From Spirochaetota bacterium (GTDB lineage: Bacteria > Spirochaetota > Spirochaetia > Treponematales > UBA12059), in contig JAKPPT010000112.1 in the NCBI GenBank assembly GCA_029547205.1, positions 1-64,000 on the forward strand: a stretch of 64,000 nucleotides of DNA, read 5' to 3'. A model generated the notes under the pieces. That model did not search any database. It saw only the letters and a program-made list of their open reading frames with translations, and was not told where the DNA came from. This document shows, piece after piece, positions 1-64,000 of the stretch (positions are counted from its first letter, which is position 1; each line of letters starts with the position of its first letter). Both the position numbers and the translations under genes were made by a program.

Positions 1-1
1 C

Positions 2-394
2 ATTATTCCCAACAGAGAAAAACCTGATCCTATGAACACGTTTAATTGGATTAGCTATGCAGGCTTTGGTTTATATTTTGAGACAGTCAGTGCTGGCTAT
101 CCTATGAGCATAGTTTTCTATGGTGCTCCTTTTTCTGCGGAACTGCTCAGACTTGGAAATGTTTTTATTGCACTAGGTGCGGACACTGGCTTTAGATGCA
201 AACTTGGAAATGCCGATACAGGCACGCTCGATACACTATGGGGATATACAGTTGGTGGAATGTTAACTGTTTCAGTAAAGGCATGGGAAAAGTTAGGCAT
301 TTATTTTGCAGCAAAAGGCGATGTCTTATTGTATCTGAATAATCAGCAGCCAGGCCGGATTGAATTGCGGTTTTTATCGGGTTTAAGTTTTTAA
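2..394 (+). CDS. C-terminal part of a gene entering from the left; likely envelope/barrel-type protein
   Basis: The reading frame is open to the left edge of the window, so this is probably the end of a longer protein. An internal ATG at 32 has only a weak purine-rich stretch before it and could be a start, but is not needed. The product is rich in alternating hydrophobic, aromatic and glycine residues and ends LRFLSGLSF; a terminal aromatic is typical of outer-membrane beta-barrels. It lies 12 bases before a paralogue pair with barrel-like tails, so it may belong to the same operon. No family was recognised and the function is unknown. Confidence 0.6.
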   Translation: MIPNREKPDPMNTFNWISYAGFGLYFETVSAGYPMSIVFYGAPFSAELLRLGNVFIALGADTGFRCKLGNADTGTLDTLWGYTVGGMLTVSVKAWEKLGIYFAAKGDVLLYLNNQQPGRIELRFLSGLSF

Positions 395-406
395 GGCGGT
401 GTTGCT

Positions 407-2197
407 ATGCGTTTGTTAAAACAGATTGCTATATGCTTACTAATAGTTTGTACTATTCCCGCTGTAACCATAGCACAGGTACAAAAACCAACTTTAATTA
501 TAATGCAATTTTTTGGAGATGCATCTACCGATCCAGCAATTATAAAACAGATTAATGAAATCTTCGAAAGCAATATTATTAGCACCAATTATTTTTCAAT
601 TAAAGACAGACAATTGGTGCTCGATTGGCTTAAACAGCAAGGTGAAATTCCTGAGACCTTATCGTCAGAAGCTATTTTAGCTCTCGCAAGAAGCTGTAAA
701 GCAGATTTCATTATTGCTGGTACGCTTACAAGGACAGCGACCAATGTGTATACGGTAAATCCCCGTGTGGTTGCAGCAGATACAGGAAGAGAAGTTTATG
801 CACGGCCGATAACATTTTCTGCGGATGTAATGCTGCAATCTCTTGAAGATCTGGCAGCAAAAATTGTTGTAGCGGTGCGACAGCGTACTGATGTGACATT
901 GTCACAGATAGATGCGTTAGTACAAATTAAGGATTGGCAGGCAGCACAGCAGTATCTGGAGGTGTATGAACGAATTCACCCTGACGAAGTACAAAAGACT
1001 CAAGTATATCGAGCAGCAATATATAAAGCGCTGGGAGAAAAAGCGTTTACTGATGCAAAACGTGCGCTTGCATTAAACCTGTTTGAATCAGCACGCAGTT
1101 CAATAGGACTTGCCTTAAAGTATGAACCTGATAATGTAACATATAAAGAATTTTCCAATATTATTGAACAGCAGTATGCTTTAATGCGGCAGCAGACTGA
1201 AGATGATATTTTTAAAAAACTTGATGAACTGAGAATTCGTGAACAGTGGGATGCAGGTCTTTCTCTCATTAATTATCTTGAGTCCAGCGGGTCAACGAAT
1301 CCTAAAATTGCTCTCTATAAGGAAGAATTTACTAATAAGCGAGAAGCCAGACTGTATTACATCGAAGCACAAACAGCCTATCTTGCCGGGGATTTTTCAA
1401 AAGCAGTGTTCAATATAGAAAGAGCGCTCAAACTTTACCCGGATAATGATACATATCAGAAATTTCGTGAGAAGGTAGTTGCATTAGCAGAACGAGATGC
1501 AGAAAGCCGTGCACAGTGGTCAAAATATATGGAAGAAGCGCGATCGTTTTCAACAACAGAAAGATTCTTGCTGTATCGCCCCAATAGTGCCAATGTATTT
1601 ATTGTACTCGATTTTCCTGCTGTAACTATTATGCCAGCTCAAGATGTAAGCATACCAGTCGATAGCGAAGGTGCAATAGGGCTCAAACCGCAGTTTGGTG
1701 TTGGTGCATGGTATCAGGGAAAATTTATACCTGAATACCCTGTAATGTCTTTTATAAGTGTCAGTGCAGGTTGGTACAGCGGGATAACAACAGGGTATGC
1801 TCTGGCTGAACAGGCTGAGGAGGCGTATTACTCTGGATCCTATTACACCCTGTATCAAATGGGCATGTTCTATTTTGATGCTTTTGGCGGTGTTGAAGCG
1901 AGTGTAACAGCTTTTAGCTTTTTACTTTCGCTTGGATTGGAATTAGCTCCCTCTATCTATTCGGTATGGTATCAGAAGACAATACCCTACATTAACACTT
2001 CAGACTCACAGAATGTCTCCGCAGCAAGTTTTAATGGTGGATACCGTTTTCTTCTTGCGTGGAATCTTTCAGAAAAAAGCCAGCTGTTTGTAATACTAAA
2101 CGAGAGGGCTCCGCTGCATAGTATTACTGAAAATTTGTTTGTCGGTTTTAAAAAATTATCTATAAGCGCAGGCTACAGTTTTAGGGTTGGAAAATAA
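407..2197 (+). CDS. Secreted CsgG/LpoB-like + TPR-like + barrel-like protein (paralogue 1)
   Basis: This 596-residue protein starts with a signal peptide (about residues 1-23, ending VTIAQ). Residues about 25-170 have the alternating strand/helix pattern of CsgG/LpoB/FlgO-type periplasmic domains: a strand (PTLIIMQF), a 'CKADFIIAGTLTR' strand, then a strand ending in 'VVAADTGREVY'. A helical region follows (about 175-390) with TPR-like 'AALKLYPDN'-style repeats such as ERALKLYPDNDTY. The last ~200 residues are aromatic- and glycine-rich and end YSFRVGK, as in a membrane-associated barrel. The next gene has the same three-part plan. The assignment is from fold pattern only; an envelope assembly or sensing role is inference. 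Confidence 0.7.
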   Translation: MRLLKQIAICLLIVCTIPAVTIAQVQKPTLIIMQFFGDASTDPAIIKQINEIFESNIISTNYFSIKDRQLVLDWLKQQGEIPETLSSEAILALARSCKADFIIAGTLTRTATNVYTVNPRVVAADTGREVYARPITFSADVMLQSLEDLAAKIVVAVRQRTDVTLSQIDALVQIKDWQAAQQYLEVYERIHPDEVQKTQVYRAAIYKALGEKAFTDAKRALALNLFESARSSIGLALKYEPDNVTYKEFSNIIEQQYALMRQQTEDDIFKKLDELRIREQWDAGLSLINYLESSGSTNPKIALYKEEFTNKREARLYYIEAQTAYLAGDFSKAVFNIERALKLYPDNDTYQKFREKVVALAERDAESRAQWSKYMEEARSFSTTERFLLYRPNSANVFIVLDFPAVTIMPAQDVSIPVDSEGAIGLKPQFGVGAWYQGKFIPEYPVMSFISVSAGWYSGITTGYALAEQAEEAYYSGSYYTLYQMGMFYFDAFGGVEASVTAFSFLLSLGLELAPSIYSVWYQKTIPYINTSDSQNVSAASFNGGYRFLLAWNLSEKSQLFVILNERAPLHSITENLFVGFKKLSISAGYSFRVGK

Positions 2198-2199
2198 TC

Positions 2200-3915
2200 A
2201 TGAAGCGTAAAGTGCTTTTTGTTTTTATTTTTTTACTTGCTCTTACAATGGTATTTGCAGAATCTCTGAAGCCAGGGGTTGTGATACTGCCTTTTGAGGC
2301 TCTGGCAGGGGTAGCTAAACCGGATACCGCAGCAATTACCGAAATTGTGAGAACCTATGTCGTGCTTTCAAATGAGTTCACGGTGTATGAAAATCAGGCT
2401 GTTGAACAAATCCTTAACGAACTGAGAATGTCAAATGATGCAAGTGATATAGACATTGCAAATGCAATCAGGAATAAAATAGCAGCAAGTTTTATTATCA
2501 GAGGGGCAGTTAGTAAAAGTAATGGCAATATTATTATCACTATACGCTTGATTGATGCAGAAACATATTACATTGTTTTTAACAAAGTATTTTATTCTAC
2601 TGAATCAGCGATAACGAGGGATGTTAGATTATTTTCAGAAGCGATAGCAAATGAAGCTGTTGCTTTAACCGTGGGAATTACGATGGAAAATTTAGAGAAA
2701 TTATTAAAATTAGACATGCTCGATGAGGCATATAGAAAACTACAATATTATAAACAAAAATATCCACAAAAAAATGTATTATTGATAGACTATGAAAACA
2801 GGCTCAAGCTTGCTCTTGCAAAACGATCCATGGCTACCTGTCGTAAGTATACAGAACTAGCAAAGAAGAATACGGATACAGCTTTTGCTTTGATGGAAGA
2901 GGCGTACCATGAGGGTGTGGCTGCATTGTTCTGGCTCCCGCAAGATAAAGAAGATCTAAGAAAAGAGTATGTGCAGTTTATAGCCGGAACAGTAATGAAA
3001 TATTTTTTTAACTATGCCCAAAACGAGAAGCAGCTTATCGTTAAGAAAGCAAGAGCTTATCTTGATAGTAATCCGCAGCGCTCACTGGAAATAATAACAG
3101 ATTTTTTAGAAAAAGTTGGAATGGGAGAAATTACTGCTCCTTTACATGCAGCTTTATTGCAATCCAGACAGCGTATTGCTGATAATTTATATCGAGAAGC
3201 AAAAAATGCAATTAAGCTAGAAGAGTTTGATATTGCTGAAAGGCTTATCGAGCAAGCGTTAGCAGTCACTAATGATTATAAACGATATGTAAAAGCATGT
3301 GAGAGTTTGGAAAAAGCACGAATCGCATATGAAACAAAAGAAGCGTACGATGATTATAAAAATTCACCGCTATGGGATCCTGCTGCAGTTTTGCCCTATT
3401 CTCTTGAGGTAAAAACTGCACTTGCATTTTGTGATAAAATTTCTTATGCAATTCCTTTTGGTGGAATGTTACAGCTTATCGAGGCAGATTTTCTAATTAA
3501 GAGCAGAGTTAATGATGGGCTTGTTTTTAATCAGTGTTATGTTATCAATTATGGTTCACTCAGCTGGATGGGTACAGTTATCGATGCCGTTGCATCAATC
3601 GATTATGCCCTATTTGGTGCAGCATGGCTTCCCGGTTTAAGCGGTTTTTACAGCGATTTTATTTATTCAGCCAGTATTGGACCAGCACTGTATGTCATAA
3701 CAGCTCAGGGCACGCTGTTAGCGTATGGTATAGAAAAACCCGTCGATATACCAGTAGGCTTCCTTCCAGCAGTAAGTGGTCGATTATCGTTAGAATATGC
3801 ACTCAATCGGAATTGGTCATTTGGAATTGATGTAGGTAAAACCTGGGGAATACTACTAGGCTTTGGTTATATGAGCATGACAACATTTGCTCTGTTTGCT
3901 TCATATTCCTGGTGA
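2200..3915 (+). CDS. Secreted CsgG/LpoB-like + helical-repeat + barrel-like protein (paralogue 2)
   Basis: This 571-residue protein starts two bases after the preceding stop codon, which suggests translational coupling. A signal peptide occupies about residues 1-20 (ending VFAES). The N-terminal domain mirrors paralogue 1: a strand 'GVVILPFEAL', a helix, then 'AASFIIRGAVSKSNG' and 'IRLIDAETYYIVF'. A long helical section (about 165-395) and a ~170-residue C-terminal part rich in G, Y, F and W follow, ending FASYSW. The terminal aromatic fits an outer-membrane barrel. A tandem duplication with strong divergence is the simplest reading. The function is unknown. Confidence 0.7.
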   Translation: MKRKVLFVFIFLLALTMVFAESLKPGVVILPFEALAGVAKPDTAAITEIVRTYVVLSNEFTVYENQAVEQILNELRMSNDASDIDIANAIRNKIAASFIIRGAVSKSNGNIIITIRLIDAETYYIVFNKVFYSTESAITRDVRLFSEAIANEAVALTVGITMENLEKLLKLDMLDEAYRKLQYYKQKYPQKNVLLIDYENRLKLALAKRSMATCRKYTELAKKNTDTAFALMEEAYHEGVAALFWLPQDKEDLRKEYVQFIAGTVMKYFFNYAQNEKQLIVKKARAYLDSNPQRSLEIITDFLEKVGMGEITAPLHAALLQSRQRIADNLYREAKNAIKLEEFDIAERLIEQALAVTNDYKRYVKACESLEKARIAYETKEAYDDYKNSPLWDPAAVLPYSLEVKTALAFCDKISYAIPFGGMLQLIEADFLIKSRVNDGLVFNQCYVINYGSLSWMGTVIDAVASIDYALFGAAWLPGLSGFYSDFIYSASIGPALYVITAQGTLLAYGIEKPVDIPVGFLPAVSGRLSLEYALNRNWSFGIDVGKTWGILLGFGYMSMTTFALFASYSW

Positions 3916-3940
3916 TCTCAGCAATACGATAGATTTCCTC

Positions 3941-3998
3941 TTGACAGAATAAAAAATCGTGGTAGTATTGCAGTATACGGCTATTAAACCGGTTAAAT
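3941..3998 (+). promoter_or_regulatory. Promoter and candidate LacI-type operator for the sugar operon
   Basis: TTGACA at 3941-3946 is followed after 16 bases by TAGTAT (3963-3968). Just downstream lies a near-perfect palindrome, ATTAAACCGGTTAAAT (3983-3998), with a central CG step and 7 of 8 base pairs symmetric. Such dyads are typical operators of LacI-family repressors, and a LacI-family gene lies at 9133 in the same cluster. Position just after the promoter fits repression. No second copy was noticed at other promoters in the cluster. Confidence 0.55.
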
Positions 3999-4035
3999 TA
4001 CTGTTCAGTACAGTATCGTAATAAAGGAGGCAGTC

Positions 4036-5286
4036 ATGAAAAAATTAGTACTTGCACTCATGGCAGTACTTGCAGTAGTAGCGTTAACAGCATGTGGTGG
4101 TCAAAAAAGCGGTAAAACGCTTACGCTTATGCAGAATAAGCCAGAAATTGATGCCCAGCTCAAAGCGTATGCTGCAGAGTGGGGAAAAAAGAACAATGTC
4201 ACCGTCGTTATTAAATCAATCGGTGGAACTTCCGGTGGTATGGGTCCTCAGCTCAAAGCTGATTATGCAGCTGGCGATATGCCCGATATTTTTGCATTTG
4301 ATGGACTTGAGGCATACAAAGAATGGGAGGGCGTGATTCTCGATCTTTCCAATGAGCCATGGGTTTCAAAAACCTCAGTTGCTTTTAAGTACAATGGCAA
4401 AGTGTATGGTTTTCCCGTTGCTGTTGAAGGCTGGGGTATGGCATACAACGCAGATCTTTTAGCAAAAGCCGGAATCGATCCTAAGACGCTCAACAACTAT
4501 GAGGCATACAAGGCAGCTTTTGAAAAACTCAATGCAATGAAAAAAGAGCTTGGTATTGATTCTGTCGTTTCGATGGCAGCTTCTGTTGAAATGGGCTGGG
4601 TAACTGCACACCATAACTTTAACTCATTGCTCTCAAATGGACTTCCCTATGGTGATCTCTCTGTAGTCAACGATCTTCTTGCTGGAAAAGTTGATGAACA
4701 GCGACTTTCAGAGTATGCAGACTGGGTAGAGCTGCTTTTCAAATATGCAGATAAAACAGTTCTCCTTACCGGAAACTATGATGCTCAGGTTGGTGCTTTT
4801 GCAGCAGGAAAGGCTGTATTCTTGCATCAAGGAAACTGGGTTGATCCTAACATGAAAACTGCTAATGTAACATTCAAAATGGCTTTTGCTCCTCATGGTT
4901 CTATGAAGCAGGTAACCGATGGAATCTTTGTGGCGGCTCCTTCCTTCTATGCTATCAATAAAGATTCGAAGAATCTTGCGCTTGCAAAGAAATTCTTGAA
5001 CGATTTTGTTGAAACTCCAGAAGGGAACAACTATATGGTCAAAGAAGCGCTCATGATTCCTGCATTTTCCAACATTACACTCAATCCTGAGGGACAGCTT
5101 TCCAAATCGGTACAGGAATGGGCAAGTGCTGGAAAAGTATACTCCTGGAACCAATACTATTTTACTGGGGATTTCCGTGATAAAATACTTACTCCAATTT
5201 ACAACCAGTTTGCTGCAGGTAAGATTTCCAAGAGCCAGTTTGTTGCACTCATGAAAAAGGCATTTGAGGAAAATGCTAAGAAATAG
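4036..5286 (+). CDS. ABC sugar transporter substrate-binding lipoprotein (MalE-like, family 1)
   Basis: This 416-residue extracytoplasmic solute-binding protein has a lipoprotein signal with lipobox LTAC, so Cys20 would be lipidated. A strong ribosome site (AAAGGAGG) precedes the ATG. The mature part looks like carbohydrate-binding family 1: 'DMPDIFAFDGLEAYKEW' near the N-terminus, a conserved 'AFAAGKAVFLHQGNW' segment, and a C-terminal helix region. It opens an operon with two MalF/MalG-type permeases and sugar enzymes. The neighbouring amylosucrase-family enzyme and sugar kinase point to sucrose or a related alpha-glucoside as ligand, but specificity cannot be read from the sequence. Confidence 0.9.
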   Translation: MKKLVLALMAVLAVVALTACGGQKSGKTLTLMQNKPEIDAQLKAYAAEWGKKNNVTVVIKSIGGTSGGMGPQLKADYAAGDMPDIFAFDGLEAYKEWEGVILDLSNEPWVSKTSVAFKYNGKVYGFPVAVEGWGMAYNADLLAKAGIDPKTLNNYEAYKAAFEKLNAMKKELGIDSVVSMAASVEMGWVTAHHNFNSLLSNGLPYGDLSVVNDLLAGKVDEQRLSEYADWVELLFKYADKTVLLTGNYDAQVGAFAAGKAVFLHQGNWVDPNMKTANVTFKMAFAPHGSMKQVTDGIFVAAPSFYAINKDSKNLALAKKFLNDFVETPEGNNYMVKEALMIPAFSNITLNPEGQLSKSVQEWASAGKVYSWNQYYFTGDFRDKILTPIYNQFAAGKISKSQFVALMKKAFEENAKK

Positions 5287-5310
5287 TGTGCAAAGTTACT
5301 AGTTGAAACT

Positions 5311-5335
5311 GACTGGCTGCCCTGTACAGCCAGTC
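5311..5335 (+). other. Intergenic hairpin between binding protein and permease genes
   Basis: A perfect 9-base stem (GACTGGCTG / CAGCCAGTC) encloses a 7-base loop, followed by a short ATTTTT run. It sits between the binding-protein gene and the first permease gene. Hairpins here commonly cause partial termination or protect the upstream mRNA, giving more binding protein than permease. It is a likely attenuator or stabiliser rather than the operon's end. Confidence 0.6.
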
Positions 5336-5423
5336 ACATTTTTACAGTCATGCAACTGTCAAAACAGAGAACGTTTATTTTTGCTTTGATGCTTGCATGC
5401 CTGTATAGCAAAGGAGGTCTACC

Positions 5424-6350
5424 ATGAAAGGAAGTATGCAAAAGGAATCCCAGCTGGTGTTCTGGTTGTTTTTACTCCCCGCACTGTTCGCATTCATTAT
5501 GGTTATGGTGATTCCGTTTTTTATGGGTGCTTTTTATGCCTTTACAAATTGGTCTTCCTCAGCAAAACTTGATGGTGGTCTTAAATTTATTGGGTTAAAA
5601 AATTTTATAGATTCATTTAAGGATCCGGCTTTTATTTATTCATTTGGGTTAACCGGTGTTTACACACTTCTTTCTATGGTAACTGTAAATCTTATTGCCT
5701 TTGCGCTCGCTCTCCTTGTAACGAGCAAGCTTAAATTAAAAAATATATATAGAGCTGGATTTTTTATACCAAACCTCATAGGTGGCCTTATCTTGGGATA
5801 TATCTGGCAATTTATTTTTAATAATGCAATACCTGCGCTAGGAAAAGTTATTCCATTTTTGAGTGCTCTTGCTGACCCTCAAAATCTTATGCTCAGTAAA
5901 AACACTACAGCCATTATTGCAATGGTCATTGTGAGCACCTGGCAGTATGCAGGATACATTATGATGATTTACATTGCAGCTATAGAAAATGTCCCAGAAG
6001 AATTGCATGAGGCAGCAAAAATTGATGGCGCAAATTCATGGATGCGTTTAAGAATGATTACTCTGCCAATGGTAGCCCAGGCATTTACAGTTACAATGTT
6101 TTTGACGCTTGTGTTTAGCTTTAAACAGTTTGATGTTAACGTTTCATTGACAAGTGGCGGCCCGTCGACCATGCTCATGAATAAACCCATTCTTGGTACA
6201 GAATTGCTAGCTTTAAATATATATAATACTGCGTTTATCTCCAATAATTTAGCAATGGGTCAGGCTCGGGCGGTGATATTCTTTATTGTACTGGCGATCA
6301 TTTCGCTCATACAGGTTTATGTAAACAAGAAAAAGGAGATAGAGCTATGA
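5424..6350 (+). CDS. ABC sugar transporter permease, MalF/UgpA type
   Basis: This 308-residue inner-membrane permease has six predicted membrane helices (first at about 12-35). The EAA loop that docks the ATPase is visible as 'EELHEAAKIDGANSWMRLRMITLP'-type sequence at about residues 190-215. An AAAGGAGG ribosome site precedes the ATG. Its stop overlaps the start of the second permease by four bases (ATGA). Together with that protein it would form the membrane channel of the importer. No ATP-binding subunit is encoded in the window. Confidence 0.92.
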   Translation: MKGSMQKESQLVFWLFLLPALFAFIMVMVIPFFMGAFYAFTNWSSSAKLDGGLKFIGLKNFIDSFKDPAFIYSFGLTGVYTLLSMVTVNLIAFALALLVTSKLKLKNIYRAGFFIPNLIGGLILGYIWQFIFNNAIPALGKVIPFLSALADPQNLMLSKNTTAIIAMVIVSTWQYAGYIMMIYIAAIENVPEELHEAAKIDGANSWMRLRMITLPMVAQAFTVTMFLTLVFSFKQFDVNVSLTSGGPSTMLMNKPILGTELLALNIYNTAFISNNLAMGQARAVIFFIVLAIISLIQVYVNKKKEIEL

Positions 6351-7207
6351 TTTCTAAAAAGAAAATAGGCCTAATTATCCTTGAATTTGTTACAGCACTC
6401 CTCTTTGTCGCCTTTATTTTTCCTTTTTATATGGTAATTATCAATTCTGCTAAAACTGCTTTTGAAATAACTCAGTATCCATTATCACTGCCGGAACGGT
6501 TTGGCAATCTTTTTACCAATATTGTAAAAATATGGAAAAACGAGGCGGTGCGATATCCTGCTTCTTTCCTAGCTTCGGTTATCATTACCACAGTTTCACT
6601 GCTCCTTATCAATCTATTTTCAGCGCAGGCGGCATGGGTACTTGCGAGAACAAAAACAAAAGTATCATCGTTTATTTTTTTTATCTTTGTTGCAGCAATG
6701 GTTATTCCATTCCAGATTGTTATGTTTCCCTTGTTGTCCTGGTTTAGAACCATTACCAATATAACCGGAATACCACTGCTTCGTACCTATCTTGGCATTA
6801 TTTTTAGTTACATTGGTTTTGGAGCTCCGCTTTCTATATTTTTATTCCATGGATTTATAAAAAGTATCCCGTTGGAATTAGAGGAAGCCGCGCTCATTGA
6901 TGGCTGCAAAAAGCATGAAATATTCTTTAAAATAGTTTTTCCTATATTAAAACCAATTCAAGCTACAGTATTGGTGTTGAATGGCATCTGGATTTGGAAT
7001 GATTTTCTCCTGCCACTCCTTGTGCTGGGCAAGGGAAATACCATACAGACAATACCGCTTGCCGTTAGTAATTTTGCAGGTGCTTTCGTAAAACAATGGG
7101 ATTTAATTTTAACCGCAATATTGATGGCGATGATACCCATAATTATTTTCTTCCTGTTTGCACAAAAGTATATAGTCAAAGGAATGATTGCAGGATCGAT
7201 AAAATAA
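6347..7207 (+). CDS. ABC sugar transporter permease, MalG/UgpE type
   Basis: This 286-residue second permease has about six membrane helices. The EAA motif is at about residues 178-200 (ELEEAALIDGCKKHEIFFKI), which is the contact site for the ABC ATPase. Its start overlaps the previous stop (ATGA), and its own stop TAA shares a base with the ATG of the following enzyme gene (7207), so all three are translationally coupled. It pairs with the MalF-type protein to import the sugar bound by the lipoprotein at 4036. Confidence 0.92.
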   Translation: MISKKKIGLIILEFVTALLFVAFIFPFYMVIINSAKTAFEITQYPLSLPERFGNLFTNIVKIWKNEAVRYPASFLASVIITTVSLLLINLFSAQAAWVLARTKTKVSSFIFFIFVAAMVIPFQIVMFPLLSWFRTITNITGIPLLRTYLGIIFSYIGFGAPLSIFLFHGFIKSIPLELEEAALIDGCKKHEIFFKIVFPILKPIQATVLVLNGIWIWNDFLLPLLVLGKGNTIQTIPLAVSNFAGAFVKQWDLILTAILMAMIPIIIFFLFAQKYIVKGMIAGSIK

Positions 7208-9132
7208 TGAAAAATCAATTTGCAGAACTTCTCGAATTTTGCACAGAGTATTGGCAGCTTCGTGGTATTACTCAAGACGAATCGTGGGAATCGTTTTATC
7301 AAAGGGTTTTAGATAATTTTGTCCGCTTTGCAGAGCAATTGTATTGTTTGTATGGACAGAGAGCTGAATTTGGTTTTCAGGTTGCAACAATAATTGAAAA
7401 TTTATTTTATGCATACAAACAGAGGCCGGCATATTTAAAAAAACGTGATGAACAGTTTCCTGTTGAATCTAGCTGGTATCTTTCGCAGAATATGATTGGA
7501 GCCGTAGCGTATGTTGATCGATTTGCAGAATCCTTTAAAGGTATTCAAGAACGTGTTCCTTATTTGCAGGAACTTGGAATTACCTATCTGCATGTGATGC
7601 CATTTTATAAGAGCCCTGAAAAAGAAAACGATGGAGGGTATGCTGTTTCAAGCTATCGTGAAACCGATCCTAAGCTTGGAACAATTCATGATGTACAGGA
7701 GTTATCAAAGGTATTGCTCGATAGGGGTATAGTACTCGTAGCTGATTTTATTTTTAATCATACATCCGATGAGCATGAATGGGCGCTCAAGGCAAAAGCT
7801 GGAAATAAAACATTTGAGCAATTTTACTGGACATTTGCAAATTACGAAGAGGTACAAGAGTATCAGGTTTATCTTCGCGATATTTTTCCGGAAGTGCGTA
7901 AAGGTTCATTTACATACTGTAAGGAACTAGGGAAATGGGTATGGACGACATTTCATTCATACCAGTGGGATTTGCGGTATGAAAACCCTGCTGTGTTTAA
8001 TGCAATGGTCCAGGAAATGCTCGCAATTGCAAATAACGGAATATCGGTGCTGCGTCTCGATGCAGTAGCCTTTACCTGGAAACGTAAAGGTACCTCCTGT
8101 GAAAATCTGCCAGAAGCTCATACGTTGATACAGGCATTCAGAACTGCAGCAAAAATTGTAGCACCATCACTCCTGTTTAAATCTGAAGCTATCGTGCATC
8201 CTGCGGAAATTGCTAAATACATTGATAGAGAAGAATGTCAGCTTTCATATAATCCACTTTTAATGGCTGAACTGTGGGAAGCGTGTGCAACAAAAGAAGT
8301 GCGACTGCTCGTACACTCTCTTCGAAAACATTTTCATATTCCAGAGGGTTGTGCATGGGTTAACTATATCCGCTGTCATGATGATATAGGCTGGACATTT
8401 GCTGATGAGGATGCAGCAGAACTTGGCATCAATGGATATGACCACAGGAAATTTCTCAATGAGTTTTACATGGGTCTTTTCCCCGGAAGCTTCAGCAGGG
8501 GTGTGAGCTTTCAGTACAATCCGCAAACTGGAGACAGGAGAATTTGCGGAACTGCTGCATCACTTGCTGGTGTAGAGTTAGCGCTCGAACACGGTAATGG
8601 CTATGATCTCGATCGGGCTGTACGTAGATTGCTGATGCTCTATGGCATTATATACGCAGTGAGCGGTATACCGCTTGTATATCTGGGAGACGAGCTTGCA
8701 GCGCTCAACGACTATTCTTATGAGCAGGATCCACATCGCTGCTCAGATACCAGGTGGGTGCATAGACCACGCTGGTTAGAACAGCATTATAACGATAGGC
8801 ATACCATTACTACACTGGCTGGAAAAGTATTCACAACATTCTGCATGTATGGGCGTATCAGGAAAGCACATGATATTTTTGGGACAGGAGAATTGGAAAT
8901 TCTGGATTCCGAACATCCTTCGATTTTAGCACTCAGAAAACAGAACGGAAATACAATTTTATTTGTTATTGCAAATTTTTCTGAACACAATGTTAGCATG
9001 CCTGCTTGGCGGTTTCATAATCATACAGGTGGAAAATCTGGAAGAGATCTCCTGACAGGGAAATTGCTTGGAGATGGTGAGGAACTCATGCTTGAATCGT
9101 GCGGTATTGTATGGCTGCTATATGGAGCATAA
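7207..9132 (+). CDS. Amylosucrase-family glycoside hydrolase (GH13 subfamily 4)
   Basis: This 641-residue cytoplasmic enzyme has no signal peptide. It matches the known pattern of amylosucrase along its length: a helical N-terminal domain (1-90), then the barrel with 'DGGYAVSSY' (141-149), 'DFIFNHTS', nucleophile Asp285 in RLDAVAF, acid/base Glu327 in KSEAIVH, and Asp392 in HDDIGWTFADEDAA. Amylosucrase transfers glucose from sucrose onto alpha-glucan and releases fructose; close relatives simply hydrolyse sucrose, and sequence alone does not separate the two. The reading frame stays open upstream, but the ATG coupled to the permease stop gives the family's normal length. The sugar kinase at 10215 could take the fructose. 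Confidence 0.88.
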   Translation: MKNQFAELLEFCTEYWQLRGITQDESWESFYQRVLDNFVRFAEQLYCLYGQRAEFGFQVATIIENLFYAYKQRPAYLKKRDEQFPVESSWYLSQNMIGAVAYVDRFAESFKGIQERVPYLQELGITYLHVMPFYKSPEKENDGGYAVSSYRETDPKLGTIHDVQELSKVLLDRGIVLVADFIFNHTSDEHEWALKAKAGNKTFEQFYWTFANYEEVQEYQVYLRDIFPEVRKGSFTYCKELGKWVWTTFHSYQWDLRYENPAVFNAMVQEMLAIANNGISVLRLDAVAFTWKRKGTSCENLPEAHTLIQAFRTAAKIVAPSLLFKSEAIVHPAEIAKYIDREECQLSYNPLLMAELWEACATKEVRLLVHSLRKHFHIPEGCAWVNYIRCHDDIGWTFADEDAAELGINGYDHRKFLNEFYMGLFPGSFSRGVSFQYNPQTGDRRICGTAASLAGVELALEHGNGYDLDRAVRRLLMLYGIIYAVSGIPLVYLGDELAALNDYSYEQDPHRCSDTRWVHRPRWLEQHYNDRHTITTLAGKVFTTFCMYGRIRKAHDIFGTGELEILDSEHPSILALRKQNGNTILFVIANFSEHNVSMPAWRFHNHTGGKSGRDLLTGKLLGDGEELMLESCGIVWLLYGA

Positions 9133-10185
9133 ATGATGAAGAAAAAGAAAAAAGTAACGATTAAAGATATCGCTGAATATGCACAAGTTTCCAAAGCAAC
9201 AGTTTCATTTGCTTTTAATATGCCCTGGAAAATTACTCCAGAAACCAGAGAAAAGGTCATGAGAGCTGCTGATGTATTGGGTTATGCGCCTGATCCTGTT
9301 GCGAGGACGCTTGCAACAAAACGTGTCGGAGCAATTGGACTTTTATTGCCGGATCCAATTCAGGAAGCTTTTAAAAATCCATACATGTTTGAAGTGCTGC
9401 AAGGCATTGGCAAAGTGTGTAATGATGAAGATCTTGTTCTTACAATACTTCCGCCCGTAAAAGGTTTATTGAAGCATACTATCAATACAGCTGTTGTAGA
9501 TGGGTTTATAACAATAGGCATTAGTCCTGGTCCGGAAATTCTCTCTATCATAGACAAGCGCCATATACCGTTTGTAACTATTGATGGTGCTGGATTAAGC
9601 AGTTCTGTCAACATTGGGATTGATGATAGCAAAGCAGCATATGATTTAATGAATCTTGTGTTACATGCAGGACATCGCTCTATTGCTGTGATCAGTTTAA
9701 AAATCAGCCTTGATCCGGATGATCCTGGAGAAATATACCGATCGAGAATTGTTCAAAACAGACTTGCTGGTGTTGAAGCTGCATGGAAACAGTTTGTTGA
9801 AGAAACTGGTAAACACATTGCTGTAACAGTTTATTATGCAGATGCAAATCTGGAATCATCACGTTCTGTATTGCAGGCAATGTTTAATGAGGGTATTCGT
9901 CCTGATGCGATCGTATGCTTAAGTGATATTGCAGCACTTGCTGCTTACGATGTTTGTAATCATTTAGGGTATGCAATTCCTGATACAATTTCCATAGCAG
10001 GTTTTGATGGTATAGAGTTAAGCTCGATTATGAGACCATCATTAACAACAGTAGTACAATCGGGATACGAAAAAGGAATAAAAGCAGCTCAGGCAATAGT
10101 AGCGATGATGAAAAATGAACCATCTGAAACTGTGTTACTAAATTATCACTTGTTTTATGGTGATTCAATAAAGAACATACAGTAA
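9133..10185 (+). CDS. LacI-family transcriptional regulator
   Basis: This 350-residue regulator has an N-terminal helix-turn-helix at about residues 8-28 (VTIKDIAEYAQVSKATVSFA), a hinge around 'YAPDPVARTLATKRVGAIG', and a periplasmic-binding-protein-like sensor domain (about 62-345). It starts immediately after the stop of the amylosucrase gene (TAA ATG), so it is made with the operon. It is the obvious candidate to bind the palindrome at 3983-3998 and respond to the imported sugar or a product. Whether it represses or activates is inferred from the family. Confidence 0.92.
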   Translation: MMKKKKKVTIKDIAEYAQVSKATVSFAFNMPWKITPETREKVMRAADVLGYAPDPVARTLATKRVGAIGLLLPDPIQEAFKNPYMFEVLQGIGKVCNDEDLVLTILPPVKGLLKHTINTAVVDGFITIGISPGPEILSIIDKRHIPFVTIDGAGLSSSVNIGIDDSKAAYDLMNLVLHAGHRSIAVISLKISLDPDDPGEIYRSRIVQNRLAGVEAAWKQFVEETGKHIAVTVYYADANLESSRSVLQAMFNEGIRPDAIVCLSDIAALAAYDVCNHLGYAIPDTISIAGFDGIELSSIMRPSLTTVVQSGYEKGIKAAQAIVAMMKNEPSETVLLNYHLFYGDSIKNIQ

Positions 10186-10214
10186 AAAGTATATATTTTT
10201 AAGAGGTGTTGAAC

Positions 10215-11186
10215 ATGATTGTTTGTGTAGGTGAAGCACTGATCGATATGGTTGAAAAATCGGTGCAGCAAGATGTGTGCTTTTTTCCTAAACCTGGCGG
10301 GAGTCCTTATAATACTGCAATGGCTGCAGCACGGGCCGGTGCTACGGTTGGTTTTTTTGGTTCGATTTCTAATGATAGTTTTGGAAGAAAGCTCATGAAC
10401 AGGCTTAGTGAAGAAAATGTTTCGGTAAAGTATGTAAATCAATGCACTGAACCTACTGCTCTCGCTTTTGTTCAAATCCAGGAACATGGTGAACCTGAAT
10501 ATTCTTTTTATTTTAATAAAACATCGATGACAGCTTTTAATGCTGAAAAGACTGTACAGCTCATCAATGATCTCCATGCAATTTCCTGTGTTATGTTTGG
10601 TTCAATATCATTGGTAGTTGAGCCAACAGCGACTTTGTTGGAATCACTCTTACTTTCTATTGTAGGAACACCTTATCGACCACTCATTAGCTTTGATCCA
10701 AACATTCGTCTTCTTGTAATTCGGGATAGAGCTTTATATCTGGAACAGTTTTATAAAATAGTTGCACATGCTGATATAGTTAAAGTGTCACATGCAGATA
10801 TATCGTATGTAATGCCTGAATTGAGTTTGGAAGCAGCACTTGAAGAGTTAACAATGCAAGGACCATCTCTCGTTGTTGGTACACGAGGAAGTCAGGGAGC
10901 CATTTGTATTAAACGTAATGCAGATGGTACGCTCATACGGTGTGAAGTACCTGGTCGTATGGTAACAGTGGCAGATACGGTAGGTGCAGGTGATACCTTC
11001 CATGGTGCATTATTGGCTAAACTACAGTCTATGGGGAAATTGAATAGAGAATCGCTTAATTCTTTAACAAAGGAAGAGCTTGCGCATATTTTAGAGTTTG
11101 CTGTCACTGCTTCTGCATTGGTTTGTACGCGCTATGGTGCAGAACCTCCGAATCTAAAAGAAATTAATGCAATGCTTCTTCAATGA
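10215..11186 (+). CDS. PfkB-family carbohydrate kinase, probable fructokinase
   Basis: This 323-residue kinase shows both PfkB signatures: 'GGSPYNTAMAAARAG' near residues 27-41 and 'DTVGAGDTFHGALL' near 254-267, with the catalytic Asp in GAGD. The ATG at 10215 is preferred over an upstream GTG at 10206 because AGAGG lies 8 bases ahead of it. Its place after the amylosucrase-family enzyme and the LacI regulator fits phosphorylation of the fructose released from sucrose. Other sugars (ribose, 2-keto-gluconate) are possible for this family. Its last 23 bases overlap the end of the opposing GH13 gene. Confidence 0.88.
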   Translation: MIVCVGEALIDMVEKSVQQDVCFFPKPGGSPYNTAMAAARAGATVGFFGSISNDSFGRKLMNRLSEENVSVKYVNQCTEPTALAFVQIQEHGEPEYSFYFNKTSMTAFNAEKTVQLINDLHAISCVMFGSISLVVEPTATLLESLLLSIVGTPYRPLISFDPNIRLLVIRDRALYLEQFYKIVAHADIVKVSHADISYVMPELSLEAALEELTMQGPSLVVGTRGSQGAICIKRNADGTLIRCEVPGRMVTVADTVGAGDTFHGALLAKLQSMGKLNRESLNSLTKEELAHILEFAVTASALVCTRYGAEPPNLKEINAMLLQ

Positions 11187-12495
11187 GGAGACAGTTTTCC
11201 GGTAACATAATTTTTCCGCTCAATGTTATGTGTTTATTTTCAAAAAGCTCTTTTCCTGAAATTGTTCCAGGTATTGTAATATAACCCTTGTGTGCATTGA
11301 GATTGCAGAGAGCGTGCCATTGGGTGTGTTCGCCTCTTCTTGTTAAAAGAATAATCCCATCGCCATATGCAGTGTATGAAAAAGCTGTTTTATGTGTTTT
11401 AATTTGCTGAGTGAGCGAAAAACAATGTGTAAAAAATGTGTAAAATTCATTGTTTTTAGTTTCCCATGGCACAGGCTGTTTTTCAAACAGTGACGGATAA
11501 TCGCTAATACCCCATTCCTGTCCCATATAGACAAATGTATGACCAGGCAAAAATTGATAAAATAATGTCCAGGCTTTGAGCATATCAATATCTTTGAATC
11601 GCCATGCTGCACGTTTTTGATCATGGTTTTCAAGAAAACGAATCTTTTGTGCCGAAGCAGGATACAGTGCTTGCTGAAGCTGCACGTGATCAAGATAGGC
11701 AGTAATGTTTTTTTGCCCTGCCCATACCTGTTCTAAAATTTCAAAACCGTCATAGTCATACGAAAGATCAAATGCTCTGTGAATTTCAGGGTCAGACCAT
11801 GCATTGTATCCCATTTCGCGCAATTTTATTATGAAAGAAGGATGTACACTCTCTGCAAGCCAGAGTGTAGGTCGATCATCACGTGCTGTTGTGTCATTAT
11901 ACCGATTAATATGCAATCGAGCTTGTTCCCAGAAATCAACTGGTATAAGGGAGGCTACATCACAGCGAAATCCATCGACACCTAAGGTGCGCCAGTAATC
12001 AAGTGTATCAATAAGCTCGTTCCAGAGACCCGACTGTGATGCATTGCTCATGTAATCAAAATCAATCACATCGGACCAATCTGCACACTTCCTGCCAGCT
12101 GAGCCATTAGCTGCCTTCATAAACCATTCGGGATGTTGTTGCGCTAATACTGAATCCGGTGCAGTATGGTTGAATACAACATCAATCATGAGCTTAAGTC
12201 CTGCATTGTGTACAGCATCGATAAAAGCTTGAAAATCTGCAAGTGTACCAAGTTCAGGGTTTATAGCGCGGTAATCCTGTATTGCATAGGGACTGCCTAA
12301 ACTGCCTTTTCTATTCTGTTTTCCAATAGGATGAATTGGTGTTATGTATACCCAGGAACAACCAAGCTGTTTGATTTCATCGAGTTTAGAAATTGCAGAA
12401 CGGAATGTACCTTCTTTTGTATAATTGCGGAGATATATCTGATACAAAGCTGTAGTTTCGGGAATTTTGTGTAGTACTGGATGTGTATGATTCAT
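11164..12495 (-). CDS. GH13 alpha-amylase-family enzyme, cytoplasmic
   Basis: This 443-residue protein has no signal peptide. It carries the GH13 barrel motifs: 'DVVFNH' (105-110), nucleophile Asp179 in GFRCDVAS, acid/base Glu215 in WLAESV, and Asp292 in FLENHD. AAGGAG precedes the ATG by 5 bases. It is transcribed towards the sugar operon and overlaps the end of the pfkB-type gene by 23 bases. It could hydrolyse or rearrange intracellular alpha-glucan or maltodextrin, including any glucan made by the amylosucrase-family enzyme. The exact substrate cannot be assigned. Confidence 0.88.
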   Translation of the reverse strand: MNHTHPVLHKIPETTALYQIYLRNYTKEGTFRSAISKLDEIKQLGCSWVYITPIHPIGKQNRKGSLGSPYAIQDYRAINPELGTLADFQAFIDAVHNAGLKLMIDVVFNHTAPDSVLAQQHPEWFMKAANGSAGRKCADWSDVIDFDYMSNASQSGLWNELIDTLDYWRTLGVDGFRCDVASLIPVDFWEQARLHINRYNDTTARDDRPTLWLAESVHPSFIIKLREMGYNAWSDPEIHRAFDLSYDYDGFEILEQVWAGQKNITAYLDHVQLQQALYPASAQKIRFLENHDQKRAAWRFKDIDMLKAWTLFYQFLPGHTFVYMGQEWGISDYPSLFEKQPVPWETKNNEFYTFFTHCFSLTQQIKTHKTAFSYTAYGDGIILLTRRGEHTQWHALCNLNAHKGYITIPGTISGKELFENKHITLSGKIMLPENCLLIEEALH

Positions 12496-12584
12496 AGTTT
12501 GCTCCTTATGGTTTGTATAGTATCATAAAAACCAGGAAAGTAGATATATTGTATACTATAATGAATTGCACAGAAAGGTTGTTT

Positions 12585-14156
12585 ATGCACATAAAATTCT
12601 GGTTTACAAAAATACTGAGGCTGCTGTTTATCAGCACTTTACTTGTATTGGTGACAGCATGTTCTGAACATAATTTTTTTGTTGTTGTATCTGACAATTA
12701 TAATGAACTTGCAGAAAAGTATCCAGTTTTGAAAAAACACGGTTTTACAGTAATGACACAGAGTGCTTACAGTGCTCTTGGAAAAGAAAACAATCATGTA
12801 AAGCTCGAATTGTATGAGGCCGAGCCTTTTGAAACAGTGCCGGAACAGTTTATCTGTATAGGTCAGGAAATTTGGGTTCCGGCTGTACCGCTCCACAGTA
12901 TGAAAATCAGTATAAGCAAACAGGAACTCAATGCATATTTTATAGATAAACTTGGTCTACCAGCTGATGTCATTCTATTACCCTTACAGAAACTTTCGCT
13001 TCCATTCAAAGCAATACCTATTGAGGGAAGCTATATCAATGATTCGGATTATCCGCTGGTATGCAAACTGTATGCGCATCTCACAGTAAATGGCAATGAA
13101 GAATCGCTTGAAACAGAAAGGGAAAAATTTTTCTTCAGTACAGCACAGCACGCATGGAATGAAAAACAATTTTCAATTTTTGTTAAGGCTGTACAGGATT
13201 GGTTAATGGGTACTGGCCACCGTACAGAAAAGCTTTTTAGTGAAGGAGAGTCTCTCGAGTGGGTTGTTGCAGTCGGTGATGTAATGTTGGGGAGAGGAAT
13301 AGATGAACGGTTAAAACGAGAAGGTGTTGAAGCAGTATTTACTGATACACTACCACATCTAAAGCAGGGAGCTATCACCGCTTGCAATTTTGAAGCTTCA
13401 CTTTCGCAGGGGAAAGGACCCATTCCAAAATCATATAATTTTTTTGTACCTCCCTGGGCGCTTTCCTATCTGAAAGAGGCTGGCTTTACGTATCTAACAT
13501 TAACAAATAATCATGTCTGGGATTATGGTATTGATGGTTTTATTGAAACGCTTGTTCATATACAAGAGTCAGGTCTTGCAACCAGCGGTGCAGGAATGAA
13601 TCTTGAAGAAGCAGAAAAGCCCTGGTTTATTGAAAAAGGAACGACCAGGTTTTGTGTGCTTTCTGTAGCAGCCTATCCTCAGGAAAAAAATGGATTTAAT
13701 GGAAAGGAGCTTGCTTCGGCAGGAAAACATACTCCAGGTATTTTATTTTCCGGTAAAGGTGCAGAAGCCGCCATGGAGAAATATTTTAGTACCAATACGT
13801 TTAATATAGTGTTTGTACATGGTGGCATTGAAGGTTCAAGTGTGCCTGGTGCTGAGTATGAAAATCTCTATCGCTCATTTGTTGATCGTGGTGCCAATCT
13901 GGTAATTGGAAGCCATCCTCATATACTCCAGCGAATGGAAGCGTATAATGGAGCGCTCATAGCCTATAGTCTTGGAGATTTTTTATTTGCAGAAATGGAT
14001 GATGTTCCAGGCGGAGAAGACGGTTTAATTTTGAAGGTTGGCATAGTGAGAGGAAAAATTGTTTATGTGGAAGCGGTTCCTGTAAAATTGTCTTATATTG
14101 ATGTTCGTGTAAAGCATGATGTGCATGAGCTTGCACAATTTATGTCATTACAATAA
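12585..14156 (+). CDS. CapA-family (poly-gamma-glutamate capsule-type) lipoprotein
   Basis: This 523-residue lipoprotein has lipobox VTAC with Cys26. The start at 12585 is chosen because AAAGG lies about 6 bases upstream and the signal peptide follows directly; a longer frame exists. The C-terminal ~300 residues match the CapA metallophosphatase-like fold: '[12 protein letters not shown]', 'CNFEASLS', '[11 protein letters not shown]', 'VFVHGGIE', '[13 protein letters not shown]' and 'SLGDFLF'. About 220 residues of unrecognised sequence lie between the lipid anchor and this domain, longer than in many relatives. The family is named for capsule synthesis, but the activity of most members is unknown. 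Confidence 0.85.
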
Positions 14157-14179
14157 GATGTCGAGAACAAGGAGAGAGT

Positions 14180-14683
14180 ATGTCAGCAAAAGTACAGCTT
14201 GAAACAAATTTTGGAAACATAGTGATTGCTTTATTTCCCGAGAAAGCGCCTGAGACAGTTAAAAACTTTTTGGGGTATGTACAGGATGGATTTTATAATG
14301 GAGTTATTTTTCATCGGGTAATTCCGGGCTTTATGATTCAAGGTGGTGGTTTTGAACCTGGTATGAAACAAAAAAAGACGAAAGACCCAATTAAAAATGA
14401 AGCGGATAATAAGCTGAGTAATAAACGTGGTACTATAGCTATGGCACGTACCAGTATTGTAAATTCTGCGACTGCACAGTTTTTTATTAATCTAAAGGAT
14501 AATTTTTTCCTGGACCATAAGAGCAAAAAGCCGGAAGAATTTGGTTATGCAGTTTTTGGAGAAGTTCTGGAAGGAATGGATGTTGTTGATGCAATTGCTC
14601 AGGTAAAAACAGGATCACGTGGTTTTCATAATGATGTTCCTGTTGAGGATGTGGTGATAACTCAAGCTCGGATTATAGACTAA
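14180..14683 (+). CDS. Cyclophilin-type peptidyl-prolyl cis-trans isomerase
   Basis: This 167-residue protein has the single-domain cyclophilin motifs: '[14 protein letters not shown]' with the catalytic Arg, 'GTIAMART', '[10 protein letters not shown]' and '[14 protein letters not shown]'. It has no signal peptide, so it is a cytoplasmic foldase. AAGGAGAG precedes the ATG. It lies 23 bases after the CapA-like gene and may share its transcript. Its end is 11 bases from the end of the convergent REC-PP2C gene. Confidence 0.95.
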
Positions 14684-14694
14684 TTTTTATATTA

Positions 14695-15849
14695 CTAAAA
14701 ATGTATTAGCATTAAAGTTGCATCATCTTTAAATTGTTTTGCTTCTTGTTTGTTTTGCAGGTAATCCATTAATGTTTGAATAGGCGTGCCTGCTGCAATG
14801 ATGTTAGCAAGCTGCATGTATAACTCATTGTTTACCGATGCTGCATTTTTGTATTCAGTAATTCCATCGGTCATGAGCGCAATGGAGTCTCCTTTTTGCA
14901 TGGAAAGCTGATGTTCGATATAGGATGAATCGGGAGAAAACCCTAATGCTGGCCCATCCTGGAAAAAATATTCAAACGCACCTGAACTATAAGCAATAAG
15001 CACAGGCGGCAGTCCTGCATTTGAGAGTTTTATTTGTTTTTTTGCAGGATCAATAAACAGGGCGGAAAAAGCAATAATAGTGTCAGGGGAAGCGGTAAGC
15101 AAGAGCAGAATCTCTTTGTTGAGTTTTGCCAAAAAATCTCTGGGTGATGTGAAATTAAAATCACCTAAGAGACGCTGGCTCTGTATGAGTGTTTTGAGCA
15201 TCACTGTAACAAGTGCTGGTTTGATACCGTGTCCTGCAACATCTCCCATAAGAACAATAACCTTTCCATCATGGAGTGTAAAAGCATCATAGTAATCACC
15301 GCCGCAACCAATAGTTTTCTGTGGGTGATACTCTACTGAAATAAATGGATATGCAGGCGCTGTGTCATGCAGATTGAGCATGGCTTTTTGAAAAGCGCTG
15401 GCAGTTGCAAGCTGTTTTTCAATTTCGATGCGTAATCGGGCATTTTCTTTTTTAAGTTTAAATTCAGCAAGGGAACTTTCTACTTCAGAGAACAGTCTAT
15501 CTTGATCCCACGGTTTTGGAAGCAGGCTTCGAATATTGGCAGATACAGCTCGCCTGATATCATCCATGTCTGAGTATGCGGTGAGCAGTGTTGTCTGTAT
15601 GTCCTTATCAAAGGATCGGATCTGTTCGAGCAGCTCTGCTCCATTCATACCGGGCATACGTAAATCAGAAATGACCATAAAAACACTTTCTTGATTGTTT
15701 TTAATATATTCTAATCCTTGTAAAGGATTTTGAAATGTTTTGATAGAAAATTCTATTTCTGGATGCTTAATTCGTATTTCACGCTCAAGTGCTTTGGTAA
15801 CACGCTGTTCGTCATCAATAATGACTAATTGCAGATTAGTTTCATCCAT
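14695..15849 (-). CDS. Response regulator with PP2C-type (RsbU/SpoIIE) phosphatase output
   Basis: This 384-residue protein has an N-terminal receiver domain (about 7-125) with acidic pair Asp12-Asp13 and phospho-acceptor Asp62 in VISDLRMPGMNG. A coiled linker (130-160) leads to a PPM/SpoIIE phosphatase domain with metal-binding 'GGDYYDAF' and 'MGDVAGHG'. Such proteins usually dephosphorylate an anti-sigma-factor antagonist when the receiver is activated. The start follows AAGGAG. It is divergent from a histidine kinase gene 118 bases away, its likely partner. No anti-sigma factor or antagonist gene was recognised nearby. Confidence 0.92.
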   Translation of the reverse strand: MDETNLQLVIIDDEQRVTKALEREIRIKHPEIEFSIKTFQNPLQGLEYIKNNQESVFMVISDLRMPGMNGAELLEQIRSFDKDIQTTLLTAYSDMDDIRRAVSANIRSLLPKPWDQDRLFSEVESSLAEFKLKKENARLRIEIEKQLATASAFQKAMLNLHDTAPAYPFISVEYHPQKTIGCGGDYYDAFTLHDGKVIVLMGDVAGHGIKPALVTVMLKTLIQSQRLLGDFNFTSPRDFLAKLNKEILLLLTASPDTIIAFSALFIDPAKKQIKLSNAGLPPVLIAYSSGAFEYFFQDGPALGFSPDSSYIEHQLSMQKGDSIALMTDGITEYKNAASVNNELYMQLANIIAAGTPIQTLMDYLQNKQEAKQFKDDATLMLIHF

Positions 15850-15876
15850 ACTTTTTCTCCTTAAAATTTAATTGCG

Positions 15877-15906
15877 ATTATAGCATAGAATTTTAAAATT
15901 TGTAAA
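15877..15906 (-). promoter_or_regulatory. Promoter of the REC-PP2C gene
   Basis: Read on the minus strand, TTTACA (15906-15901) and TATAAT (15882-15877) are separated by 18 bases. The -10 box matches consensus fully and the -35 box at 5 of 6. The leader to the start at 15849 is about 20 bases and holds AAGGAG. Confidence 0.65.
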
Positions 15907-15933
15907 AAATGTATGAACATGCATTCTTTTTGC

Positions 15934-15961
15934 TTGCTATTAAAGGTGAGACAGGTATACT
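15934..15961 (+). promoter_or_regulatory. Promoter of the histidine kinase gene, abutting its ATG
   Basis: TTGCTA (15934-15939) and TATACT (15956-15961) are separated by 16 bases. The ATG at 15968 falls exactly where transcription would be expected to begin, seven bases after the -10 box, and no ribosome-binding sequence lies between. The message may be leaderless. Confidence 0.5.
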
Positions 15962-15967
15962 GCAAGT

Positions 15968-17749
15968 ATGGAATATAGATTTTTTCTGGTGCTGGCACCT
16001 ATTACTGTTTTATTGCTTGTTGTTGTACTTGCCCTGCTATGGAAATTTAAATCTGAACCAACAGCTCGTGCGTTGGCTTGGTATGCGCTACTTTGTATCT
16101 GGCTTATTGTAATGAATAGTGCAGAACAGCTTGCTTCCACAAAGGAATTGACACTACTTTTTGCAAAACTTTCGTATATCAGTTTTCTGCTTCTGCCGCT
16201 TTCGTTTGCAAGATTTTGTCTCAGATATACAGGCCACGATAAGTATTTTCCTGCAGCACTCTGGGAGATTTTAATTATCACTGCATTGCTCTGCTATGTA
16301 ATGGTAATAACGAATGATCTCCATCATTTATTTTGGCGAGAGATTAAGTTTGTAGAAGTACAGGGATTGCTAATAATGAAGTCAAAATATGGCCCGTTTT
16401 TTTGGCTGACTGCTGGTTATTGCTGGTCAATCATGTCGATGGCAATGATATTTGTACTGCGGGCTTATAATTTGCGGTTGGGATTACACCGCTTGCGTTC
16501 AATCTGGATACTGATAGGTCTCCACTTGCCTGCGGTAGCCAATTTTATCTACGTATTAAAGCTTGCACCAGCTATTCAAAAAGACTACACGCCAATCGGT
16601 TTTGGTTTTTCTGTTATAGCATTTTTTATTGGCGCTTTTATGGTACGCGCAATAAAAATTGTGCCAATGGCACGAGGTGTGGTACTTGAGGAACTGGATG
16701 AAGGATATATTTTTTTAGATACTTCAGGACGGCTTACAGACTATAATAGATATGCAGGGTGTTTGTTGCATATAAGCGATAGTATGATCGGAAAGCTCTT
16801 TTCGGATTTGCCACAGCTAGAACTTCTCGATAGAGCATTCGTTATCAGTGCAGAAGAAAAAAGTATGTTTGCATCGGGAGAAACAATTTCCTGGACGATC
16901 CATCAAAATGAGAATGTCTATCTAATTAAGCTTCGAGTGATATATGGAAAATCTGGTTTGCGAGGAACAGCAATTCTTATCAGTGATATAACTGAGCGAA
17001 GCAAAATGCAGTTTGAAATAGAAACAGCAAGAGCAAATATATTAAAGCGGGAACGTTTTGCGGTAATAGGGCGGCTTGCTGCTGATATTGCACATGAAAT
17101 TAACAATCCCCTTGGATTTGTTTGGAGCGATTTCCGCTCGCTGCAGGCTATCTGTAAACAAAAAGAAGCAGAAGGCTGTTTTACACAGGAAGCTAAAGAG
17201 ATACTCCAGGAAATTGGTGAGGGGTTATCTCGTATTGATTGCGTTGTAAAGAGCTTGCTAGAATACTCTCGACGAGGGGCAAAGCTAGATTATGCGCCCG
17301 CTCCGTACGACATCGCACAGGGAATACTTGCTGCAATTGAGCTTGCTCGTGGCGATTTTGATCGCTTTGCAACAATTGAACTGGAAATGGAGCAGGTTCC
17401 ACAGATTATTGCCAAAGGTAATGAAATTGATCAAGTTATACTCAATATTATTCGGAATGCTGTTGATGCAGTCAGCGAACGTTTTTGCCCCGAATTAAAA
17501 AATGGTCAAATGTGTATTGATTTAAGCCAAAAATCTGGGCTCATCCATGTATCGCTGTATCAGGATGGCAGTGATGTAGTCTGCGAAATATCCAATAATG
17601 GCCCGCCAATACGGCAAGAAGATGCAGAACGAATATTTGAGGCTTTTTTTCCCACAAAGGATGAGCGACGAGGGACAGGTCTGGGTTTGTCAATTGCCCG
17701 GGAAATTATTGAGGAACACCACAAAGGTACATTGCGACTCAAGCAGTGA
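15968..17749 (+). CDS. Membrane sensor histidine kinase, cut short by an in-frame TGA
   Basis: The 593-residue product has about seven N-terminal membrane helices (1-230), a PAS-like region (about 240-350), a dimerisation helix with phospho-accepting His376 in HEINNP, and an ATPase domain with N box (NIIRNAVDAV), G1 and 'GTGLGLSIA'. The frame stops at TGA 17747-17749, but the next 17 codons in the same frame (17750-17800, then TAG) read DPVTFEIRLPINSENTQ, exactly the last strand expected of this ATPase fold. The kinase therefore seems truncated by one nonsense change or a sequencing error. It is divergent from the REC-PP2C gene, its likely target. Confidence 0.9.
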   Translation: MEYRFFLVLAPITVLLLVVVLALLWKFKSEPTARALAWYALLCIWLIVMNSAEQLASTKELTLLFAKLSYISFLLLPLSFARFCLRYTGHDKYFPAALWEILIITALLCYVMVITNDLHHLFWREIKFVEVQGLLIMKSKYGPFFWLTAGYCWSIMSMAMIFVLRAYNLRLGLHRLRSIWILIGLHLPAVANFIYVLKLAPAIQKDYTPIGFGFSVIAFFIGAFMVRAIKIVPMARGVVLEELDEGYIFLDTSGRLTDYNRYAGCLLHISDSMIGKLFSDLPQLELLDRAFVISAEEKSMFASGETISWTIHQNENVYLIKLRVIYGKSGLRGTAILISDITERSKMQFEIETARANILKRERFAVIGRLAADIAHEINNPLGFVWSDFRSLQAICKQKEAEGCFTQEAKEILQEIGEGLSRIDCVVKSLLEYSRRGAKLDYAPAPYDIAQGILAAIELARGDFDRFATIELEMEQVPQIIAKGNEIDQVILNIIRNAVDAVSERFCPELKNGQMCIDLSQKSGLIHVSLYQDGSDVVCEISNNGPPIRQEDAERIFEAFFPTKDERRGTGLGLSIAREIIEEHHKGTLRLKQ

Positions 17750-17803
17750 GATCCAGTAACCTTCGAGATTCGGCTGCCTATCAATTCTGAAAATACGCAA
17801 TAG
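17750..17803 (+). pseudogene. Stranded C-terminal tail of the histidine kinase
   Basis: Seventeen in-frame codons after the TGA at 17747, ending in TAG, encode DPVTFEIRLPINSENTQ. The FEIRLP segment is the usual final beta-strand of histidine kinase ATPase domains. The segment ends six bases before the end of the convergent proC gene. Confidence 0.75.
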
Positions 17804-17808
17804 GACTT

Positions 17809-18639
17809 TTAGTGCTTATCATGCTTTGCATACAGGTTTTCTGCCTGTTCAAATGAGCGGAGTATACCCTTAATCATCGAAGCACTAAATCCTTCATGCT
17901 CCATTTCATTGAGGCCAGCAATTGTACAGCCACGCGGGGTGGTAACTTTATCGATTGCCGATTCCGGATGCTCATTAAGTTTGAGCAAGAGCTCCGCAGC
18001 CCCTTTTGCCGTTTGGGCAGCGATATGGAGTGCATCATCAGCATGGAAGCCTATTTGTATTCCGCCTTGAGATGCCGCACGAATAGCACGTAAAAAGTAC
18101 GCAACACCACAAGCGCCAAGAACCGTAGCAGGAACCATGAGTTGTTCTTCGATTATGAGTGTTGTACCAAGCAGATTAAAGAGATCGACTGCCTCAAGCA
18201 AAGCAGCTTTGTGCTCGGGTAATGCTGCCAGACAGGTCATGGATTCCCGTATTGCAATTGCAATATTGGGCATTGCCCGAATTACAGGCACAGTTGGAGA
18301 AATATATGAGTAGAATGTATTGAGTGCTACATCGGTAATGACAGAAATAACTATCTTTTCATTTGTTAAACTTGCACCAATTTCCTGCAGCAATTCATCA
18401 GTTTGAGCAGGGCGCACTGCAAGAATAATGGTATCAGCTTTTGCAATCGCTTTTTTATTATCGGAAGAGAGCAAAAACCCTCTTTCTCCCAGAGTGCTTA
18501 AAAGTTCTGTATGTTTTCTGGTCAGTATAATCTGTCCGGGTTTGTATTTTCGTGATTTAACAAGTCCCTCTGCAATGGAACAACCAATATTGCCCGCTCC
18601 AATAATAGCAATAGTCTTTTGCATAGTGTTTTCATTCAT
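17809..18639 (-). CDS. proC: Pyrroline-5-carboxylate reductase
   Basis: This 276-residue NADPH-dependent enzyme makes proline from pyrroline-5-carboxylate. The N-terminal nucleotide-binding motif 'AIIGAGNIGCSIAEGL' is clear. The family's C-terminal signature appears as 'VTTPRGCTIAGLNEME', and 'RAMPNIAIAIRESMT' fits the central region. A GGAGG site lies upstream of the chosen ATG, and a second in-frame ATG five codons on is possible. It stands alone, convergent with the kinase gene and divergent from glpK. Confidence 0.93.
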   Translation of the reverse strand: MNENTMQKTIAIIGAGNIGCSIAEGLVKSRKYKPGQIILTRKHTELLSTLGERGFLLSSDNKKAIAKADTIILAVRPAQTDELLQEIGASLTNEKIVISVITDVALNTFYSYISPTVPVIRAMPNIAIAIRESMTCLAALPEHKAALLEAVDLFNLLGTTLIIEEQLMVPATVLGACGVAYFLRAIRAASQGGIQIGFHADDALHIAAQTAKGAAELLLKLNEHPESAIDKVTTPRGCTIAGLNEMEHEGFSASMIKGILRSFEQAENLYAKHDKH

Positions 18640-18742
18640 AAAATCCTCCGCTCTGTATGTTCAAATTTGTTTTATAGTTTGAAGTATACACCAGTGATAC
18701 TGTAACTGTCATTTTTTAATACTCTTTTTTCCCAAATTAGTG

Positions 18743-18792
18743 TATAATAGCTCTACTTATGGTGCTTTTGGGCAATTTTTATTAAACACCAT
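18743..18792 (+). promoter_or_regulatory. -10 box and leader hairpin before glpK
   Basis: A consensus TATAAT sits at 18743-18748 without a convincing -35 box. The following leader contains an imperfect inverted repeat, ATGGTG (18759-18764) with CACCAT (18787-18792), ahead of the ribosome site GAGGAGG at 18814-18820. The hairpin may influence mRNA stability or translation. No known glycerol riboswitch was recognised. Confidence 0.4.
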
Positions 18793-18828
18793 TACAATTT
18801 TGAGAATTGTGCAGAGGAGGTATTGCTC

Positions 18829-20316
18829 ATGGAAAAGTATATTTTAGCACTCGATCAAGGTACTACCACTTCACGAGCAATTGTATTTAATGAAATAGGA
18901 ATGATTTTGGGAGTAAAACAGTTACCCTTTAATCAAATATATCCAGAACCTGGGTGGGTTGAGCATGATCCTGAGGAAATCTGGAAAACGCAGTATGAGG
19001 CTGCTCTCGGTGCAATGGAAGCGGCACAAATTACCTCAAATCAGATTGCTGCTATTGGCATTACCAACCAGCGGGAGACCTGTGTACTGTGGGATAAAAA
19101 GACTGGTGTTCCGATCTATAATGCAATTGTTTGGCAGTGCCGGCGATCTGCATCGATATGTCAAGAACTTAAGGCGATCGGGTATGAAAAGGAAATCCGT
19201 GAACGCACGGGGCTTTTGCTCGATCCATACTTTTCGGGCACAAAGCTTATGTGGCTGTTTGACAACGTGAGTGGCCTTCGCACAAAGGCAGAACGTGGAG
19301 ATATTCTTTTTGGCACAATCGACAGCTGGCTCATTTATAAACTTACCGGGAAGCATGTAACCGATCCAACAAACGCTTCGAGAACCCTGCTCTTTAACAT
19401 TCATGAAGGCCGATGGGATGAAGATATCCTCAAAATAATGAAGATACCACCATCAATACTACCAACGGTGCTTCCCAGCTCATCGGATTTTGGTTTTACG
19501 AAAAAAGATTTATTTGGTGCAGAGATACCAGTAACAGGTTGCGCCGGAGATCAACAGGCAGCACTCTTTGGTCATGCGTGTTTTGAAGCTGGTGCTTCTA
19601 AAAACACCTATGGTACCGGGTGTTTTACCCTAATGAATACAGGTTCTACCGCAATCACTTCAAAGCATAATCTGCTTACCACAATCGCATGGGATCTTGG
19701 TAAAGGTTTTACCTATGCTCTTGAAGGTTCTGTTTTTATTGGAGGAGCAGTTGTTCAATGGCTTAGAGATGAGCTTGGAATTATTACTGAGTCTTCAGAA
19801 ATAGAAAAACTTGCTCGTTCGGTACCCGACAGTGGCGGAGCAGTGATTGTGCCCGCATTTGTGGGTATGGGCGCACCGTATTGGGATCCGGAAGCTCGCG
19901 GTGCGGTGCTCGGTATTACTCGCGGTACATCAAAAGCTCATTTTGCACGAGCTGCGCTGGAAGCCATAGCCTATCAATCAAGAGATCTATTGGTAGCGAT
20001 GGAAAACGATCTTGGTGCACCAATACCCTTTATCAAGGCTGATGGTGGTGCAAGTGCAAATAATTTTCTCATGCAGTTCCAGTCTGATATTCTCAATAAG
20101 CCAGTTATCCTGCCTGAAGTTTCAGAAGTAACGGCGCTTGGTGCAGCATATCTTGCGGGACTTCGTGTGGGATATTGGGAAAGCACAGAAGAAGTAGAGC
20201 GAAACTGGAGAAAGAAACGAGAGTTTGTTCCTGCAATGACTCAAGATGCACGAGAAAAGCTTATCGTTCGGTGGAATAAAGCTGTGGAAGTAACCCGTTC
20301 GTTTATTTGCTGTTGA
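18829..20316 (+). CDS. glpK: Glycerol kinase
   Basis: This 495-residue FGGY-family kinase phosphorylates glycerol to glycerol-3-phosphate. Diagnostic segments include '[15 protein letters not shown]' (phosphate loop), '[13 protein letters not shown]', 'WQCRRSA', '[13 protein letters not shown]', '[19 protein letters not shown]' and '[18 protein letters not shown]'. The ATG at 18829 is chosen over a TTG two codons earlier because GAGGAGG lies 8 bases upstream. The glycerol-3-phosphate it makes could be oxidised by the enzymes encoded at 57631-60710. No glycerol facilitator gene was recognised nearby. Confidence 0.97.
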
Positions 20317-20367
20317 CATGATGCTGGCAGCATTAGTTATATGAATGTATATGATTTTGGAGGTACT

Positions 20368-20853
20368 ATGCAGATTGATACTGTTCAGCTTGAATGGCAA
20401 AAGGATGCAAACATAATTATTGGACAATCGCACTTTATTAAAACAGTAGAAGATATAGCGGAAATCATGGCGTCAACCAATCCGGGAATTCATTATGGAC
20501 TTGCCTTTAATGAAGCGTCGGGGCCATGTCTTGTGAGAACAGAAGGCAATGATCCGGAGCTCATAAAAGATGCAGAAACCTGCGCATTGAAAACTGGAGC
20601 TGGCCATACATTTTATTTAATACTGGGAAGTGGTGGTTACCCAATCAATGTCCTCGATAGAATCAAAATGTGCCAGGAGGTTTGCAGGATTTTTTGCGCA
20701 ACTGCTAATCCTGTGCAGGTAATCGTTGCAAGAACCGAGCAGGGTGCTGGAATTTTAGGCATAATTGATGGTTATAGCCCTAAAGGTGTAGAACAGGAAA
20801 GTGACAAAACAGATCGCAAGGCAATGTTGAGGCGGTTTGGGTATAAATTTTGA
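20368..20853 (+). CDS. Adenosine-specific kinase-type protein (PF04008 family)
   Basis: This 161-residue small single-domain protein matches my recollection of the 'adenosine specific kinase' family: 'GIHYGLAFNEASG', 'LVRTEGNDPELI', 'GAGHTFYLILG', 'GYPINVLDRIK', 'EVCRIFCATANPVQVI' and 'GAGILGIIDGYSP'. The ATG at 20368 follows TTGGAGG by 4 bases; an upstream ATG at 20341 lacks one. The family name reflects limited biochemical work, so the reaction here is uncertain. It begins 51 bases after glpK and is probably the first of four co-transcribed genes. Confidence 0.8.
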   Translation: MQIDTVQLEWQKDANIIIGQSHFIKTVEDIAEIMASTNPGIHYGLAFNEASGPCLVRTEGNDPELIKDAETCALKTGAGHTFYLILGSGGYPINVLDRIKMCQEVCRIFCATANPVQVIVARTEQGAGILGIIDGYSPKGVEQESDKTDRKAMLRRFGYKF

Positions 20854-20904
20854 TTACCAGCCAGCCACATATACTGTTGAAATGCAAAAAAGGAGTATTG
20901 AGCA

Positions 20905-21789
20905 ATGCTGATTAACGGAACAAAAATTGCATTTATTGGTACTGGTGTTATGGGAGCAAGCATGGCTCGGCATCTGATGCATGCTGGCGCACAGGTTACC
21001 GTATACAATAGAACAAAAGCAAAGGCAGAAGCGCTCATTGCTGAGGGCGCTCAATGGGCAGAAACTATTCCCGAAGCTGTTCGCGGAAAGACGGTGATTT
21101 TTACCATGGTTGGTTATCCCGCAGATGTTGAAGCTGTCTATCTTGGTCCTGAAGGGATTCTTGATCACGCACCAATGGGTGCTATTTTAGTCGATCACAC
21201 AACAAGCGATCCTGCGCTAGCAGTACAAATAGCACAGGCAGCAGCACAAAAGTCGATGAAAGCGCTCGATGCTCCTGTATCTGGAGGCGATATCGGTGCA
21301 AAAAATGCAACGCTTACCATTATGGTAGGAGGAGACAAAACAGCTTTTGACGAAGTCATGCCCTTTTTTGAGGCGATGGGGAAAAAGATTGTTCTTCAGG
21401 GTGGACCAGGAGCAGGCCAGCATACAAAAATGGCAAATCAGATAGCAATTGCCGGTTCACTCACAGGAGCAGTGGAAGCGATCCGCTATGCAGAAGCAGC
21501 TGGACTCGATCCAGTGCGCGTGCTTGAAAGTATTGGAGGTGGATCGGCACAGAGCTGGCAGCTCGTTAATATGGTACCACGCATGCTCAATGGTGATTTT
21601 GAGCCCGGATTTTATGCGAAGCATTTCCTAAAAGATTTACGAATTGCACTGGATAATGCAAAAAAAATGAAGCTACGCCTGCCGCTGCTCGAATTAGCGG
21701 AACAATTTTTTGCCAAAGCGTCTGCAGGCGGTTTTGGAGAAAAAGGTACTCAAATACTGTACCATCTCTATAAAAATGGGATGATCTAA
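20905..21789 (+). CDS. NAD(P)-dependent beta-hydroxyacid dehydrogenase (HIBADH/GarR family)
   Basis: This 294-residue enzyme of the 3-hydroxyisobutyrate/tartronate-semialdehyde reductase family has an N-terminal Rossmann motif 'IAFIGTGVMGASMARHL', the substrate-binding 'DAPVSGGDIGAKNATLTIMVGG', and the catalytic lysine in 'GAGQHTKMANQI'. AGGAG lies 9 bases before the ATG. The substrate cannot be assigned: 3-hydroxyisobutyrate, tartronate semialdehyde and succinic semialdehyde are options within the family. Its stop overlaps the start of the following DUF2804 gene by one base. Confidence 0.9.
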   Translation: MLINGTKIAFIGTGVMGASMARHLMHAGAQVTVYNRTKAKAEALIAEGAQWAETIPEAVRGKTVIFTMVGYPADVEAVYLGPEGILDHAPMGAILVDHTTSDPALAVQIAQAAAQKSMKALDAPVSGGDIGAKNATLTIMVGGDKTAFDEVMPFFEAMGKKIVLQGGPGAGQHTKMANQIAIAGSLTGAVEAIRYAEAAGLDPVRVLESIGGGSAQSWQLVNMVPRMLNGDFEPGFYAKHFLKDLRIALDNAKKMKLRLPLLELAEQFFAKASAGGFGEKGTQILYHLYKNGMI

Positions 21790-22847
21790 TGTCAGATGAA
21801 CAGCAACCATATTCACGGGAATTAACACCAGCACCGGTCAGTGTTGTGCAAAATGGTAAATTAGCATTTGGCTGCTATACTGGCATAATAGCTGAAACCG
21901 ATATTACCAGAGCGAATGTATATAACCTTCCTCAATTTATTAAGAAGTCACGCTGTAAAGCGTGGAGAGCATTACAGATTGGTACTCCTCGCTGGTTTAT
22001 TTTTATTGCTCTCTATGAGGCCAGACTCCTGGGAATGGGATTTGCGTATATCTGGGACAAAGCTAGTAAAAAATTTTATGCATTCAAGCATTCCCGGCTG
22101 TTTTCTGGATTTGGTATAACAGGGAACATGGATGGAGAAACCATTGGGTATACTGCTCATGATTCATGTTTGCACTGTACAACCGATTTATACCATAATC
22201 GTATTATAGTCACCGGAAAATCCGTTTCTCGCGCTAATAAGCCTTCGATGGCTTTTTCTTTCTCGCTCAATTTGGGAGATAAGCATGCAGCTCCAATGAG
22301 CGTTATACTGCCATTTAGTTCAAGCCGGGGAATGTATTCCATGAAATGCATGATGCCAGCAGACGGATGGATACAGGTTAATGGCGAGCGCTGTGAAGTA
22401 AAACCAGAAGAAACGCTGGCTATGTTTGATGATCACAAAGGTATGTATCCCTATCAAATGCGGTATAATTGGGTAACAGGTTTTGGTTTTGATAGCAAAG
22501 GCAGAAAAATCGGAATCAATCTAACGGAAAATCAGGTAATCCAGCAAAATAGTTTTAATGAAAACGTTCTCTGGATAAACAATAAACTTATCCCTCTGCC
22601 GCCAATAAAAATTACAAAACCTGAAGGTGTTTATAACCCTTGGCATATTCAGGACCTCGAAGGACTTGTAGATCTTATGTTTATCCCTGAGCGTAATAAC
22701 AAGCTCGCAGTCAATGCACTGGTTGCTAAACTGGATTATTATGGACCTTTCGGATCATTTAGCGGTACGCTTAAGACACCTGATGGTGATAAAATCGATC
22801 CTACCATATTATATGGAATGGGTGAACAAAAGTATTTACGCGTATGA
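21789..22847 (+). CDS. DUF2804 family protein
   Basis: This 352-residue protein has no signal peptide. It resembles DUF2804 proteins: an N-terminal 'RELTPAPVSVVQNGKLAFG' segment, a 'KKSRCKAWRALQIGTPRWF' region, 'NRIIVTGKSVSRANKP', and a C-terminal 'YGPFGSFSGTLKTPDGDKI' that resembles lipocalin-like or attractin-like beta-domains. The start overlaps the preceding stop (TAATG) and its end overlaps the methyltransferase start (ATGA), so it is tightly coupled to both. No function is established for the family. Confidence 0.8.
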   Translation: MSDEQQPYSRELTPAPVSVVQNGKLAFGCYTGIIAETDITRANVYNLPQFIKKSRCKAWRALQIGTPRWFIFIALYEARLLGMGFAYIWDKASKKFYAFKHSRLFSGFGITGNMDGETIGYTAHDSCLHCTTDLYHNRIIVTGKSVSRANKPSMAFSFSLNLGDKHAAPMSVILPFSSSRGMYSMKCMMPADGWIQVNGERCEVKPEETLAMFDDHKGMYPYQMRYNWVTGFGFDSKGRKIGINLTENQVIQQNSFNENVLWINNKLIPLPPIKITKPEGVYNPWHIQDLEGLVDLMFIPERNNKLAVNALVAKLDYYGPFGSFSGTLKTPDGDKIDPTILYGMGEQKYLRV

Positions 22848-24028
22848 GTGATTATCAAGCAATCATTGCAGAATCAATTAAAATGCTTATAAGTGCAACT
22901 CTCAGCAAGACGCAGTCAAAAAAGGGTTCAATTAAAATAAAGCCTATCACCGTGAATGGTAGGGAAATGTATCAGGTTTCGTGGATTGAAAACGCTCAGG
23001 CATTTCATAAAAATTATTCATACACAGCACTGCTTGATTATATAACAGAATTATTTCCCGGGACATACAGGCAGTTTGTAATAACTACTGCTAATTATTT
23101 TGTACAATGTTTAGAAGATAAGCATGGTACCGTTCATGTTGTTAAACATGCAAATAAGACGGCTGGTACAAGTGAAAATGTATCGGCAAAACCGTATTCG
23201 CTCAATACAAACCATAATCGTAAAAAACACTATATGCTTAAAGAAGGAAGTGTCATTCCGTGGCTTGTCGATCTCGGTGTTATGGACAAGCAGGGACACG
23301 TTATAAGAAAATATCATGATAAATTCAGGCAGATTAATAGATTTCTTGAGTTTGTTGATACTGTCTGGCCAGAACTGTACAAGCATGATCCGCTTAGGGT
23401 TGTTGATTTTGGTTGTGGTAAATCATATTTAACATTTGCAATGCACTATTACTTTACAGAGATTAAAAAAGCACAGGTCGAAATGATCGGGCTCGATCTA
23501 AAACAGGATGTTATGACGAGCTGCAATGTTCTGGCGCAGCGCTATGGGATGAACAATTTGATTTTTAAAACAGGTGATATTGCAGGTTTTACAGAATTAA
23601 CACAGGCCGATCTGGTAGTCTGCCTCCATGCCTGTGATACAGCAACAGATTATGCGATTCAAAAGGCAGTAACCTGGAACGCAAAAGCAATACTTGCAGT
23701 ACCATGCTGTCATAAAGAGTTAATTCATACAATACAGGCAGAACCGCTTACATATATGATGAAACATGGAATTATCCGAGAACGAGTAGGCTCTCTCGTA
23801 ACCGATACATTAAGAGCATTAGCACTGGAAGCTGTTGGGTATACAGTAACAATTATGGAGTTTATAGCCACAGAGCATACACCTAAAAATATTCTTATAC
23901 GCGCACAAAAGCTTTCTGATTTTTCTGAATCACAAAAAAAGATAGCTCTTGAAAGATTGTATGCATTTATGGAATTCTGGAATGTAAAGCCTCTAATCGT
24001 TAGACTGCTCAATATTCCTGAAAAATAG
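22844..24028 (+). CDS. SAM-dependent methyltransferase (Methyltransf_32 type)
   Basis: This 394-residue protein has an N-terminal ~110 residues that look like a substrate-recruiting domain, a linker, then a Rossmann methyltransferase fold with 'VVDFGCGKSYLTFAMHYYF' (about 186-204), 'MIGLDLKQDVM' and 'ADLVVCLHACDTATDYAI'. The cysteine-rich 'ILAVPCCHKEL' after that is typical of this subgroup. Relatives are annotated only as class I methyltransferases; an RNA substrate is plausible but unproven. It ends the operon begun at 20368. Confidence 0.82.
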   Translation: MSDYQAIIAESIKMLISATLSKTQSKKGSIKIKPITVNGREMYQVSWIENAQAFHKNYSYTALLDYITELFPGTYRQFVITTANYFVQCLEDKHGTVHVVKHANKTAGTSENVSAKPYSLNTNHNRKKHYMLKEGSVIPWLVDLGVMDKQGHVIRKYHDKFRQINRFLEFVDTVWPELYKHDPLRVVDFGCGKSYLTFAMHYYFTEIKKAQVEMIGLDLKQDVMTSCNVLAQRYGMNNLIFKTGDIAGFTELTQADLVVCLHACDTATDYAIQKAVTWNAKAILAVPCCHKELIHTIQAEPLTYMMKHGIIRERVGSLVTDTLRALALEAVGYTVTIMEFIATEHTPKNILIRAQKLSDFSESQKKIALERLYAFMEFWNVKPLIVRLLNIPEK

Positions 24029-24073
24029 AAAATTAAATAGCGGTGACAAACAGGTTAATTGCTTATAAGAAAG

Positions 24074-24904
24074 CTAGAATTTGCTATTCAGTTTCTCTTC
24101 TAAAATTCTTTTTGTGCGTTCATCAATGGTAATGTTTTCGCCGTTCCAGAGTTTTCTGATAATTGCGGTTTCTTCTCCTGAAAGTCGTGTTCCCTTGAGC
24201 ACATGATTTTCAAAACTGGCACAGGTGAGCGGTGCTACTTTTTTGGTTATGTCATAGATCACCTGTGCATATTCTCTAATTTCCCGCTGTGCATGATGAT
24301 CGAGTCTGAGCATGAGAAAGCGCAGGAGATTGTGTAAATCCATTTGCCAGTACCATTCTGTATACGTCGAAAGCGGAAGATTAACCCTTGCAAGCTCTCG
24401 CGCAACTTCCATTTCGAGCAGTTGAGAATAGTGTTCATACGCATGCTGCTGTTCCTTTTCCATAGAGCTGATGACAGTTCGAGCTGTCTCAGGAGAAAAA
24501 GGTTCATCAGTGCGTCCCTGTTTGTTATCCTTACTTTGCTTTGCAACGGCATCGGGTGAAGGAAGCCAAAACTCATCTTTGAGAATTGAGTATCTTCCAG
24601 AAATCTCATTAAGACGAGCTGTTCGGTGGCGAATCCACTGACGTGCTACAAAAATTGGTAGTTTAATGTGAAACGTGAGCACCACTTGTTCAAAAGGACT
24701 TGTATGCTCATTCCTCAGCAAATAGTCGATGAGGGCTGCATCTTCCCGGACAGTTCTGGTACCTTCTCCGTATGAAACACGTGCAGCCTGAACGACACGT
24801 TCATCGCCGCCGAGATAATCGACAAGGCGGACAAAGCCATGGTTGTGTACGGGAAATTCTTTATCGAGGATTGCTTCTGCCTCGGGAACTATGCAGTGCG
24901 CCAT
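24074..24904 (-). CDS. thyX: Flavin-dependent thymidylate synthase
   Basis: This 276-residue protein has the ThyX signature RHRTARLNEISGRYS at residues 92-106, a variant of RHRxxSxNxxSxR with Ala-Arg where Ser is usual. The flavin-site 'LRLDHHAQREIREYA' follows. ThyX makes dTMP from dUMP with FAD, NADPH and methylenetetrahydrofolate and replaces ThyA. An AAGGGG stretch precedes the ATG. It follows the dipeptidase gene by 24 bases in a three-gene minus-strand group. No thyA was seen in the window. Confidence 0.95.
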   Translation of the reverse strand: MAHCIVPEAEAILDKEFPVHNHGFVRLVDYLGGDERVVQAARVSYGEGTRTVREDAALIDYLLRNEHTSPFEQVVLTFHIKLPIFVARQWIRHRTARLNEISGRYSILKDEFWLPSPDAVAKQSKDNKQGRTDEPFSPETARTVISSMEKEQQHAYEHYSQLLEMEVARELARVNLPLSTYTEWYWQMDLHNLLRFLMLRLDHHAQREIREYAQVIYDITKKVAPLTCASFENHVLKGTRLSGEETAIIRKLWNGENITIDERTKRILEEKLNSKF

Positions 24905-24928
24905 ATGTGATACCCCTTCAAAGTTAGT

Positions 24929-25972
24929 TTATAACGTAGTTTCCAGGATTCGTATCCAGTTTTTATAGGCTATTTTCTCAATTTCTTCAAGGGTAAAACC
25001 ATGTGATCTGAATTCGTCAATGAGAAGTGGTAATCCGGAAACATCTTTGAGTGCAGCAGGAATCGGTGCACCATCAAAATCTGAGCCAAACGCTACGTGG
25101 TCAACGCCGATACGGTCTGCAATGTATTGAGCATGCTGCACGATCAGGCTCAGTGGTGTATCGGTATTGATTGCGCAATCCTCTCGTAAAAAGTGAACAG
25201 CAAAGTTAATGCCAATTACGCCATGTGATTCACCAATGGCTGCAATTTGTTTGTCGGTGAGATTACGTTTTGATGGAGAGATTGCATGCACACAGGAATG
25301 TGTTGCCACAAGTGGTTTTGTAGTAATTTTTGCGATATCCCAGAAACCTTTTTCATTGATATGCGAACAGTCTACAAGTATGCCCATGCGGTTGCAGGCT
25401 TTAACAAGCTCTTTGCCGGCGTTAGTTAAGCCGGGGCCTGTGTCGGGACTTCCTGGTCCGCCTGAAGTTACGCCATGGCCAAACACATTTACTCTGCTCC
25501 ATACTGGTCCTATTGAACGAACTCCGAGATTGTAAAAAAAATCAAGATTGGAGAGATCGCTCGCGATGGCTTCGGCACCTTCTATGTGCAGTATCATGGC
25601 TATCGTGTTGCTCGCATATGCTTGTTTGAGCTCATCTGCTGTAAGAACAATGGTAACAGCATTATTTGATTGTTGCGCAAGTTGTACGAGCATATGAATC
25701 CGGCTTATTGTTTGTTCACGAGCGTAAGCAGGATCGAGCGGGTTGTAATTACGTGCGCGTTTTTCATCATCAGTTAGTTCTTCAGTTGGTGCCGGTTGTG
25801 GAATAAAAATTGCAAAAAAACCGCCGGCAAATCTGCCATCATGCATGCGCGGAAGATCGAGATGACCTTTTGTCTGTCGTTCAAAAAGCAAGTGTTTATT
25901 TTCTTCAAATGTGTCAGAAAGATGTTCCGAAAAATCATTGTGTCCGTCTAAAATATTTATGCAGTTCTGCAT
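24929..25972 (-). CDS. Membrane dipeptidase (renal dipeptidase family M19)
   Basis: This 347-residue zinc peptidase-family protein has metal-ligand motifs 'DGHND' at residues 9-13, 'HIEGAEAI', 'ATHSCVHAISPSKRNLTD' and 'AFGSDFDG'. These enzymes cleave dipeptides, including D-amino-acid forms. There is no signal peptide, so it probably acts in the cytoplasm despite the family name. AAAGGA lies upstream of the ATG. It sits between the PHP-domain gene (32-base gap) and thyX (24-base gap). Confidence 0.92.
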   Translation of the reverse strand: MQNCINILDGHNDFSEHLSDTFEENKHLLFERQTKGHLDLPRMHDGRFAGGFFAIFIPQPAPTEELTDDEKRARNYNPLDPAYAREQTISRIHMLVQLAQQSNNAVTIVLTADELKQAYASNTIAMILHIEGAEAIASDLSNLDFFYNLGVRSIGPVWSRVNVFGHGVTSGGPGSPDTGPGLTNAGKELVKACNRMGILVDCSHINEKGFWDIAKITTKPLVATHSCVHAISPSKRNLTDKQIAAIGESHGVIGINFAVHFLREDCAINTDTPLSLIVQHAQYIADRIGVDHVAFGSDFDGAPIPAALKDVSGLPLLIDEFRSHGFTLEEIEKIAYKNWIRILETTL

Positions 25973-26004
25973 GATGGTGTCCTTTCGATGAAGTACGACT
26001 ATTT

Positions 26005-26925
26005 TTATAGAAAAGCAAGTTCCCCTTCAAATGGGATAATAGAATTTTTTTTGCTTTCGGAACCATGAAAATCACAGCCAAATGTCTTAAAAAAATTGAA
26101 TGGTTCAGCAAGTTTGTGAATGAGTTCATTGAGTTTTTGCTGCTGGTGGTTTCGGTAAGCGTACCATTCAAGCCCCTGTATGCCGACAGATTGAAAGTAC
26201 GCAAGCATTTCCCGGGCTCGCGAATATTCTTTTGTTAGTATATCGGTATCATCATCAAACTCATGGCCAAAGTGAGGGAGCACAACAAGACCGTTATCAG
26301 CCTTTGCTGCAGCTATTACTTCTGTAATGTGCGGTTTTAATGGTTCTGAAGCTTTTTTAAATACAGGAGCAGTATAGTGTTTTTTAAAAAATTTATACGT
26401 TGTTTTTTTATCGATTACTGCGGTTTCCATAAAAAATGCGTATAGATCAGGTGTAGTTATTCGAATAGCGTTGAATAAATATTCTTTTGCATCAGGTGAA
26501 ACTGGTAAGCGTAATAATTTGTTAACATAAAAATTATTAAGTGACAGGCTAGGTTTAAGAAGCCTCGAATTCTCTACAATTGTTTGAATTGCTGTTAATC
26601 TTCTGTTTCTATATGTGTCTGTCAGCAATTTAGTATGGTTGTATGTTCCTTGTGGGAAATAGCATAAAATCTCACTGTCATAGCCAATTTCGGGTGCCAG
26701 GCAATCTATTTCTATAGCGGGAATTGATGTGATACCCTTGCTCTGTGCTGCTTCTAGAAAAAAGGGTGTTCCGCCAAACGTATCATGGTCTGTGAGACAT
26801 GCAAACTGGATCTTATGTTGAACCAGTGACTCAATAAGCTCCTGCGGTGTGAGATTTCCGTCAGAAAAAACGCTATGCATATGCATGTCAATGAGCATAG
26901 CATCAGCATAAACTATTTTTCGCAT
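26005..26925 (-). CDS. PHP-domain metal-dependent phosphoesterase
   Basis: This 306-residue protein has the PHP motifs 'LIDMHMHSVFSDGNLTPQEL' near the N-terminus and 'CLTDHDTFGG', then 'IPAIEID', with a late 'VVLPHFGH' and C-terminal 'GCDFHGSE'. These residues form the trinuclear metal centre. Relatives hydrolyse nucleotides or phosphorylated sugars; no substrate can be assigned. No ribosome site is obvious at the first ATG or at the one nine codons later (26898), so the start is uncertain. It heads the minus-strand group with the dipeptidase and thyX. Confidence 0.85.
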   Translation of the reverse strand: MRKIVYADAMLIDMHMHSVFSDGNLTPQELIESLVQHKIQFACLTDHDTFGGTPFFLEAAQSKGITSIPAIEIDCLAPEIGYDSEILCYFPQGTYNHTKLLTDTYRNRRLTAIQTIVENSRLLKPSLSLNNFYVNKLLRLPVSPDAKEYLFNAIRITTPDLYAFFMETAVIDKKTTYKFFKKHYTAPVFKKASEPLKPHITEVIAAAKADNGLVVLPHFGHEFDDDTDILTKEYSRAREMLAYFQSVGIQGLEWYAYRNHQQQKLNELIHKLAEPFNFFKTFGCDFHGSESKKNSIIPFEGELAFL

Positions 26926-27039
26926 AGTGACAAGGAAAAACAGCGTGCTTTGTGATCATTGAAGACGGAAGATTGACCATTTAAGAAGAATGTTCGCCCC
27001 CAAGAATGAAGCAATCAACGTGGATAAAACGGAGCGCTG

Positions 27040-27107
27040 TTGACAAAAAGAGTCAATTTGTCATAAATTCTCTAGTGACTAAAAATTATTTTACTGTATT
27101 GTATAAT
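27040..27107 (+). promoter_or_regulatory. Upstream region of fabD: dyad and -10 box
   Basis: A TATAAT at 27102-27107 lies about 65 bases before the fabD start, without a good -35 box. Further upstream is a dyad, TGACAAA (27041-27047) with TTTGTCA (27057-27063), with a nested TTGAC/GTCAA pair (27040-27044, 27052-27056). It could be an operator for a fatty-acid synthesis regulator, but the match to any known site is not strong. Confidence 0.3.
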
Positions 27108-27171
27108 GTATCGCGTGTTGAACATTCGTAGTATCGTTCAGCACTATATGTATACAAGGAGGAGATGTGAT

Positions 27172-28092
27172 ATGAAAACGTGTATAGTTTTTCCAGGGCA
27201 GGGTGCTCAAGCCATCGGTATGGGAAAAGATTTATTCGATGCATATAAAAAAGTACGAGAGTTGTTTGAGCAGGCTTCTGATATGACAAAAATGAACCTG
27301 ACTGATCTTATTTTTTCCGGTACGGAAGAAGATCTCAAGCAGACAAGGAATACACAGGTTGCGCTTGCACTTGTTGATTATTCAGCAGCTGTTGTGCTCC
27401 ATGATATGGGCTTTTCCTGTGATGGAACTGCAGGTTTTAGTTTAGGCGAGTGGCCAGCGCTTGTGGAAGCAGGTGTGCTTTCGTTCGAAACCATGATGAA
27501 GCTCGTAGCAGAGCGCGGCAGGTTGATGGATGAAGCTGGAAAACGTTCTGGTGGTTCAACAATGAGTGCGGTGCTATCACTTGAGCCTGAAAAAATAGAA
27601 GCAGCATTACAGCAAGCAGGCATTCATGATGTGTGGGTTGCTAACTATAATGCTCCAAATCAATCTGTCATTTCAGGAACAGAAGCAGGGATTACCAAAG
27701 CAGAGGAAGTCATTAAAAATGCAGGTGCACGAAGAGTCGTCCGTCTTAAAGTTTCCGGTGCTTTTCATTCGCCAATTATGCAGTATGCATATGATGGGTT
27801 CAAAGAAATCCTCCAGGATGTAGTGTTCAATGACCCTGTTATTGCTTTTTATTCTAATGTTACTGGCGGTAAGGTAGGCTCCGGTGTTGAGCTTAAAAAA
27901 CTTGCTGCAGACCAGATAATCAGCCCGGTACGGTGGACACAGGAAGAAGCTGCAATTGCAGGTGATGGCTATGGACGAATATTGGAAGCAGGTCCAGGAA
28001 CTGTTTTGTGCGGTTTATGGAAATCTTTCAATACGGAAATCCCTGCGTATCCCTGTGGAACGCTCGAGCTCATACAAAAAGTTTCACAGTAA
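27172..28092 (+). CDS. fabD: Malonyl-CoA:ACP transacylase
   Basis: This 306-residue enzyme loads malonyl groups onto acyl carrier protein to start fatty acid elongation. It shows 'FPGQGAQ' at 8-14, nucleophile Ser90 in GFSLGEW and His199 in GAFHSPIM, with spacing as in E. coli FabD. The ATG at 27172 is chosen because AAGGAGGAG precedes it; an in-frame ATG 22 codons earlier has no such site. It is followed after 80 bases by fabG. Other fatty acid synthesis genes (acpP, fabF, fabH) are not in the window. Confidence 0.96.
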   Translation: MKTCIVFPGQGAQAIGMGKDLFDAYKKVRELFEQASDMTKMNLTDLIFSGTEEDLKQTRNTQVALALVDYSAAVVLHDMGFSCDGTAGFSLGEWPALVEAGVLSFETMMKLVAERGRLMDEAGKRSGGSTMSAVLSLEPEKIEAALQQAGIHDVWVANYNAPNQSVISGTEAGITKAEEVIKNAGARRVVRLKVSGAFHSPIMQYAYDGFKEILQDVVFNDPVIAFYSNVTGGKVGSGVELKKLAADQIISPVRWTQEEAAIAGDGYGRILEAGPGTVLCGLWKSFNTEIPAYPCGTLELIQKVSQ

Positions 28093-28172
28093 TGGTATAG
28101 TATTTTGCAGTACTTTGGATGTGATTCCTACGTTTGATTGAGAAAGAAAAAATCCAGGAGAGGAGCAAGAAC

Positions 28173-28916
28173 ATGAATTTGTTAAAAGAAAAAAATTGTA
28201 TTGTTACAGGCGGGTCGAAAGGTATCGGCAGAGCCATTGTCAAAACGTTTTTAGAAGAAGGTGCAAATGTTTATTATATTTCACGTTCGGAAGCAGAAAA
28301 TGCAGGCGAACTCGCTACAATTGCTCAAAACAATGCCTGTAAACTTAAGTGGATTTCCTGCAGTGTAACTGACGAAAAGGCACTGGAAGCTGCGATTGAT
28401 ACAATAGCCAGTGAAGGATCTATTGATGTAGTCGTCAACAATGCTGGCATTACTAAAGACGGTCTTGTATTTAGAATGAATACCGAAGATTGGGAGCAGG
28501 TACTGCTCACGAATCTGACCAGTGCCTTTTTTGTGTGCCGCACCGCTGCACGTCACATGATCAAAAAGCGTGCAGGGAGTATCATCAATGTATCGAGTGT
28601 TGTAGGTATAACTGGAAATGGCGGTCAGACAAACTATGCTGCATCAAAAGCAGGTCTCATTGGATTCTCAAAGAGCCTTGCGAAAGAGGTTGCAAGCCGG
28701 GGCGTACGGGTCAATGTAGTAGCACCTGGATTTATCGATACTGCCATGACAGATAAAATCCCCGAAGAAGCAAAAGAAAAACTCAAAGCAGCCATTCCAC
28801 TTGGCAGAACTGGCAAGCCTGAAGAAATAGCATCTGCGGTACTGTTTCTCGCTTCCGATATGGCTTCGTACATTACCGGTGAAGTCTTAAAAATTGATGG
28901 CGGAATGGCAATGTAG
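28173..28916 (+). CDS. fabG: 3-oxoacyl-ACP reductase
   Basis: This 247-residue short-chain dehydrogenase reduces 3-oxoacyl-ACP with NADPH. The cofactor motif is 'VTGGSKGIGRAI' (11-22), 'NNAG' is at 89-92, and the catalytic Ser142, Tyr155 and Lys159 have the same spacing as in E. coli FabG. The C-terminal 'SYITGEVLKIDGGMAM' is typical. The ATG at 28173 follows a GGAGAGGAG site. Its pairing with fabD supports a role in fatty acid synthesis rather than as a generic SDR. Confidence 0.95.
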   Translation: MNLLKEKNCIVTGGSKGIGRAIVKTFLEEGANVYYISRSEAENAGELATIAQNNACKLKWISCSVTDEKALEAAIDTIASEGSIDVVVNNAGITKDGLVFRMNTEDWEQVLLTNLTSAFFVCRTAARHMIKKRAGSIINVSSVVGITGNGGQTNYAASKAGLIGFSKSLAKEVASRGVRVNVVAPGFIDTAMTDKIPEEAKEKLKAAIPLGRTGKPEEIASAVLFLASDMASYITGEVLKIDGGMAM

Positions 28917-28924
28917 TATACTAT

Positions 28925-28944
28925 GACCACACGAGGTGGTCATG
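28925..28944 (+). promoter_or_regulatory. Hairpin enclosing the glgX ribosome site
   Basis: A perfect 6-base stem, GACCAC (28925-28930) and GTGGTC (28936-28941), encloses the loop ACGAG. The GAGG ribosome site straddles loop and stem, and the ATG at 28942 follows directly. A TATACT box lies at 28917-28922. Folding would be expected to limit initiation, so it may be a translational control or a coupling device with fabG. Confidence 0.4.
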
Positions 28945-31086
28945 GATACGACAATACGCTTACAGCCAGGTTTCCCGACCCCCTTTGGTGCATCGCTTGT
29001 ACCAGGGGGTGTCAATTTTGCAATATTTTCCCGACACGCAACCAGTATAACACTTGAGCTTTATGCAAACCCATCTGACAGCAAAGCATTTTTTGAATAT
29101 AAATTTAATCCTCTTATAAACCGCACAGGCGATGTGTGGCACGTTGAGCTCCAAGGAATTCGTACAGGGACACTATATGGATATCGGGTTGATGGACCCT
29201 ATATACCACAAGAAGGACTTCGATTTAATAAAAACAAGCTCCTCCTTGATCCCTATGCAAAAGCGCTCACAGGCGATTTTATCTGGGATCTTTCCCAGTC
29301 CTGTGGTTATGACGTTACGAGTGAAGAAAAAGATCTTTCGTTTTCTCATGTTGATAATGCTGGTTTTATGCCTAAATGCATTGTGATAGATGATTCTGCG
29401 TTTGATTGGCAGGGGGACAGACCCCTCAATTTGCCATTGAGACACGCTGTAATATATGAACTACATGTCCGTGGTAGTACCCGTCATGCGAGTTCTGGAG
29501 TTTCAGCACCAGGAACCTATCAAGGAGTTATTGAAAAGATTCCGTACTTTAAGGAACTTGGAATCACAACCCTGGAACTGCTTCCCGTTCAGGAATTTGA
29601 TTTTTATGAAAATCAGCGTAAGAATCCATATACAGGCGAACAATTAAAACAGTACTGGGGCTATAGTACGCTTGCATTTTTTGCTCCTAAAGGCATCTAT
29701 GCTGCAGGCGGAACCTGCGGAGAACAGGTTACTGAATTTAAAACTATGGTACGGGAACTCCATAAAGCTGGAATAGAAGTCGTTCTTGATGTGGTATTCA
29801 ATCATACTGCAGAAGGCAATGAACTGGGACCAACTGTATCGTTCCGTGGTTTCGATAATCCTATCTGGTACATGCTCGATGAAGATCAGCGATATTACAA
29901 GAATTTTTCCGGCTGCGGCAATACGCTTAATTGCAATAATCCTATTGTAAGAAATTTTATTATCGATTGCCTCCATTACTGGGTGGTGCAGATGCATGTC
30001 GATGGTTTTAGATTCGATCTCGCATCGATATTGGGGCGCGATCAAAAAGGGAAAATGCTCGAAAATCCACCAATGATTGAGATGATTGCAGAAGATCCTA
30101 TTTTGCGAAATACAAAGCTCATTGCAGAAGCATGGGATGCAGGTGGAGCATATCAGGTTGGCGCATTTCCTGGGGGACGCTGGGCAGAATGGAATGACCG
30201 GTTTAGAGATGATGTACGGCGATACTGGCGTGGCGATAGCGGTTTTACCGGTGCATTTGCAACGAGGATAACCGGTTCGAGTGATTTGTACCTGCGAGAC
30301 GGTAGAAAACCATTTCATTCAATCAATTATGTGTGCTGTCATGATGGATTTACGCTCATGGATCTTGTTTCCTATAATGGTAAGCATAATGAAGAAAATG
30401 GTGAGAACAATTTAGATGGTCATCCGAGTAATTATAGCTACAACTATGGCATTGAAGGTCCTACCAATGATGGTAAAATTATAGAACTGCGAAAGCGGCA
30501 AATTAAAAACTTTTTAACTACACTGTTCTTATCACTTGGAACACCGATGCTACTTGCAGGGGATGAGTTTGGCAGGACACAGCAGGGAAACAATAATGCA
30601 TGGTGTCAGGATAATGAAATATCCTGGATTAATTGGGATTTACGCACAGAAAATGCTGATCTTTTTATTTTTGTAAAAAAACTCATCGCATTTCGAAAAC
30701 GGCATCCAGCTTTCCATAGGCCTGAATTTTATACTGGAAAACAAGGTCGACATAACAAAATGCCCGATATTACATGGTTTAATCCCGATGGAAGTGAACC
30801 AGATTGGAAGAGTGACAGCAAGTGTCTTGCAATGCGAATTGATGGAACTAAAGCTGATATTTTGAACGATAAAGATGACAATGATTTTTTCATCATCTGG
30901 AATCCGGAACAGCAACCGGTGCCAGTTCAGTTATCGGTCTTGCCCGATGGTAAGCAGTGGTACCGAATCATTGATACAAGCAGGTCTGATCCAGATGTGT
31001 TTTATGACGAACAGACTGCTCAGTATGTGCCACACTGTCCTTACATTGCTGGTGCGAATTCTGTTGTGGTGCTGCTTTCCCGATAA
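28942..31086 (+). CDS. glgX: Glycogen debranching enzyme (isoamylase-type GH13)
   Basis: This 714-residue protein has an N-terminal CBM48-like domain (about 8-110: 'FPTPFGASLVPGGVNFAIFS') and a GH13 barrel with 'DVVFNHTAEGNELGP', nucleophile Asp359 in GFRFDLAS, acid/base Glu396 in IAEAWD, and Asp468 in CCHDGFTL. Length and motif set match GlgX/TreX-type enzymes that hydrolyse alpha-1,6 branches of glycogen. The ATG at 28942 is preferred over an in-frame GTG two codons upstream. It may act on glycogen or on glucan from the enzyme at 7207. A standalone glycogen synthase gene was not seen here. Confidence 0.94.
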   Translation: MDTTIRLQPGFPTPFGASLVPGGVNFAIFSRHATSITLELYANPSDSKAFFEYKFNPLINRTGDVWHVELQGIRTGTLYGYRVDGPYIPQEGLRFNKNKLLLDPYAKALTGDFIWDLSQSCGYDVTSEEKDLSFSHVDNAGFMPKCIVIDDSAFDWQGDRPLNLPLRHAVIYELHVRGSTRHASSGVSAPGTYQGVIEKIPYFKELGITTLELLPVQEFDFYENQRKNPYTGEQLKQYWGYSTLAFFAPKGIYAAGGTCGEQVTEFKTMVRELHKAGIEVVLDVVFNHTAEGNELGPTVSFRGFDNPIWYMLDEDQRYYKNFSGCGNTLNCNNPIVRNFIIDCLHYWVVQMHVDGFRFDLASILGRDQKGKMLENPPMIEMIAEDPILRNTKLIAEAWDAGGAYQVGAFPGGRWAEWNDRFRDDVRRYWRGDSGFTGAFATRITGSSDLYLRDGRKPFHSINYVCCHDGFTLMDLVSYNGKHNEENGENNLDGHPSNYSYNYGIEGPTNDGKIIELRKRQIKNFLTTLFLSLGTPMLLAGDEFGRTQQGNNNAWCQDNEISWINWDLRTENADLFIFVKKLIAFRKRHPAFHRPEFYTGKQGRHNKMPDITWFNPDGSEPDWKSDSKCLAMRIDGTKADILNDKDDNDFFIIWNPEQQPVPVQLSVLPDGKQWYRIIDTSRSDPDVFYDEQTAQYVPHCPYIAGANSVVVLLSR

Positions 31087-31091
31087 CATGG

Positions 31092-31143
31092 GTTAAAATG
31101 ATACATTCTCCCCTTCGCAAACTACTTGTTGTTTCATTTTAAC
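31092..31143 (+). other. Long-loop inverted repeat after glgX
   Basis: GTTAAAATGA (31092-31101) is repeated in inverted form as TCATTTTAAC (31134-31143), a perfect 10-base stem with a 32-base loop. It lies just after the glgX stop. No T-run follows, so it is not a standard terminator. It may stabilise the mRNA end or be a protein site. The rest of the 31144-31336 stretch is AT-rich with no other clear feature. Confidence 0.35.
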
Positions 31144-31336
31144 ACAGTAACATGCTCTTTGTGCTCTGTGTGTAGAATAGTAACACAATAGAACTCGTCT
31201 TTGCCGTTTCTCACATGCAGTTTGATGCAAATATACTGTAAACTGTATGTCTTAGTGCGAAATTTTAAAAAATTAAATATTTATATTATAAAGAAATATA
31301 GCTTTTATTGTCTATTTAGTTACATGATTATCTAAA

Positions 31337-31353
31337 TTGGCATGTAATTTGCT
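31337..31353 (+). promoter_or_regulatory. Sigma-54 (-24/-12) promoter of the sigma factor gene
   Basis: TTGGCATGTAATTTGCT has GG at 31339-31340 and GC at 31351-31352 with exactly ten bases between, the fixed spacing required by RpoN. It matches the consensus YTGGCACG-N4-TTGCW at every specified base except one (T for the second C). Expected transcription start is about 31364, leaving a 16-base leader with AGGAGG (31370-31375) before the ATG at 31380. The AT-rich 200 bases upstream could hold enhancer sites for an activator. Confidence 0.72.
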
Positions 31354-31379
31354 ATATGAATGACAGTTCAGGAGGAACT

Positions 31380-32246
31380 ATGAAATCAATACGTGAAATA
31401 AAAGAACAAAGTAGTGCAGATGCTAATGTACTTTCTATATACTTAAGAGAAATTAATAAAATACCGCTTATGACCCGCGAAGAAGAAGATCACTATGCAA
31501 GACTTGCAGCTCAAGGTGATAAGCTTGCAAAAGAAAAACTTGTTAAAGCAAATCTGCGGTTTGTTGTAAATGTTGCAAAGAAATACCAGAATCAGGGATT
31601 GCCGCTTGCAGATCTCATATCCGAAGGCAATATCGGTCTTTTGCATGCAATTGAACGCTTTGATGTAAGCAAAGGTTACCACTTTATTTCCTATGCAGTG
31701 TGGTGGATTCGGCAGGCAATTCTCAAGGCTATCTGTGAAAAGAGCATGCCTATACGCCTACCGTTAAACCGTGCCAATGAGCTTGTGCAGATTGAAAAAG
31801 CTAAAAAGATAATTAACGAGAGCATGTCCGAAGATGATGAGCAGCAAGAGATAGCTCGTATGCTCAACATGGAACCCGAACATGTTCGCGATTTGGTATC
31901 AGTAAGTAGGGATTTTGTCTCCCTCGATGCTCCTCTCTATGATGATAAAGAATCAGGAACGCTTGTTGATACTGTCGATAGTTCTGCATACAAAGGTCCA
32001 GAGGATACGGTTATCGAACTTGCACTTCGTGATGATATCAATCGTCTTTTGGGAACGCTTACTGAAAAAGAACGTAAAATTATCGAAATGCGTTTTGGAT
32101 TAAATAATCATAAACCATTGAGCCTTAAAGAGATTGGTGAAGAATTTAATCTTACTAAGGAAAGAATCAGACAGATTGAAAAAGCAGTTATTAAACGGCT
32201 TTCCGATTCGTATGATGCTTCAATGTTAGAAAGCTACGTAGCATAA
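31380..32246 (+). CDS. Sigma-70 family RNA polymerase sigma factor, short (group 2/RpoS-like)
   Basis: This 288-residue factor lacks region 1.1 and begins at region 1.2 ('DANVLSIYLREINKIPLMT'). Region 2 is complete, with 'LVKANLRFVVNVAKKY', the -10 recognition helix 'ERFDVSKGYHFISYAVWWIR', region 3, and region 4 with helix-turn-helix 'LSLKEIGEEFNLTKERIRQIE'. It is far shorter than a typical housekeeping RpoD. The ATG at 31380 follows AGGAGG by 4 bases; an upstream ATG at 31356 would precede the predicted transcript start. With the sigma-54 promoter ahead of it, it looks like an alternative factor switched on by RpoN, as Borrelia rpoS is. A terminator follows. Confidence 0.9.
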   Translation: MKSIREIKEQSSADANVLSIYLREINKIPLMTREEEDHYARLAAQGDKLAKEKLVKANLRFVVNVAKKYQNQGLPLADLISEGNIGLLHAIERFDVSKGYHFISYAVWWIRQAILKAICEKSMPIRLPLNRANELVQIEKAKKIINESMSEDDEQQEIARMLNMEPEHVRDLVSVSRDFVSLDAPLYDDKESGTLVDTVDSSAYKGPEDTVIELALRDDINRLLGTLTEKERKIIEMRFGLNNHKPLSLKEIGEEFNLTKERIRQIEKAVIKRLSDSYDASMLESYVA

Positions 32247-32292
32247 GGTTTTATAAAGTAAAAATTATGCCATAAAATCAATGGAAGTATGA

Positions 32293-32321
32293 GGGTACAA
32301 TGCTTAATTGTACCCTTTTTT
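32293..32321 (+). terminator. Rho-independent terminator after the sigma factor gene
   Basis: GGGTACAAT (32293-32301) pairs with ATTGTACCC (32307-32315) around a 5-base loop, followed by six Ts. It closes the sigma factor transcript and separates it from the convergent acylphosphatase gene. Confidence 0.9.
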
Positions 32322-32339
32322 ATTGCTTTGGTGCGACTA

Positions 32340-32627
32340 CTAGTACAATTCGATTGTAAACGATGCGTAGGAACCTGTATATTGCTTTTCGGTGACATCT
32401 ACAGATGTTACATGTGCGCCTGGAGGTCCCTGGTGCAGCCACTGCAGGTATCGATCGACAGCTGATGCAGGACCTTCGGCATAGGTTTCTACCCCACCGT
32501 CTGGAAGATTATATATCCAGCCCGTGAGGCCCAATGATTTGGCAAAGTTGCGGGCTTCATATCTAAATCCAACTCCCTGGACTCGTCCGCGTATTATTGC
32601 TAGAATTGCTTTGTTTCCCATAAACAA
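32340..32627 (-). CDS. acyP: Acylphosphatase
   Basis: This 95-residue enzyme hydrolyses acyl phosphates. The signature 'GRVQGVGFRYEARNFA' contains the catalytic Arg, and 'GWIYNLPDGGVETYAEGP' contains the catalytic Asn. The TTG at 32627 is taken as the start because AGGA lies 5 bases upstream; the ATG two codons later (32621) has poorer spacing. It is divergent from rpmH, in the place where dnaA often lies in other bacteria. Confidence 0.93.
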   Translation of the reverse strand: MFMGNKAILAIIRGRVQGVGFRYEARNFAKSLGLTGWIYNLPDGGVETYAEGPASAVDRYLQWLHQGPPGAHVTSVDVTEKQYTGSYASFTIELY

Positions 32628-32690
32628 TGGTATCCTGGTTTAGTCATTGTGTACAATGTTGGATAAAAGAATCAAGCATCAATGGTAATG

Positions 32691-32719
32691 TTGACTAAAT
32701 TCCTTATAAATTCTATACT
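32691..32719 (+). promoter_or_regulatory. Promoter of the rpmH operon
   Basis: TTGACT (32691-32696) and TATACT (32714-32719) are separated by 17 bases, each matching consensus at 5 of 6. This is one of the best sigma-70 promoters in the window and suits a highly expressed ribosomal protein gene starting at 32772. Confidence 0.8.
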
Positions 32720-32771
32720 TGCGTCTCTATAAGTCAAGGAAAATCTATTTTTTATATAGTAGAGGTATCAG

Positions 32772-32927
32772 ATGAAAAGAACCTATCAGCCAAGCCGAAC
32801 GCGGAGAGTGCGAAAATTTGGATTCCGGGCCAGAATGGCAACCAAAGGTGGAAGACTGGTATTAAAACGGAGAAGAGCAAAAGGCAGAATCCGTCTTACC
32901 ATTTCTGATGAAAAGAAGAAGTATTAA
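32772..32927 (+). CDS. rpmH: Ribosomal protein L34
   Basis: This 51-residue, very basic protein begins [20 protein letters not shown] and ends ISDEKKKY. The 'KRTYQPS...[12 protein letters not shown]' opening is diagnostic of L34 of the large ribosomal subunit. It heads the conserved cluster rpmH-rnpA-yidD-yidC-jag. The gap to rnpA is 12 bases. Confidence 0.98.
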
Positions 32928-32939
32928 ACCATTACTAGT

Positions 32940-33290
32940 GTGGTATGTCTGAAGTTTTCCAAGGATGAGCGTTTAACACGTTCAAAGGATATTCAGCGTG
33001 TTTATAGGGAAGGAAAGCGGTATCAAACACAAGGGATGGTAATGCAAGTGTGCAGTAATTCCCTTGAGAAAACCAGGGTTGTATTTTCAGCCAGTAAGAA
33101 AGTAGGTACTGCAGTTCGTCGTAATCGGGCAAGACGTATTTGTTCTGAAGTTTGGAGAACACTATACAAACCCTGGATTACTAAATGGGTTGATATCGTT
33201 TTCATAATTCAACCCTGCCAGGAAGAAACGTTTGAAGAGCGAAAAAAACAGATGCAGATTCTTCTCAAAAAAGCTGGATTGGTGCTGTAG
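32940..33290 (+). CDS. rnpA: Ribonuclease P protein component
   Basis: This 116-residue basic protein partners the catalytic RNA of RNase P in processing tRNA 5' ends. It opens '[22 protein letters not shown]' in style and contains the signature '[21 protein letters not shown]', which binds pre-tRNA. The only plausible start is the GTG at 32940, 12 bases after rpmH; no clear ribosome site precedes it, so it is probably coupled to rpmH translation. It is followed directly by yidD. Confidence 0.96.
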
Positions 33291-33291
33291 T

Positions 33292-33513
33292 ATGAGAAGT
33301 ATATTGATTGCAATTATCTCATTCCCAATTAAAGTATATAGAAAATTTATTTCTCCCCTGTTTCCTCCAACATGCCGCTTTTATCCTACATGTTCAACGT
33401 ATGCACTTCAGGCAATCGATAAGTATGGTCCAGTTAAAGGATTGTACTTATCGCTAAAACGTATTAGTAAATGTCATCCATTCCATCCGGGAGGTTATGA
33501 TCCACTGCCATGA
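33292..33513 (+). CDS. yidD: Membrane protein insertion efficiency factor YidD
   Basis: This 73-residue protein has an N-terminal amphipathic or membrane stretch ([20 protein letters not shown]), then the family motif '[15 protein letters not shown]' and C-terminal '[17 protein letters not shown]'. YidD assists YidC-dependent membrane insertion. The ATG at 33292 lies one base after the rnpA stop, and its TGA overlaps the yidC ATG at 33510. Confidence 0.95.
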
Positions 33514-35312
33514 ATACATTTGAGAATGATGATGCAGGATCATCAAAAAGAACCCTGTTAGCAGTTGTGCTTTCTGTGTTGTTTGTTTTTGCAGTTAGTA
33601 TCATACAAACGTTATTTTTTTCTCCACCTGTTCAGACAACTCAAAATCCAAACCCTGTAGTGCAAACTACTGTGCAGGAACAAACAACTGTCCCTGCAAG
33701 TGTTGAGATAGTACAACAACAATTACCGATTGAAGATGAATATCAAAAACTTGTTCCCGAAACTATCACCCTTGATACCGATTATATAAGAGCTATTTTT
33801 ACAAATGAAGGTGGTTCAATTGTTTCACTACAGCTAAAAAAACATCTTACTGATGGAAAGCCAGTAGAAATGCTCGTCTCTGCAGACGGACCTTCTGGGT
33901 TTGGTGTAATCATTCCATCGACACAGGGACAGGTGACACCGCAGCCACAACATGATCTCATGAAATATGAGCGTGTGAGTGATACTATTATCGAATTTTC
34001 TCGCGTATATTATGTAAAAAGCCAAGAGGGAGCGGTTACATCATATACGCTCAAAAAGCGATATGAATTTGTACCAGATGAATACATAATTAAATTATCA
34101 ATAATTCATGAAAACACGGTTCCACAACCTCTTGCTATTGGAAATGGTGATAGCGCATACACTTTATACTTTGGTCCTCAAATAGGTCCTGATTTTACTG
34201 AGTTAACCAATTATTCCGATTTTAGACGTATTGTTGTGCTTGAAGGTACTAAACGAAAGGTTCTTAATACCAAAAATGGTACTATTACACAAAATACTCG
34301 TTTTACCTGGGCAGGAATTGCGGGAAAATATTTTTCACTCATAGTAATTCCTGATGCTACGCAATACAGTTTACGGGCTACAAATATTCAAAAAAAAGGT
34401 GTAAAAGCAGTAACATCAATGTCTTTTGTTCGCCCTCCCATTACTGCCAGCGCACAGACCGATATATTTTATATCTATATTGGACCAAAAAGTTATAAAG
34501 AACTTGCTCGGTATGATGATCCTGCAAAGAATTACTATAAACACTCTGCAGACAATCTGACTAAAATAACGGAAGGCAATAATGCTCTCGGGTGGCTTGA
34601 GAGTGCACTTAAATGGCTCTTAAACTTATTTTACAGCATTATTCCGAACTATGGTATTGCAATCATCCTGTTGACTATTCTGGTACGGGTCATACTAGTA
34701 CCGTTGACTATTAAGAGCAGCAAGAGTACTGCAAAAATGCAAGAAATACAGCCCAAAATTCAGGAATTGCAGAATAAGTATAAAAATAATCCACAGAAAC
34801 TGAATATTGAGCTTGCTGAACTCTACAAAAAAGAAGGGGCAAATCCGCTTTCCGGATGTCTTCCTGTACTATTGCAGTTTCCAATTTTTATTGCAATGTA
34901 CAGTTTATTTAGCAACCATTTTGACTTGCGGGGAGCAAGCTTTATTCCTGGATGGATTACCGATCTTTCATTACCAGAAGCGATTGTAAGCTTTGATACG
35001 ATAGATTTATTTATCTGGAAAATAAGCGCCATACGAGCACTGCCGATAATTTATCTCATAAGCCAGCTCTGGTATGGAAAATTCATGCAGCAACCTACTT
35101 CAGCAGGACAAAATCAAAGTCAAATGAATTTTATGCTGTATGGCTTACCGATAATCTTCTTCTTTGTGCTGTATGATGCTCCATCTGGACTTTTAGTGTA
35201 CTGGATTGTTGCCAATATTCTTACGGTAATTCAACAATATCTTATAAATAGATTTATTCATAAGAAATATACAGGAAAACCAGAAAAACCGGTGATTGCT
35301 AAAGTTAAATGA
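33510..35312 (+). CDS. yidC: Membrane protein insertase YidC
   Basis: This 600-residue protein has the layout of the long Gram-negative form: an N-terminal membrane helix (about 15-37), a large periplasmic P1 domain (about 60-350), and the conserved five-helix insertase core. The core contains '[18 protein letters not shown]', '[20 protein letters not shown]', and '[20 protein letters not shown]' near the end. It inserts and folds inner-membrane proteins with or without SecYEG. A basic C-terminal tail ends the protein. The start overlaps yidD by four bases. Confidence 0.97.
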
Positions 35313-35340
35313 TTATTACGTTTTAAGGAGAATATATATT

Positions 35341-35997
35341 ATGGTTCACGAGTTTGAAGGAAAAACAGAGGAAGAAGCCATAGAAAATGCAGTTTCTGCA
35401 TTGGGGGTAGAACGCGACAAATTTGATGTGGAAATTCTGGAGACTACAAAAGGATCATTTTTAAAAAAAGCAAAAACACGCATTCGTGTCTATCTGCATG
35501 ATGATGAAAAAAAAGAAGTTTCTGCAAGCAAACTGCTCCCTGAACATGAGGAAAAGATTATTGATTTTGTGCAGAAACTCATTGAACATATGGGATACAA
35601 CTGTAAAGCATCGATTTTGTTTAGAGAAGAAAAAAAACTTGGAGTGCGCCTTGAAAGTCCAAATGTTTCAATAATTATTGGGAAAAAAGGTAAAAATCTC
35701 GATGCTATTCAAAGTTTGCTCAATGTTTATGCAAGTAAAATTGGACTTGCGAATTATAAAATTGTTGTGGATGCAGAAAATTATCGACTCCGGCGCGAAG
35801 AATCACTGGTAAAAATGGCTTATGAATTAGCTGAAAAAGTGCGAAAAACACGAACCAGCATTTTGCTGGAACCTATGAATCCTTTTGAACGCCGCATCAT
35901 TCATACTACATTAAACAATATTGTAGATATTGAGACCAAGAGCGAGGGTGAAGGTCTCTACAAGCAGGTGCGAATTATGTTTAGAGGAAAAATATAA
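35341..35997 (+). CDS. jag: Jag/KhpB RNA-binding protein
   Basis: This 218-residue protein has three domains in order: Jag_N (1-50, 'EFEGKTEEEAIENAVSALGV'), a KH domain (about 75-150, with 'IIGKKGKNLDAIQSLLNVYA'), and an R3H domain (about 150-215, with 'PMNPFERRIIHTTL'). It is an RNA-binding partner encoded next to yidC in many bacteria. AAGGAG sits before the ATG at 35341, which is preferred to a longer frame. It ends the rpmH operon. Confidence 0.96.
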   Translation: MVHEFEGKTEEEAIENAVSALGVERDKFDVEILETTKGSFLKKAKTRIRVYLHDDEKKEVSASKLLPEHEEKIIDFVQKLIEHMGYNCKASILFREEKKLGVRLESPNVSIIIGKKGKNLDAIQSLLNVYASKIGLANYKIVVDAENYRLRREESLVKMAYELAEKVRKTRTSILLEPMNPFERRIIHTTLNNIVDIETKSEGEGLYKQVRIMFRGKI

Positions 35998-36032
35998 AAC
36001 GCTTTCACATAGAATTTTTATAATAAATACAT

Positions 36033-36038
36033 TATAAT
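36033..36038 (+). promoter_or_regulatory. -10 box directly before the WecA-type gene
   Basis: TATAAT ends 8 bases before the ATG at 36047, so transcription would begin about two bases before the start codon. No ribosome site is present in that gap. An inverted repeat, TTATAAT (36018-36024) with ATTATAA (36031-36037), overlaps the box and could bind a regulator. No convincing -35 box was found. Confidence 0.4.
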
Positions 36039-36046
36039 AGAAAAAT

Positions 36047-37090
36047 ATGAAATATTTACTATTTGCTTTAGTGAGCGGTTTTGCAAGTTTACTCTTGCAG
36101 CCGCTTATTATAAAAATATCGCGTAAAAAAAATTGGTTTGATAAACCTGATGAAAGAAAAATACATACAACGCAGATATCTCGATTGGGCGGTATTGGTA
36201 TATTCGTTTCCTTTCTAATAAGCTTTAGTGCTGCGCTCATTTTTTCACAAGAACTTTTGAGAGAATTCCATCATCATTTTCCAGTATTGATTAGCATGGT
36301 AATAATATTTGCTATAGGTTTGCTGGATGATTTTTTTAATGTGCGAGCTCTTGTCCGTTTTGTAATTCAAATAGCAGTTGCTTTAGTGCTTGCACTATTG
36401 GGATATAAATTTACCACTATATGGTTACCAGGCCTGGATGCAGTTAATTTGGGATGGTTATCATATCCGATAACTATTTTATGGATAGTAGGAGTCATCA
36501 ATGCAATCAACATGATTGACGGCATGGATGGTCTTTGTGGTGGGATCAGTCTTATAGCACTGTTCAGCTTTGGTCTTATTTTAATAGATAGAAATCAAAT
36601 TTTAGGTGCATTAACTGCAATTATATTGGCAGGTGCAATAGTTGGATATCTGTTTTATAATTTTCCCCCAGCAAAAATATTTATGGGAGATTCTGGGAGT
36701 AACCTGCTTGGTTTTACACTTGCAATTCTGCCACTTATGGAAATAGAGAGTATTTCTAAAGGCACAATGGTTTGGATAGCTCCGACAATACTATTGCTGC
36801 CAATTTTTGATGTATTTGCTGCAATGCTCCGGAGAATACGACAGGGGAAATCAATTATGGCTCCGGATAAATGGCATATTCACCATAAACTTTTACATTT
36901 AGGCTTTTCTACCCGATCAATATTAGCAATAATATATTCAACCTGTATGGTTCTTGGAGCAGTTGGTATTCTGGAACTGTATCTTAATCCAATAGTTCAC
37001 TGGTTTGTTCTCGTTGCATCGTGGTGCTTGCTATTTTTGCTTTTTATAATTTTACATTATTTAAAAGAAAAATCTGTTGTAAGTTCATAA
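36047..37090 (+). CDS. WecA/TagO-type undecaprenyl-phosphate sugar-1-phosphate transferase
   Basis: This 347-residue polytopic membrane enzyme of the MraY/WecA superfamily has about ten membrane helices. Signature segments are 'GLLDDFFNVRALVRF', 'NAINMIDGMDGLCGG', 'IFMGDSGSNLLGF' and 'WHIHHKLLHLGFS', which set it with WecA/TagO rather than MraY. It would transfer a UDP-linked N-acetylhexosamine phosphate to undecaprenyl phosphate to start a cell-surface polysaccharide. It is 49 bases after jag but may have its own, almost leaderless, promoter. Confidence 0.9.
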   Translation: MKYLLFALVSGFASLLLQPLIIKISRKKNWFDKPDERKIHTTQISRLGGIGIFVSFLISFSAALIFSQELLREFHHHFPVLISMVIIFAIGLLDDFFNVRALVRFVIQIAVALVLALLGYKFTTIWLPGLDAVNLGWLSYPITILWIVGVINAINMIDGMDGLCGGISLIALFSFGLILIDRNQILGALTAIILAGAIVGYLFYNFPPAKIFMGDSGSNLLGFTLAILPLMEIESISKGTMVWIAPTILLLPIFDVFAAMLRRIRQGKSIMAPDKWHIHHKLLHLGFSTRSILAIIYSTCMVLGAVGILELYLNPIVHWFVLVASWCLLFLLFIILHYLKEKSVVSS

Positions 37091-37096
37091 TTTTAT

Positions 37097-37125
37097 TTGA
37101 CAAAGATTACTATTTACAGTACTAT
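37097..37125 (+). promoter_or_regulatory. Promoter of the RRM protein gene
   Basis: TTGACA (37097-37102) and TACTAT (37120-37125) are separated by 17 bases. Expected transcription start is near 37132, leaving a leader of about 210 bases before the ATG at 37342, far longer than for other genes here. Confidence 0.7.
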
Positions 37126-37260
37126 ATAACTGTTACGCTCGTGTTATGAATGTGAATATGTTGTTGCGTTACCAGGTAATAAAGACTCTACGGTTTTTGT
37201 TCTGCTTTCGACCCGGTTTATTGCTTCTTCTCACAAAGTAGTCGTACATGCCGCGTACAA

Positions 37261-37328
37261 AGGAACAGTGGTTCCTGTATTTTATTAAGAGAATAAACTA
37301 TTCTCTTTGTTTGCCCGTTAGAACCGGG
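37261..37328 (+). promoter_or_regulatory. Three tandem hairpins in the RRM gene leader
   Basis: Three stems follow each other: AGGAAC/GTTCCT (37261-37276, 4-base loop), AAGAGAAT/ATTCTCTT (37287-37307, 5-base loop), and CCCG/CGGG (37314-37328, 7-base loop). The ribosome site AAAAGGA begins right after the last one. This resembles the structured leaders of cold-shock genes or autoregulated RNA-binding proteins. Confidence 0.55.
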
Positions 37329-37341
37329 AAAAGGATTTTTT

Positions 37342-37623
37342 ATGAACAAGAAAATTTATGTTGGCAATCTCAGCTATGGAACCAACGAAGATTCACTGCG
37401 TGATGCATTTGCTCAGTTTGGTAATGTTGAAACAGCAAACATCGTGGTAGATCGTGATTCAGGCCGTTCAAAAGGTTTTGGCTTTGTTGAAATGGAAACT
37501 GAAGAAGGTGCTGCTGCAGCAATCAATGCAATGAACGGAAAAGAGCTTGATGGCCGCGTAATAAAAGTGAATGAAGCAAACGATAAACCAGCACGGAAAA
37601 GAGAATTTCGTAACCGCTGGTAA
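37342..37623 (+). CDS. RRM-domain RNA-binding protein
   Basis: This 93-residue single RNA recognition motif protein has RNP2 as 'KIYVGNL' at residues 4-10 and RNP1 as 'KGFGFVEM' at about 45-52, followed by a short basic tail ending RKREFRNRW. Such small RRM proteins occur in cyanobacteria and spirochaetes and are often cold-induced. It is transcribed alone, with a long structured leader and its own terminator, which suggests post-transcriptional control of its own synthesis. Confidence 0.95.
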   Translation: MNKKIYVGNLSYGTNEDSLRDAFAQFGNVETANIVVDRDSGRSKGFGFVEMETEEGAAAAINAMNGKELDGRVIKVNEANDKPARKREFRNRW

Positions 37624-37646
37624 AATAAGACAATAGTTCAGGAAAA

Positions 37647-37677
37647 GGGATACCTTGTTGAGAGGTATCCCTTTTTT
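37647..37677 (+). terminator. Rho-independent terminator after the RRM gene
   Basis: GGGATACCT (37647-37655) pairs with AGGTATCCC (37663-37671) around a 7-base loop and is followed by six Ts. Confidence 0.92.
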
Positions 37678-37777
37678 ATTGACATAATAGCTGCATGAAA
37701 GTAAGCTGTAATGAGAGTGCTCTGTTAGTTTGTAATGTGTTTTTCTGAGAGTTCTTAATTGTACATGTAAGGTGTTT

Positions 37778-39160
37778 ATGGAAACTGGTATAATTATTAT
37801 TGGTGTTGTGGTTTTATTGCTTATTGCCTCGATATTTTTACTGGGACTTATAAAACCAAAGAAAAAAGAAAAAGTAGCAACGAGAATTAAGAAAAAAAAA
37901 TTGGATAAGCCTCAAATTTTAAAAGAAGCAAACCGCCGTCTTGCACAGAATCCCAATGATGTTGAAGCACTCTTTATGCTTGCAGAGCTCTATTTTGATG
38001 AGCAGGAATGGGAAAAAGCATTAAAGCTTTATGAAAATTTGAATCGACTGGGAGAAACCAATTCTGAAATTGATGTTTTTGAAGTAAGCAAGCGGATTGG
38101 TTTATGTTGTTACCGGTTAGGTAAAAATGATGATGCATATAAAGCTTTTACTATTGCAAAGACCGGAAAACCTGATGATTTTGAGATTAATTATAATTTA
38201 GGTGTACTTGAGTACATGAAGAAAAATTATGAAAAGGCTCTCCCGCTTTTAAAACAAGCATATGCTGCGAATAATGAGCACATAATGTCACTGAGGTTTT
38301 TGGGACTTTGTTTGTTTAAAGTTAAACAGTACCGTGAGGCACTATCAATTATAAAAAAAGTTCTTGAACAGCAACCTGATGATAAGGAGTCCCTCTTTGC
38401 AATGGGTGAGTGTTTTTATGAAAATAATCAAATGGACCAGGCTTTACGTATATTAAGCCACTTGCGTGTTGACCCAGATTTTGGACCAGCAGCGGCACTG
38501 TTTTCAGGTACAATATATATGAATCAGCGACAGTATAAAAAAGCTATTGTTGATTTTGAAATTGGATTAAAGCATAAAACAATTGCTCCAGAAATCCTTG
38601 TAGAGCTAAAATATCGAATGGCAGTTGCATATTTACAGGAGTCAGAAATTTCACGAGCTGTGCAGCTGTTACATGAGGTGATGCAGATAGCCCCTGGCTA
38701 TAAAGATGTGGAAGCGCTTTATAACCGGTATAAAGAACTTAATTCAAACCACAATCTGCAGGTTTATCTTTTATCACCGGTTAGTGAATTTATAAACTTG
38801 TGTAAAAAAATAATTACATATTTATATTCGGGTGCAAAGATAAAAATTAATGATATATATGCCCAGCAATCGGAATTTGTAGATATTTTTATTGAAGTCG
38901 AAACACCCAAATGGGCAGATTTTGTATTAATTCGATTTATTCGTTCTAGCGGTGTAACAGGCGAATTCCTTGTGAGAGATTTAAATACACGAATGAAAGA
39001 CATGAAAGCTGGTAGAGGTCTCTGTATAAGTGCAGGACAGTTTTCTGAAGAAGCTCAAAAGTTTGTAGAAGTACGTCTCATTGATTTATATTCTAAAGAT
39101 AAATTGATGAAAATTTTAACAAGCATTGATACAAAAATACGAGGTACATTAGCTGATTAG
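37778..39160 (+). CDS. Membrane-anchored TPR protein
   Basis: This 460-residue protein has an N-terminal membrane helix (about 4-26, 'GIIIIGVVVLLLIASIFLLG') followed by a lysine-rich stretch, so the rest faces the cytoplasm. Residues about 45-310 contain at least seven TPR-like repeats such as 'NPNDVEALFMLAELYFDEQEWEKA' in form. The last ~130 residues form a separate mixed domain ('VDIFIEVETPKWADFVLIRF') that resembles a restriction-endonuclease-like or signalling fold but was not recognised. The ATG at 37778 follows AAGG. It is a likely scaffold; its partner is unknown. Confidence 0.8.
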   Translation: METGIIIIGVVVLLLIASIFLLGLIKPKKKEKVATRIKKKKLDKPQILKEANRRLAQNPNDVEALFMLAELYFDEQEWEKALKLYENLNRLGETNSEIDVFEVSKRIGLCCYRLGKNDDAYKAFTIAKTGKPDDFEINYNLGVLEYMKKNYEKALPLLKQAYAANNEHIMSLRFLGLCLFKVKQYREALSIIKKVLEQQPDDKESLFAMGECFYENNQMDQALRILSHLRVDPDFGPAAALFSGTIYMNQRQYKKAIVDFEIGLKHKTIAPEILVELKYRMAVAYLQESEISRAVQLLHEVMQIAPGYKDVEALYNRYKELNSNHNLQVYLLSPVSEFINLCKKIITYLYSGAKIKINDIYAQQSEFVDIFIEVETPKWADFVLIRFIRSSGVTGEFLVRDLNTRMKDMKAGRGLCISAGQFSEEAQKFVEVRLIDLYSKDKLMKILTSIDTKIRGTLAD

Positions 39161-39199
39161 TAGTTAATTCAACATGAAAAACATAAGTAAGGACTGACT

Positions 39200-40567
39200 A
39201 TGTATCAAGCACGGAGAATTAGACTTGCCAATCTCATGAAGCAAAAAGGACAAACTGGTTTGATATTACTATTGGGCAATACATCTGTGTCCAGAAATTA
39301 TCAAGATAATACATATGATTTCCGTCAGGACTCTACTTTTATATATTTTTTTGGTATTTATCAGCCTGATTGTGCTGGTATCATTGATATTGAAACAGGT
39401 GATGCCTATTTGTTTTATGATATGCCAGATGAAAGTCTAAAAATCTGGATCGGTGAGCCATCATATGAGGATATTGAGCAAAGCTGCCTGAAGGGCATCT
39501 ATCCACGAAAGGATATTGTATCGTTTATAGAAAATAAACCAGTACATTTTTTACCCCCCTATACGAGTCAGGCTTTGCTAATATTAGCAGCTATTTTATG
39601 TGAAAAAGTAGAACACATAAGTAAACGAGTTTCTCATGCACTCATTCATGCGGTGGTGGCTCTACGGCAATGTAAAGATGCATATGAAATTAAGGAAATC
39701 GAAACTGCAGTCAATACTACAATTGCTATGCATAAAGAAGCCATCCGCTTAGCAAGACCTGGCATATCCGAACGTCAGGTGATGGCTGGTATAACAGCAC
39801 AGGCGTTATCGTGTGGTGCGCTCTCGTTTCAGCCAATTGTAACGGTACATGGGGAAATCCTGCATAATCATGAGTATAACAAGCAACTTGAAGATGGGCA
39901 GCTTCTTTTAGTTGATGCGGGAGCAGAAACGATTACAGGATATGCAGGTGATCTGACTACAACCTTTCCTATTAGTGGAAAGTATTCGCCTGAACAGCGG
40001 GAAATATATAGTATTGTACTTAAGGCAGGGTATGAAGCTGCGACAATGTTGAAACCAGGAATAGAATTTAAAACAATCCATTGTAAAGCATGTTCAGTTA
40101 TTGCTGATGGTTTGCGAGAAATAGGATTACTCAAGGGGAGAACCGAGGATATAGTGACTGAAGGAGCTCATGCGTTATTTTTTCCTCATGGATTAGGACA
40201 TATGATGGGACTCGATGTACACGATATGGAAGGCCTCGGTGAGGATTATGTTGGCTATGATAAAGAACCACGAAGCATGCAGTTTGGATTAAGGAGTCTC
40301 CGTCTTGCAAAGACTCTGCAGAAGGATATGGTGCTTACGATAGAACCAGGAATTTATTTTATTCCAATGCTCATTGCCTCTTGGAAAAAAGAAAATAGAT
40401 GCAGTCAATTTATAAATTATGATAGGGTTGAAAAGTGGCTGTCGTTTGGAGGAATCCGCAATGAAGAAGATTGGCTTGTTACAGAACAGGGAGCACGCAG
40501 ATTAGGACAGCCTTTTGATAAATCCTGCGATGCTATTGAAAAGTTATATGCTGAACTCCACGAATGA
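39200..40567 (+). CDS. pepP: Xaa-Pro aminopeptidase (M24B)
   Basis: This 455-residue protein has an N-terminal creatinase-like domain (1-155, with 'FRQDSTFIYFFGIYQPD') and a pita-bread catalytic domain with metal ligands Asp239, Asp251, His334, Glu382 and Glu422 in the contexts VDAG, GDLT, HGLGHMMGLDVHD, TIEPGIYF and GIRNEED. It removes N-terminal residues before proline. AAGGA precedes the ATG. Length and architecture fit PepP. It is 39 bases after the TPR gene and may share its transcript. Confidence 0.94.
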   Translation: MYQARRIRLANLMKQKGQTGLILLLGNTSVSRNYQDNTYDFRQDSTFIYFFGIYQPDCAGIIDIETGDAYLFYDMPDESLKIWIGEPSYEDIEQSCLKGIYPRKDIVSFIENKPVHFLPPYTSQALLILAAILCEKVEHISKRVSHALIHAVVALRQCKDAYEIKEIETAVNTTIAMHKEAIRLARPGISERQVMAGITAQALSCGALSFQPIVTVHGEILHNHEYNKQLEDGQLLLVDAGAETITGYAGDLTTTFPISGKYSPEQREIYSIVLKAGYEAATMLKPGIEFKTIHCKACSVIADGLREIGLLKGRTEDIVTEGAHALFFPHGLGHMMGLDVHDMEGLGEDYVGYDKEPRSMQFGLRSLRLAKTLQKDMVLTIEPGIYFIPMLIASWKKENRCSQFINYDRVEKWLSFGGIRNEEDWLVTEQGARRLGQPFDKSCDAIEKLYAELHE

Positions 40568-40625
40568 ACGAAACTCACACCACACAATAAGCACAGTGGA
40601 GCTAAAGCAAGTAGCGTTCAAAGCA

Positions 40626-40652
40626 CAGCTCCGCTTCTAATAAGCGGAGCTG
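40626..40652. other. Strong hairpin between convergent pepP and eno genes
   Basis: A perfect 11-base stem (CAGCTCCGCTT / AAGCGGAGCTG) with loop CTAAT lies between the two convergent gene ends. Neither side has a T-run, so it is not a standard rho-independent terminator for either strand. It could protect both mRNA 3' ends or aid factor-dependent termination. Confidence 0.6.
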
Positions 40653-40667
40653 GTGAATTGTAAGACT

Positions 40668-42050
<1,383 letters not shown>

Positions 42051-42104
42051 TTATTGTTTTAGTGTCCAGGCGTGCTGAAAGTGTATTAGAATCGTATCAA
42101 TAAT

Positions 42105-42662
42105 TCATTGTGAGTCTAAAAGCGAATGGAGTATTCGAGGGTATGTTTCATGTTCAAGCTGATGGATTCGTTCTGTCATTATTTCGAGAGTTGGTGCTCG
42201 CGGAATGGACTTTTGAATAATTATGGTTCCGGTATCCACACCTTCATCGACATAGTGTACTGTGATTCCAAGCTGTGATTCACCTGCTTCGTATGCACGT
42301 GCTATGCTGTTCGTACCAGGATAAGAGGGGAGTAGTGAAGGATGGATATTGATTATTTTACCCCTAAATTGATGAATAAATGCAGGCGATAAAATACGCA
42401 TAAACCCTGCAAGAGCAATCAAATCGGTATTATATGTGCTGATAATGCTGGCCATTATCTTTTCTGCAGTAGTACGGTCTTTTTTGAAATAAGGAACTAC
42501 ATAATAAGGAATTGCAAGCGATTTTGCACGAGCCAGTGCATATGCTGATAGTTGATCGGTAATGAGCGCAGAAATTGTGTGTGTGTTAAGATTATTAAAA
42601 TATTCAGCTATGGCTTGAAAGTTACTGCCATTGCCACTGGCAAGTACGATGAGACTACCCAT
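42105..42662 (-). CDS. purN: Phosphoribosylglycinamide formyltransferase
   Basis: This 185-residue enzyme transfers a formyl group from 10-formyltetrahydrofolate to GAR in purine synthesis. It shows 'VLASGNGSNFQAI' at the N-terminus, 'GFMRILSPAFI', catalytic 'INIHPSLLPSYPG' (Asn and His), and 'HYVDEGVDTGTII' with the catalytic Asp. The ATG at 42662 is chosen because it gives the normal family start; it overlaps the last eight bases of purM. It is the last gene of the purF-purM-purN operon. Confidence 0.96.
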   Translation of the reverse strand: MGSLIVLASGNGSNFQAIAEYFNNLNTHTISALITDQLSAYALARAKSLAIPYYVVPYFKKDRTTAEKIMASIISTYNTDLIALAGFMRILSPAFIHQFRGKIINIHPSLLPSYPGTNSIARAYEAGESQLGITVHYVDEGVDTGTIIIQKSIPRAPTLEIMTERIHQLEHETYPRILHSLLDSQ

Positions 42663-43623
42663 GGACGAGCGTTCCGATTTTGAGCACTTCAATGTTGTGG
42701 TTTGCAGCATACGCTATAACGTCATCAGCTTGATCGGCATGAACCACAAACGCAATACCAATGCCTAAATTAAATACTCGGCGCATTTCAGCTTCAGGAA
42801 CTTCTCCGTATGTCTGAATTTTTTCAAAAATTGATGGCCGGGGCCAGTCCCAGGTAAAATTACCTTTGAGTTGTTTGGGAATGACTCGTTCAAAATTAGC
42901 TTCGAGACCTGACCCGGTTATGTGTGCTGCTGCAAGCACTGCATTTGTTTCAAATAAAGTGAGGAGTTCCTTTACATAGATTCGAGTAGGTATGAGCAGC
43001 TCTTCCCAACCAGCTGTGTCAGTTTCAGGAATGCATTTTCTAGCAAGCGAATAGCCATTGGAATGTACACCACTCGATGGTATTCCAAGAATAACATCAC
43101 CAGCTTGCATTGTATCGAGATGAGGGAGCAGATGCGATCTATCAACAATACCAACACAGAACCCAGCAAGATCTACTTCATCGCTCGCATAGATGTCGGG
43201 CATTTCTGCCGTTTCCCCACCAGTTAGGAGACAATCGGCGATTTCACACCCTCGGATGATACCGCTAATAATCGTTTGCAGTTTTTTCTCATTAGCAGCA
43301 ACCGAACCTGTTGCGATATAATCTAAAAACGTTAATGGTTTACAGCCACATACAATGAGATCGTTTACATTCATTGCCACAAGATCGATCCCAATTGTAT
43401 CCCACTTATTGAGTTTTTTTGCAACGAGCAACTTTGTGCCAACGCCATCGGTTGTGGAGAGCAGGAGTGGGTCTTTGTATTGTGCAAGATTTTGTAGTGG
43501 AATGCCTCCTGCAAAGCCTCCAATACCTCCTCCAACTGCAGGTGATTTAAAGTTCTTTATAAAATCTGCAAAAGCATCACCTTTTTCTATATCAACTCCA
43601 GAATCTCGATATGTTTTTGCCAC
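42655..43623 (-). CDS. purM: Phosphoribosylformylglycinamidine cyclo-ligase
   Basis: This 322-residue AIR synthetase closes the imidazole ring using ATP. Recognisable are 'YRDSGVDIEKGDAFADFI', 'STTDGVGTKLLVA', 'IGIDLVAMNVNDLIVCGCKP', 'LTGGETAEMPDIY', and 'HITGSGLEANFERVIP'. It is slightly shorter than E. coli PurM (~345). It lies 21 bases after purF and overlaps purN by eight bases, so the three genes form one operon. Confidence 0.96.
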   Translation of the reverse strand: MAKTYRDSGVDIEKGDAFADFIKNFKSPAVGGGIGGFAGGIPLQNLAQYKDPLLLSTTDGVGTKLLVAKKLNKWDTIGIDLVAMNVNDLIVCGCKPLTFLDYIATGSVAANEKKLQTIISGIIRGCEIADCLLTGGETAEMPDIYASDEVDLAGFCVGIVDRSHLLPHLDTMQAGDVILGIPSSGVHSNGYSLARKCIPETDTAGWEELLIPTRIYVKELLTLFETNAVLAAAHITGSGLEANFERVIPKQLKGNFTWDWPRPSIFEKIQTYGEVPEAEMRRVFNLGIGIAFVVHADQADDVIAYAANHNIEVLKIGTLVHG

Positions 43624-43644
43624 AGGTTAACTCCTTTACTCTAT

Positions 43645-45069
43645 TTATTTTGATGGCAGCTTTGTTGGGTATTGCCCTGAAAAACATGCAGTGCAGTAAT
43701 TACATGCATCATGACCAGCGCATGTATGCAAATCTTCTAGACTCATAAATCGAACGGAATCTGCGCCAATTGCATGAGCAATTGCTTCTGGCGATAATCG
43801 GTTTGAAATAAGTTCTTCGCGTGTTGGTATATCAATACCATAATAGCAAGGCCACTTAAGCTCAGGACTGGAAAGTCTGAGATGGACCTCTTTTGCTCCA
43901 GCTTCACGCATCAATGCAACGATAATACCGCTTGTAGTACCACGGACAAGGGAATCGTCTATAAGCACAACTTTTTTATTTTTAATTATTGAGCTGATGG
44001 GGTGCAGTTTCATGCGTACTGCAAACTCGCGTTCGTTCTTTGTCGGTAGAATAAACGATCGGCCTGTATAGTGGTTGCGGGTCAATGCCAATTCAAAATT
44101 ACACTGTTTGGCCTGTGCATATCCTATTGCGGCAATAGTTCCAGAATCGGGGACAGGTATGACGATATCAGGTTTGAGATCATCTGTATAGGCAAGTCTC
44201 TCCCCGAGCGATTTTCTAAATGCGTATATTGATTTTCCAAATAGTTCTGAGTCCGGTCGTGCAAAGTAGATGAGTTCAAAGATACAGTGAGATAGCCGGA
44301 GCGGTGCTGATGGTTTAAGCGTATATGAATGTAGCCCATCGTTATTTATAATAATGATTTCTCCCGGCTTTACTTCATGAATATTTTCTGCTGCTATGCT
44401 GTAGAGTGCACAGGGCTCGCTGGCTGTATACCAGACGGCATCCTTTTGGGCATAGTAAAGAGGTCTGAAACCGCAAGGATCGCGTATCAGAATAAGATCA
44501 TTATCCCAGAGCATGCAGAGGCTGTAAGCGCCCTCAACTCCCTGTAAAGCATCATGTAGGATATCAATTTTGCTTTGCTTTAAGCTGTGGCTTATTCGGT
44601 GTAAAATAATTTCAGAGTCGGTAGTTGTTTGAAAAATGTTCCCTTTATTAAAAAGCTCTTCACGAAGTTCATTAGCGTTGGAGAGGTTTCCGTTATGTGC
44701 GAGCGCTATATGACCTTTGTTGCAGTATATAGCAATAGGCTGTGCGTTAATAATTCCGCTCCCGCCATGAGTTGCATAGCGGACATGTCCAATAGCACTG
44801 GTTGAAACTTCCTGGGTTGTAAGCCATGTTTCCATGCGTTGAGAAACCATACCCAGCGTCTTATCAGTTTTTATACGGGTGCTGTCCTGCCATGCTATGC
44901 CACATGCTTCCTGTCCTCGGTGCTGAAGAGCAAAGAGCATGTAAAATGTATATTTATGTACATTGATGGGTAAGGGTGACCAGATACCGCATATCCCGCA
45001 GAAATGGCCAGGTTTTTCGAGGTTGTCAGGAGTGGTAATCGTTTCAGGCTGCATATAAATTTCTAACAT
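43645..45069 (-). CDS. purF: Amidophosphoribosyltransferase
   Basis: This 474-residue enzyme starts de novo purine synthesis by making phosphoribosylamine from PRPP and glutamine. The N-terminal nucleophile domain begins at Cys24 (CGICGIW), so a 23-residue propeptide is probably removed, as in Bacillus PurF. The PRPP loop is 'VVLIDDSLVRGTTS'. The C-terminal 'CNYCTACFSGQYPT' resembles the ligands of the oxygen-sensitive 4Fe-4S cluster in that type of PurF. No ribosome site is clear; Met1 or Met6 (45054) could be the start. It heads the purFMN operon. Confidence 0.96.
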   Translation of the reverse strand: MLEIYMQPETITTPDNLEKPGHFCGICGIWSPLPINVHKYTFYMLFALQHRGQEACGIAWQDSTRIKTDKTLGMVSQRMETWLTTQEVSTSAIGHVRYATHGGSGIINAQPIAIYCNKGHIALAHNGNLSNANELREELFNKGNIFQTTTDSEIILHRISHSLKQSKIDILHDALQGVEGAYSLCMLWDNDLILIRDPCGFRPLYYAQKDAVWYTASEPCALYSIAAENIHEVKPGEIIIINNDGLHSYTLKPSAPLRLSHCIFELIYFARPDSELFGKSIYAFRKSLGERLAYTDDLKPDIVIPVPDSGTIAAIGYAQAKQCNFELALTRNHYTGRSFILPTKNEREFAVRMKLHPISSIIKNKKVVLIDDSLVRGTTSGIIVALMREAGAKEVHLRLSSPELKWPCYYGIDIPTREELISNRLSPEAIAHAIGADSVRFMSLEDLHTCAGHDACNYCTACFSGQYPTKLPSK

Positions 45070-45097
45070 ATACAGGGCATGCTGGTCAACTTGTACA

Positions 45098-46672
45098 TTA
45101 TTCTTCTTGTACTATGGTACCCCGTACTGTAACAAATGAGCGCATTACCTTAATAAAAAGCTCGAGTGTATCTTTACTTTGATTGAGTGAAGCTATCAGT
45201 TCGCGGTTATGTAGTCCTCCAATTGTGCGGATATTACTTAAAATATCAGGATTAGGTTTCCGTTGGTCATTGAGGAGATCGTTGATTGCTAAATACAGCA
45301 TCAAAAAAAGCCCTGATTCATCTTCGCAAATCTCATTAGCGTCTGAATTTATCTCGTCAATGATCTTTTGGAGAAACTGGCTAATATCTTTTCCGTGTTT
45401 CATTTCATCGACATACCGTTTAATTGAAACAATGGTAGATCGTCCGGTTCCTTTAAGGTTGCGTTCGAATGCCCGGATTCGGTTCATTGTTTTATCGCAC
45501 TGATAAACCAGATTAGCAAGATTATTTTGGAAGCTTTTATTATCAAAATATCCTTCAATGAGTATTTTTTTAATGATATCGCGGATTTCTGTTTCATACT
45601 TGTTTTGAACAAAGGTTTTTAAAATACTCAAGGGACGAATATGAGTAAAATGAAACGGAGTATCTTGGCTGATACGCAAATTAGTTTCTTCATTGTATTC
45701 TTCAACAGGTATGATTTGTGTATTAGCAAATAATTTTTGAATGTCTTTATTGACGGTCATTTCCCGCATTTCCCGCTGAAGTTTATTTCTTACTGTCTCA
45801 AAATTTTCAGTAATGCGAATTTTGTAGTTTAAAAAAGTATTTTGTCGCTCGTGAACTAGATTTGGTGTATATTCCGAATTCTTTTTTGCAAGACGCACGA
45901 GTGTTAAGAGTACTACACCACTTAATTTGTAATTTAAAAATTTGTTAAGAATATTACAAATTTTTTGCAATGTTTCGAGGTTTCCGGTGCGTTCTGGGTG
46001 TATTTTTGCAAGCAGTAATCCCAAATTATTTATGAGTTGCGATGAAAAAAGAAAATTATTTAAAAGATAGTAAATATCAATCAGTTCATTTTCAAGATGT
46101 TCTGCCTCACAATTTTGGGGATTGTAAGCATAATCTTTTTGCGAAAGGGTGACTCCTGGATCAAAAAAGCTTAAAACTCTCTCCCAATCAAACCGGCAAA
46201 TTTCAACAAAGCATTGGAGCTGAAAAATTTCCTCATTGATTTTGTTGCTGTCCAGCTGGTCTAGTTTTTGAATAAGCTTTTGAAAGTCTTGATTGAGCTT
46301 TTCAACCTCCTGGTCGAGCATTACAGCATTCTCAAGTTTTGATTTTATATTTTCTGGTAAAAACTCAGACTTAAGCTCGAGCACATCATTTGGCAGGTGC
46401 ATGTCAATGATATAATCGGTAAATTTTTTTGACGTCCTGATATCGGGGTGACCGATACTGTGGTCAGATAAATCAATGAGCGGGCGTAAAGCAGAAACAA
46501 AAAGAAAAAGGTCTTTAGCAAAATCTGTGGTTATTAAATGATTATGAATATTGTAGTAGTGGAGGTCTTTTTGTATGAGAATTTTATTAAGTTTTCGAAT
46601 TTCTTGATATGCAGGGTCGTTAAATTTGAGTAAACTTTTAAAAAATTCAATAATTTTTTTGAAAAAATTCAT
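45098..46672 (-). CDS. Large helical cytoplasmic protein of unknown function, spirochaete type
   Basis: The 524-residue product starts MNFFKKIIEFFKSLL and is almost entirely predicted helix, with coiled-coil-prone stretches near 100-135 and a basic 'FERNLKGTGRSTIVSIKRYV' segment near 425-445. It has no signal peptide or catalytic motif. It brings to mind the spirochaete-specific family DUF5312, but that is from memory and uncertain. The ATG at 46672 is preferred to a GTG 12 codons upstream because a promoter (-35 at 46710-46705, -10 at 46687-46682) would start transcription almost at this ATG. It is divergent from cheR. Confidence 0.72.
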   Translation of the reverse strand: MNFFKKIIEFFKSLLKFNDPAYQEIRKLNKILIQKDLHYYNIHNHLITTDFAKDLFLFVSALRPLIDLSDHSIGHPDIRTSKKFTDYIIDMHLPNDVLELKSEFLPENIKSKLENAVMLDQEVEKLNQDFQKLIQKLDQLDSNKINEEIFQLQCFVEICRFDWERVLSFFDPGVTLSQKDYAYNPQNCEAEHLENELIDIYYLLNNFLFSSQLINNLGLLLAKIHPERTGNLETLQKICNILNKFLNYKLSGVVLLTLVRLAKKNSEYTPNLVHERQNTFLNYKIRITENFETVRNKLQREMREMTVNKDIQKLFANTQIIPVEEYNEETNLRISQDTPFHFTHIRPLSILKTFVQNKYETEIRDIIKKILIEGYFDNKSFQNNLANLVYQCDKTMNRIRAFERNLKGTGRSTIVSIKRYVDEMKHGKDISQFLQKIIDEINSDANEICEDESGLFLMLYLAINDLLNDQRKPNPDILSNIRTIGGLHNRELIASLNQSKDTLELFIKVMRSFVTVRGTIVQEE

Positions 46673-46681
46673 ATAACACAT

Positions 46682-46710
46682 ATTGTATTCAAAATTTTTA
46701 GTTTTCACAA
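46682..46710 (-). promoter_or_regulatory. Promoter of the unknown helical protein gene, nearly at its ATG
   Basis: On the minus strand, TTGTGA (46710-46705) and TACAAT (46687-46682) are 17 bases apart. The ATG at 46672 lies nine bases after the -10 box, so the leader would be about three bases with no ribosome site. Confidence 0.5.
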
Positions 46711-46726
46711 GAACAATTTTTTAAGA

Positions 46727-46755
46727 TTGACCTGATATAGTATTTGAATTAGAAT
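46727..46755 (+). promoter_or_regulatory. Promoter of cheR-cheB
   Basis: TTGACC (46727-46732) and TAGAAT (46750-46755) are exactly 17 bases apart and each match consensus at 5 of 6. Transcription would begin near 46762, 23 bases before the chosen cheR ATG. Confidence 0.65.
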
Positions 46756-46784
46756 TACATTAATAGGTGGAACGTAATTTACTT

Positions 46785-47591
46785 ATGGAAAATATTTTAA
46801 GTGATGCAGATTTTGAATTGTATAGAAAACTCATTTACGATGAAAGTGGGATTCATTTTTCTGCGACTAATCGAGCAATACTTGAAAGCAGGCTTGCAGA
46901 GCGATTGCGTGAAAAAAAACTACAGAACCTTCGTGAGTATTATCAAATTATTATATCCGATAAAGATGAGCTTAAATTGCTACTCGATTCTGTTACCACT
47001 AATTTAACAAGATTTTTTAGAAATCAGGGACATTTTGATGCTCTTGAACATTATGTGATACCAGAACTCATGAAACAGAAAAAAGATAAAGTAATAAAAA
47101 TCTGGAGTGCCGGCTGTTCTACCGGAGAAGAGCCGTACTCTATTGCGATGCTACTGGAAGATAAGCTGTCTATGGGTTGGACCTATCAGATAACAGCAAG
47201 CGATATCAGTCTTAAGTCGCTCATGGTGGGTAAAGAAGGTTTTTATCCAGAAACAAGGATACAGGGAGTTCCTGAACCGTATCTGGAACGGTTTTTTGAA
47301 AAATTACCCAATGGGTTTCAAGTTAAAGAATCAATAAAATCAAAAATAACCTTCGATTACCATAATTTAAAACATGATGCTTCACAGAGAAATCTCGATA
47401 TTGTGTTTTGCAGAAATGTACTAATTTATTTTGATGAAGCAGCTCAAAAGGCAACCGTTGAACGTTTCTGGCAGGCAATGGCAGATAAATCATTTTTGTT
47501 TATTGGACACTCTGAGAGTCTCTTTGGAATGAATACAAAGTTCGAATTTGTAAAAACTGATTGGACTTGTTTATACCGAAAATGGATTTAG
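46785..47591 (+). CDS. cheR: Chemotaxis methyltransferase CheR
   Basis: This 268-residue enzyme methylates glutamates of chemoreceptors using SAM. The N-terminal helical domain contains 'IYDESGIHF' and the Rossmann domain 'IWSAGCSTGEEPYSIAMLL' (SAM loop), 'ASDISLKSL' and 'DIVFCRNVLIYFDEAAQ'. The ATG at 46785 gives a normal start but its GGTGG site is 14 bases away; a GTG at 46767 is an alternative. cheB follows after 43 bases. No receptor-docking pentapeptide-binding insertion was judged. Confidence 0.95.
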   Translation: MENILSDADFELYRKLIYDESGIHFSATNRAILESRLAERLREKKLQNLREYYQIIISDKDELKLLLDSVTTNLTRFFRNQGHFDALEHYVIPELMKQKKDKVIKIWSAGCSTGEEPYSIAMLLEDKLSMGWTYQITASDISLKSLMVGKEGFYPETRIQGVPEPYLERFFEKLPNGFQVKESIKSKITFDYHNLKHDASQRNLDIVFCRNVLIYFDEAAQKATVERFWQAMADKSFLFIGHSESLFGMNTKFEFVKTDWTCLYRKWI

Positions 47592-47634
47592 ATTGTGATA
47601 CAGTTGTTTTAATCATAAAAAAGTTGGAGGTTTT

Positions 47635-48759
47635 GTGGGAGAACCCATTTCTGTATTGATTGTAGATGACTCTGCGCTCATGCGTAACCTCATTGCAAAA
47701 ATAATTGAGGCAACACCTGGTTTAGTTGTAGCTGACAAAGCAATGAATGGTCTCTTTGCATTGCAGAAAATACCCCGCTGTAATCCTGACGTTATTGTGC
47801 TTGACCTGGAAATGCCGGAAATGAATGGTATTGAATTTCTTAAAGAACGGCGCAAGCTGGGTATAGAAATTCCTGTTGTTATTCTTTCTAGCATTGCAAA
47901 GCGTGGTGCACAAATAACCATGGAAGCATTAGCGCTCGGAGCATCTGATTTTATTACAAAACCCTCCGGTTCAATTTCCACTGATATTCATACTGTAGCT
48001 GGTGAGCTTGTACGCATGTTGGTTGCTTACGGAAGCCAGTATCAACGTGTAAAAGGGAAAGAGCCCCCGCATTACTGCTTTGACATGCCTGAGCGCATGT
48101 TTGAAATAGCAGTTTTTGGCGAACCTGCCAAAAAGGCAGAGCCTTCGCAACCTGTTCAGCCGGTTCGTCAGCCTGGTAATACTGAGATCGTTGCAATAGG
48201 TATATCTACAGGTGGTCCAAATGCTTTGCGAGAGCTGTTACCGCAAATACCTGGAGATATTGGAGTGCCTATCGTGGTAGTTCAGCATATGCCTCCTGGC
48301 TTTACAGAAGAATTTGCAAACAGTTTGAATAAAATTTGTCAGATGGAAGTAAAAGAAGCCAAAGAAGGCGATATTCTAAAACCAAACAGAATCCTTATTG
48401 CTCCGGGAGACTACCATATTGCGGTTGAAAAAAAGAGTCTTGCTGGCATAGTTCATGTCCATCAAGAACCACCCGAAAATGGGCACCGTCCAAGTGCAGA
48501 TGTTTTATTCCGTTCTGTCGCTCAGGAATATAAAAATCATTCACTGGGAGTAATAATGACCGGAATGGGGAAGGATGGAGCTCGAGAATTGGGCAGTATC
48601 AGGAGAGAAGGCGGTATCACACTGGGACAGGATGAACAAACCAGTATTGTGTATGGGATGCCCAAAGTTGCATTTGAAATGGGACACGTTCAGGAGCAAC
48701 TACCACTCAATTGTTTAGCGAATAGAATATACGAAATCGTGAAAACAAAAAGAGAATAA
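47635..48759 (+). CDS. cheB: Chemotaxis methylesterase/response regulator CheB
   Basis: This 374-residue protein has a receiver domain (1-125) with phospho-acceptor Asp57 in VLDLEMPEMNG, a proline-rich linker (about 160-178), and a methylesterase domain with the catalytic triad in 'IGISTGGPNALRELL' (Ser), 'VVQHMPPGF' (His) and 'MTGMGKDGA' (Asp). It removes methyl groups from chemoreceptors when phosphorylated by CheA. The start is a GTG with GGAGG four bases upstream. With cheR it forms the adaptation pair; cheA, cheW and cheY are not in the window. Confidence 0.97.
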   Translation: MGEPISVLIVDDSALMRNLIAKIIEATPGLVVADKAMNGLFALQKIPRCNPDVIVLDLEMPEMNGIEFLKERRKLGIEIPVVILSSIAKRGAQITMEALALGASDFITKPSGSISTDIHTVAGELVRMLVAYGSQYQRVKGKEPPHYCFDMPERMFEIAVFGEPAKKAEPSQPVQPVRQPGNTEIVAIGISTGGPNALRELLPQIPGDIGVPIVVVQHMPPGFTEEFANSLNKICQMEVKEAKEGDILKPNRILIAPGDYHIAVEKKSLAGIVHVHQEPPENGHRPSADVLFRSVAQEYKNHSLGVIMTGMGKDGARELGSIRREGGITLGQDEQTSIVYGMPKVAFEMGHVQEQLPLNCLANRIYEIVKTKRE

Positions 48760-48780
48760 AGAATAATTGTAGTTGATTGT

Positions 48781-49005
48781 TTATGCTTGAATGACCTCGG
48801 TAACTGAAGGCACCTGTTTTTTAAGATAGGTTTCAACAGTTTGTTTGATTGTCATTAAAGAGTATGGACATGAGCCGCATGCTCCAGTCATGCGTACTGT
48901 TACTTTGCCATCTGCACTGCAGGAAACAAACTCGATATCTCCGCCATCTGCCATCAGCATAGGGCGTATGTCTTGAATAGCTCGTTTTATTGCATCTATA
49001 TCCAT
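48781..49005 (-). CDS. NifU C-terminal-domain (Nfu-type) iron-sulfur scaffold
   Basis: This 74-residue protein consists of only the Nfu domain, with 'MADGGDIEFVS' and the cluster-binding CxxC in 'GACGSCPYSLMTIKQTVE'. Nfu domains carry and deliver 4Fe-4S clusters to target proteins. GGAG lies 8 bases before the ATG. It is alone, convergent with cheB and divergent from parA. No isc or suf genes were seen nearby. Confidence 0.93.
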   Translation of the reverse strand: MDIDAIKRAIQDIRPMLMADGGDIEFVSCSADGKVTVRMTGACGSCPYSLMTIKQTVETYLKKQVPSVTEVIQA

Positions 49006-49147
49006 AGTTCATGCTCCATTATTGTGTGTGTTTACGTATGGTTAAATCTACTCAAACATGGTAATGAGGTCAAGCTCTTAGTATAGAATCATACATCAAA
49101 ACGTGCTATACTGCCTCCAAGTATAAATAGAGGGAGAAAAGATTTTC

Positions 49148-49903
49148 ATGAGCCGCATAATTGTATTTGTCAACCAGAAAGGCGGAGTTGGAAAAACTAC
49201 AACAGCATTGAATCTTGGCGCATACATCGCACTTTCGGGCAAAAGGGTTTTGCTGGTTGATTTTGATCCACAGGCAAATTTAACAAGCGGTTTGGGTTTA
49301 AGTGGTAAAGCAAAAAATGTCTATAAAGTATTAACGGGTACCTGTCAACTCGATGAAGCTATTATGCAGACAGAGCTATTGAATCTTTATGTGCTTCCTT
49401 CATCGATTGATTTATCTGGCGCAACAGTGGAACTGGTAGATCGTGAAGATAGAAATTATTTGCTTAAAAATTTATTAGAACCGATAAAAAGCAATTATGA
49501 CTTTATACTCATCGACTGTCCACCTTCTCTCGGTGTACTTACCCTGAATGGACTCTGTGCTGCACGGGAAGTAATCATTCCACTCCAATGTGAGTATTTT
49601 GCGCTTGAAGGACTTTCATTGATTTTACAGACGATCAAGCTTGTACAAAAAAGCTTTAATAAGGAACTTAAGATTTCAGGTATTGTATTTACCATGTACG
49701 ATTCCAGAACTAATTTAGCTCAGGATGTGGTTTCTCAGGTAACCGGATACTTTGAAGAAAAAGTGTATGAAACTATAATTCCAAGGAATGTCCGTTTGTC
49801 GGAAGCACCATCTCATGGTAAGCCGATTTGTCTCTATGATAATTCTTGTGTTGGTGCAAAAAGTTATGCAAAATTAGCTGATGAGGTGCTTGCACGTGGG
49901 TAA
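49148..49903 (+). CDS. parA: Chromosome-partitioning ATPase ParA/Soj
   Basis: This 251-residue deviant-Walker ATPase has 'NQKGGVGKTTTALNLGAYI' at the N-terminus, 'LLVDFDPQANLTSGLG', and 'FILIDCPPSLGVLTLNGL'. The short length without an N-terminal DNA-binding domain marks it as a chromosomal Soj-type protein. It binds DNA nonspecifically in the ATP form and moves ParB-parS complexes. The gene overlaps parB by eight bases. Confidence 0.96.
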   Translation: MSRIIVFVNQKGGVGKTTTALNLGAYIALSGKRVLLVDFDPQANLTSGLGLSGKAKNVYKVLTGTCQLDEAIMQTELLNLYVLPSSIDLSGATVELVDREDRNYLLKNLLEPIKSNYDFILIDCPPSLGVLTLNGLCAAREVIIPLQCEYFALEGLSLILQTIKLVQKSFNKELKISGIVFTMYDSRTNLAQDVVSQVTGYFEEKVYETIIPRNVRLSEAPSHGKPICLYDNSCVGAKSYAKLADEVLARG

Positions 49904-50774
49904 AAGCGGTGGTTTAGGAAAAGGTTTAAATGCGCTCATTCCTCAAAATATTCTCGATGACGAGGATTCAACTTCCAGCGTTGTTTCCTTGCCTCTGGAG
50001 TTAGTAGAGCCAAATCCGGAACAGCCTCGAAAACAGTTTGACGAACAGGCTCTGCAAGAACTAGCTGAATCTATTCGCAGGCATGGTGTTATACAACCGA
50101 TAATTGTTGAGCGTACTAACGGTAATTACAGGATTATTGCAGGCGAGCGGCGGTGGAGAGCTTCAAAACTTGCTGGTTTGACAGAAATACCCGCACTTGT
50201 TCGGGAGTACGGAAGAGAAAAACGGTTAGAAATTGCGCTCATTGAAAACATTCAGCGTGAAGACTTAAATCCCATCGATGAAGCTGAAGCATACAGACAG
50301 ATAATAGAAATTACGAATATTACACAAGATGAACTTGCAGAACGTGTTGGTAAGAGCCGCCCTGCTGTTGCCAATGCACTAAGACTGCTCAATCTACCAG
50401 AATTTGCAAAAGAATCGCTTCGAAATGGATCCATAACAGCTGGTCATGCACGGGCAGTCCTCAGTGTACTTGAAAACTCAAAACGAGAAGAGCTCCTCAA
50501 AAAAATCATTAAGGATGGTTTATCGGTGCGGGAAGCTGAGCAGCTTGCTGCAATGATGAACACAGCCAGAACAGTAAAATCTGGATCATCTGCACAAAAG
50601 AAAACAGCACAGGAAGATGCTGATCTGGAACATATACGGCAGGTCTTAATAGAAAAACTTGGTACTCGAGTTACCATTAAAGGTTCACAAAAAAAAGGTG
50701 TAATATCGTTTGAATATTACTCACTGGAAGATTTAAATAGACTCTATGCTCTGCTCTGTGGTGAACAAGAGTAA
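49896..50774 (+). CDS. parB: Chromosome-partitioning protein ParB/Spo0J
   Basis: This 292-residue protein has the typical N-terminus 'GKSGGLGKGLNALIP' that stimulates ParA, the CTPase/sulfiredoxin-like domain with 'LVEPNPEQPRKQFDEQAL' and 'AGERRWRASKLAGL', then a helix-turn-helix (about 150-190, 'TQDELAERVGKSRPAVANAL') and a C-terminal dimerisation region. The GTG at 49896 is preferred to the ATG at 49881 because GAGG lies 9 bases ahead and the product then starts as the family does. No convincing parS site was found by eye in the window. Confidence 0.95.
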   Translation: MGKSGGLGKGLNALIPQNILDDEDSTSSVVSLPLELVEPNPEQPRKQFDEQALQELAESIRRHGVIQPIIVERTNGNYRIIAGERRWRASKLAGLTEIPALVREYGREKRLEIALIENIQREDLNPIDEAEAYRQIIEITNITQDELAERVGKSRPAVANALRLLNLPEFAKESLRNGSITAGHARAVLSVLENSKREELLKKIIKDGLSVREAEQLAAMMNTARTVKSGSSAQKKTAQEDADLEHIRQVLIEKLGTRVTIKGSQKKGVISFEYYSLEDLNRLYALLCGEQE

Positions 50775-50830
50775 CAGGTATTGATTACTGTATACAATAG
50801 ACTATATTTATTTGTATACACCACTACTCG

Positions 50831-50862
50831 AAATTATTTTGTGCTTTACAATAAAATAATTT
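50831..50862 (+). other. AT-only inverted repeat between parB and the lipoprotein gene
   Basis: AAATTATTTT (50831-50840) and AAAATAATTT (50853-50862) form a perfect 10-base stem with a 12-base loop. No T-run follows. It could be an mRNA end structure for parB or an operator near the following gene's promoter. Confidence 0.35.
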
Positions 50863-50895
50863 GCTTCTGGTGTTAAGATACCAGTGAGGTACAGT

Positions 50896-51996
50896 ATGAA
50901 AAAAATAAGTTTACTTTTTTTAGTTGTCTTCCTAGCTGCATGCGTCACTAATAAACCAGATGAAAAAACATTCGTTGGCGTTGAGAAACAAGAGCTCCCT
51001 GAAACATTCCAGGGAAATCCCGATCAAACCGATACCGGTTCGGTTCTTACTACCACTCAAGCAGATGAAAATGTTGCTGCAGCTCAACAGGGTGAGGAAG
51101 TTATAGTTCTCGCGCCAGTTGATGACAATACAGATGAGCAGGTAGTAGAGGAAGATGTAATCGATACAGAGGCAAGTAGTCAAGAAACTATAGTTGTTGA
51201 TGTATCTGAGACAGAAATTGTAATTGAAGTAGATGAATCAGAAAACCAAAATATTGTTGTTGAAACAGAAAGCGAAGCTGTAGCAGTTCCCGAAACTTCA
51301 CTCATTACTATAAGAACTACAGATGCTGAGCGGCTGGGTGTAGTTTTTACAGATTTATTTGCGCTTAAAAATTATGAAAGTATGCTTAAAGCAGCAAGCA
51401 CACTTGATATAGTGCAAATAGTAATACTGTGCAGTTCAAACAATCAAGCGGTATACACAGATCTATTTTCTAAATTGCAGGGTACATCTATAAGTTTTTA
51501 TTTACTGTTCTCCGATTATATGGATTTTTATAGAAATCGTGAGCTCATCAAGAGCAGTCCTGCAATTAAGGGTGTTATTTTCTGGTATGAATATTGGAAT
51601 TTTATTCAATTAAATTATAAATCCCGGGTAGAGGCATTTGATAACTATCTCAAACAGCTAAACATTGTTACTACAACAGCAAAGCAGTATGGTCTCGTGT
51701 GCTATACGGTTTTAGACTGGTTTACAGTAGATGAGTTAAAACAGATACTTGTATTTCCACTACAGGGTTTGCTCCTTGCTGTTAATGACAAAAGAATAGG
51801 CATTGCAGAATACATTGAAACGAACATACAGTTAGTTCGTTCAACGGGGCTACCGGTGTACTGGGGCCTTTTTCTTAACTATAAACTAGGATATGATTTT
51901 AATATGGGAAATGTAGGAACAGACAATGATGTCATTAAGTTGATGAAACTGTATCGAGATGACCCGCGATTTCAAGGCATTATTTTTTTGTACTAA
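50896..51996 (+). CDS. Lipoprotein with acidic linker and unrecognised C-terminal domain
   Basis: This 366-residue lipoprotein has lipobox LAAC with Cys16. Residues about 20-135 are a low-complexity, strongly acidic linker rich in E, D, V and T that probably extends from the membrane. The last ~230 residues ('DAERLGVVFTDLFALKNYESM...') alternate strands and helices in a way reminiscent of a TIM-barrel or divergent glycosidase-like fold, with 'IKGVIFWYEYWNF' and 'GLPVYWGLFLNY'. No family was recognised. GAGGT precedes the ATG at 50896. It stands between parB and purD. Confidence 0.78.
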   Translation: MKKISLLFLVVFLAACVTNKPDEKTFVGVEKQELPETFQGNPDQTDTGSVLTTTQADENVAAAQQGEEVIVLAPVDDNTDEQVVEEDVIDTEASSQETIVVDVSETEIVIEVDESENQNIVVETESEAVAVPETSLITIRTTDAERLGVVFTDLFALKNYESMLKAASTLDIVQIVILCSSNNQAVYTDLFSKLQGTSISFYLLFSDYMDFYRNRELIKSSPAIKGVIFWYEYWNFIQLNYKSRVEAFDNYLKQLNIVTTTAKQYGLVCYTVLDWFTVDELKQILVFPLQGLLLAVNDKRIGIAEYIETNIQLVRSTGLPVYWGLFLNYKLGYDFNMGNVGTDNDVIKLMKLYRDDPRFQGIIFLY

Positions 51997-52097
51997 AGGC
52001 ACTGAATACCTCGACTAAAAACACTAATTTTGTTAGCATTTTCCTGATATTTGTATATACGTATAGTTCAATTAACCCTAGAGAAGTAAGGAAAACC

Positions 52098-53351
52098 ATG
52101 AAGACACTGATTCTTGGAAATGGTGCTCGTGAGCATGCATTGGCGTGGGCAAACGCAAACAGTAAAAGAAATAGCGGATTATTTTGTCTCCCTGGTAATG
52201 CTGGGACTATGGACATTGCATTAAACATTCCAGGCAGTGTAACCAATATTCCTTTTATTGTTTCTATGGCAAAGCGGTCTGAAGCAAAAATTGTTGTTGT
52301 AGGTCCTGAAACACCGCTTGCTATGGGTGTAGTTGATGCTTTAAGCGATAATGGTATACGTGCATTTGGTCCCGGGCAACGTTCCGCACAATTAGAATCA
52401 AGCAAAACCTTTGGTCGAGAGCTTGCACAACGAGCTGGTGTTCCAACTGCTCTATCGCAGTACTGCAGATCTGTTCAGGATGTGATGGATTTTGTACAGC
52501 GCAATGCTGGTAAAACGGTTGTTGCAAAAAAGAGTGGATTAGCCGCTGGCAAAGGTGTGCTAGAGTCCGATAAACCTGATGAAATAAAGCAATTTGCAAA
52601 ACATGTTATTGAAGAAGAACAAGATACTATAGTAATGGAATCCTATCTTGTTGGCTATGAACTTTCAATTTTTGCCATTTTAGACGGTCAGGATTACATC
52701 TTGCTCCCTGCATGCGCTGATCATAAAAAAGCTTTTGAGGGAAATAAAGGACCAAATACCGGCGGTATGGGTGCGGTGTGTCCAATTCCATCTGCTGATT
52801 CAAAATTATTTGGTGTGATTGAAGATACTATTATACAACCGACGATCAGCCAGATGAAAAAAGAACAGCTCATGTATTGTGGCGTTTTATTCTTTGGCAT
52901 TATGGTGACTGGTGAAGGACCAAAATTGCTCGAATACAATGTGCGTTTTGGAGATCCTGAAACCCAATCATTACTGCCTTTGCTCAACTGTGATATTGCA
53001 GATCTTTTTGAGGCTGCCGTAACACATAGCATTAAAGGATTTCATTGTGAGTTTGCAGATAAAACAGCTGTGGGCATTACTATTGCAGCACCGGGTTATC
53101 CTGGTGCATACGAGAGAGATATCCCCGTAGATACCCTTCCAAAAACCAGCAAGAAAATGCTGCTGTTTCATGCAGGAACTACAATAGATAGATCTGGAAA
53201 GCTTTACACGGGTGGCGGCCGCTGTTTTACCGCTGTTGGTATAGGTCATGATTACTTTGAAGCACATGCTGATGCACTCGATTTAGCCTCAAAGGTAAAA
53301 TTTAATGGTGCCTGGTATCGTCACGATATTGGTAAATTCTTCTTTGAATAG
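52098..53351 (+). CDS. purD: Phosphoribosylamine-glycine ligase
   Basis: This 417-residue ATP-grasp enzyme joins glycine to phosphoribosylamine, the step after PurF. It opens 'TLILGNGAREHALAWA', has 'VVGPETPLAMGVVDAL', 'GVPTALSQYC', the signature 'KGPNTGGMGAVCPIP', and 'EYNVRFGDPETQSLLPLL' with Mg-binding residues. AAGGAA precedes the ATG. It is separate from the purFMN operon 7 kb away on the other strand. Confidence 0.96.
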   Translation: MKTLILGNGAREHALAWANANSKRNSGLFCLPGNAGTMDIALNIPGSVTNIPFIVSMAKRSEAKIVVVGPETPLAMGVVDALSDNGIRAFGPGQRSAQLESSKTFGRELAQRAGVPTALSQYCRSVQDVMDFVQRNAGKTVVAKKSGLAAGKGVLESDKPDEIKQFAKHVIEEEQDTIVMESYLVGYELSIFAILDGQDYILLPACADHKKAFEGNKGPNTGGMGAVCPIPSADSKLFGVIEDTIIQPTISQMKKEQLMYCGVLFFGIMVTGEGPKLLEYNVRFGDPETQSLLPLLNCDIADLFEAAVTHSIKGFHCEFADKTAVGITIAAPGYPGAYERDIPVDTLPKTSKKMLLFHAGTTIDRSGKLYTGGGRCFTAVGIGHDYFEAHADALDLASKVKFNGAWYRHDIGKFFFE

Positions 53352-53386
53352 CTATATCGTACTAGTGCCACTATATACTATCCATG

Positions 53387-54151
53387 TTACTCATAGAGTT
53401 TGGTTTCAAGCCATGAGTAGACAGCTGTAATGCGGTTTTGTAATGATGAGATATATCTATCATTGATTCCTGGAAACACGAGTGGACGAACGCTCATGAC
53501 AGCATAAAACAGTATACCTTCATCGGTTTGTATCGCAAGATAGCGCAGCATTAGATGTTCAGGTTGTATGATTGGAACAATACCATATACAACAGTGGAA
53601 ACATTATGCGCAGTACTGGTAATCCAGTTGGTGCCACTCTGTAATGTAACAGTATAGGCAATACCGCCCAGTGTTGCGTCTTTTTGCCACATCATAAAGC
53701 TTGTTTGTGCAGGTACTGTCGTAAAGATCGGATCGCTTAGCTTTTTTTTATCCTGCAGGTTATTGATGATCCAGGATTCTTCATACAATACACGAACCTT
53801 TTTTTTACTGTTTGAGTAGTATGTGATCCCCTGCATGCTACCTGCTGCATGCAAAATAGTAAAGAGCTTGTTCATTGCTATTTTACCTGGATAAAACATA
53901 AGTGCTTCGATTACAAAATCGGGTTTCTCTAGCTGTAGAGCGGTCTGTATACGTTGTGATTCCTGATGATTTGGAAGCAGTGTCAGGTTAACGCTTCCTG
54001 TTTTATCGGTCGTTAGAGATTTTTCTATTTTTTGTGGCTTAGACGATACCTGCAATACAGCAGTAAACTGGCTGAGGGGTTCGCAAAAAATTTGAGGCAC
54101 TGTGAACATGATGACAGCAATCATTGCTGCCCTGTATAATTGTTGATTCAT
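53387..54151 (-). CDS. Secreted protein of unknown function
   Basis: The 254-residue product begins MNQQLYRAAMIAVIMF, a signal peptide ending near 'PQIFCEP' (a cysteine lies there, but the surrounding residues do not make a good lipobox). The rest is mixed strand and helix, with 'LMFYPGKIAMNKLFTILHAAG', 'IAYTVTLQSGTNWITST' and 'ISSLQNRITAVYSWLETKLYE' at the end. It may belong to a small spirochaete family (possibly DUF6675, from memory). The start at 54151 is favoured over 54157 because the -10 box ends seven bases before it. It is convergent with purD. Confidence 0.68.
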   Translation of the reverse strand: MNQQLYRAAMIAVIMFTVPQIFCEPLSQFTAVLQVSSKPQKIEKSLTTDKTGSVNLTLLPNHQESQRIQTALQLEKPDFVIEALMFYPGKIAMNKLFTILHAAGSMQGITYYSNSKKKVRVLYEESWIINNLQDKKKLSDPIFTTVPAQTSFMMWQKDATLGGIAYTVTLQSGTNWITSTAHNVSTVVYGIVPIIQPEHLMLRYLAIQTDEGILFYAVMSVRPLVFPGINDRYISSLQNRITAVYSWLETKLYE

Positions 54152-54157
54152 ACTCAT

Positions 54158-54186
54158 AGTATATAAAAAAAATACATATATGTAAG
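54158..54186 (-). promoter_or_regulatory. Promoter of the secreted-protein gene, at its start codon
   Basis: On the minus strand, CTTACA (54186-54181) and TATACT (54163-54158) are 17 bases apart. The predicted first transcribed base coincides with the ATG at 54151; no ribosome site exists. Confidence 0.5.
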
Positions 54187-54348
54187 GTAACAATGTAATT
54201 TATATTTTGAAATGGTTATGGTATCAGCTGATTTCACTTAACAAAAAATAATTGCTTGAATTTTTTAGCGGTATACTGCACAATAAGGTCAAAGTAACTT
54301 AGCAATATTTTAATATATGCTTAATACTATTTTAATGTAGGGGTTACC

Positions 54349-56004
54349 ATGGGTATTCTGACTACAATAGCTACGATGATCGGCTCGTTAGGTTTGTTCC
54401 TGTATGGAATGTCTGTGTTATCGGCTGGTATACAAAAAGCTGCGGGAGACACGTTGAAACGTACATTGCGTGTTATAACCGATAACCCCGTTAAAGGTGT
54501 GCTCACTGGTACGTTTATTACAACCATTATCCAATCATCATCTGCAACAACAGTCATGGTGGTAACCTTTGTAAATGCTGGTCTTTTAACGGTGTATCAG
54601 GCTGCAGGTGTAATTTTTGGAGCTAATATTGGTACAACCATAACAGCATGGATTGTGTCACTGATTGGATTTAAATTTAAAATATCTGCACTTGCTCTAC
54701 CCATGATAGGTGTGGGTTTTCTCGCAATGTTGTTAACGAAAACTAAAAATCGGACAAGAGATTATGCAGAAGCAGCAATAGGATTTGGACTTTTATTTTT
54801 AGGACTCGAATACCTGTCACATGCGCTGCCTAAGCCGGAAGGCAGCATGTTGTCGTTTTTAGGAACAATTTCAAATCATGGTATTATTACAACATTGTTT
54901 GCTGTATTAATTGGCATGATCGTTACAATAATTTTACATTCCTCAAGTGCTACCACAGCTATTGTTATTACACTGGTTGTACAAAATGTTATTAATTTTG
55001 AACTGGCTGCTGGTTTAGTGTTAGGCTGTAATATCGGTACTACTATTGATGCGCTATTAGCTTCCATTGGAGCTACGGTAAATGCAAAACGTGCAGCTCT
55101 CATTCATACGCTATTTAATATTTTTGGCACTATTGTTGTTATAGTATTTATAAAACCATTCATGCAGTTTGTTCTCTTACTTACAGGTCAGGCTGCTGTA
55201 GCTCAGCAGGTTGCTATGTTTCATACGCTTTTTAATATATTTACAACACTGCTTATATTGCCATTTACAAAACAATTCTGTAGTCTTGTTTCGGTTCTTA
55301 TTAAGGATAAAGAAAAGCAAATTACTCCAGTGCATACAGAATTAACATATATTTCACTTCCTTTCATGAACAGCCCGGAACTCAACTTGCTGCGTGCACA
55401 AAAAGAAATTGCAGATATGTCTCAGCTCGCACTCAATATGTTTATCCAGTTCCGTCGTTATATTGAAGGAGCAGAAACAGATTTTAATGAGCTTAAAACA
55501 CAATTTTCCCGCATGGAAAACTACGCTGATGAAATGAGGGAAGAGCTTACTCGATTTTTACTGCAGTGTGCACAGCAGGAATTATCTCCGGGCAGTAGTC
55601 AAAATATCAGTGTGTTCTTGCGAATGGTGGTAGAACTGGAGGATATTACAGATGATTGTTATCGTCTTTTGATGCTTTTAGAAAAAGCACAAAAACGAGA
55701 TATGTGCGTCGATAAAAGTGATTATGATACCCTGCTCCCTTATGTAAATCTCGTTAATGAATTTTTACTATTTGTTTCTACAAATATTAATGATCGTATT
55801 TCTGAGGAGCAGTTTAATTTTGCTAATTCATATGAAGATAAAATAGATGAGTTCAAATCGGTCCTTAAAAAGGAAACCCGAAAGAAAATTCAGACTGGTT
55901 CAGATGTAAAGTATGAACTCTTAATGCTCGATATGATTCGGCATATTGAGAAAATAGGTGATCATGCTTTTAATGTGGCACAAAACTTGAGAGAATTGCA
56001 ATAA
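54349..56004 (+). CDS. Na+/phosphate cotransporter with PhoU-like tail
   Basis: This 551-residue protein has two Na/Pi-cotransporter repeats in the membrane part (residues about 1-320), each with the hallmark serine-rich loop: 'TTIIQSSSATTVMVV' and 'IILHSSSATTAIVIT'. 'FGANIGTTITAWI' and 'LGCNIGTTIDALL' are the paired gates. The cytoplasmic tail (about 345-550) is a PhoU-like helical bundle ending 'IRHIEKIGDHAFNVAQN'. It would take up inorganic phosphate with sodium. A GGGG stretch precedes the ATG. It is transcribed alone. Confidence 0.94.
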   Translation: MGILTTIATMIGSLGLFLYGMSVLSAGIQKAAGDTLKRTLRVITDNPVKGVLTGTFITTIIQSSSATTVMVVTFVNAGLLTVYQAAGVIFGANIGTTITAWIVSLIGFKFKISALALPMIGVGFLAMLLTKTKNRTRDYAEAAIGFGLLFLGLEYLSHALPKPEGSMLSFLGTISNHGIITTLFAVLIGMIVTIILHSSSATTAIVITLVVQNVINFELAAGLVLGCNIGTTIDALLASIGATVNAKRAALIHTLFNIFGTIVVIVFIKPFMQFVLLLTGQAAVAQQVAMFHTLFNIFTTLLILPFTKQFCSLVSVLIKDKEKQITPVHTELTYISLPFMNSPELNLLRAQKEIADMSQLALNMFIQFRRYIEGAETDFNELKTQFSRMENYADEMREELTRFLLQCAQQELSPGSSQNISVFLRMVVELEDITDDCYRLLMLLEKAQKRDMCVDKSDYDTLLPYVNLVNEFLLFVSTNINDRISEEQFNFANSYEDKIDEFKSVLKKETRKKIQTGSDVKYELLMLDMIRHIEKIGDHAFNVAQNLRELQ

Positions 56005-56105
56005 GATTCAGAATTATCCTTTTATGGACGCAACATTGCTTTACATGGGGCTAAGAGCACAAATATGAGAAGTTGCGCTGTATTGTGTCATGCAACGGTA
56101 TTATC

Positions 56106-57377
56106 CTAAAAAGGAAGTGTAGGTTGCTCTGGTTCTGTTGTACCCATAGATTTTTGTAATTTTTTCACTATCTGTTCGCGGTTATCAAGAAGTGATGAAA
56201 CGCTGCGGTTGTCATGGACGCTGGAGATAATCTGAGCAAAAAGACTTGTTATGTCAGCTTCGATATACCAGGATTTTTCAAGAAGTTTGCCATGATGAAT
56301 TGCGTTCGTGCCAATAATTTTATAAAAGTAACCTTCCTGGTAAGCTTTGTCAAAATCTTCAATTGCGGTGGATGAAAACAGTGGCAACGATACAGCACAG
56401 ATTATTTTTGCAACACCAAGCTCTCTTAAATATTTCATAGCTTTAAGTATGGTCCCTCCTGTGCCGAGCATATCATCTGCCATGAATACTGTTTTTCCTC
56501 TAACATCTCCGAGGAGCTTCATCTCTGTAATATTCGATTCGCTTGCGCTTTTCCCTACACGTGAATAATCCCGCTCTTTGTAAAGGAGTGCAAGCGGTTT
56601 CTGCAGTGTGCTTGCATAAAATTTATTACGATCCACTGCTCCAGTGTCTGGGGCAACAACAACAATATCTTCATGCCGTAAGTCAACGATACTGTTAAGT
56701 GTTTCAATTATCTGGAATGAAGCATGAAGGTTTTCGAGTCTGAGCTTGTTAAAGCAGTTTTCAATTTCACGGGAATGAATATCGAGCGTAATTATTCTTG
56801 CAACACCAAAAAACTCGACAATTTGCCCAAAACGGGCTGCGGTAAGACCTTCCCGACCTTTCTTTTTATGTTGACGAGAGTATGGATATGTTGGAAGTAC
56901 GAGACTTATTCTTCCAGCTCCTGATTGCACCGCTGCATCGATTGCGGTAAAGAGGCAGAATATATGATCATTGATAGTGAGTTTTTGCAGATCTTTTCCA
57001 TCATTAAAGCGAACTGGCTGATGGTTTTCAATATCTTGAAAAATATAGATATCCTTACCGCGAATTGAATCGAGAATTTCTGCTTTGATTTCACCATTGG
57101 CAAAATATGAAAAACGTGTATGAACTTTTAGTTTTTGCGGTTTATATTTGTGTATATCTTGAGAAACATAGAGTTGTCTCGCTTCGAGGTCATTGTGGAG
57201 ATTGAGTGTCTCAAATGCTTTTTCGCGAGTCATGTTGTATCGGTCGATGAGCATTTGTACTTTTTTGTTAAACCGTTTTCGGTAAATGCCATTGAGACGG
57301 TGTAAAACCAGATCGGCAAAATGTTCTCCGCCGGGACAAGCGATAATACCAAGTGCTGATGGATCTGAGTAATTCAT
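56106..57377 (-). CDS. prs: Ribose-phosphate pyrophosphokinase, extended form
   Basis: This 423-residue enzyme, about 100 longer than the usual ~315, makes PRPP from ribose-5-phosphate and ATP. After 'GGEHFADLVLHRLNGIYRK' there is an insertion of roughly 60 residues (about 33-90) before the normal 'FANGEIKAEI' strand. The catalytic region 'ITLDIHSREIENCF', the flexible loop, and the PRPP loop 'VFMADDMLGTGGTILKA' are conserved. Some treponemes carry similarly long forms. It supplies PRPP to PurF and PurD pathways encoded here. AAGG lies before the ATG. Confidence 0.92.
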   Translation of the reverse strand: MNYSDPSALGIIACPGGEHFADLVLHRLNGIYRKRFNKKVQMLIDRYNMTREKAFETLNLHNDLEARQLYVSQDIHKYKPQKLKVHTRFSYFANGEIKAEILDSIRGKDIYIFQDIENHQPVRFNDGKDLQKLTINDHIFCLFTAIDAAVQSGAGRISLVLPTYPYSRQHKKKGREGLTAARFGQIVEFFGVARIITLDIHSREIENCFNKLRLENLHASFQIIETLNSIVDLRHEDIVVVAPDTGAVDRNKFYASTLQKPLALLYKERDYSRVGKSASESNITEMKLLGDVRGKTVFMADDMLGTGGTILKAMKYLRELGVAKIICAVSLPLFSSTAIEDFDKAYQEGYFYKIIGTNAIHHGKLLEKSWYIEADITSLFAQIISSVHDNRSVSSLLDNREQIVKKLQKSMGTTEPEQPTLPF

Positions 57378-57594
57378 ATAATACCTTATCGGGAAAAAAT
57401 CTATCAGTATACTAATCGGTTATATAAAACATTTCAAGATGGTGTAAATTAGTTTTAAAATATAAAACTGATAACGAATCGAACACTAGTCGTACACAAT
57501 AAAAATGAACGATGAGTTATATGGAACAATGGTGCTCAACACAGTGTTTTAGCTAAAATATGCATTACATATTTAATGTTTTGCAATTTTCCTG

Positions 57595-57600
57595 TATAAT
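57595..57600 (+). promoter_or_regulatory. -10 box of the glycerol-3-phosphate oxidation operon
   Basis: TATAAT (preceded by TG) lies 30 bases before the ATG at 57631; GGAGG is at 57614-57618. No convincing -35 was found. The rest of the 253-base divergent region (57378-57594) is AT-rich with no feature I can support. Confidence 0.4.
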
Positions 57601-57630
57601 TATGCATGAGTATGGAGGATAACATTCCAG

Positions 57631-59058
57631 ATGGAAAAATTTGATGTCTGTATTATTGGTGCAGGGGTGTGCGGTGCAAATATAGCACGAAAACTTTCTG
57701 CGTATGAAGTGAGTGTAGCTGTTTTGGAAAAGGAAGCCGATGTTTCGTTTGGTGTTTCCAAAGCAAATTCAGGAATCGTTCATGGTGGTTTTCACCATAA
57801 CAAAAAGTACCTGAAAGCAAGATTGGAAATTCAGGGTGCGCTCATGTTTGACAGGCTCAAACAGGAGTTAGATTTTCCGTTTAAACGCTGCGGTATTATT
57901 GTTGCAGCACTGCACGAAGATGAAATGCGTGCAATAGAACAGCTCTACCTGCAGGGTATCGAAAACAATGTCATCGGTATTGAGATGTGTTCTAAAGAAC
58001 GCATACTTGAACTGGAACCAAAACTCAATCCTGATGTGCTTGGCGGATTATGGGTGCCGGGTGGTGGTATTGTCGAACCGTATCGATTTGTCTTTTCATT
58101 GATTGAAAACGCACAGAAAAATGGTGTTGTGATAAAAACTAACTATGAAGTAATAAAAAGTGAACGCAAAGGTGATGAGTGGATACTGCATTCCCGTGAT
58201 GGACGCATGGTTTCTGCAAAGTATGTAGTTAATGCCGCTGGTCTCTATGCTGATGAAGTTTCCAATGTTATGGGTGCTGAACAGTTTTCCATAAAACCCC
58301 GAAAGGGTGAGTATTATCTCTTAGACCGGCTGGCAAAATGCCGTCCAACCCGTGTAATATTTCCAGTTCCTACGAGTGTTTCAAAAGGTATGCTGGTTAT
58401 TCCAACAGTGGAAGGGACTGTCCTTATAGGTCCTACAGCAGAGAGTGTGGAAGATAAACGAGATTTGGGAACAACACGAGAAAATTTGGAAAAAATACTG
58501 AGTTCTGCTAAGCTCATGGTGCCTTCGGTATCAGAAGCTGATGTAATCACCAGTTTTGCTGGGCTCAGGCCAGTACATGATGAAGATTTTTATATTGATA
58601 TCAGCAAGAAAGTTCCTGCTTTTATTCAGGTTGCTGGTATTCAATCTCCTGGTTTAACAGCAAGTCCAGCAATTGGAGAGTACGTAAAAGAGCTTCTAAA
58701 AAAAGCTGGGCTTAAACTTGTAGAGAAAGTTGATTTCGATCCCTTTATTGAAAAACGCCCTCATGTTAAAGATTTGAGTGTCTTTGAAACCGATGAGCTC
58801 GTACAAAAAGATGCTGCGTATGCAAACATGATCTGCCGGTGCGAGAAAGTTTCAGAAGCGGAAATTGTGGCAGCAATTCGTGCTGGGCATACAACACTTG
58901 ATGGCATAAAGTATTTTACCCGTGCTCAGATGGGACGCTGTCAGGGTGGTTTTTGTACGTATAAAATAATCAAGATTATCATGCGAGAAACAGGCATGAG
59001 CTGGGAAGAAATCACAAAAAACAGTAAAGAGAGTGCTATATTGAGGGACACACTATGA
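57631..59058 (+). CDS. FAD-dependent glycerol-3-phosphate dehydrogenase-like protein (GlpA type)
   Basis: This 475-residue protein has an N-terminal FAD-binding DAO fold with 'DVCIIGAGVCGANIARKL' and 'KANSGIVHGGFHHNKKYLKARL', and 'SFAGLRPVHDEDFYID' late in the domain (ends ~375). The C-terminal part (about 398-450) is a BFD-like 2Fe-2S domain with cysteines in 'CRCEKVSEAEI' and 'GRCQGGFCTYK'. It most likely oxidises glycerol-3-phosphate to dihydroxyacetone phosphate with the next two proteins, as in the clostridial GlpA-type operon; L-2-hydroxyglutarate-type substrates are an alternative. It overlaps the next gene by four bases. Confidence 0.88.
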   Translation: MEKFDVCIIGAGVCGANIARKLSAYEVSVAVLEKEADVSFGVSKANSGIVHGGFHHNKKYLKARLEIQGALMFDRLKQELDFPFKRCGIIVAALHEDEMRAIEQLYLQGIENNVIGIEMCSKERILELEPKLNPDVLGGLWVPGGGIVEPYRFVFSLIENAQKNGVVIKTNYEVIKSERKGDEWILHSRDGRMVSAKYVVNAAGLYADEVSNVMGAEQFSIKPRKGEYYLLDRLAKCRPTRVIFPVPTSVSKGMLVIPTVEGTVLIGPTAESVEDKRDLGTTRENLEKILSSAKLMVPSVSEADVITSFAGLRPVHDEDFYIDISKKVPAFIQVAGIQSPGLTASPAIGEYVKELLKKAGLKLVEKVDFDPFIEKRPHVKDLSVFETDELVQKDAAYANMICRCEKVSEAEIVAAIRAGHTTLDGIKYFTRAQMGRCQGGFCTYKIIKIIMRETGMSWEEITKNSKESAILRDTL

Positions 59059-60311
59059 AAGAATTACAGTATGAAGGTGTAGTAATAGGCGGCGGTGCTG
59101 CTGGAATGGCAGCTGCATTGGAACTCATTAAAAATGGGGTTTCCTGTGCCATTATTGAACGAGAACCCCATCTCGGAGGAATTTTAACACAGTGCATTCA
59201 CAATGGCTTTGGCCTCATTGAATTCAATGAAGAGCTTTCAGGGCCGGAGTTTGCAGAAAAATTTGAAGACCAGGTAAAAGCACAGAACATTACCTATTTT
59301 CTTTCGACAACCGTTATGGAAATTCAAAATGCAGAGGGAAAGAAAATACTGTACTGTTATTCATCAGAATGGGGAATTCTAAAAATTACCTGTGATGTTC
59401 TCATTCTCGCGATGGGGTGTCGCGAACGCAATAGAGGGAATATCAGAATACCCGGGGACAGACCCGCTGGAGTATACACAGCAGGATTAGCACAGCGCCT
59501 CGTTAATATAGAAGGTTATATACCCGGAAAAGATATTGTGATTATCGGCTCAGGCGATATTGGTTTGATTATGGCTCGGCGCATGAGCTGGGTGGGCTGC
59601 AAGGTTCATGCTGTTGTAGAGATTCTTCCCTATCCCTCTGGCATAACACGCAACATTGTGCAGTGTCTCCATGATTTTAATATACCGCTCTATCTCTCAC
59701 ATCTTACTACAAGAATAATTGGTAAAGACCGTGTAGAGGCTGTGGAGATAACACCACTGGAAAATGGTGCTCTAATTACTGAAAAGGCTTTTACCATTCC
59801 CTGCGATACGGTGCTGCTTTCTGTTGGTTTAGTTCCAGAGAATGAGCTTTCAAAAATGGCAGGGGTTGAACTTCATCCCATGACCAATGGTCCTGTCGTT
59901 AATTCTATGCTGATGACTTCAGTGCCTGGTGTCTTTGCGTGCGGTAATGTGCTCCATGTGCATGACCTTGTCGATTATGTTGTAGAAGAGAGCAGACGTG
60001 CAGGAGCAAATGCTGCTCAGTGGATAAAAGGTAGAAAACCTGGACATGAGGTGAGAGTAAAAGCAGGACCGAACATTCGGTATACGGCGCCAATGAAAGT
60101 AGATGCTGCTGCTAATAATAAATTGTACATGCGGCCGCTCATTGTCAAAAACAGTGCAGTGCTTGAAGTAAAGATAAATAACCAGGTAGTAAAAACAGTA
60201 AAAAAGAATCATGTTCAGCCTTCTGAAATGATTATGCTCGATTTGACCCCAGCAGACCTGGAAGCAGCGTTGCACGCTCCAGATCCAGTTGTTGAGATTG
60301 CTTTACAGTAA
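59055..60311 (+). CDS. FAD/NAD(P)-binding oxidoreductase partner of GlpA-type enzyme
   Basis: This 418-residue protein has an N-terminal FAD motif 'GVVIGGGAAGMAAALELI', then 'HLGGILTQCIHNGFGLIEF', and a second nucleotide-binding motif 'DIVIIGSGDIGLIMARRM' near 157-174, so it belongs to the pyridine-nucleotide disulphide oxidoreductase fold. The 'VPGVFACGNVLHVHDLVDYV' segment near the end closes the FAD site. It probably passes electrons from the GlpA-type subunit to NAD or a carrier. Overlap with the previous gene (ATGA) and a 12-base gap to the DUF1667 gene mark one operon. Confidence 0.9.
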   Translation: MKELQYEGVVIGGGAAGMAAALELIKNGVSCAIIEREPHLGGILTQCIHNGFGLIEFNEELSGPEFAEKFEDQVKAQNITYFLSTTVMEIQNAEGKKILYCYSSEWGILKITCDVLILAMGCRERNRGNIRIPGDRPAGVYTAGLAQRLVNIEGYIPGKDIVIIGSGDIGLIMARRMSWVGCKVHAVVEILPYPSGITRNIVQCLHDFNIPLYLSHLTTRIIGKDRVEAVEITPLENGALITEKAFTIPCDTVLLSVGLVPENELSKMAGVELHPMTNGPVVNSMLMTSVPGVFACGNVLHVHDLVDYVVEESRRAGANAAQWIKGRKPGHEVRVKAGPNIRYTAPMKVDAAANNKLYMRPLIVKNSAVLEVKINNQVVKTVKKNHVQPSEMIMLDLTPADLEAALHAPDPVVEIALQ

Positions 60312-60323
60312 GGAGAAAACATT

Positions 60324-60710
60324 ATGGAATTAATTTGTATTACCTGTCCAATTGGCTGTCATCTTACTGTTGAAAAGCTTGCTGATAATAAGCTTGCTGT
60401 GAGTGGTAACCGGTGCCCTCGCGGTGAAAAATATGCATATGAAGAGCTTTTAGAGCCTAAAAGAGTTGTTTGTACCACGGTGCGAATTGCAAAGGCTGAT
60501 GTTGATCCTTCATTTGCAGGTATTGCCCGTCTTCCTGTCCGTACCGATAAGGCTTTCCCAAAGGAACGCATTCAAGATTTATTGAAACACTTGCACAGCA
60601 TGGAAGTAAAGCTTCCTGTCAAACGAGGTACCGTTGTTGTAGAGAATGCAATGGGGACAGGCATCAATGTAATAGCGACGCGCACCATACACAAGAAACA
60701 GCAGGCATAA
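60324..60710 (+). CDS. DUF1667 cysteine-cluster protein
   Basis: This 128-residue protein has 'CITCPIGCHLTVEKL' near the N-terminus and 'GNRCPRGEKYAYEEL', giving four conserved cysteines suited to an iron-sulfur or zinc site. DUF1667 proteins are regularly encoded after GlpA-type and oxidoreductase genes and are thought to be the third subunit of a glycerol-3-phosphate dehydrogenase complex; that role is from gene context. AGGAG precedes the ATG. A terminator follows after about 65 bases. Confidence 0.9.
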   Translation: MELICITCPIGCHLTVEKLADNKLAVSGNRCPRGEKYAYEELLEPKRVVCTTVRIAKADVDPSFAGIARLPVRTDKAFPKERIQDLLKHLHSMEVKLPVKRGTVVVENAMGTGINVIATRTIHKKQQA

Positions 60711-60777
60711 AACCAGACATGGTTCTATATGGGAAACCACACGCTGTTTGATAAATGTGGTAAGAGTATACAATAAC

Positions 60778-60812
60778 AAGGGCTGCCCTGAAGTTGGCAG
60801 CCCTTACTTTTT
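60778..60812 (+). terminator. Rho-independent terminator of the glycerol-3-phosphate operon
   Basis: AAGGGCTGCC (60778-60787) pairs with GGCAGCCCTT (60796-60805) around an 8-base loop and is followed by ACTTTTT. It lies before the convergent hsp20 gene's end. Confidence 0.88.
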
Positions 60813-60842
60813 AATTAAGCACTAGTATTGCCAGGTATCCGT

Positions 60843-61376
60843 TTACTGAAATGAAGGATTATCGTTGTCTTCTTCTCTAATAATGGAAATCTTAATGCCT
60901 TCCTGCTGCTCCGGCTGTTCTTTTGGTGGCACTGTAACACGGAGAATACCGTTTTTAAATACAGCTTTTACAGCCTGCTGATCAAACTTGTCTGTCGGAA
61001 CATAGTATTTTTGTTTTTCTATGTCTTTAAGTTTTAGCCGTCGTTTGAAATAGCGGATATCCTGATTTTCTGTAGCTGTAGGAGCGATTCGTGCTGAAAA
61101 GTTCATATAATCTCCGGTAAAGCTCAGATCGATATCCTTTTCATCAAAGCCAGCAAGTGCGAACTCAAAAACCAGTTCACGGTTAGCAGTAAGATAAATG
61201 TTCATTGGTGGGTACGAATAGCTAGGATACCAATCGATGTTCTCATGTTCTTCATTCCATGAGAAAAATGGGTTTCCCTGTCCAAACGTCTGCTGAGCCT
61301 GCTCTGAAAATTTTTTTGCAGTCTCAAAGATTTCGTCCAGCATGGACCCAATGTCAAAATACATCCTGTTTTTCAT
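60843..61376 (-). CDS. Small heat-shock protein (Hsp20/alpha-crystallin)
   Basis: This 177-residue chaperone has the alpha-crystallin domain at about residues 60-160: 'NRELVFEFALAGFDEKDIDLSF', then 'AVKAVFKNGILRVTVPPKE' with the A-x-x-x-n-GvL motif as GILRV. A short flexible N-terminus and a tail with 'GIKISIIRE' (an I-x-I-like oligomer anchor) flank it. The ATG at 61376 follows AAGGAGGAT; a longer frame exists but lacks such a site. The leader folds into three hairpins that cover the ribosome site and start codon, suggesting thermal control of translation. Confidence 0.93.
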   Translation of the reverse strand: MKNRMYFDIGSMLDEIFETAKKFSEQAQQTFGQGNPFFSWNEEHENIDWYPSYSYPPMNIYLTANRELVFEFALAGFDEKDIDLSFTGDYMNFSARIAPTATENQDIRYFKRRLKLKDIEKQKYYVPTDKFDQQAVKAVFKNGILRVTVPPKEQPEQQEGIKISIIREEDNDNPSFQ

Positions 61377-61446
61377 GATGATCCTCCTTATAGGCATCAT
61401 AAATGTGCCCTCCTCAACAGGCAGGGCAGTACAGATATGCTGTACT
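61375..61446 (-). promoter_or_regulatory. hsp20 leader with RNA-thermometer-like hairpins
   Basis: On the minus strand the ~70-base leader contains three consecutive hairpins. The first is AGTACAG/CTGTACT (61446-61428). The second is GCCCT-CCT with AGG-AGGGC, one bulge (61427-61407). The third has arms ATGATG (61400-61395) and CATCAT (61380-61375); its second arm includes the AT of the start codon, and its loop holds AAGGAGG with an inner CCT able to pair with AGG. Warming would free the ribosome site. Such leaders are common on bacterial small heat-shock genes. Confidence 0.55.
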
Positions 61447-61452
61447 AGAATA

Positions 61453-61481
61453 AATATACTATAAATCTATCTGTGTGGCAA
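61453..61481 (-). promoter_or_regulatory. hsp20 promoter
   Basis: On the minus strand, TTGCCA (61481-61476) and TATATT (61458-61453) are 17 bases apart, each 5 of 6 to consensus. It overlaps the end of the upstream TPR gene, and transcription would begin near 61446, right at the first leader hairpin. Confidence 0.6.
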
Positions 61482-61977
61482 TTTTTTGGGCAAGTTCGGT
61501 TAGTCCGAGTGTCTCATACGTGTCTCGTAAATTGATGAGTGCATCTTGATATGTAGGATTATAGGCTATTGCTTGTTCAAAAAAGTGTCTGGCTTCTTCA
61601 TAGTTTCCTTGAACAAAATTGAGTACTCCAAAATTGTTGAGTGCTTCTGGAAATGCTGGGTTTATTAGTAACGATTGGCTGTAATAGCGCTCAGCCTCTT
61701 CATAACAATGGAGACCATACCATGCAAGACCCATATTGTTATAGAGTTCGGCGGTTTTCTCGCCAAGTGTTTCAGCCCTGGTAAAAGCTTCCACTGCCTG
61801 TTCTGGCTTGTTGAGTGCAAGGTATTCAATACCAAGATTGTACCAAAGCACACTCGCATCTGGTTCGAGGTCACAGGCAGCTTTGAATAGTGTTACAGCT
61901 TCCTCATGATTTCCATGCGTGGAAGCCGCAAGCGCTTCGAGCGAATACTGTTCTGCTGTTTTACCCCTGGATGACAT
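61459..61977 (-). CDS. TPR-repeat protein
   Basis: This 172-residue protein is made of about four to five TPR units, for example 'ALNKPEQAVEAFTRAETLG' and 'QGNYEEARHFFEQAIAYNP'. The start at 61977 overlaps the last 17 bases of the preceding membrane protein gene. A longer frame to 62034 would add a hydrophobic leader with a cysteine, but that stretch is the shadow of the neighbour's membrane helix and is not preferred. It is probably cytoplasmic and co-expressed with the three genes upstream. Partners are unknown. Confidence 0.8.
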   Translation of the reverse strand: MSSRGKTAEQYSLEALAASTHGNHEEAVTLFKAACDLEPDASVLWYNLGIEYLALNKPEQAVEAFTRAETLGEKTAELYNNMGLAWYGLHCYEEAERYYSQSLLINPAFPEALNNFGVLNFVQGNYEEARHFFEQAIAYNPTYQDALINLRDTYETLGLTELAQKIATQIDL

Positions 61978-62506
61978 TGGGGCTAACTCCCAGTGCAGGC
62001 ATGAGGAAAATACTTGCAAGAATAATAAGAGCAACCGGCAGCACTATGAGCAGTAATACATCTAAAATGAGTTTTCCGCTCTTTACTGCACTAATCCCAT
62101 TTCCGAGGAGTACAATGAGCATTGCAGCAACGCAGTTTACTGGATCAAATGAGAAAAATTGTACAGCATGTGTAAGATTGTACAGCCACTGCATAAATCC
62201 TATGGTGGTAAAACTCATTGAAAACAGTAAAAAACTCATAATGTAGCTGATAAAAACAGGGGTCAGTCTCACATCGGAACCAAAGAAGATACGGAGAAAG
62301 TGGAGCGCATAGAAGTAAACAAGAATCATTGGCGTGGTACCCCATGTTCCGAGCTTTTCTGATAAAAAGGTGAGCGGTGCTGTAATGTCAAACATTGAGA
62401 GAATGGGTGGTATGAGCAGCAAATAAGCGATAAGACCAAGAATGTCAAAAAGTTTCATACGTACCGAAGGCTTTTGGTTTTGGTTTTCTTTTGCATTGTC
62501 AGCCAT
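61961..62506 (-). CDS. Polytopic membrane protein of unknown function
   Basis: This 181-residue protein has a short charged N-terminus (MADNAKENQNQKPSVRMKL) and about five membrane helices, the last near 145-170. No motif was recognised. AAGGAG lies upstream of the ATG. It is 21 bases after the glycerophosphodiesterase gene and overlaps the TPR gene, so the three belong to one operon. Confidence 0.75.
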   Translation of the reverse strand: MADNAKENQNQKPSVRMKLFDILGLIAYLLLIPPILSMFDITAPLTFLSEKLGTWGTTPMILVYFYALHFLRIFFGSDVRLTPVFISYIMSFLLFSMSFTTIGFMQWLYNLTHAVQFFSFDPVNCVAAMLIVLLGNGISAVKSGKLILDVLLLIVLPVALIILASIFLMPALGVSPNVIQG

Positions 62507-62527
62507 GGAGAACTCCTTATAATTATA

Positions 62528-63298
62528 TTATGCTTTTAGAGCTTGCAGGATGATATCTGGTTTATTGGTAATGACACCTGCGCAGCCTTGAGCAATCAAG
62601 CTCTGTGCTCGTTCTGGATCATCAACAGTCCAGGGAACGACAGGATAGCCACGTACCGTATCAAAAAACTGAGTAACCAGAGAGACATTAACGTGTTCAG
62701 GTTTTAGGTAGTCACAACCGGCTATGTATCTGCCTGCACCAGATCGCAAGTACCAGGGAAGTTCTTTGCTTTTGCAATAAATTACAGCAGTTGCATAGTG
62801 TGGCGCAAATCCCTTAAACCGTTTGAGTGCTATTGGGTTAAAAGAAGAGATTGTTGCGTTTTCTGGAGGAATGTTCATTGCGGTAAGCAGTTCTGCGAGA
62901 ACCTGTTCTGCACCCCTGTCTTCTGTCGTACGCGCTTTAATTTCAATATCGTAATACAGAGTAGTGCCAAATTCTTCAAAGAGCTCGGCAAGCAGTATAG
63001 GCCGCTCATGTGAAAATTGAGACCCTTTCCATGATCCGATATCGAGCGTTTTTAGTACACTCCAGGGAGTATCAATAATAGAGTGGTTTGTACCAGGGCA
63101 CAGTCGCTCCGTGGTGTCATCATGGAACACGACAAGTTCTCCGGATGCACAACGGTGAATATCGAGTTCAATACCTGGTGCGCCAAGGTCTCGTGCCAGT
63201 TTGAACGATGCCAACGTGTTTTCGGGAGCGTATGCGGAAGCGCCTCTATGAGCAAAAACTAATGGACGAGGATGTCCTTGAAGTAAAGCAGTTTTCAT
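62528..63298 (-). CDS. Glycerophosphodiester phosphodiesterase (UgpQ-like, cytoplasmic)
   Basis: This 256-residue GDPD-family enzyme has catalytic residues in 'VFAHRGASAYAPENTLASF' (His-Arg, Glu) and 'GIELDIHRCASGELVVFHDD' (Glu, Asp, second His). The C-terminal 'VVPWTVDDPERAQSLIAQG' and 'GVITNKPDIIL' complete the barrel. With no signal peptide it should hydrolyse imported or internal glycerophosphodiesters to glycerol-3-phosphate plus alcohol. That product could be used by the GlpA-type enzymes 2-5 kb away. It begins nine bases after the preceding gene. Confidence 0.93.
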   Translation of the reverse strand: MKTALLQGHPRPLVFAHRGASAYAPENTLASFKLARDLGAPGIELDIHRCASGELVVFHDDTTERLCPGTNHSIIDTPWSVLKTLDIGSWKGSQFSHERPILLAELFEEFGTTLYYDIEIKARTTEDRGAEQVLAELLTAMNIPPENATISSFNPIALKRFKGFAPHYATAVIYCKSKELPWYLRSGAGRYIAGCDYLKPEHVNVSLVTQFFDTVRGYPVVPWTVDDPERAQSLIAQGCAGVITNKPDIILQALKA

Positions 63299-63307
63299 AA
63301 GAGTCCC

Positions 63308-63778
63308 TCATTCACTTTTATCTTGATTGGCAAGTTTTTCTTTGAGTTTTTTAAGCTCTTCATCCGCGTTCATTGTATTGATAGAGCTATTTAGTTCTTT
63401 TTCTTTGAGGAGATCATCAGCAGATTTTCCAAGCGTCATTTCCATTTCTGCAAGTAAGAGATCGGGGTCTACGGAACGCTCGCGTGCTTTGAGGAGAGGG
63501 AGCTGTTGTTTCATGATATCAATTTTATGTGTTAGATCCGCTATTTCTTGCTCGAGCTGTGCTTGCTTTGCAGTGAGTTCCTGCAGTTTTTTCTGGGCAG
63601 CCTCAACAAGATCTGCTCTACCTTGAGTTTGTGCGAGCTGTTGTTTTTGGGACCATGCAGCAATTTCGGATAAAACTGCTTCTCGTTCTTTTTCTGTGAG
63701 CTTCTTGCTCGTTGCATATTCCAGAATGTATGCATGAGCATCTTCTGGTGTCAGTCCCTCGAGATTGGTTTCTTCCAT
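63308..63778 (-). CDS. Small coiled-coil protein of unknown function
   Basis: The 156-residue product begins MEETNLEGLTPEDAHAYILE and is highly charged. A long coiled coil spans about residues 60-100 (heptads of K, L, Q and E) and a helical C-terminus ends KLKEKLANQDKSE. The ATG at 63778 follows GAGGAG; a longer frame upstream lacks one. It heads the operon with the glycerophosphodiesterase, membrane and TPR genes. No family was recognised. Confidence 0.75.
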   Translation of the reverse strand: MEETNLEGLTPEDAHAYILEYATSKKLTEKEREAVLSEIAAWSQKQQLAQTQGRADLVEAAQKKLQELTAKQAQLEQEIADLTHKIDIMKQQLPLLKARERSVDPDLLLAEMEMTLGKSADDLLKEKELNSSINTMNADEELKKLKEKLANQDKSE

Positions 63779-63831
63779 AAAAAATTGTCTCCTCAAATTG
63801 CGGTGTGAATACTGCTTTAGTATACAATACA

Positions 63832-63860
63832 AAGAAGCTCTCCGCAACGGAGAGCTTCTT
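63832..63860 (-). terminator. Strong hairpin terminator of the gene entering from the right
   Basis: A perfect 13-base stem (AAGAAGCTCTCCG / CGGAGAGCTTCTT) has a 3-base loop. Read on the minus strand it lies about 50 bases after the stop of the partial gene at 63914 and runs into a short T-containing tract, so it probably ends that transcript before the 63308-63778 operon begins. Confidence 0.75.
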
Positions 63861-63913
63861 GTACTGTTCTAGTATATAGATATAGTTCTGGTAACGGTAC
63901 GGAATTTGAACGG

Positions 63914-64000
63914 TTACTTAAATGTAACTCCTAAACCAATGCTCGTTGCGGAAAAGCTATTAAACAATTCGCCCAAACCATCGAGTAAACCTAACATTAA
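63914..64000 (-). CDS. C-terminal 28 residues of a gene entering from the right
   Basis: The minus-strand frame is open to the window edge and stops at TAA (63916-63914). Its end reads SFSATSIGLGVTFK, with the alternating glycine/hydrophobic pattern of an outer-membrane barrel strand. Too little is present to name a family. Confidence 0.5.
   Translation of the reverse strand, partial: LMLGLLDGLGELFNSFSATSIGLGVTFK

Follow-up and report, generated by a model that had tools for sequence, protein, structure and literature searches.

The closest described systems are the ROSE elements, which are known mainly from alpha- and gammaproteobacteria and have small heat shock genes as their usual targets (PMC4166951). 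As portrayed in PMC3669281, PMC9450479 and PMC4166951, a ROSE-like leader combines two to four hairpins, the 3'-proximal one of which pairs the Shine-Dalgarno (SD) sequence with the motif U(U/C)GCU opposite. The titles and abstracts of papers naming both RNA thermometers and Treponema report no hsp20 thermometer. In a 64,000-nucleotide stretch of DNA from a bacterium of the Spirochaetota (contig JAKPPT010000112.1, hereafter the window), we describe an hsp20 leader which, with a probability that we put at about 0.57, would be a thermosensor of ROSE type that acts in cis on the translation of the spirochaete hsp20 mRNA.

The hsp20 leader and its predicted fold

The features of the locus are collected in Table 1. 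The predicted leader (minus strand, 61446-61377, about 70 nt) is occupied over its whole length by three successive predicted hairpins. The preliminary description of this DNA had proposed such an arrangement, and the fold was reproduced: the minimum free energy (MFE) of an 87-nt stretch is -30.5 kcal/mol (z -3.75), and none of 200 shuffles folds equally well. When the 5' part alone was shuffled, the SD and coding bases being held fixed, the MFE gave a z of -3.84 and the start codon was equally closed in only 2% of the shuffles. A small heat shock leader with three hairpins falls within the two to four hairpins of ROSE-like elements. By inspection, the site of hairpin 1 holds a bulged-G hairpin in eight family members.

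Table 1. Features of the hsp20 locus and the basis on which each was assigned.
Feature	Positions	Strand	Basis
hsp20 coding sequence, 177 aa	60843..61376	minus	PF00011 E 1.1e-10; orthologues found across order
Hairpin 3, SD/start-codon hairpin; alternative form AUGAU[G]CCU-AUAAGG-AGG-AUCAU	61372..61403	minus	predicted fold
Shine-Dalgarno AAGGAGG	61383..61389	minus	read from sequence
Hairpin 2 (element A), GCCCU[G]CCU-GUUG-AGG-AGGGC	61407..61427	minus	model R1 match, ATG distance, relatives' covariation
Hairpin 1, AGUACAG-CAUAU-CUGUACU, 7 bp, unbulged in this genome	61428..61446	minus	predicted fold
Putative sigma-70-type promoter TTGCCA-17-TATATT; predicted transcript start ~61446	61453..61481	minus	10/12 match

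The promoter, which had been said to place the transcript start exactly before the first hairpin, is on its own match at the level of chance, such matches being no more frequent in the window than expected (4 found against 6.1). Its second half gains from the relatives, however, since in 35 of 76 leaders a TATATT precedes the conserved hairpin by no more than 60 nt, where shuffles give an expectation of 3.7, and this conservation suggests that the leader is transcribed. Past hsp20, at 60778-60805, a strong G+C-rich inverted repeat is terminator-like on the plus strand. A HrcA/CIRCE operator was considered as a candidate and set aside by eye only.

A bulged-G hairpin conserved in the Treponematales

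The strongest conservation in the leader is that of hairpin 2, not that of the SD hairpin, and hairpin 2 leaves the SD uncovered. A single bulged G separates its outer 5 bp from the inner 3 bp, which close a loop of 4 nt, and a bulged-G hairpin of equal quality occurs in 2 of the 1598 80-nt tiles of the window. It stands 29 nt from the ATG, the corresponding distance being 26-29 nt in the family members. Orthologues from related genomes provided 94 distinct hsp20 leaders, most of which, from the Treponematales, present upstream of the SD a hairpin that follows the pattern stem-YC-[G]-CYC-loop-GRG-GR-stem. The 21-nt and 23-nt length classes of this hairpin were modelled separately; a joint MAFFT alignment put gaps wrongly.

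Covariation in relatives had been named at the outset as a way of checking the proposed structure, and hairpin 2 does covary. In the 21-nt form (36 leaders) 97.2% of the cells are paired and 49 show a double change against 17.4 after shuffling, slid controls being low, and in the 23-nt form (20 leaders) 92.2% are paired with 32 double changes against 7.9; these sequences were chosen partly because they pair at the three innermost positions and at the two outer ones closest to these, and the fair evidence is the covariation of the further outer pairs, because pairing there was not required in the selection. The relatives compared all lie outside the genus of the window, and their covariation concerns hairpin 2 rather than the exact form of hairpin 3.

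In a search of 61300-61500, hairpin 2 is the best match of model R1, aligned over all 21 positions without a gap, with 10 bits and an E of 0.014 for that stretch, a score that is low because the core reads CU[G]CC and not CC[G]CU; a search of the whole window with R1 misses it, and it is found only when the leader alone is searched. Elsewhere in the window, R1 aligns weakly to 8302-8351 (15.3 bits, E 0.18), where the loop takes up an insert of 30 nt.

The bulged G is a general property of these leaders. When one-base bulges were counted in the predicted structures, related leaders being treated as independent, a G bulged on the 5' arm was found 1.17 times per leader in the family and 1.03 times in the others, whereas dinucleotide shuffles gave 0.09 and control genes 0.19, and there was no enrichment of A, C or U bulges or of 3'-arm bulges in the same leaders. 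The SD itself lies in a bulged-G hairpin in 15 of 28 leaders against 29 of 202 controls, with a p of 1.1e-5 that is optimistic because the group of 28, made up of family f1 and a second, hand-assembled set (f4 and similar-looking leaders), was formed after the leaders had been inspected. The SD hairpins of this set are not enriched in A, C or T bulges. By the same measure the window has no bulged-G hairpin on its SD; the motif UCGCU is present at the SD hairpin in five leaders, L024 among them.

Genome-wide R1 matches outside the hsp20 leaders are mostly chance-like, the exceptions being found, in the family of the window, before genes of three kinds. In L151 to L154, this bulged-G hairpin precedes an MFS transporter gene, both in genus g8 and, its loop being larger there, in genome G009, and a compensating stem change is seen among the MFS leaders. 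Five leaders, including L195, carry a bulged-G hairpin about 50 nt before the ATG together with a bulged-G SD hairpin, ahead of a gene for an exported protein with repeats (about 390-436 aa); the one protein checked, that of L195, has no Pfam match. In five other leaders, element A lies about 64-108 nt before the start of a second hsp20 paralogue.

Resemblance to annotated ROSE elements

The comparison set consisted of ibpA from E. coli and eight alphaproteobacterial hsp20 loci carried on plasmids, and Rfam calls ROSE or ROSE_2 in eight of these nine loci, the exception being L219. Model R1 was built from spirochaete hairpins alone, before the alphaproteobacterial loci were seen, and was run without filters at E up to 3. 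On the eight alphaproteobacterial loci, 12 of its 19 matches, including the top five, fall inside the ROSE stretch, where about one was expected; ten of them are in Rfam-called stretches and two in the equivalent stretch of L219, and together they cover both ROSE hairpins. The binomial p of 6e-11 for this coincidence is overstated, because related loci are treated as independent. Furthermore, the RF00435 consensus starts with CCGGCC[G]CC-UUAU-GG-GGCCGG, which has the same topology as hairpin 2, and the upstream bulged-G hairpin of RF00435 thus has its equivalent in the window.

At the level of annotated families, Rfam returned nothing meaningful for the window, for 19 loci or for 20 short leaders. 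RF00435 gave no match to the window at E 10 and none above the cut-off in the family genomes, and RF01832 none over the cut-off in 23 family genomes; the spirochaete leader nearest to RF00435, that of L024, scores 17 bits against a gathering cut-off of 45. In hairpin 3 of the window, the motif U(U/C)GCU is absent opposite the SD, the anti-SD being AUGCC, and the SD faces GCCU instead of the four U of a fourU thermometer. The preliminary description had seen a ROSE-type layout in a sequence without obvious resemblance to ROSE or fourU. The first half of this judgement is strengthened by the conserved bulged-G hairpins, their covariation and the match of hairpins across phyla, although the window is without U(U/C)GCU opposite its SD; the second half agrees with the Rfam scans and the missing motifs. 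The membership of the window leader in ROSE is not established.

The hairpin of the Shine-Dalgarno and start codon

The last hairpin had been drawn with 6-base arms (ATGATG/CATCAT) taking in two bases of the start codon, and with an inner CCT able to pair with AAGGAGG. The start codon is indeed paired in the predicted fold, but in a larger stem of 9 bp (UUUAUGAUG/CAUCAUGAA) that takes in all of the AUG; start-codon stems of 9 bp or more are present in 9 of 651 control genes. The inner CCU also pairs as proposed, but because it does so with the second AGG alone, the SD is only partly closed, with a predicted 58% unpaired at 37 °C. In L004, a different start-codon stem (AUAGU/ACUAU) surrounds the same GCCU...AGG core. 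A hairpin formed by the bases before the AUG with codons 2-3 carries little weight, because real pairs (-2.82) are only slightly better than swapped ones (-2.35).

Over all the leaders of the relatives, openness of the SD averages higher than that of control genes (0.56 against 0.41, p 4e-8), and outside the family of the window the SD is mostly fairly open. This argues against SD closure being the mechanism common to these leaders, and it is where the thermosensor reading is weakest.

Predicted temperature behaviour and alternative readings

In silico, the start codon of the window is almost fully paired up to 55 °C and stays closed to about 60 °C, the SD is about 58% open at all temperatures and hairpin 2 holds together up to at least 70 °C. 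Treated likewise, the SD of E. coli ibpA is 0.07 open at 25 °C and 0.14 at 50 °C, and the predicted melting is indecisive either way because this validated thermometer also looks flat.

The high stability of hairpin 2, the most conserved part of the leader, would also suit a leader that is structured without sensing temperature, in which this hairpin would be a 5' stabiliser of the mRNA or the site of an RNA-binding protein controlling hsp20 and a few other genes. The mostly open SD outside the family of the window agrees with such a role, as does the occurrence, within that family, of the same hairpin before the hsp20 paralogue, the exported protein and the MFS transporter, which is expected of a shared binding site. 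We nevertheless consider it unlikely, the same type of hairpin being regular in annotated ROSE elements, and the bulged-G hairpin lying on the SD too in many family members.

The closure of the start codon up to 55 °C could alternatively mean that hairpin 3 does no more than slow initiation constitutively, as a brake that would not respond to heat. The equally flat ibpA SD speaks against this argument, and the class of the gene and the likeness to ROSE favour regulation, which makes a simple brake improbable. Finally, it is hardly credible that the in-frame upstream ATG (61400), with the SD GAGGAGGG of hairpin 2 then masked by that hairpin, is the real or an alternative start: the reading frame is open from 61400 (ATGATG), GGAGGG stands about 7 nt before that ATG and an upstream ATG in frame is likewise seen in two relatives (L015 and L022), but most relatives lack an in-frame start there and the orthologous proteins begin MKGNR, in agreement with 61376.

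Proposed model

The thermosensor model builds on four computed results: a predicted three-hairpin fold, a hairpin 2 that is conserved and covaries, a paired start codon and a likeness to annotated ROSE hairpins. That one hairpin is kept across the Treponematales and is shaped like the ROSE hairpins makes the leader a probable heat switch of a type absent from Rfam. According to this model, the leader would be transcribed with hsp20, and hairpins 1 and 2 would form a stable scaffold that probably aids the folding of hairpin 3 and protects the RNA. At growth temperature, hairpin 3 would shut the start codon, together with some of the SD; heat shock would melt it in vivo, the 30S subunit would bind and hsp20 translation would thereby come under the control of temperature. 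In one sentence, both the layout and a hairpin type of this leader are ROSE-like, whereas the function is what we infer.

More tentatively, the Treponematales may possess an unlisted ROSE-type class of thermosensor made of tandem bulged-G hairpins, which would serve hsp20 and, in the family of the window, further genes. Could the bulged-G hairpin be a module common to spirochaete and proteobacterial thermometers? We advance this with the same reserve. If true, an order-wide spirochaete relative would extend the ROSE-type heat switches to another phylum, and this family new to Rfam would offer many natural variants for probing the role of the bulged G. The finding points to the upstream hairpin common to ROSE-like elements, a hairpin whose role is described in PMC3669281 as not fully understood.

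Comparison with known thermosensors

The ROSE element RF00435 of rhizobial hsp genes shares with the window a small heat shock leader and a first bulged-G hairpin of the same topology. Its final hairpin, which has a bulged G, encloses the SD, and by eye, in a likeness left unscored, its sequence AUGUUGCUCUAAGGAGGAU recalls AUGAUGCCUAUAAGGAGGAU of the window; unlike in RF00435, the core opposite the SD of the window is AUGCC and the start codon lies inside a 9-bp stem. The ROSE_2 element (RF01832) of E. coli ibpA has three predicted hairpins, and in all of them a G is bulged from the 5' arm. Its hairpin II, GACCU[G]UCCA, resembles GCCCU[G]CCU of hairpin 2, and at the SD of ibpA the element reads CUC[G]CUG...CAG-GAG; in silico, the start codon of ibpA is mostly open whereas that of the window is closed.

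In layout, hairpin 3 resembles the Synechocystis hsp17 thermometer as reported in PMC4477652, where the start codon lies in one stem and the ribosome-binding site in an inner stem with a bulge between them; unlike the window leader, hsp17 is a single hairpin with a 1x3 internal loop. The ROSE-G elements described in PMC12857270 carry CUGCU, whose bulged G faces another one in the SD, and are reported upstream of ABC transporter genes. The SD hairpin of the window is without the double bulge, and its hairpin 2 has CU[G]CC; the leader of L195 folds as GCUC[G]CCU...AGG[G]GAGU, in the manner of the ROSE-G double bulge.
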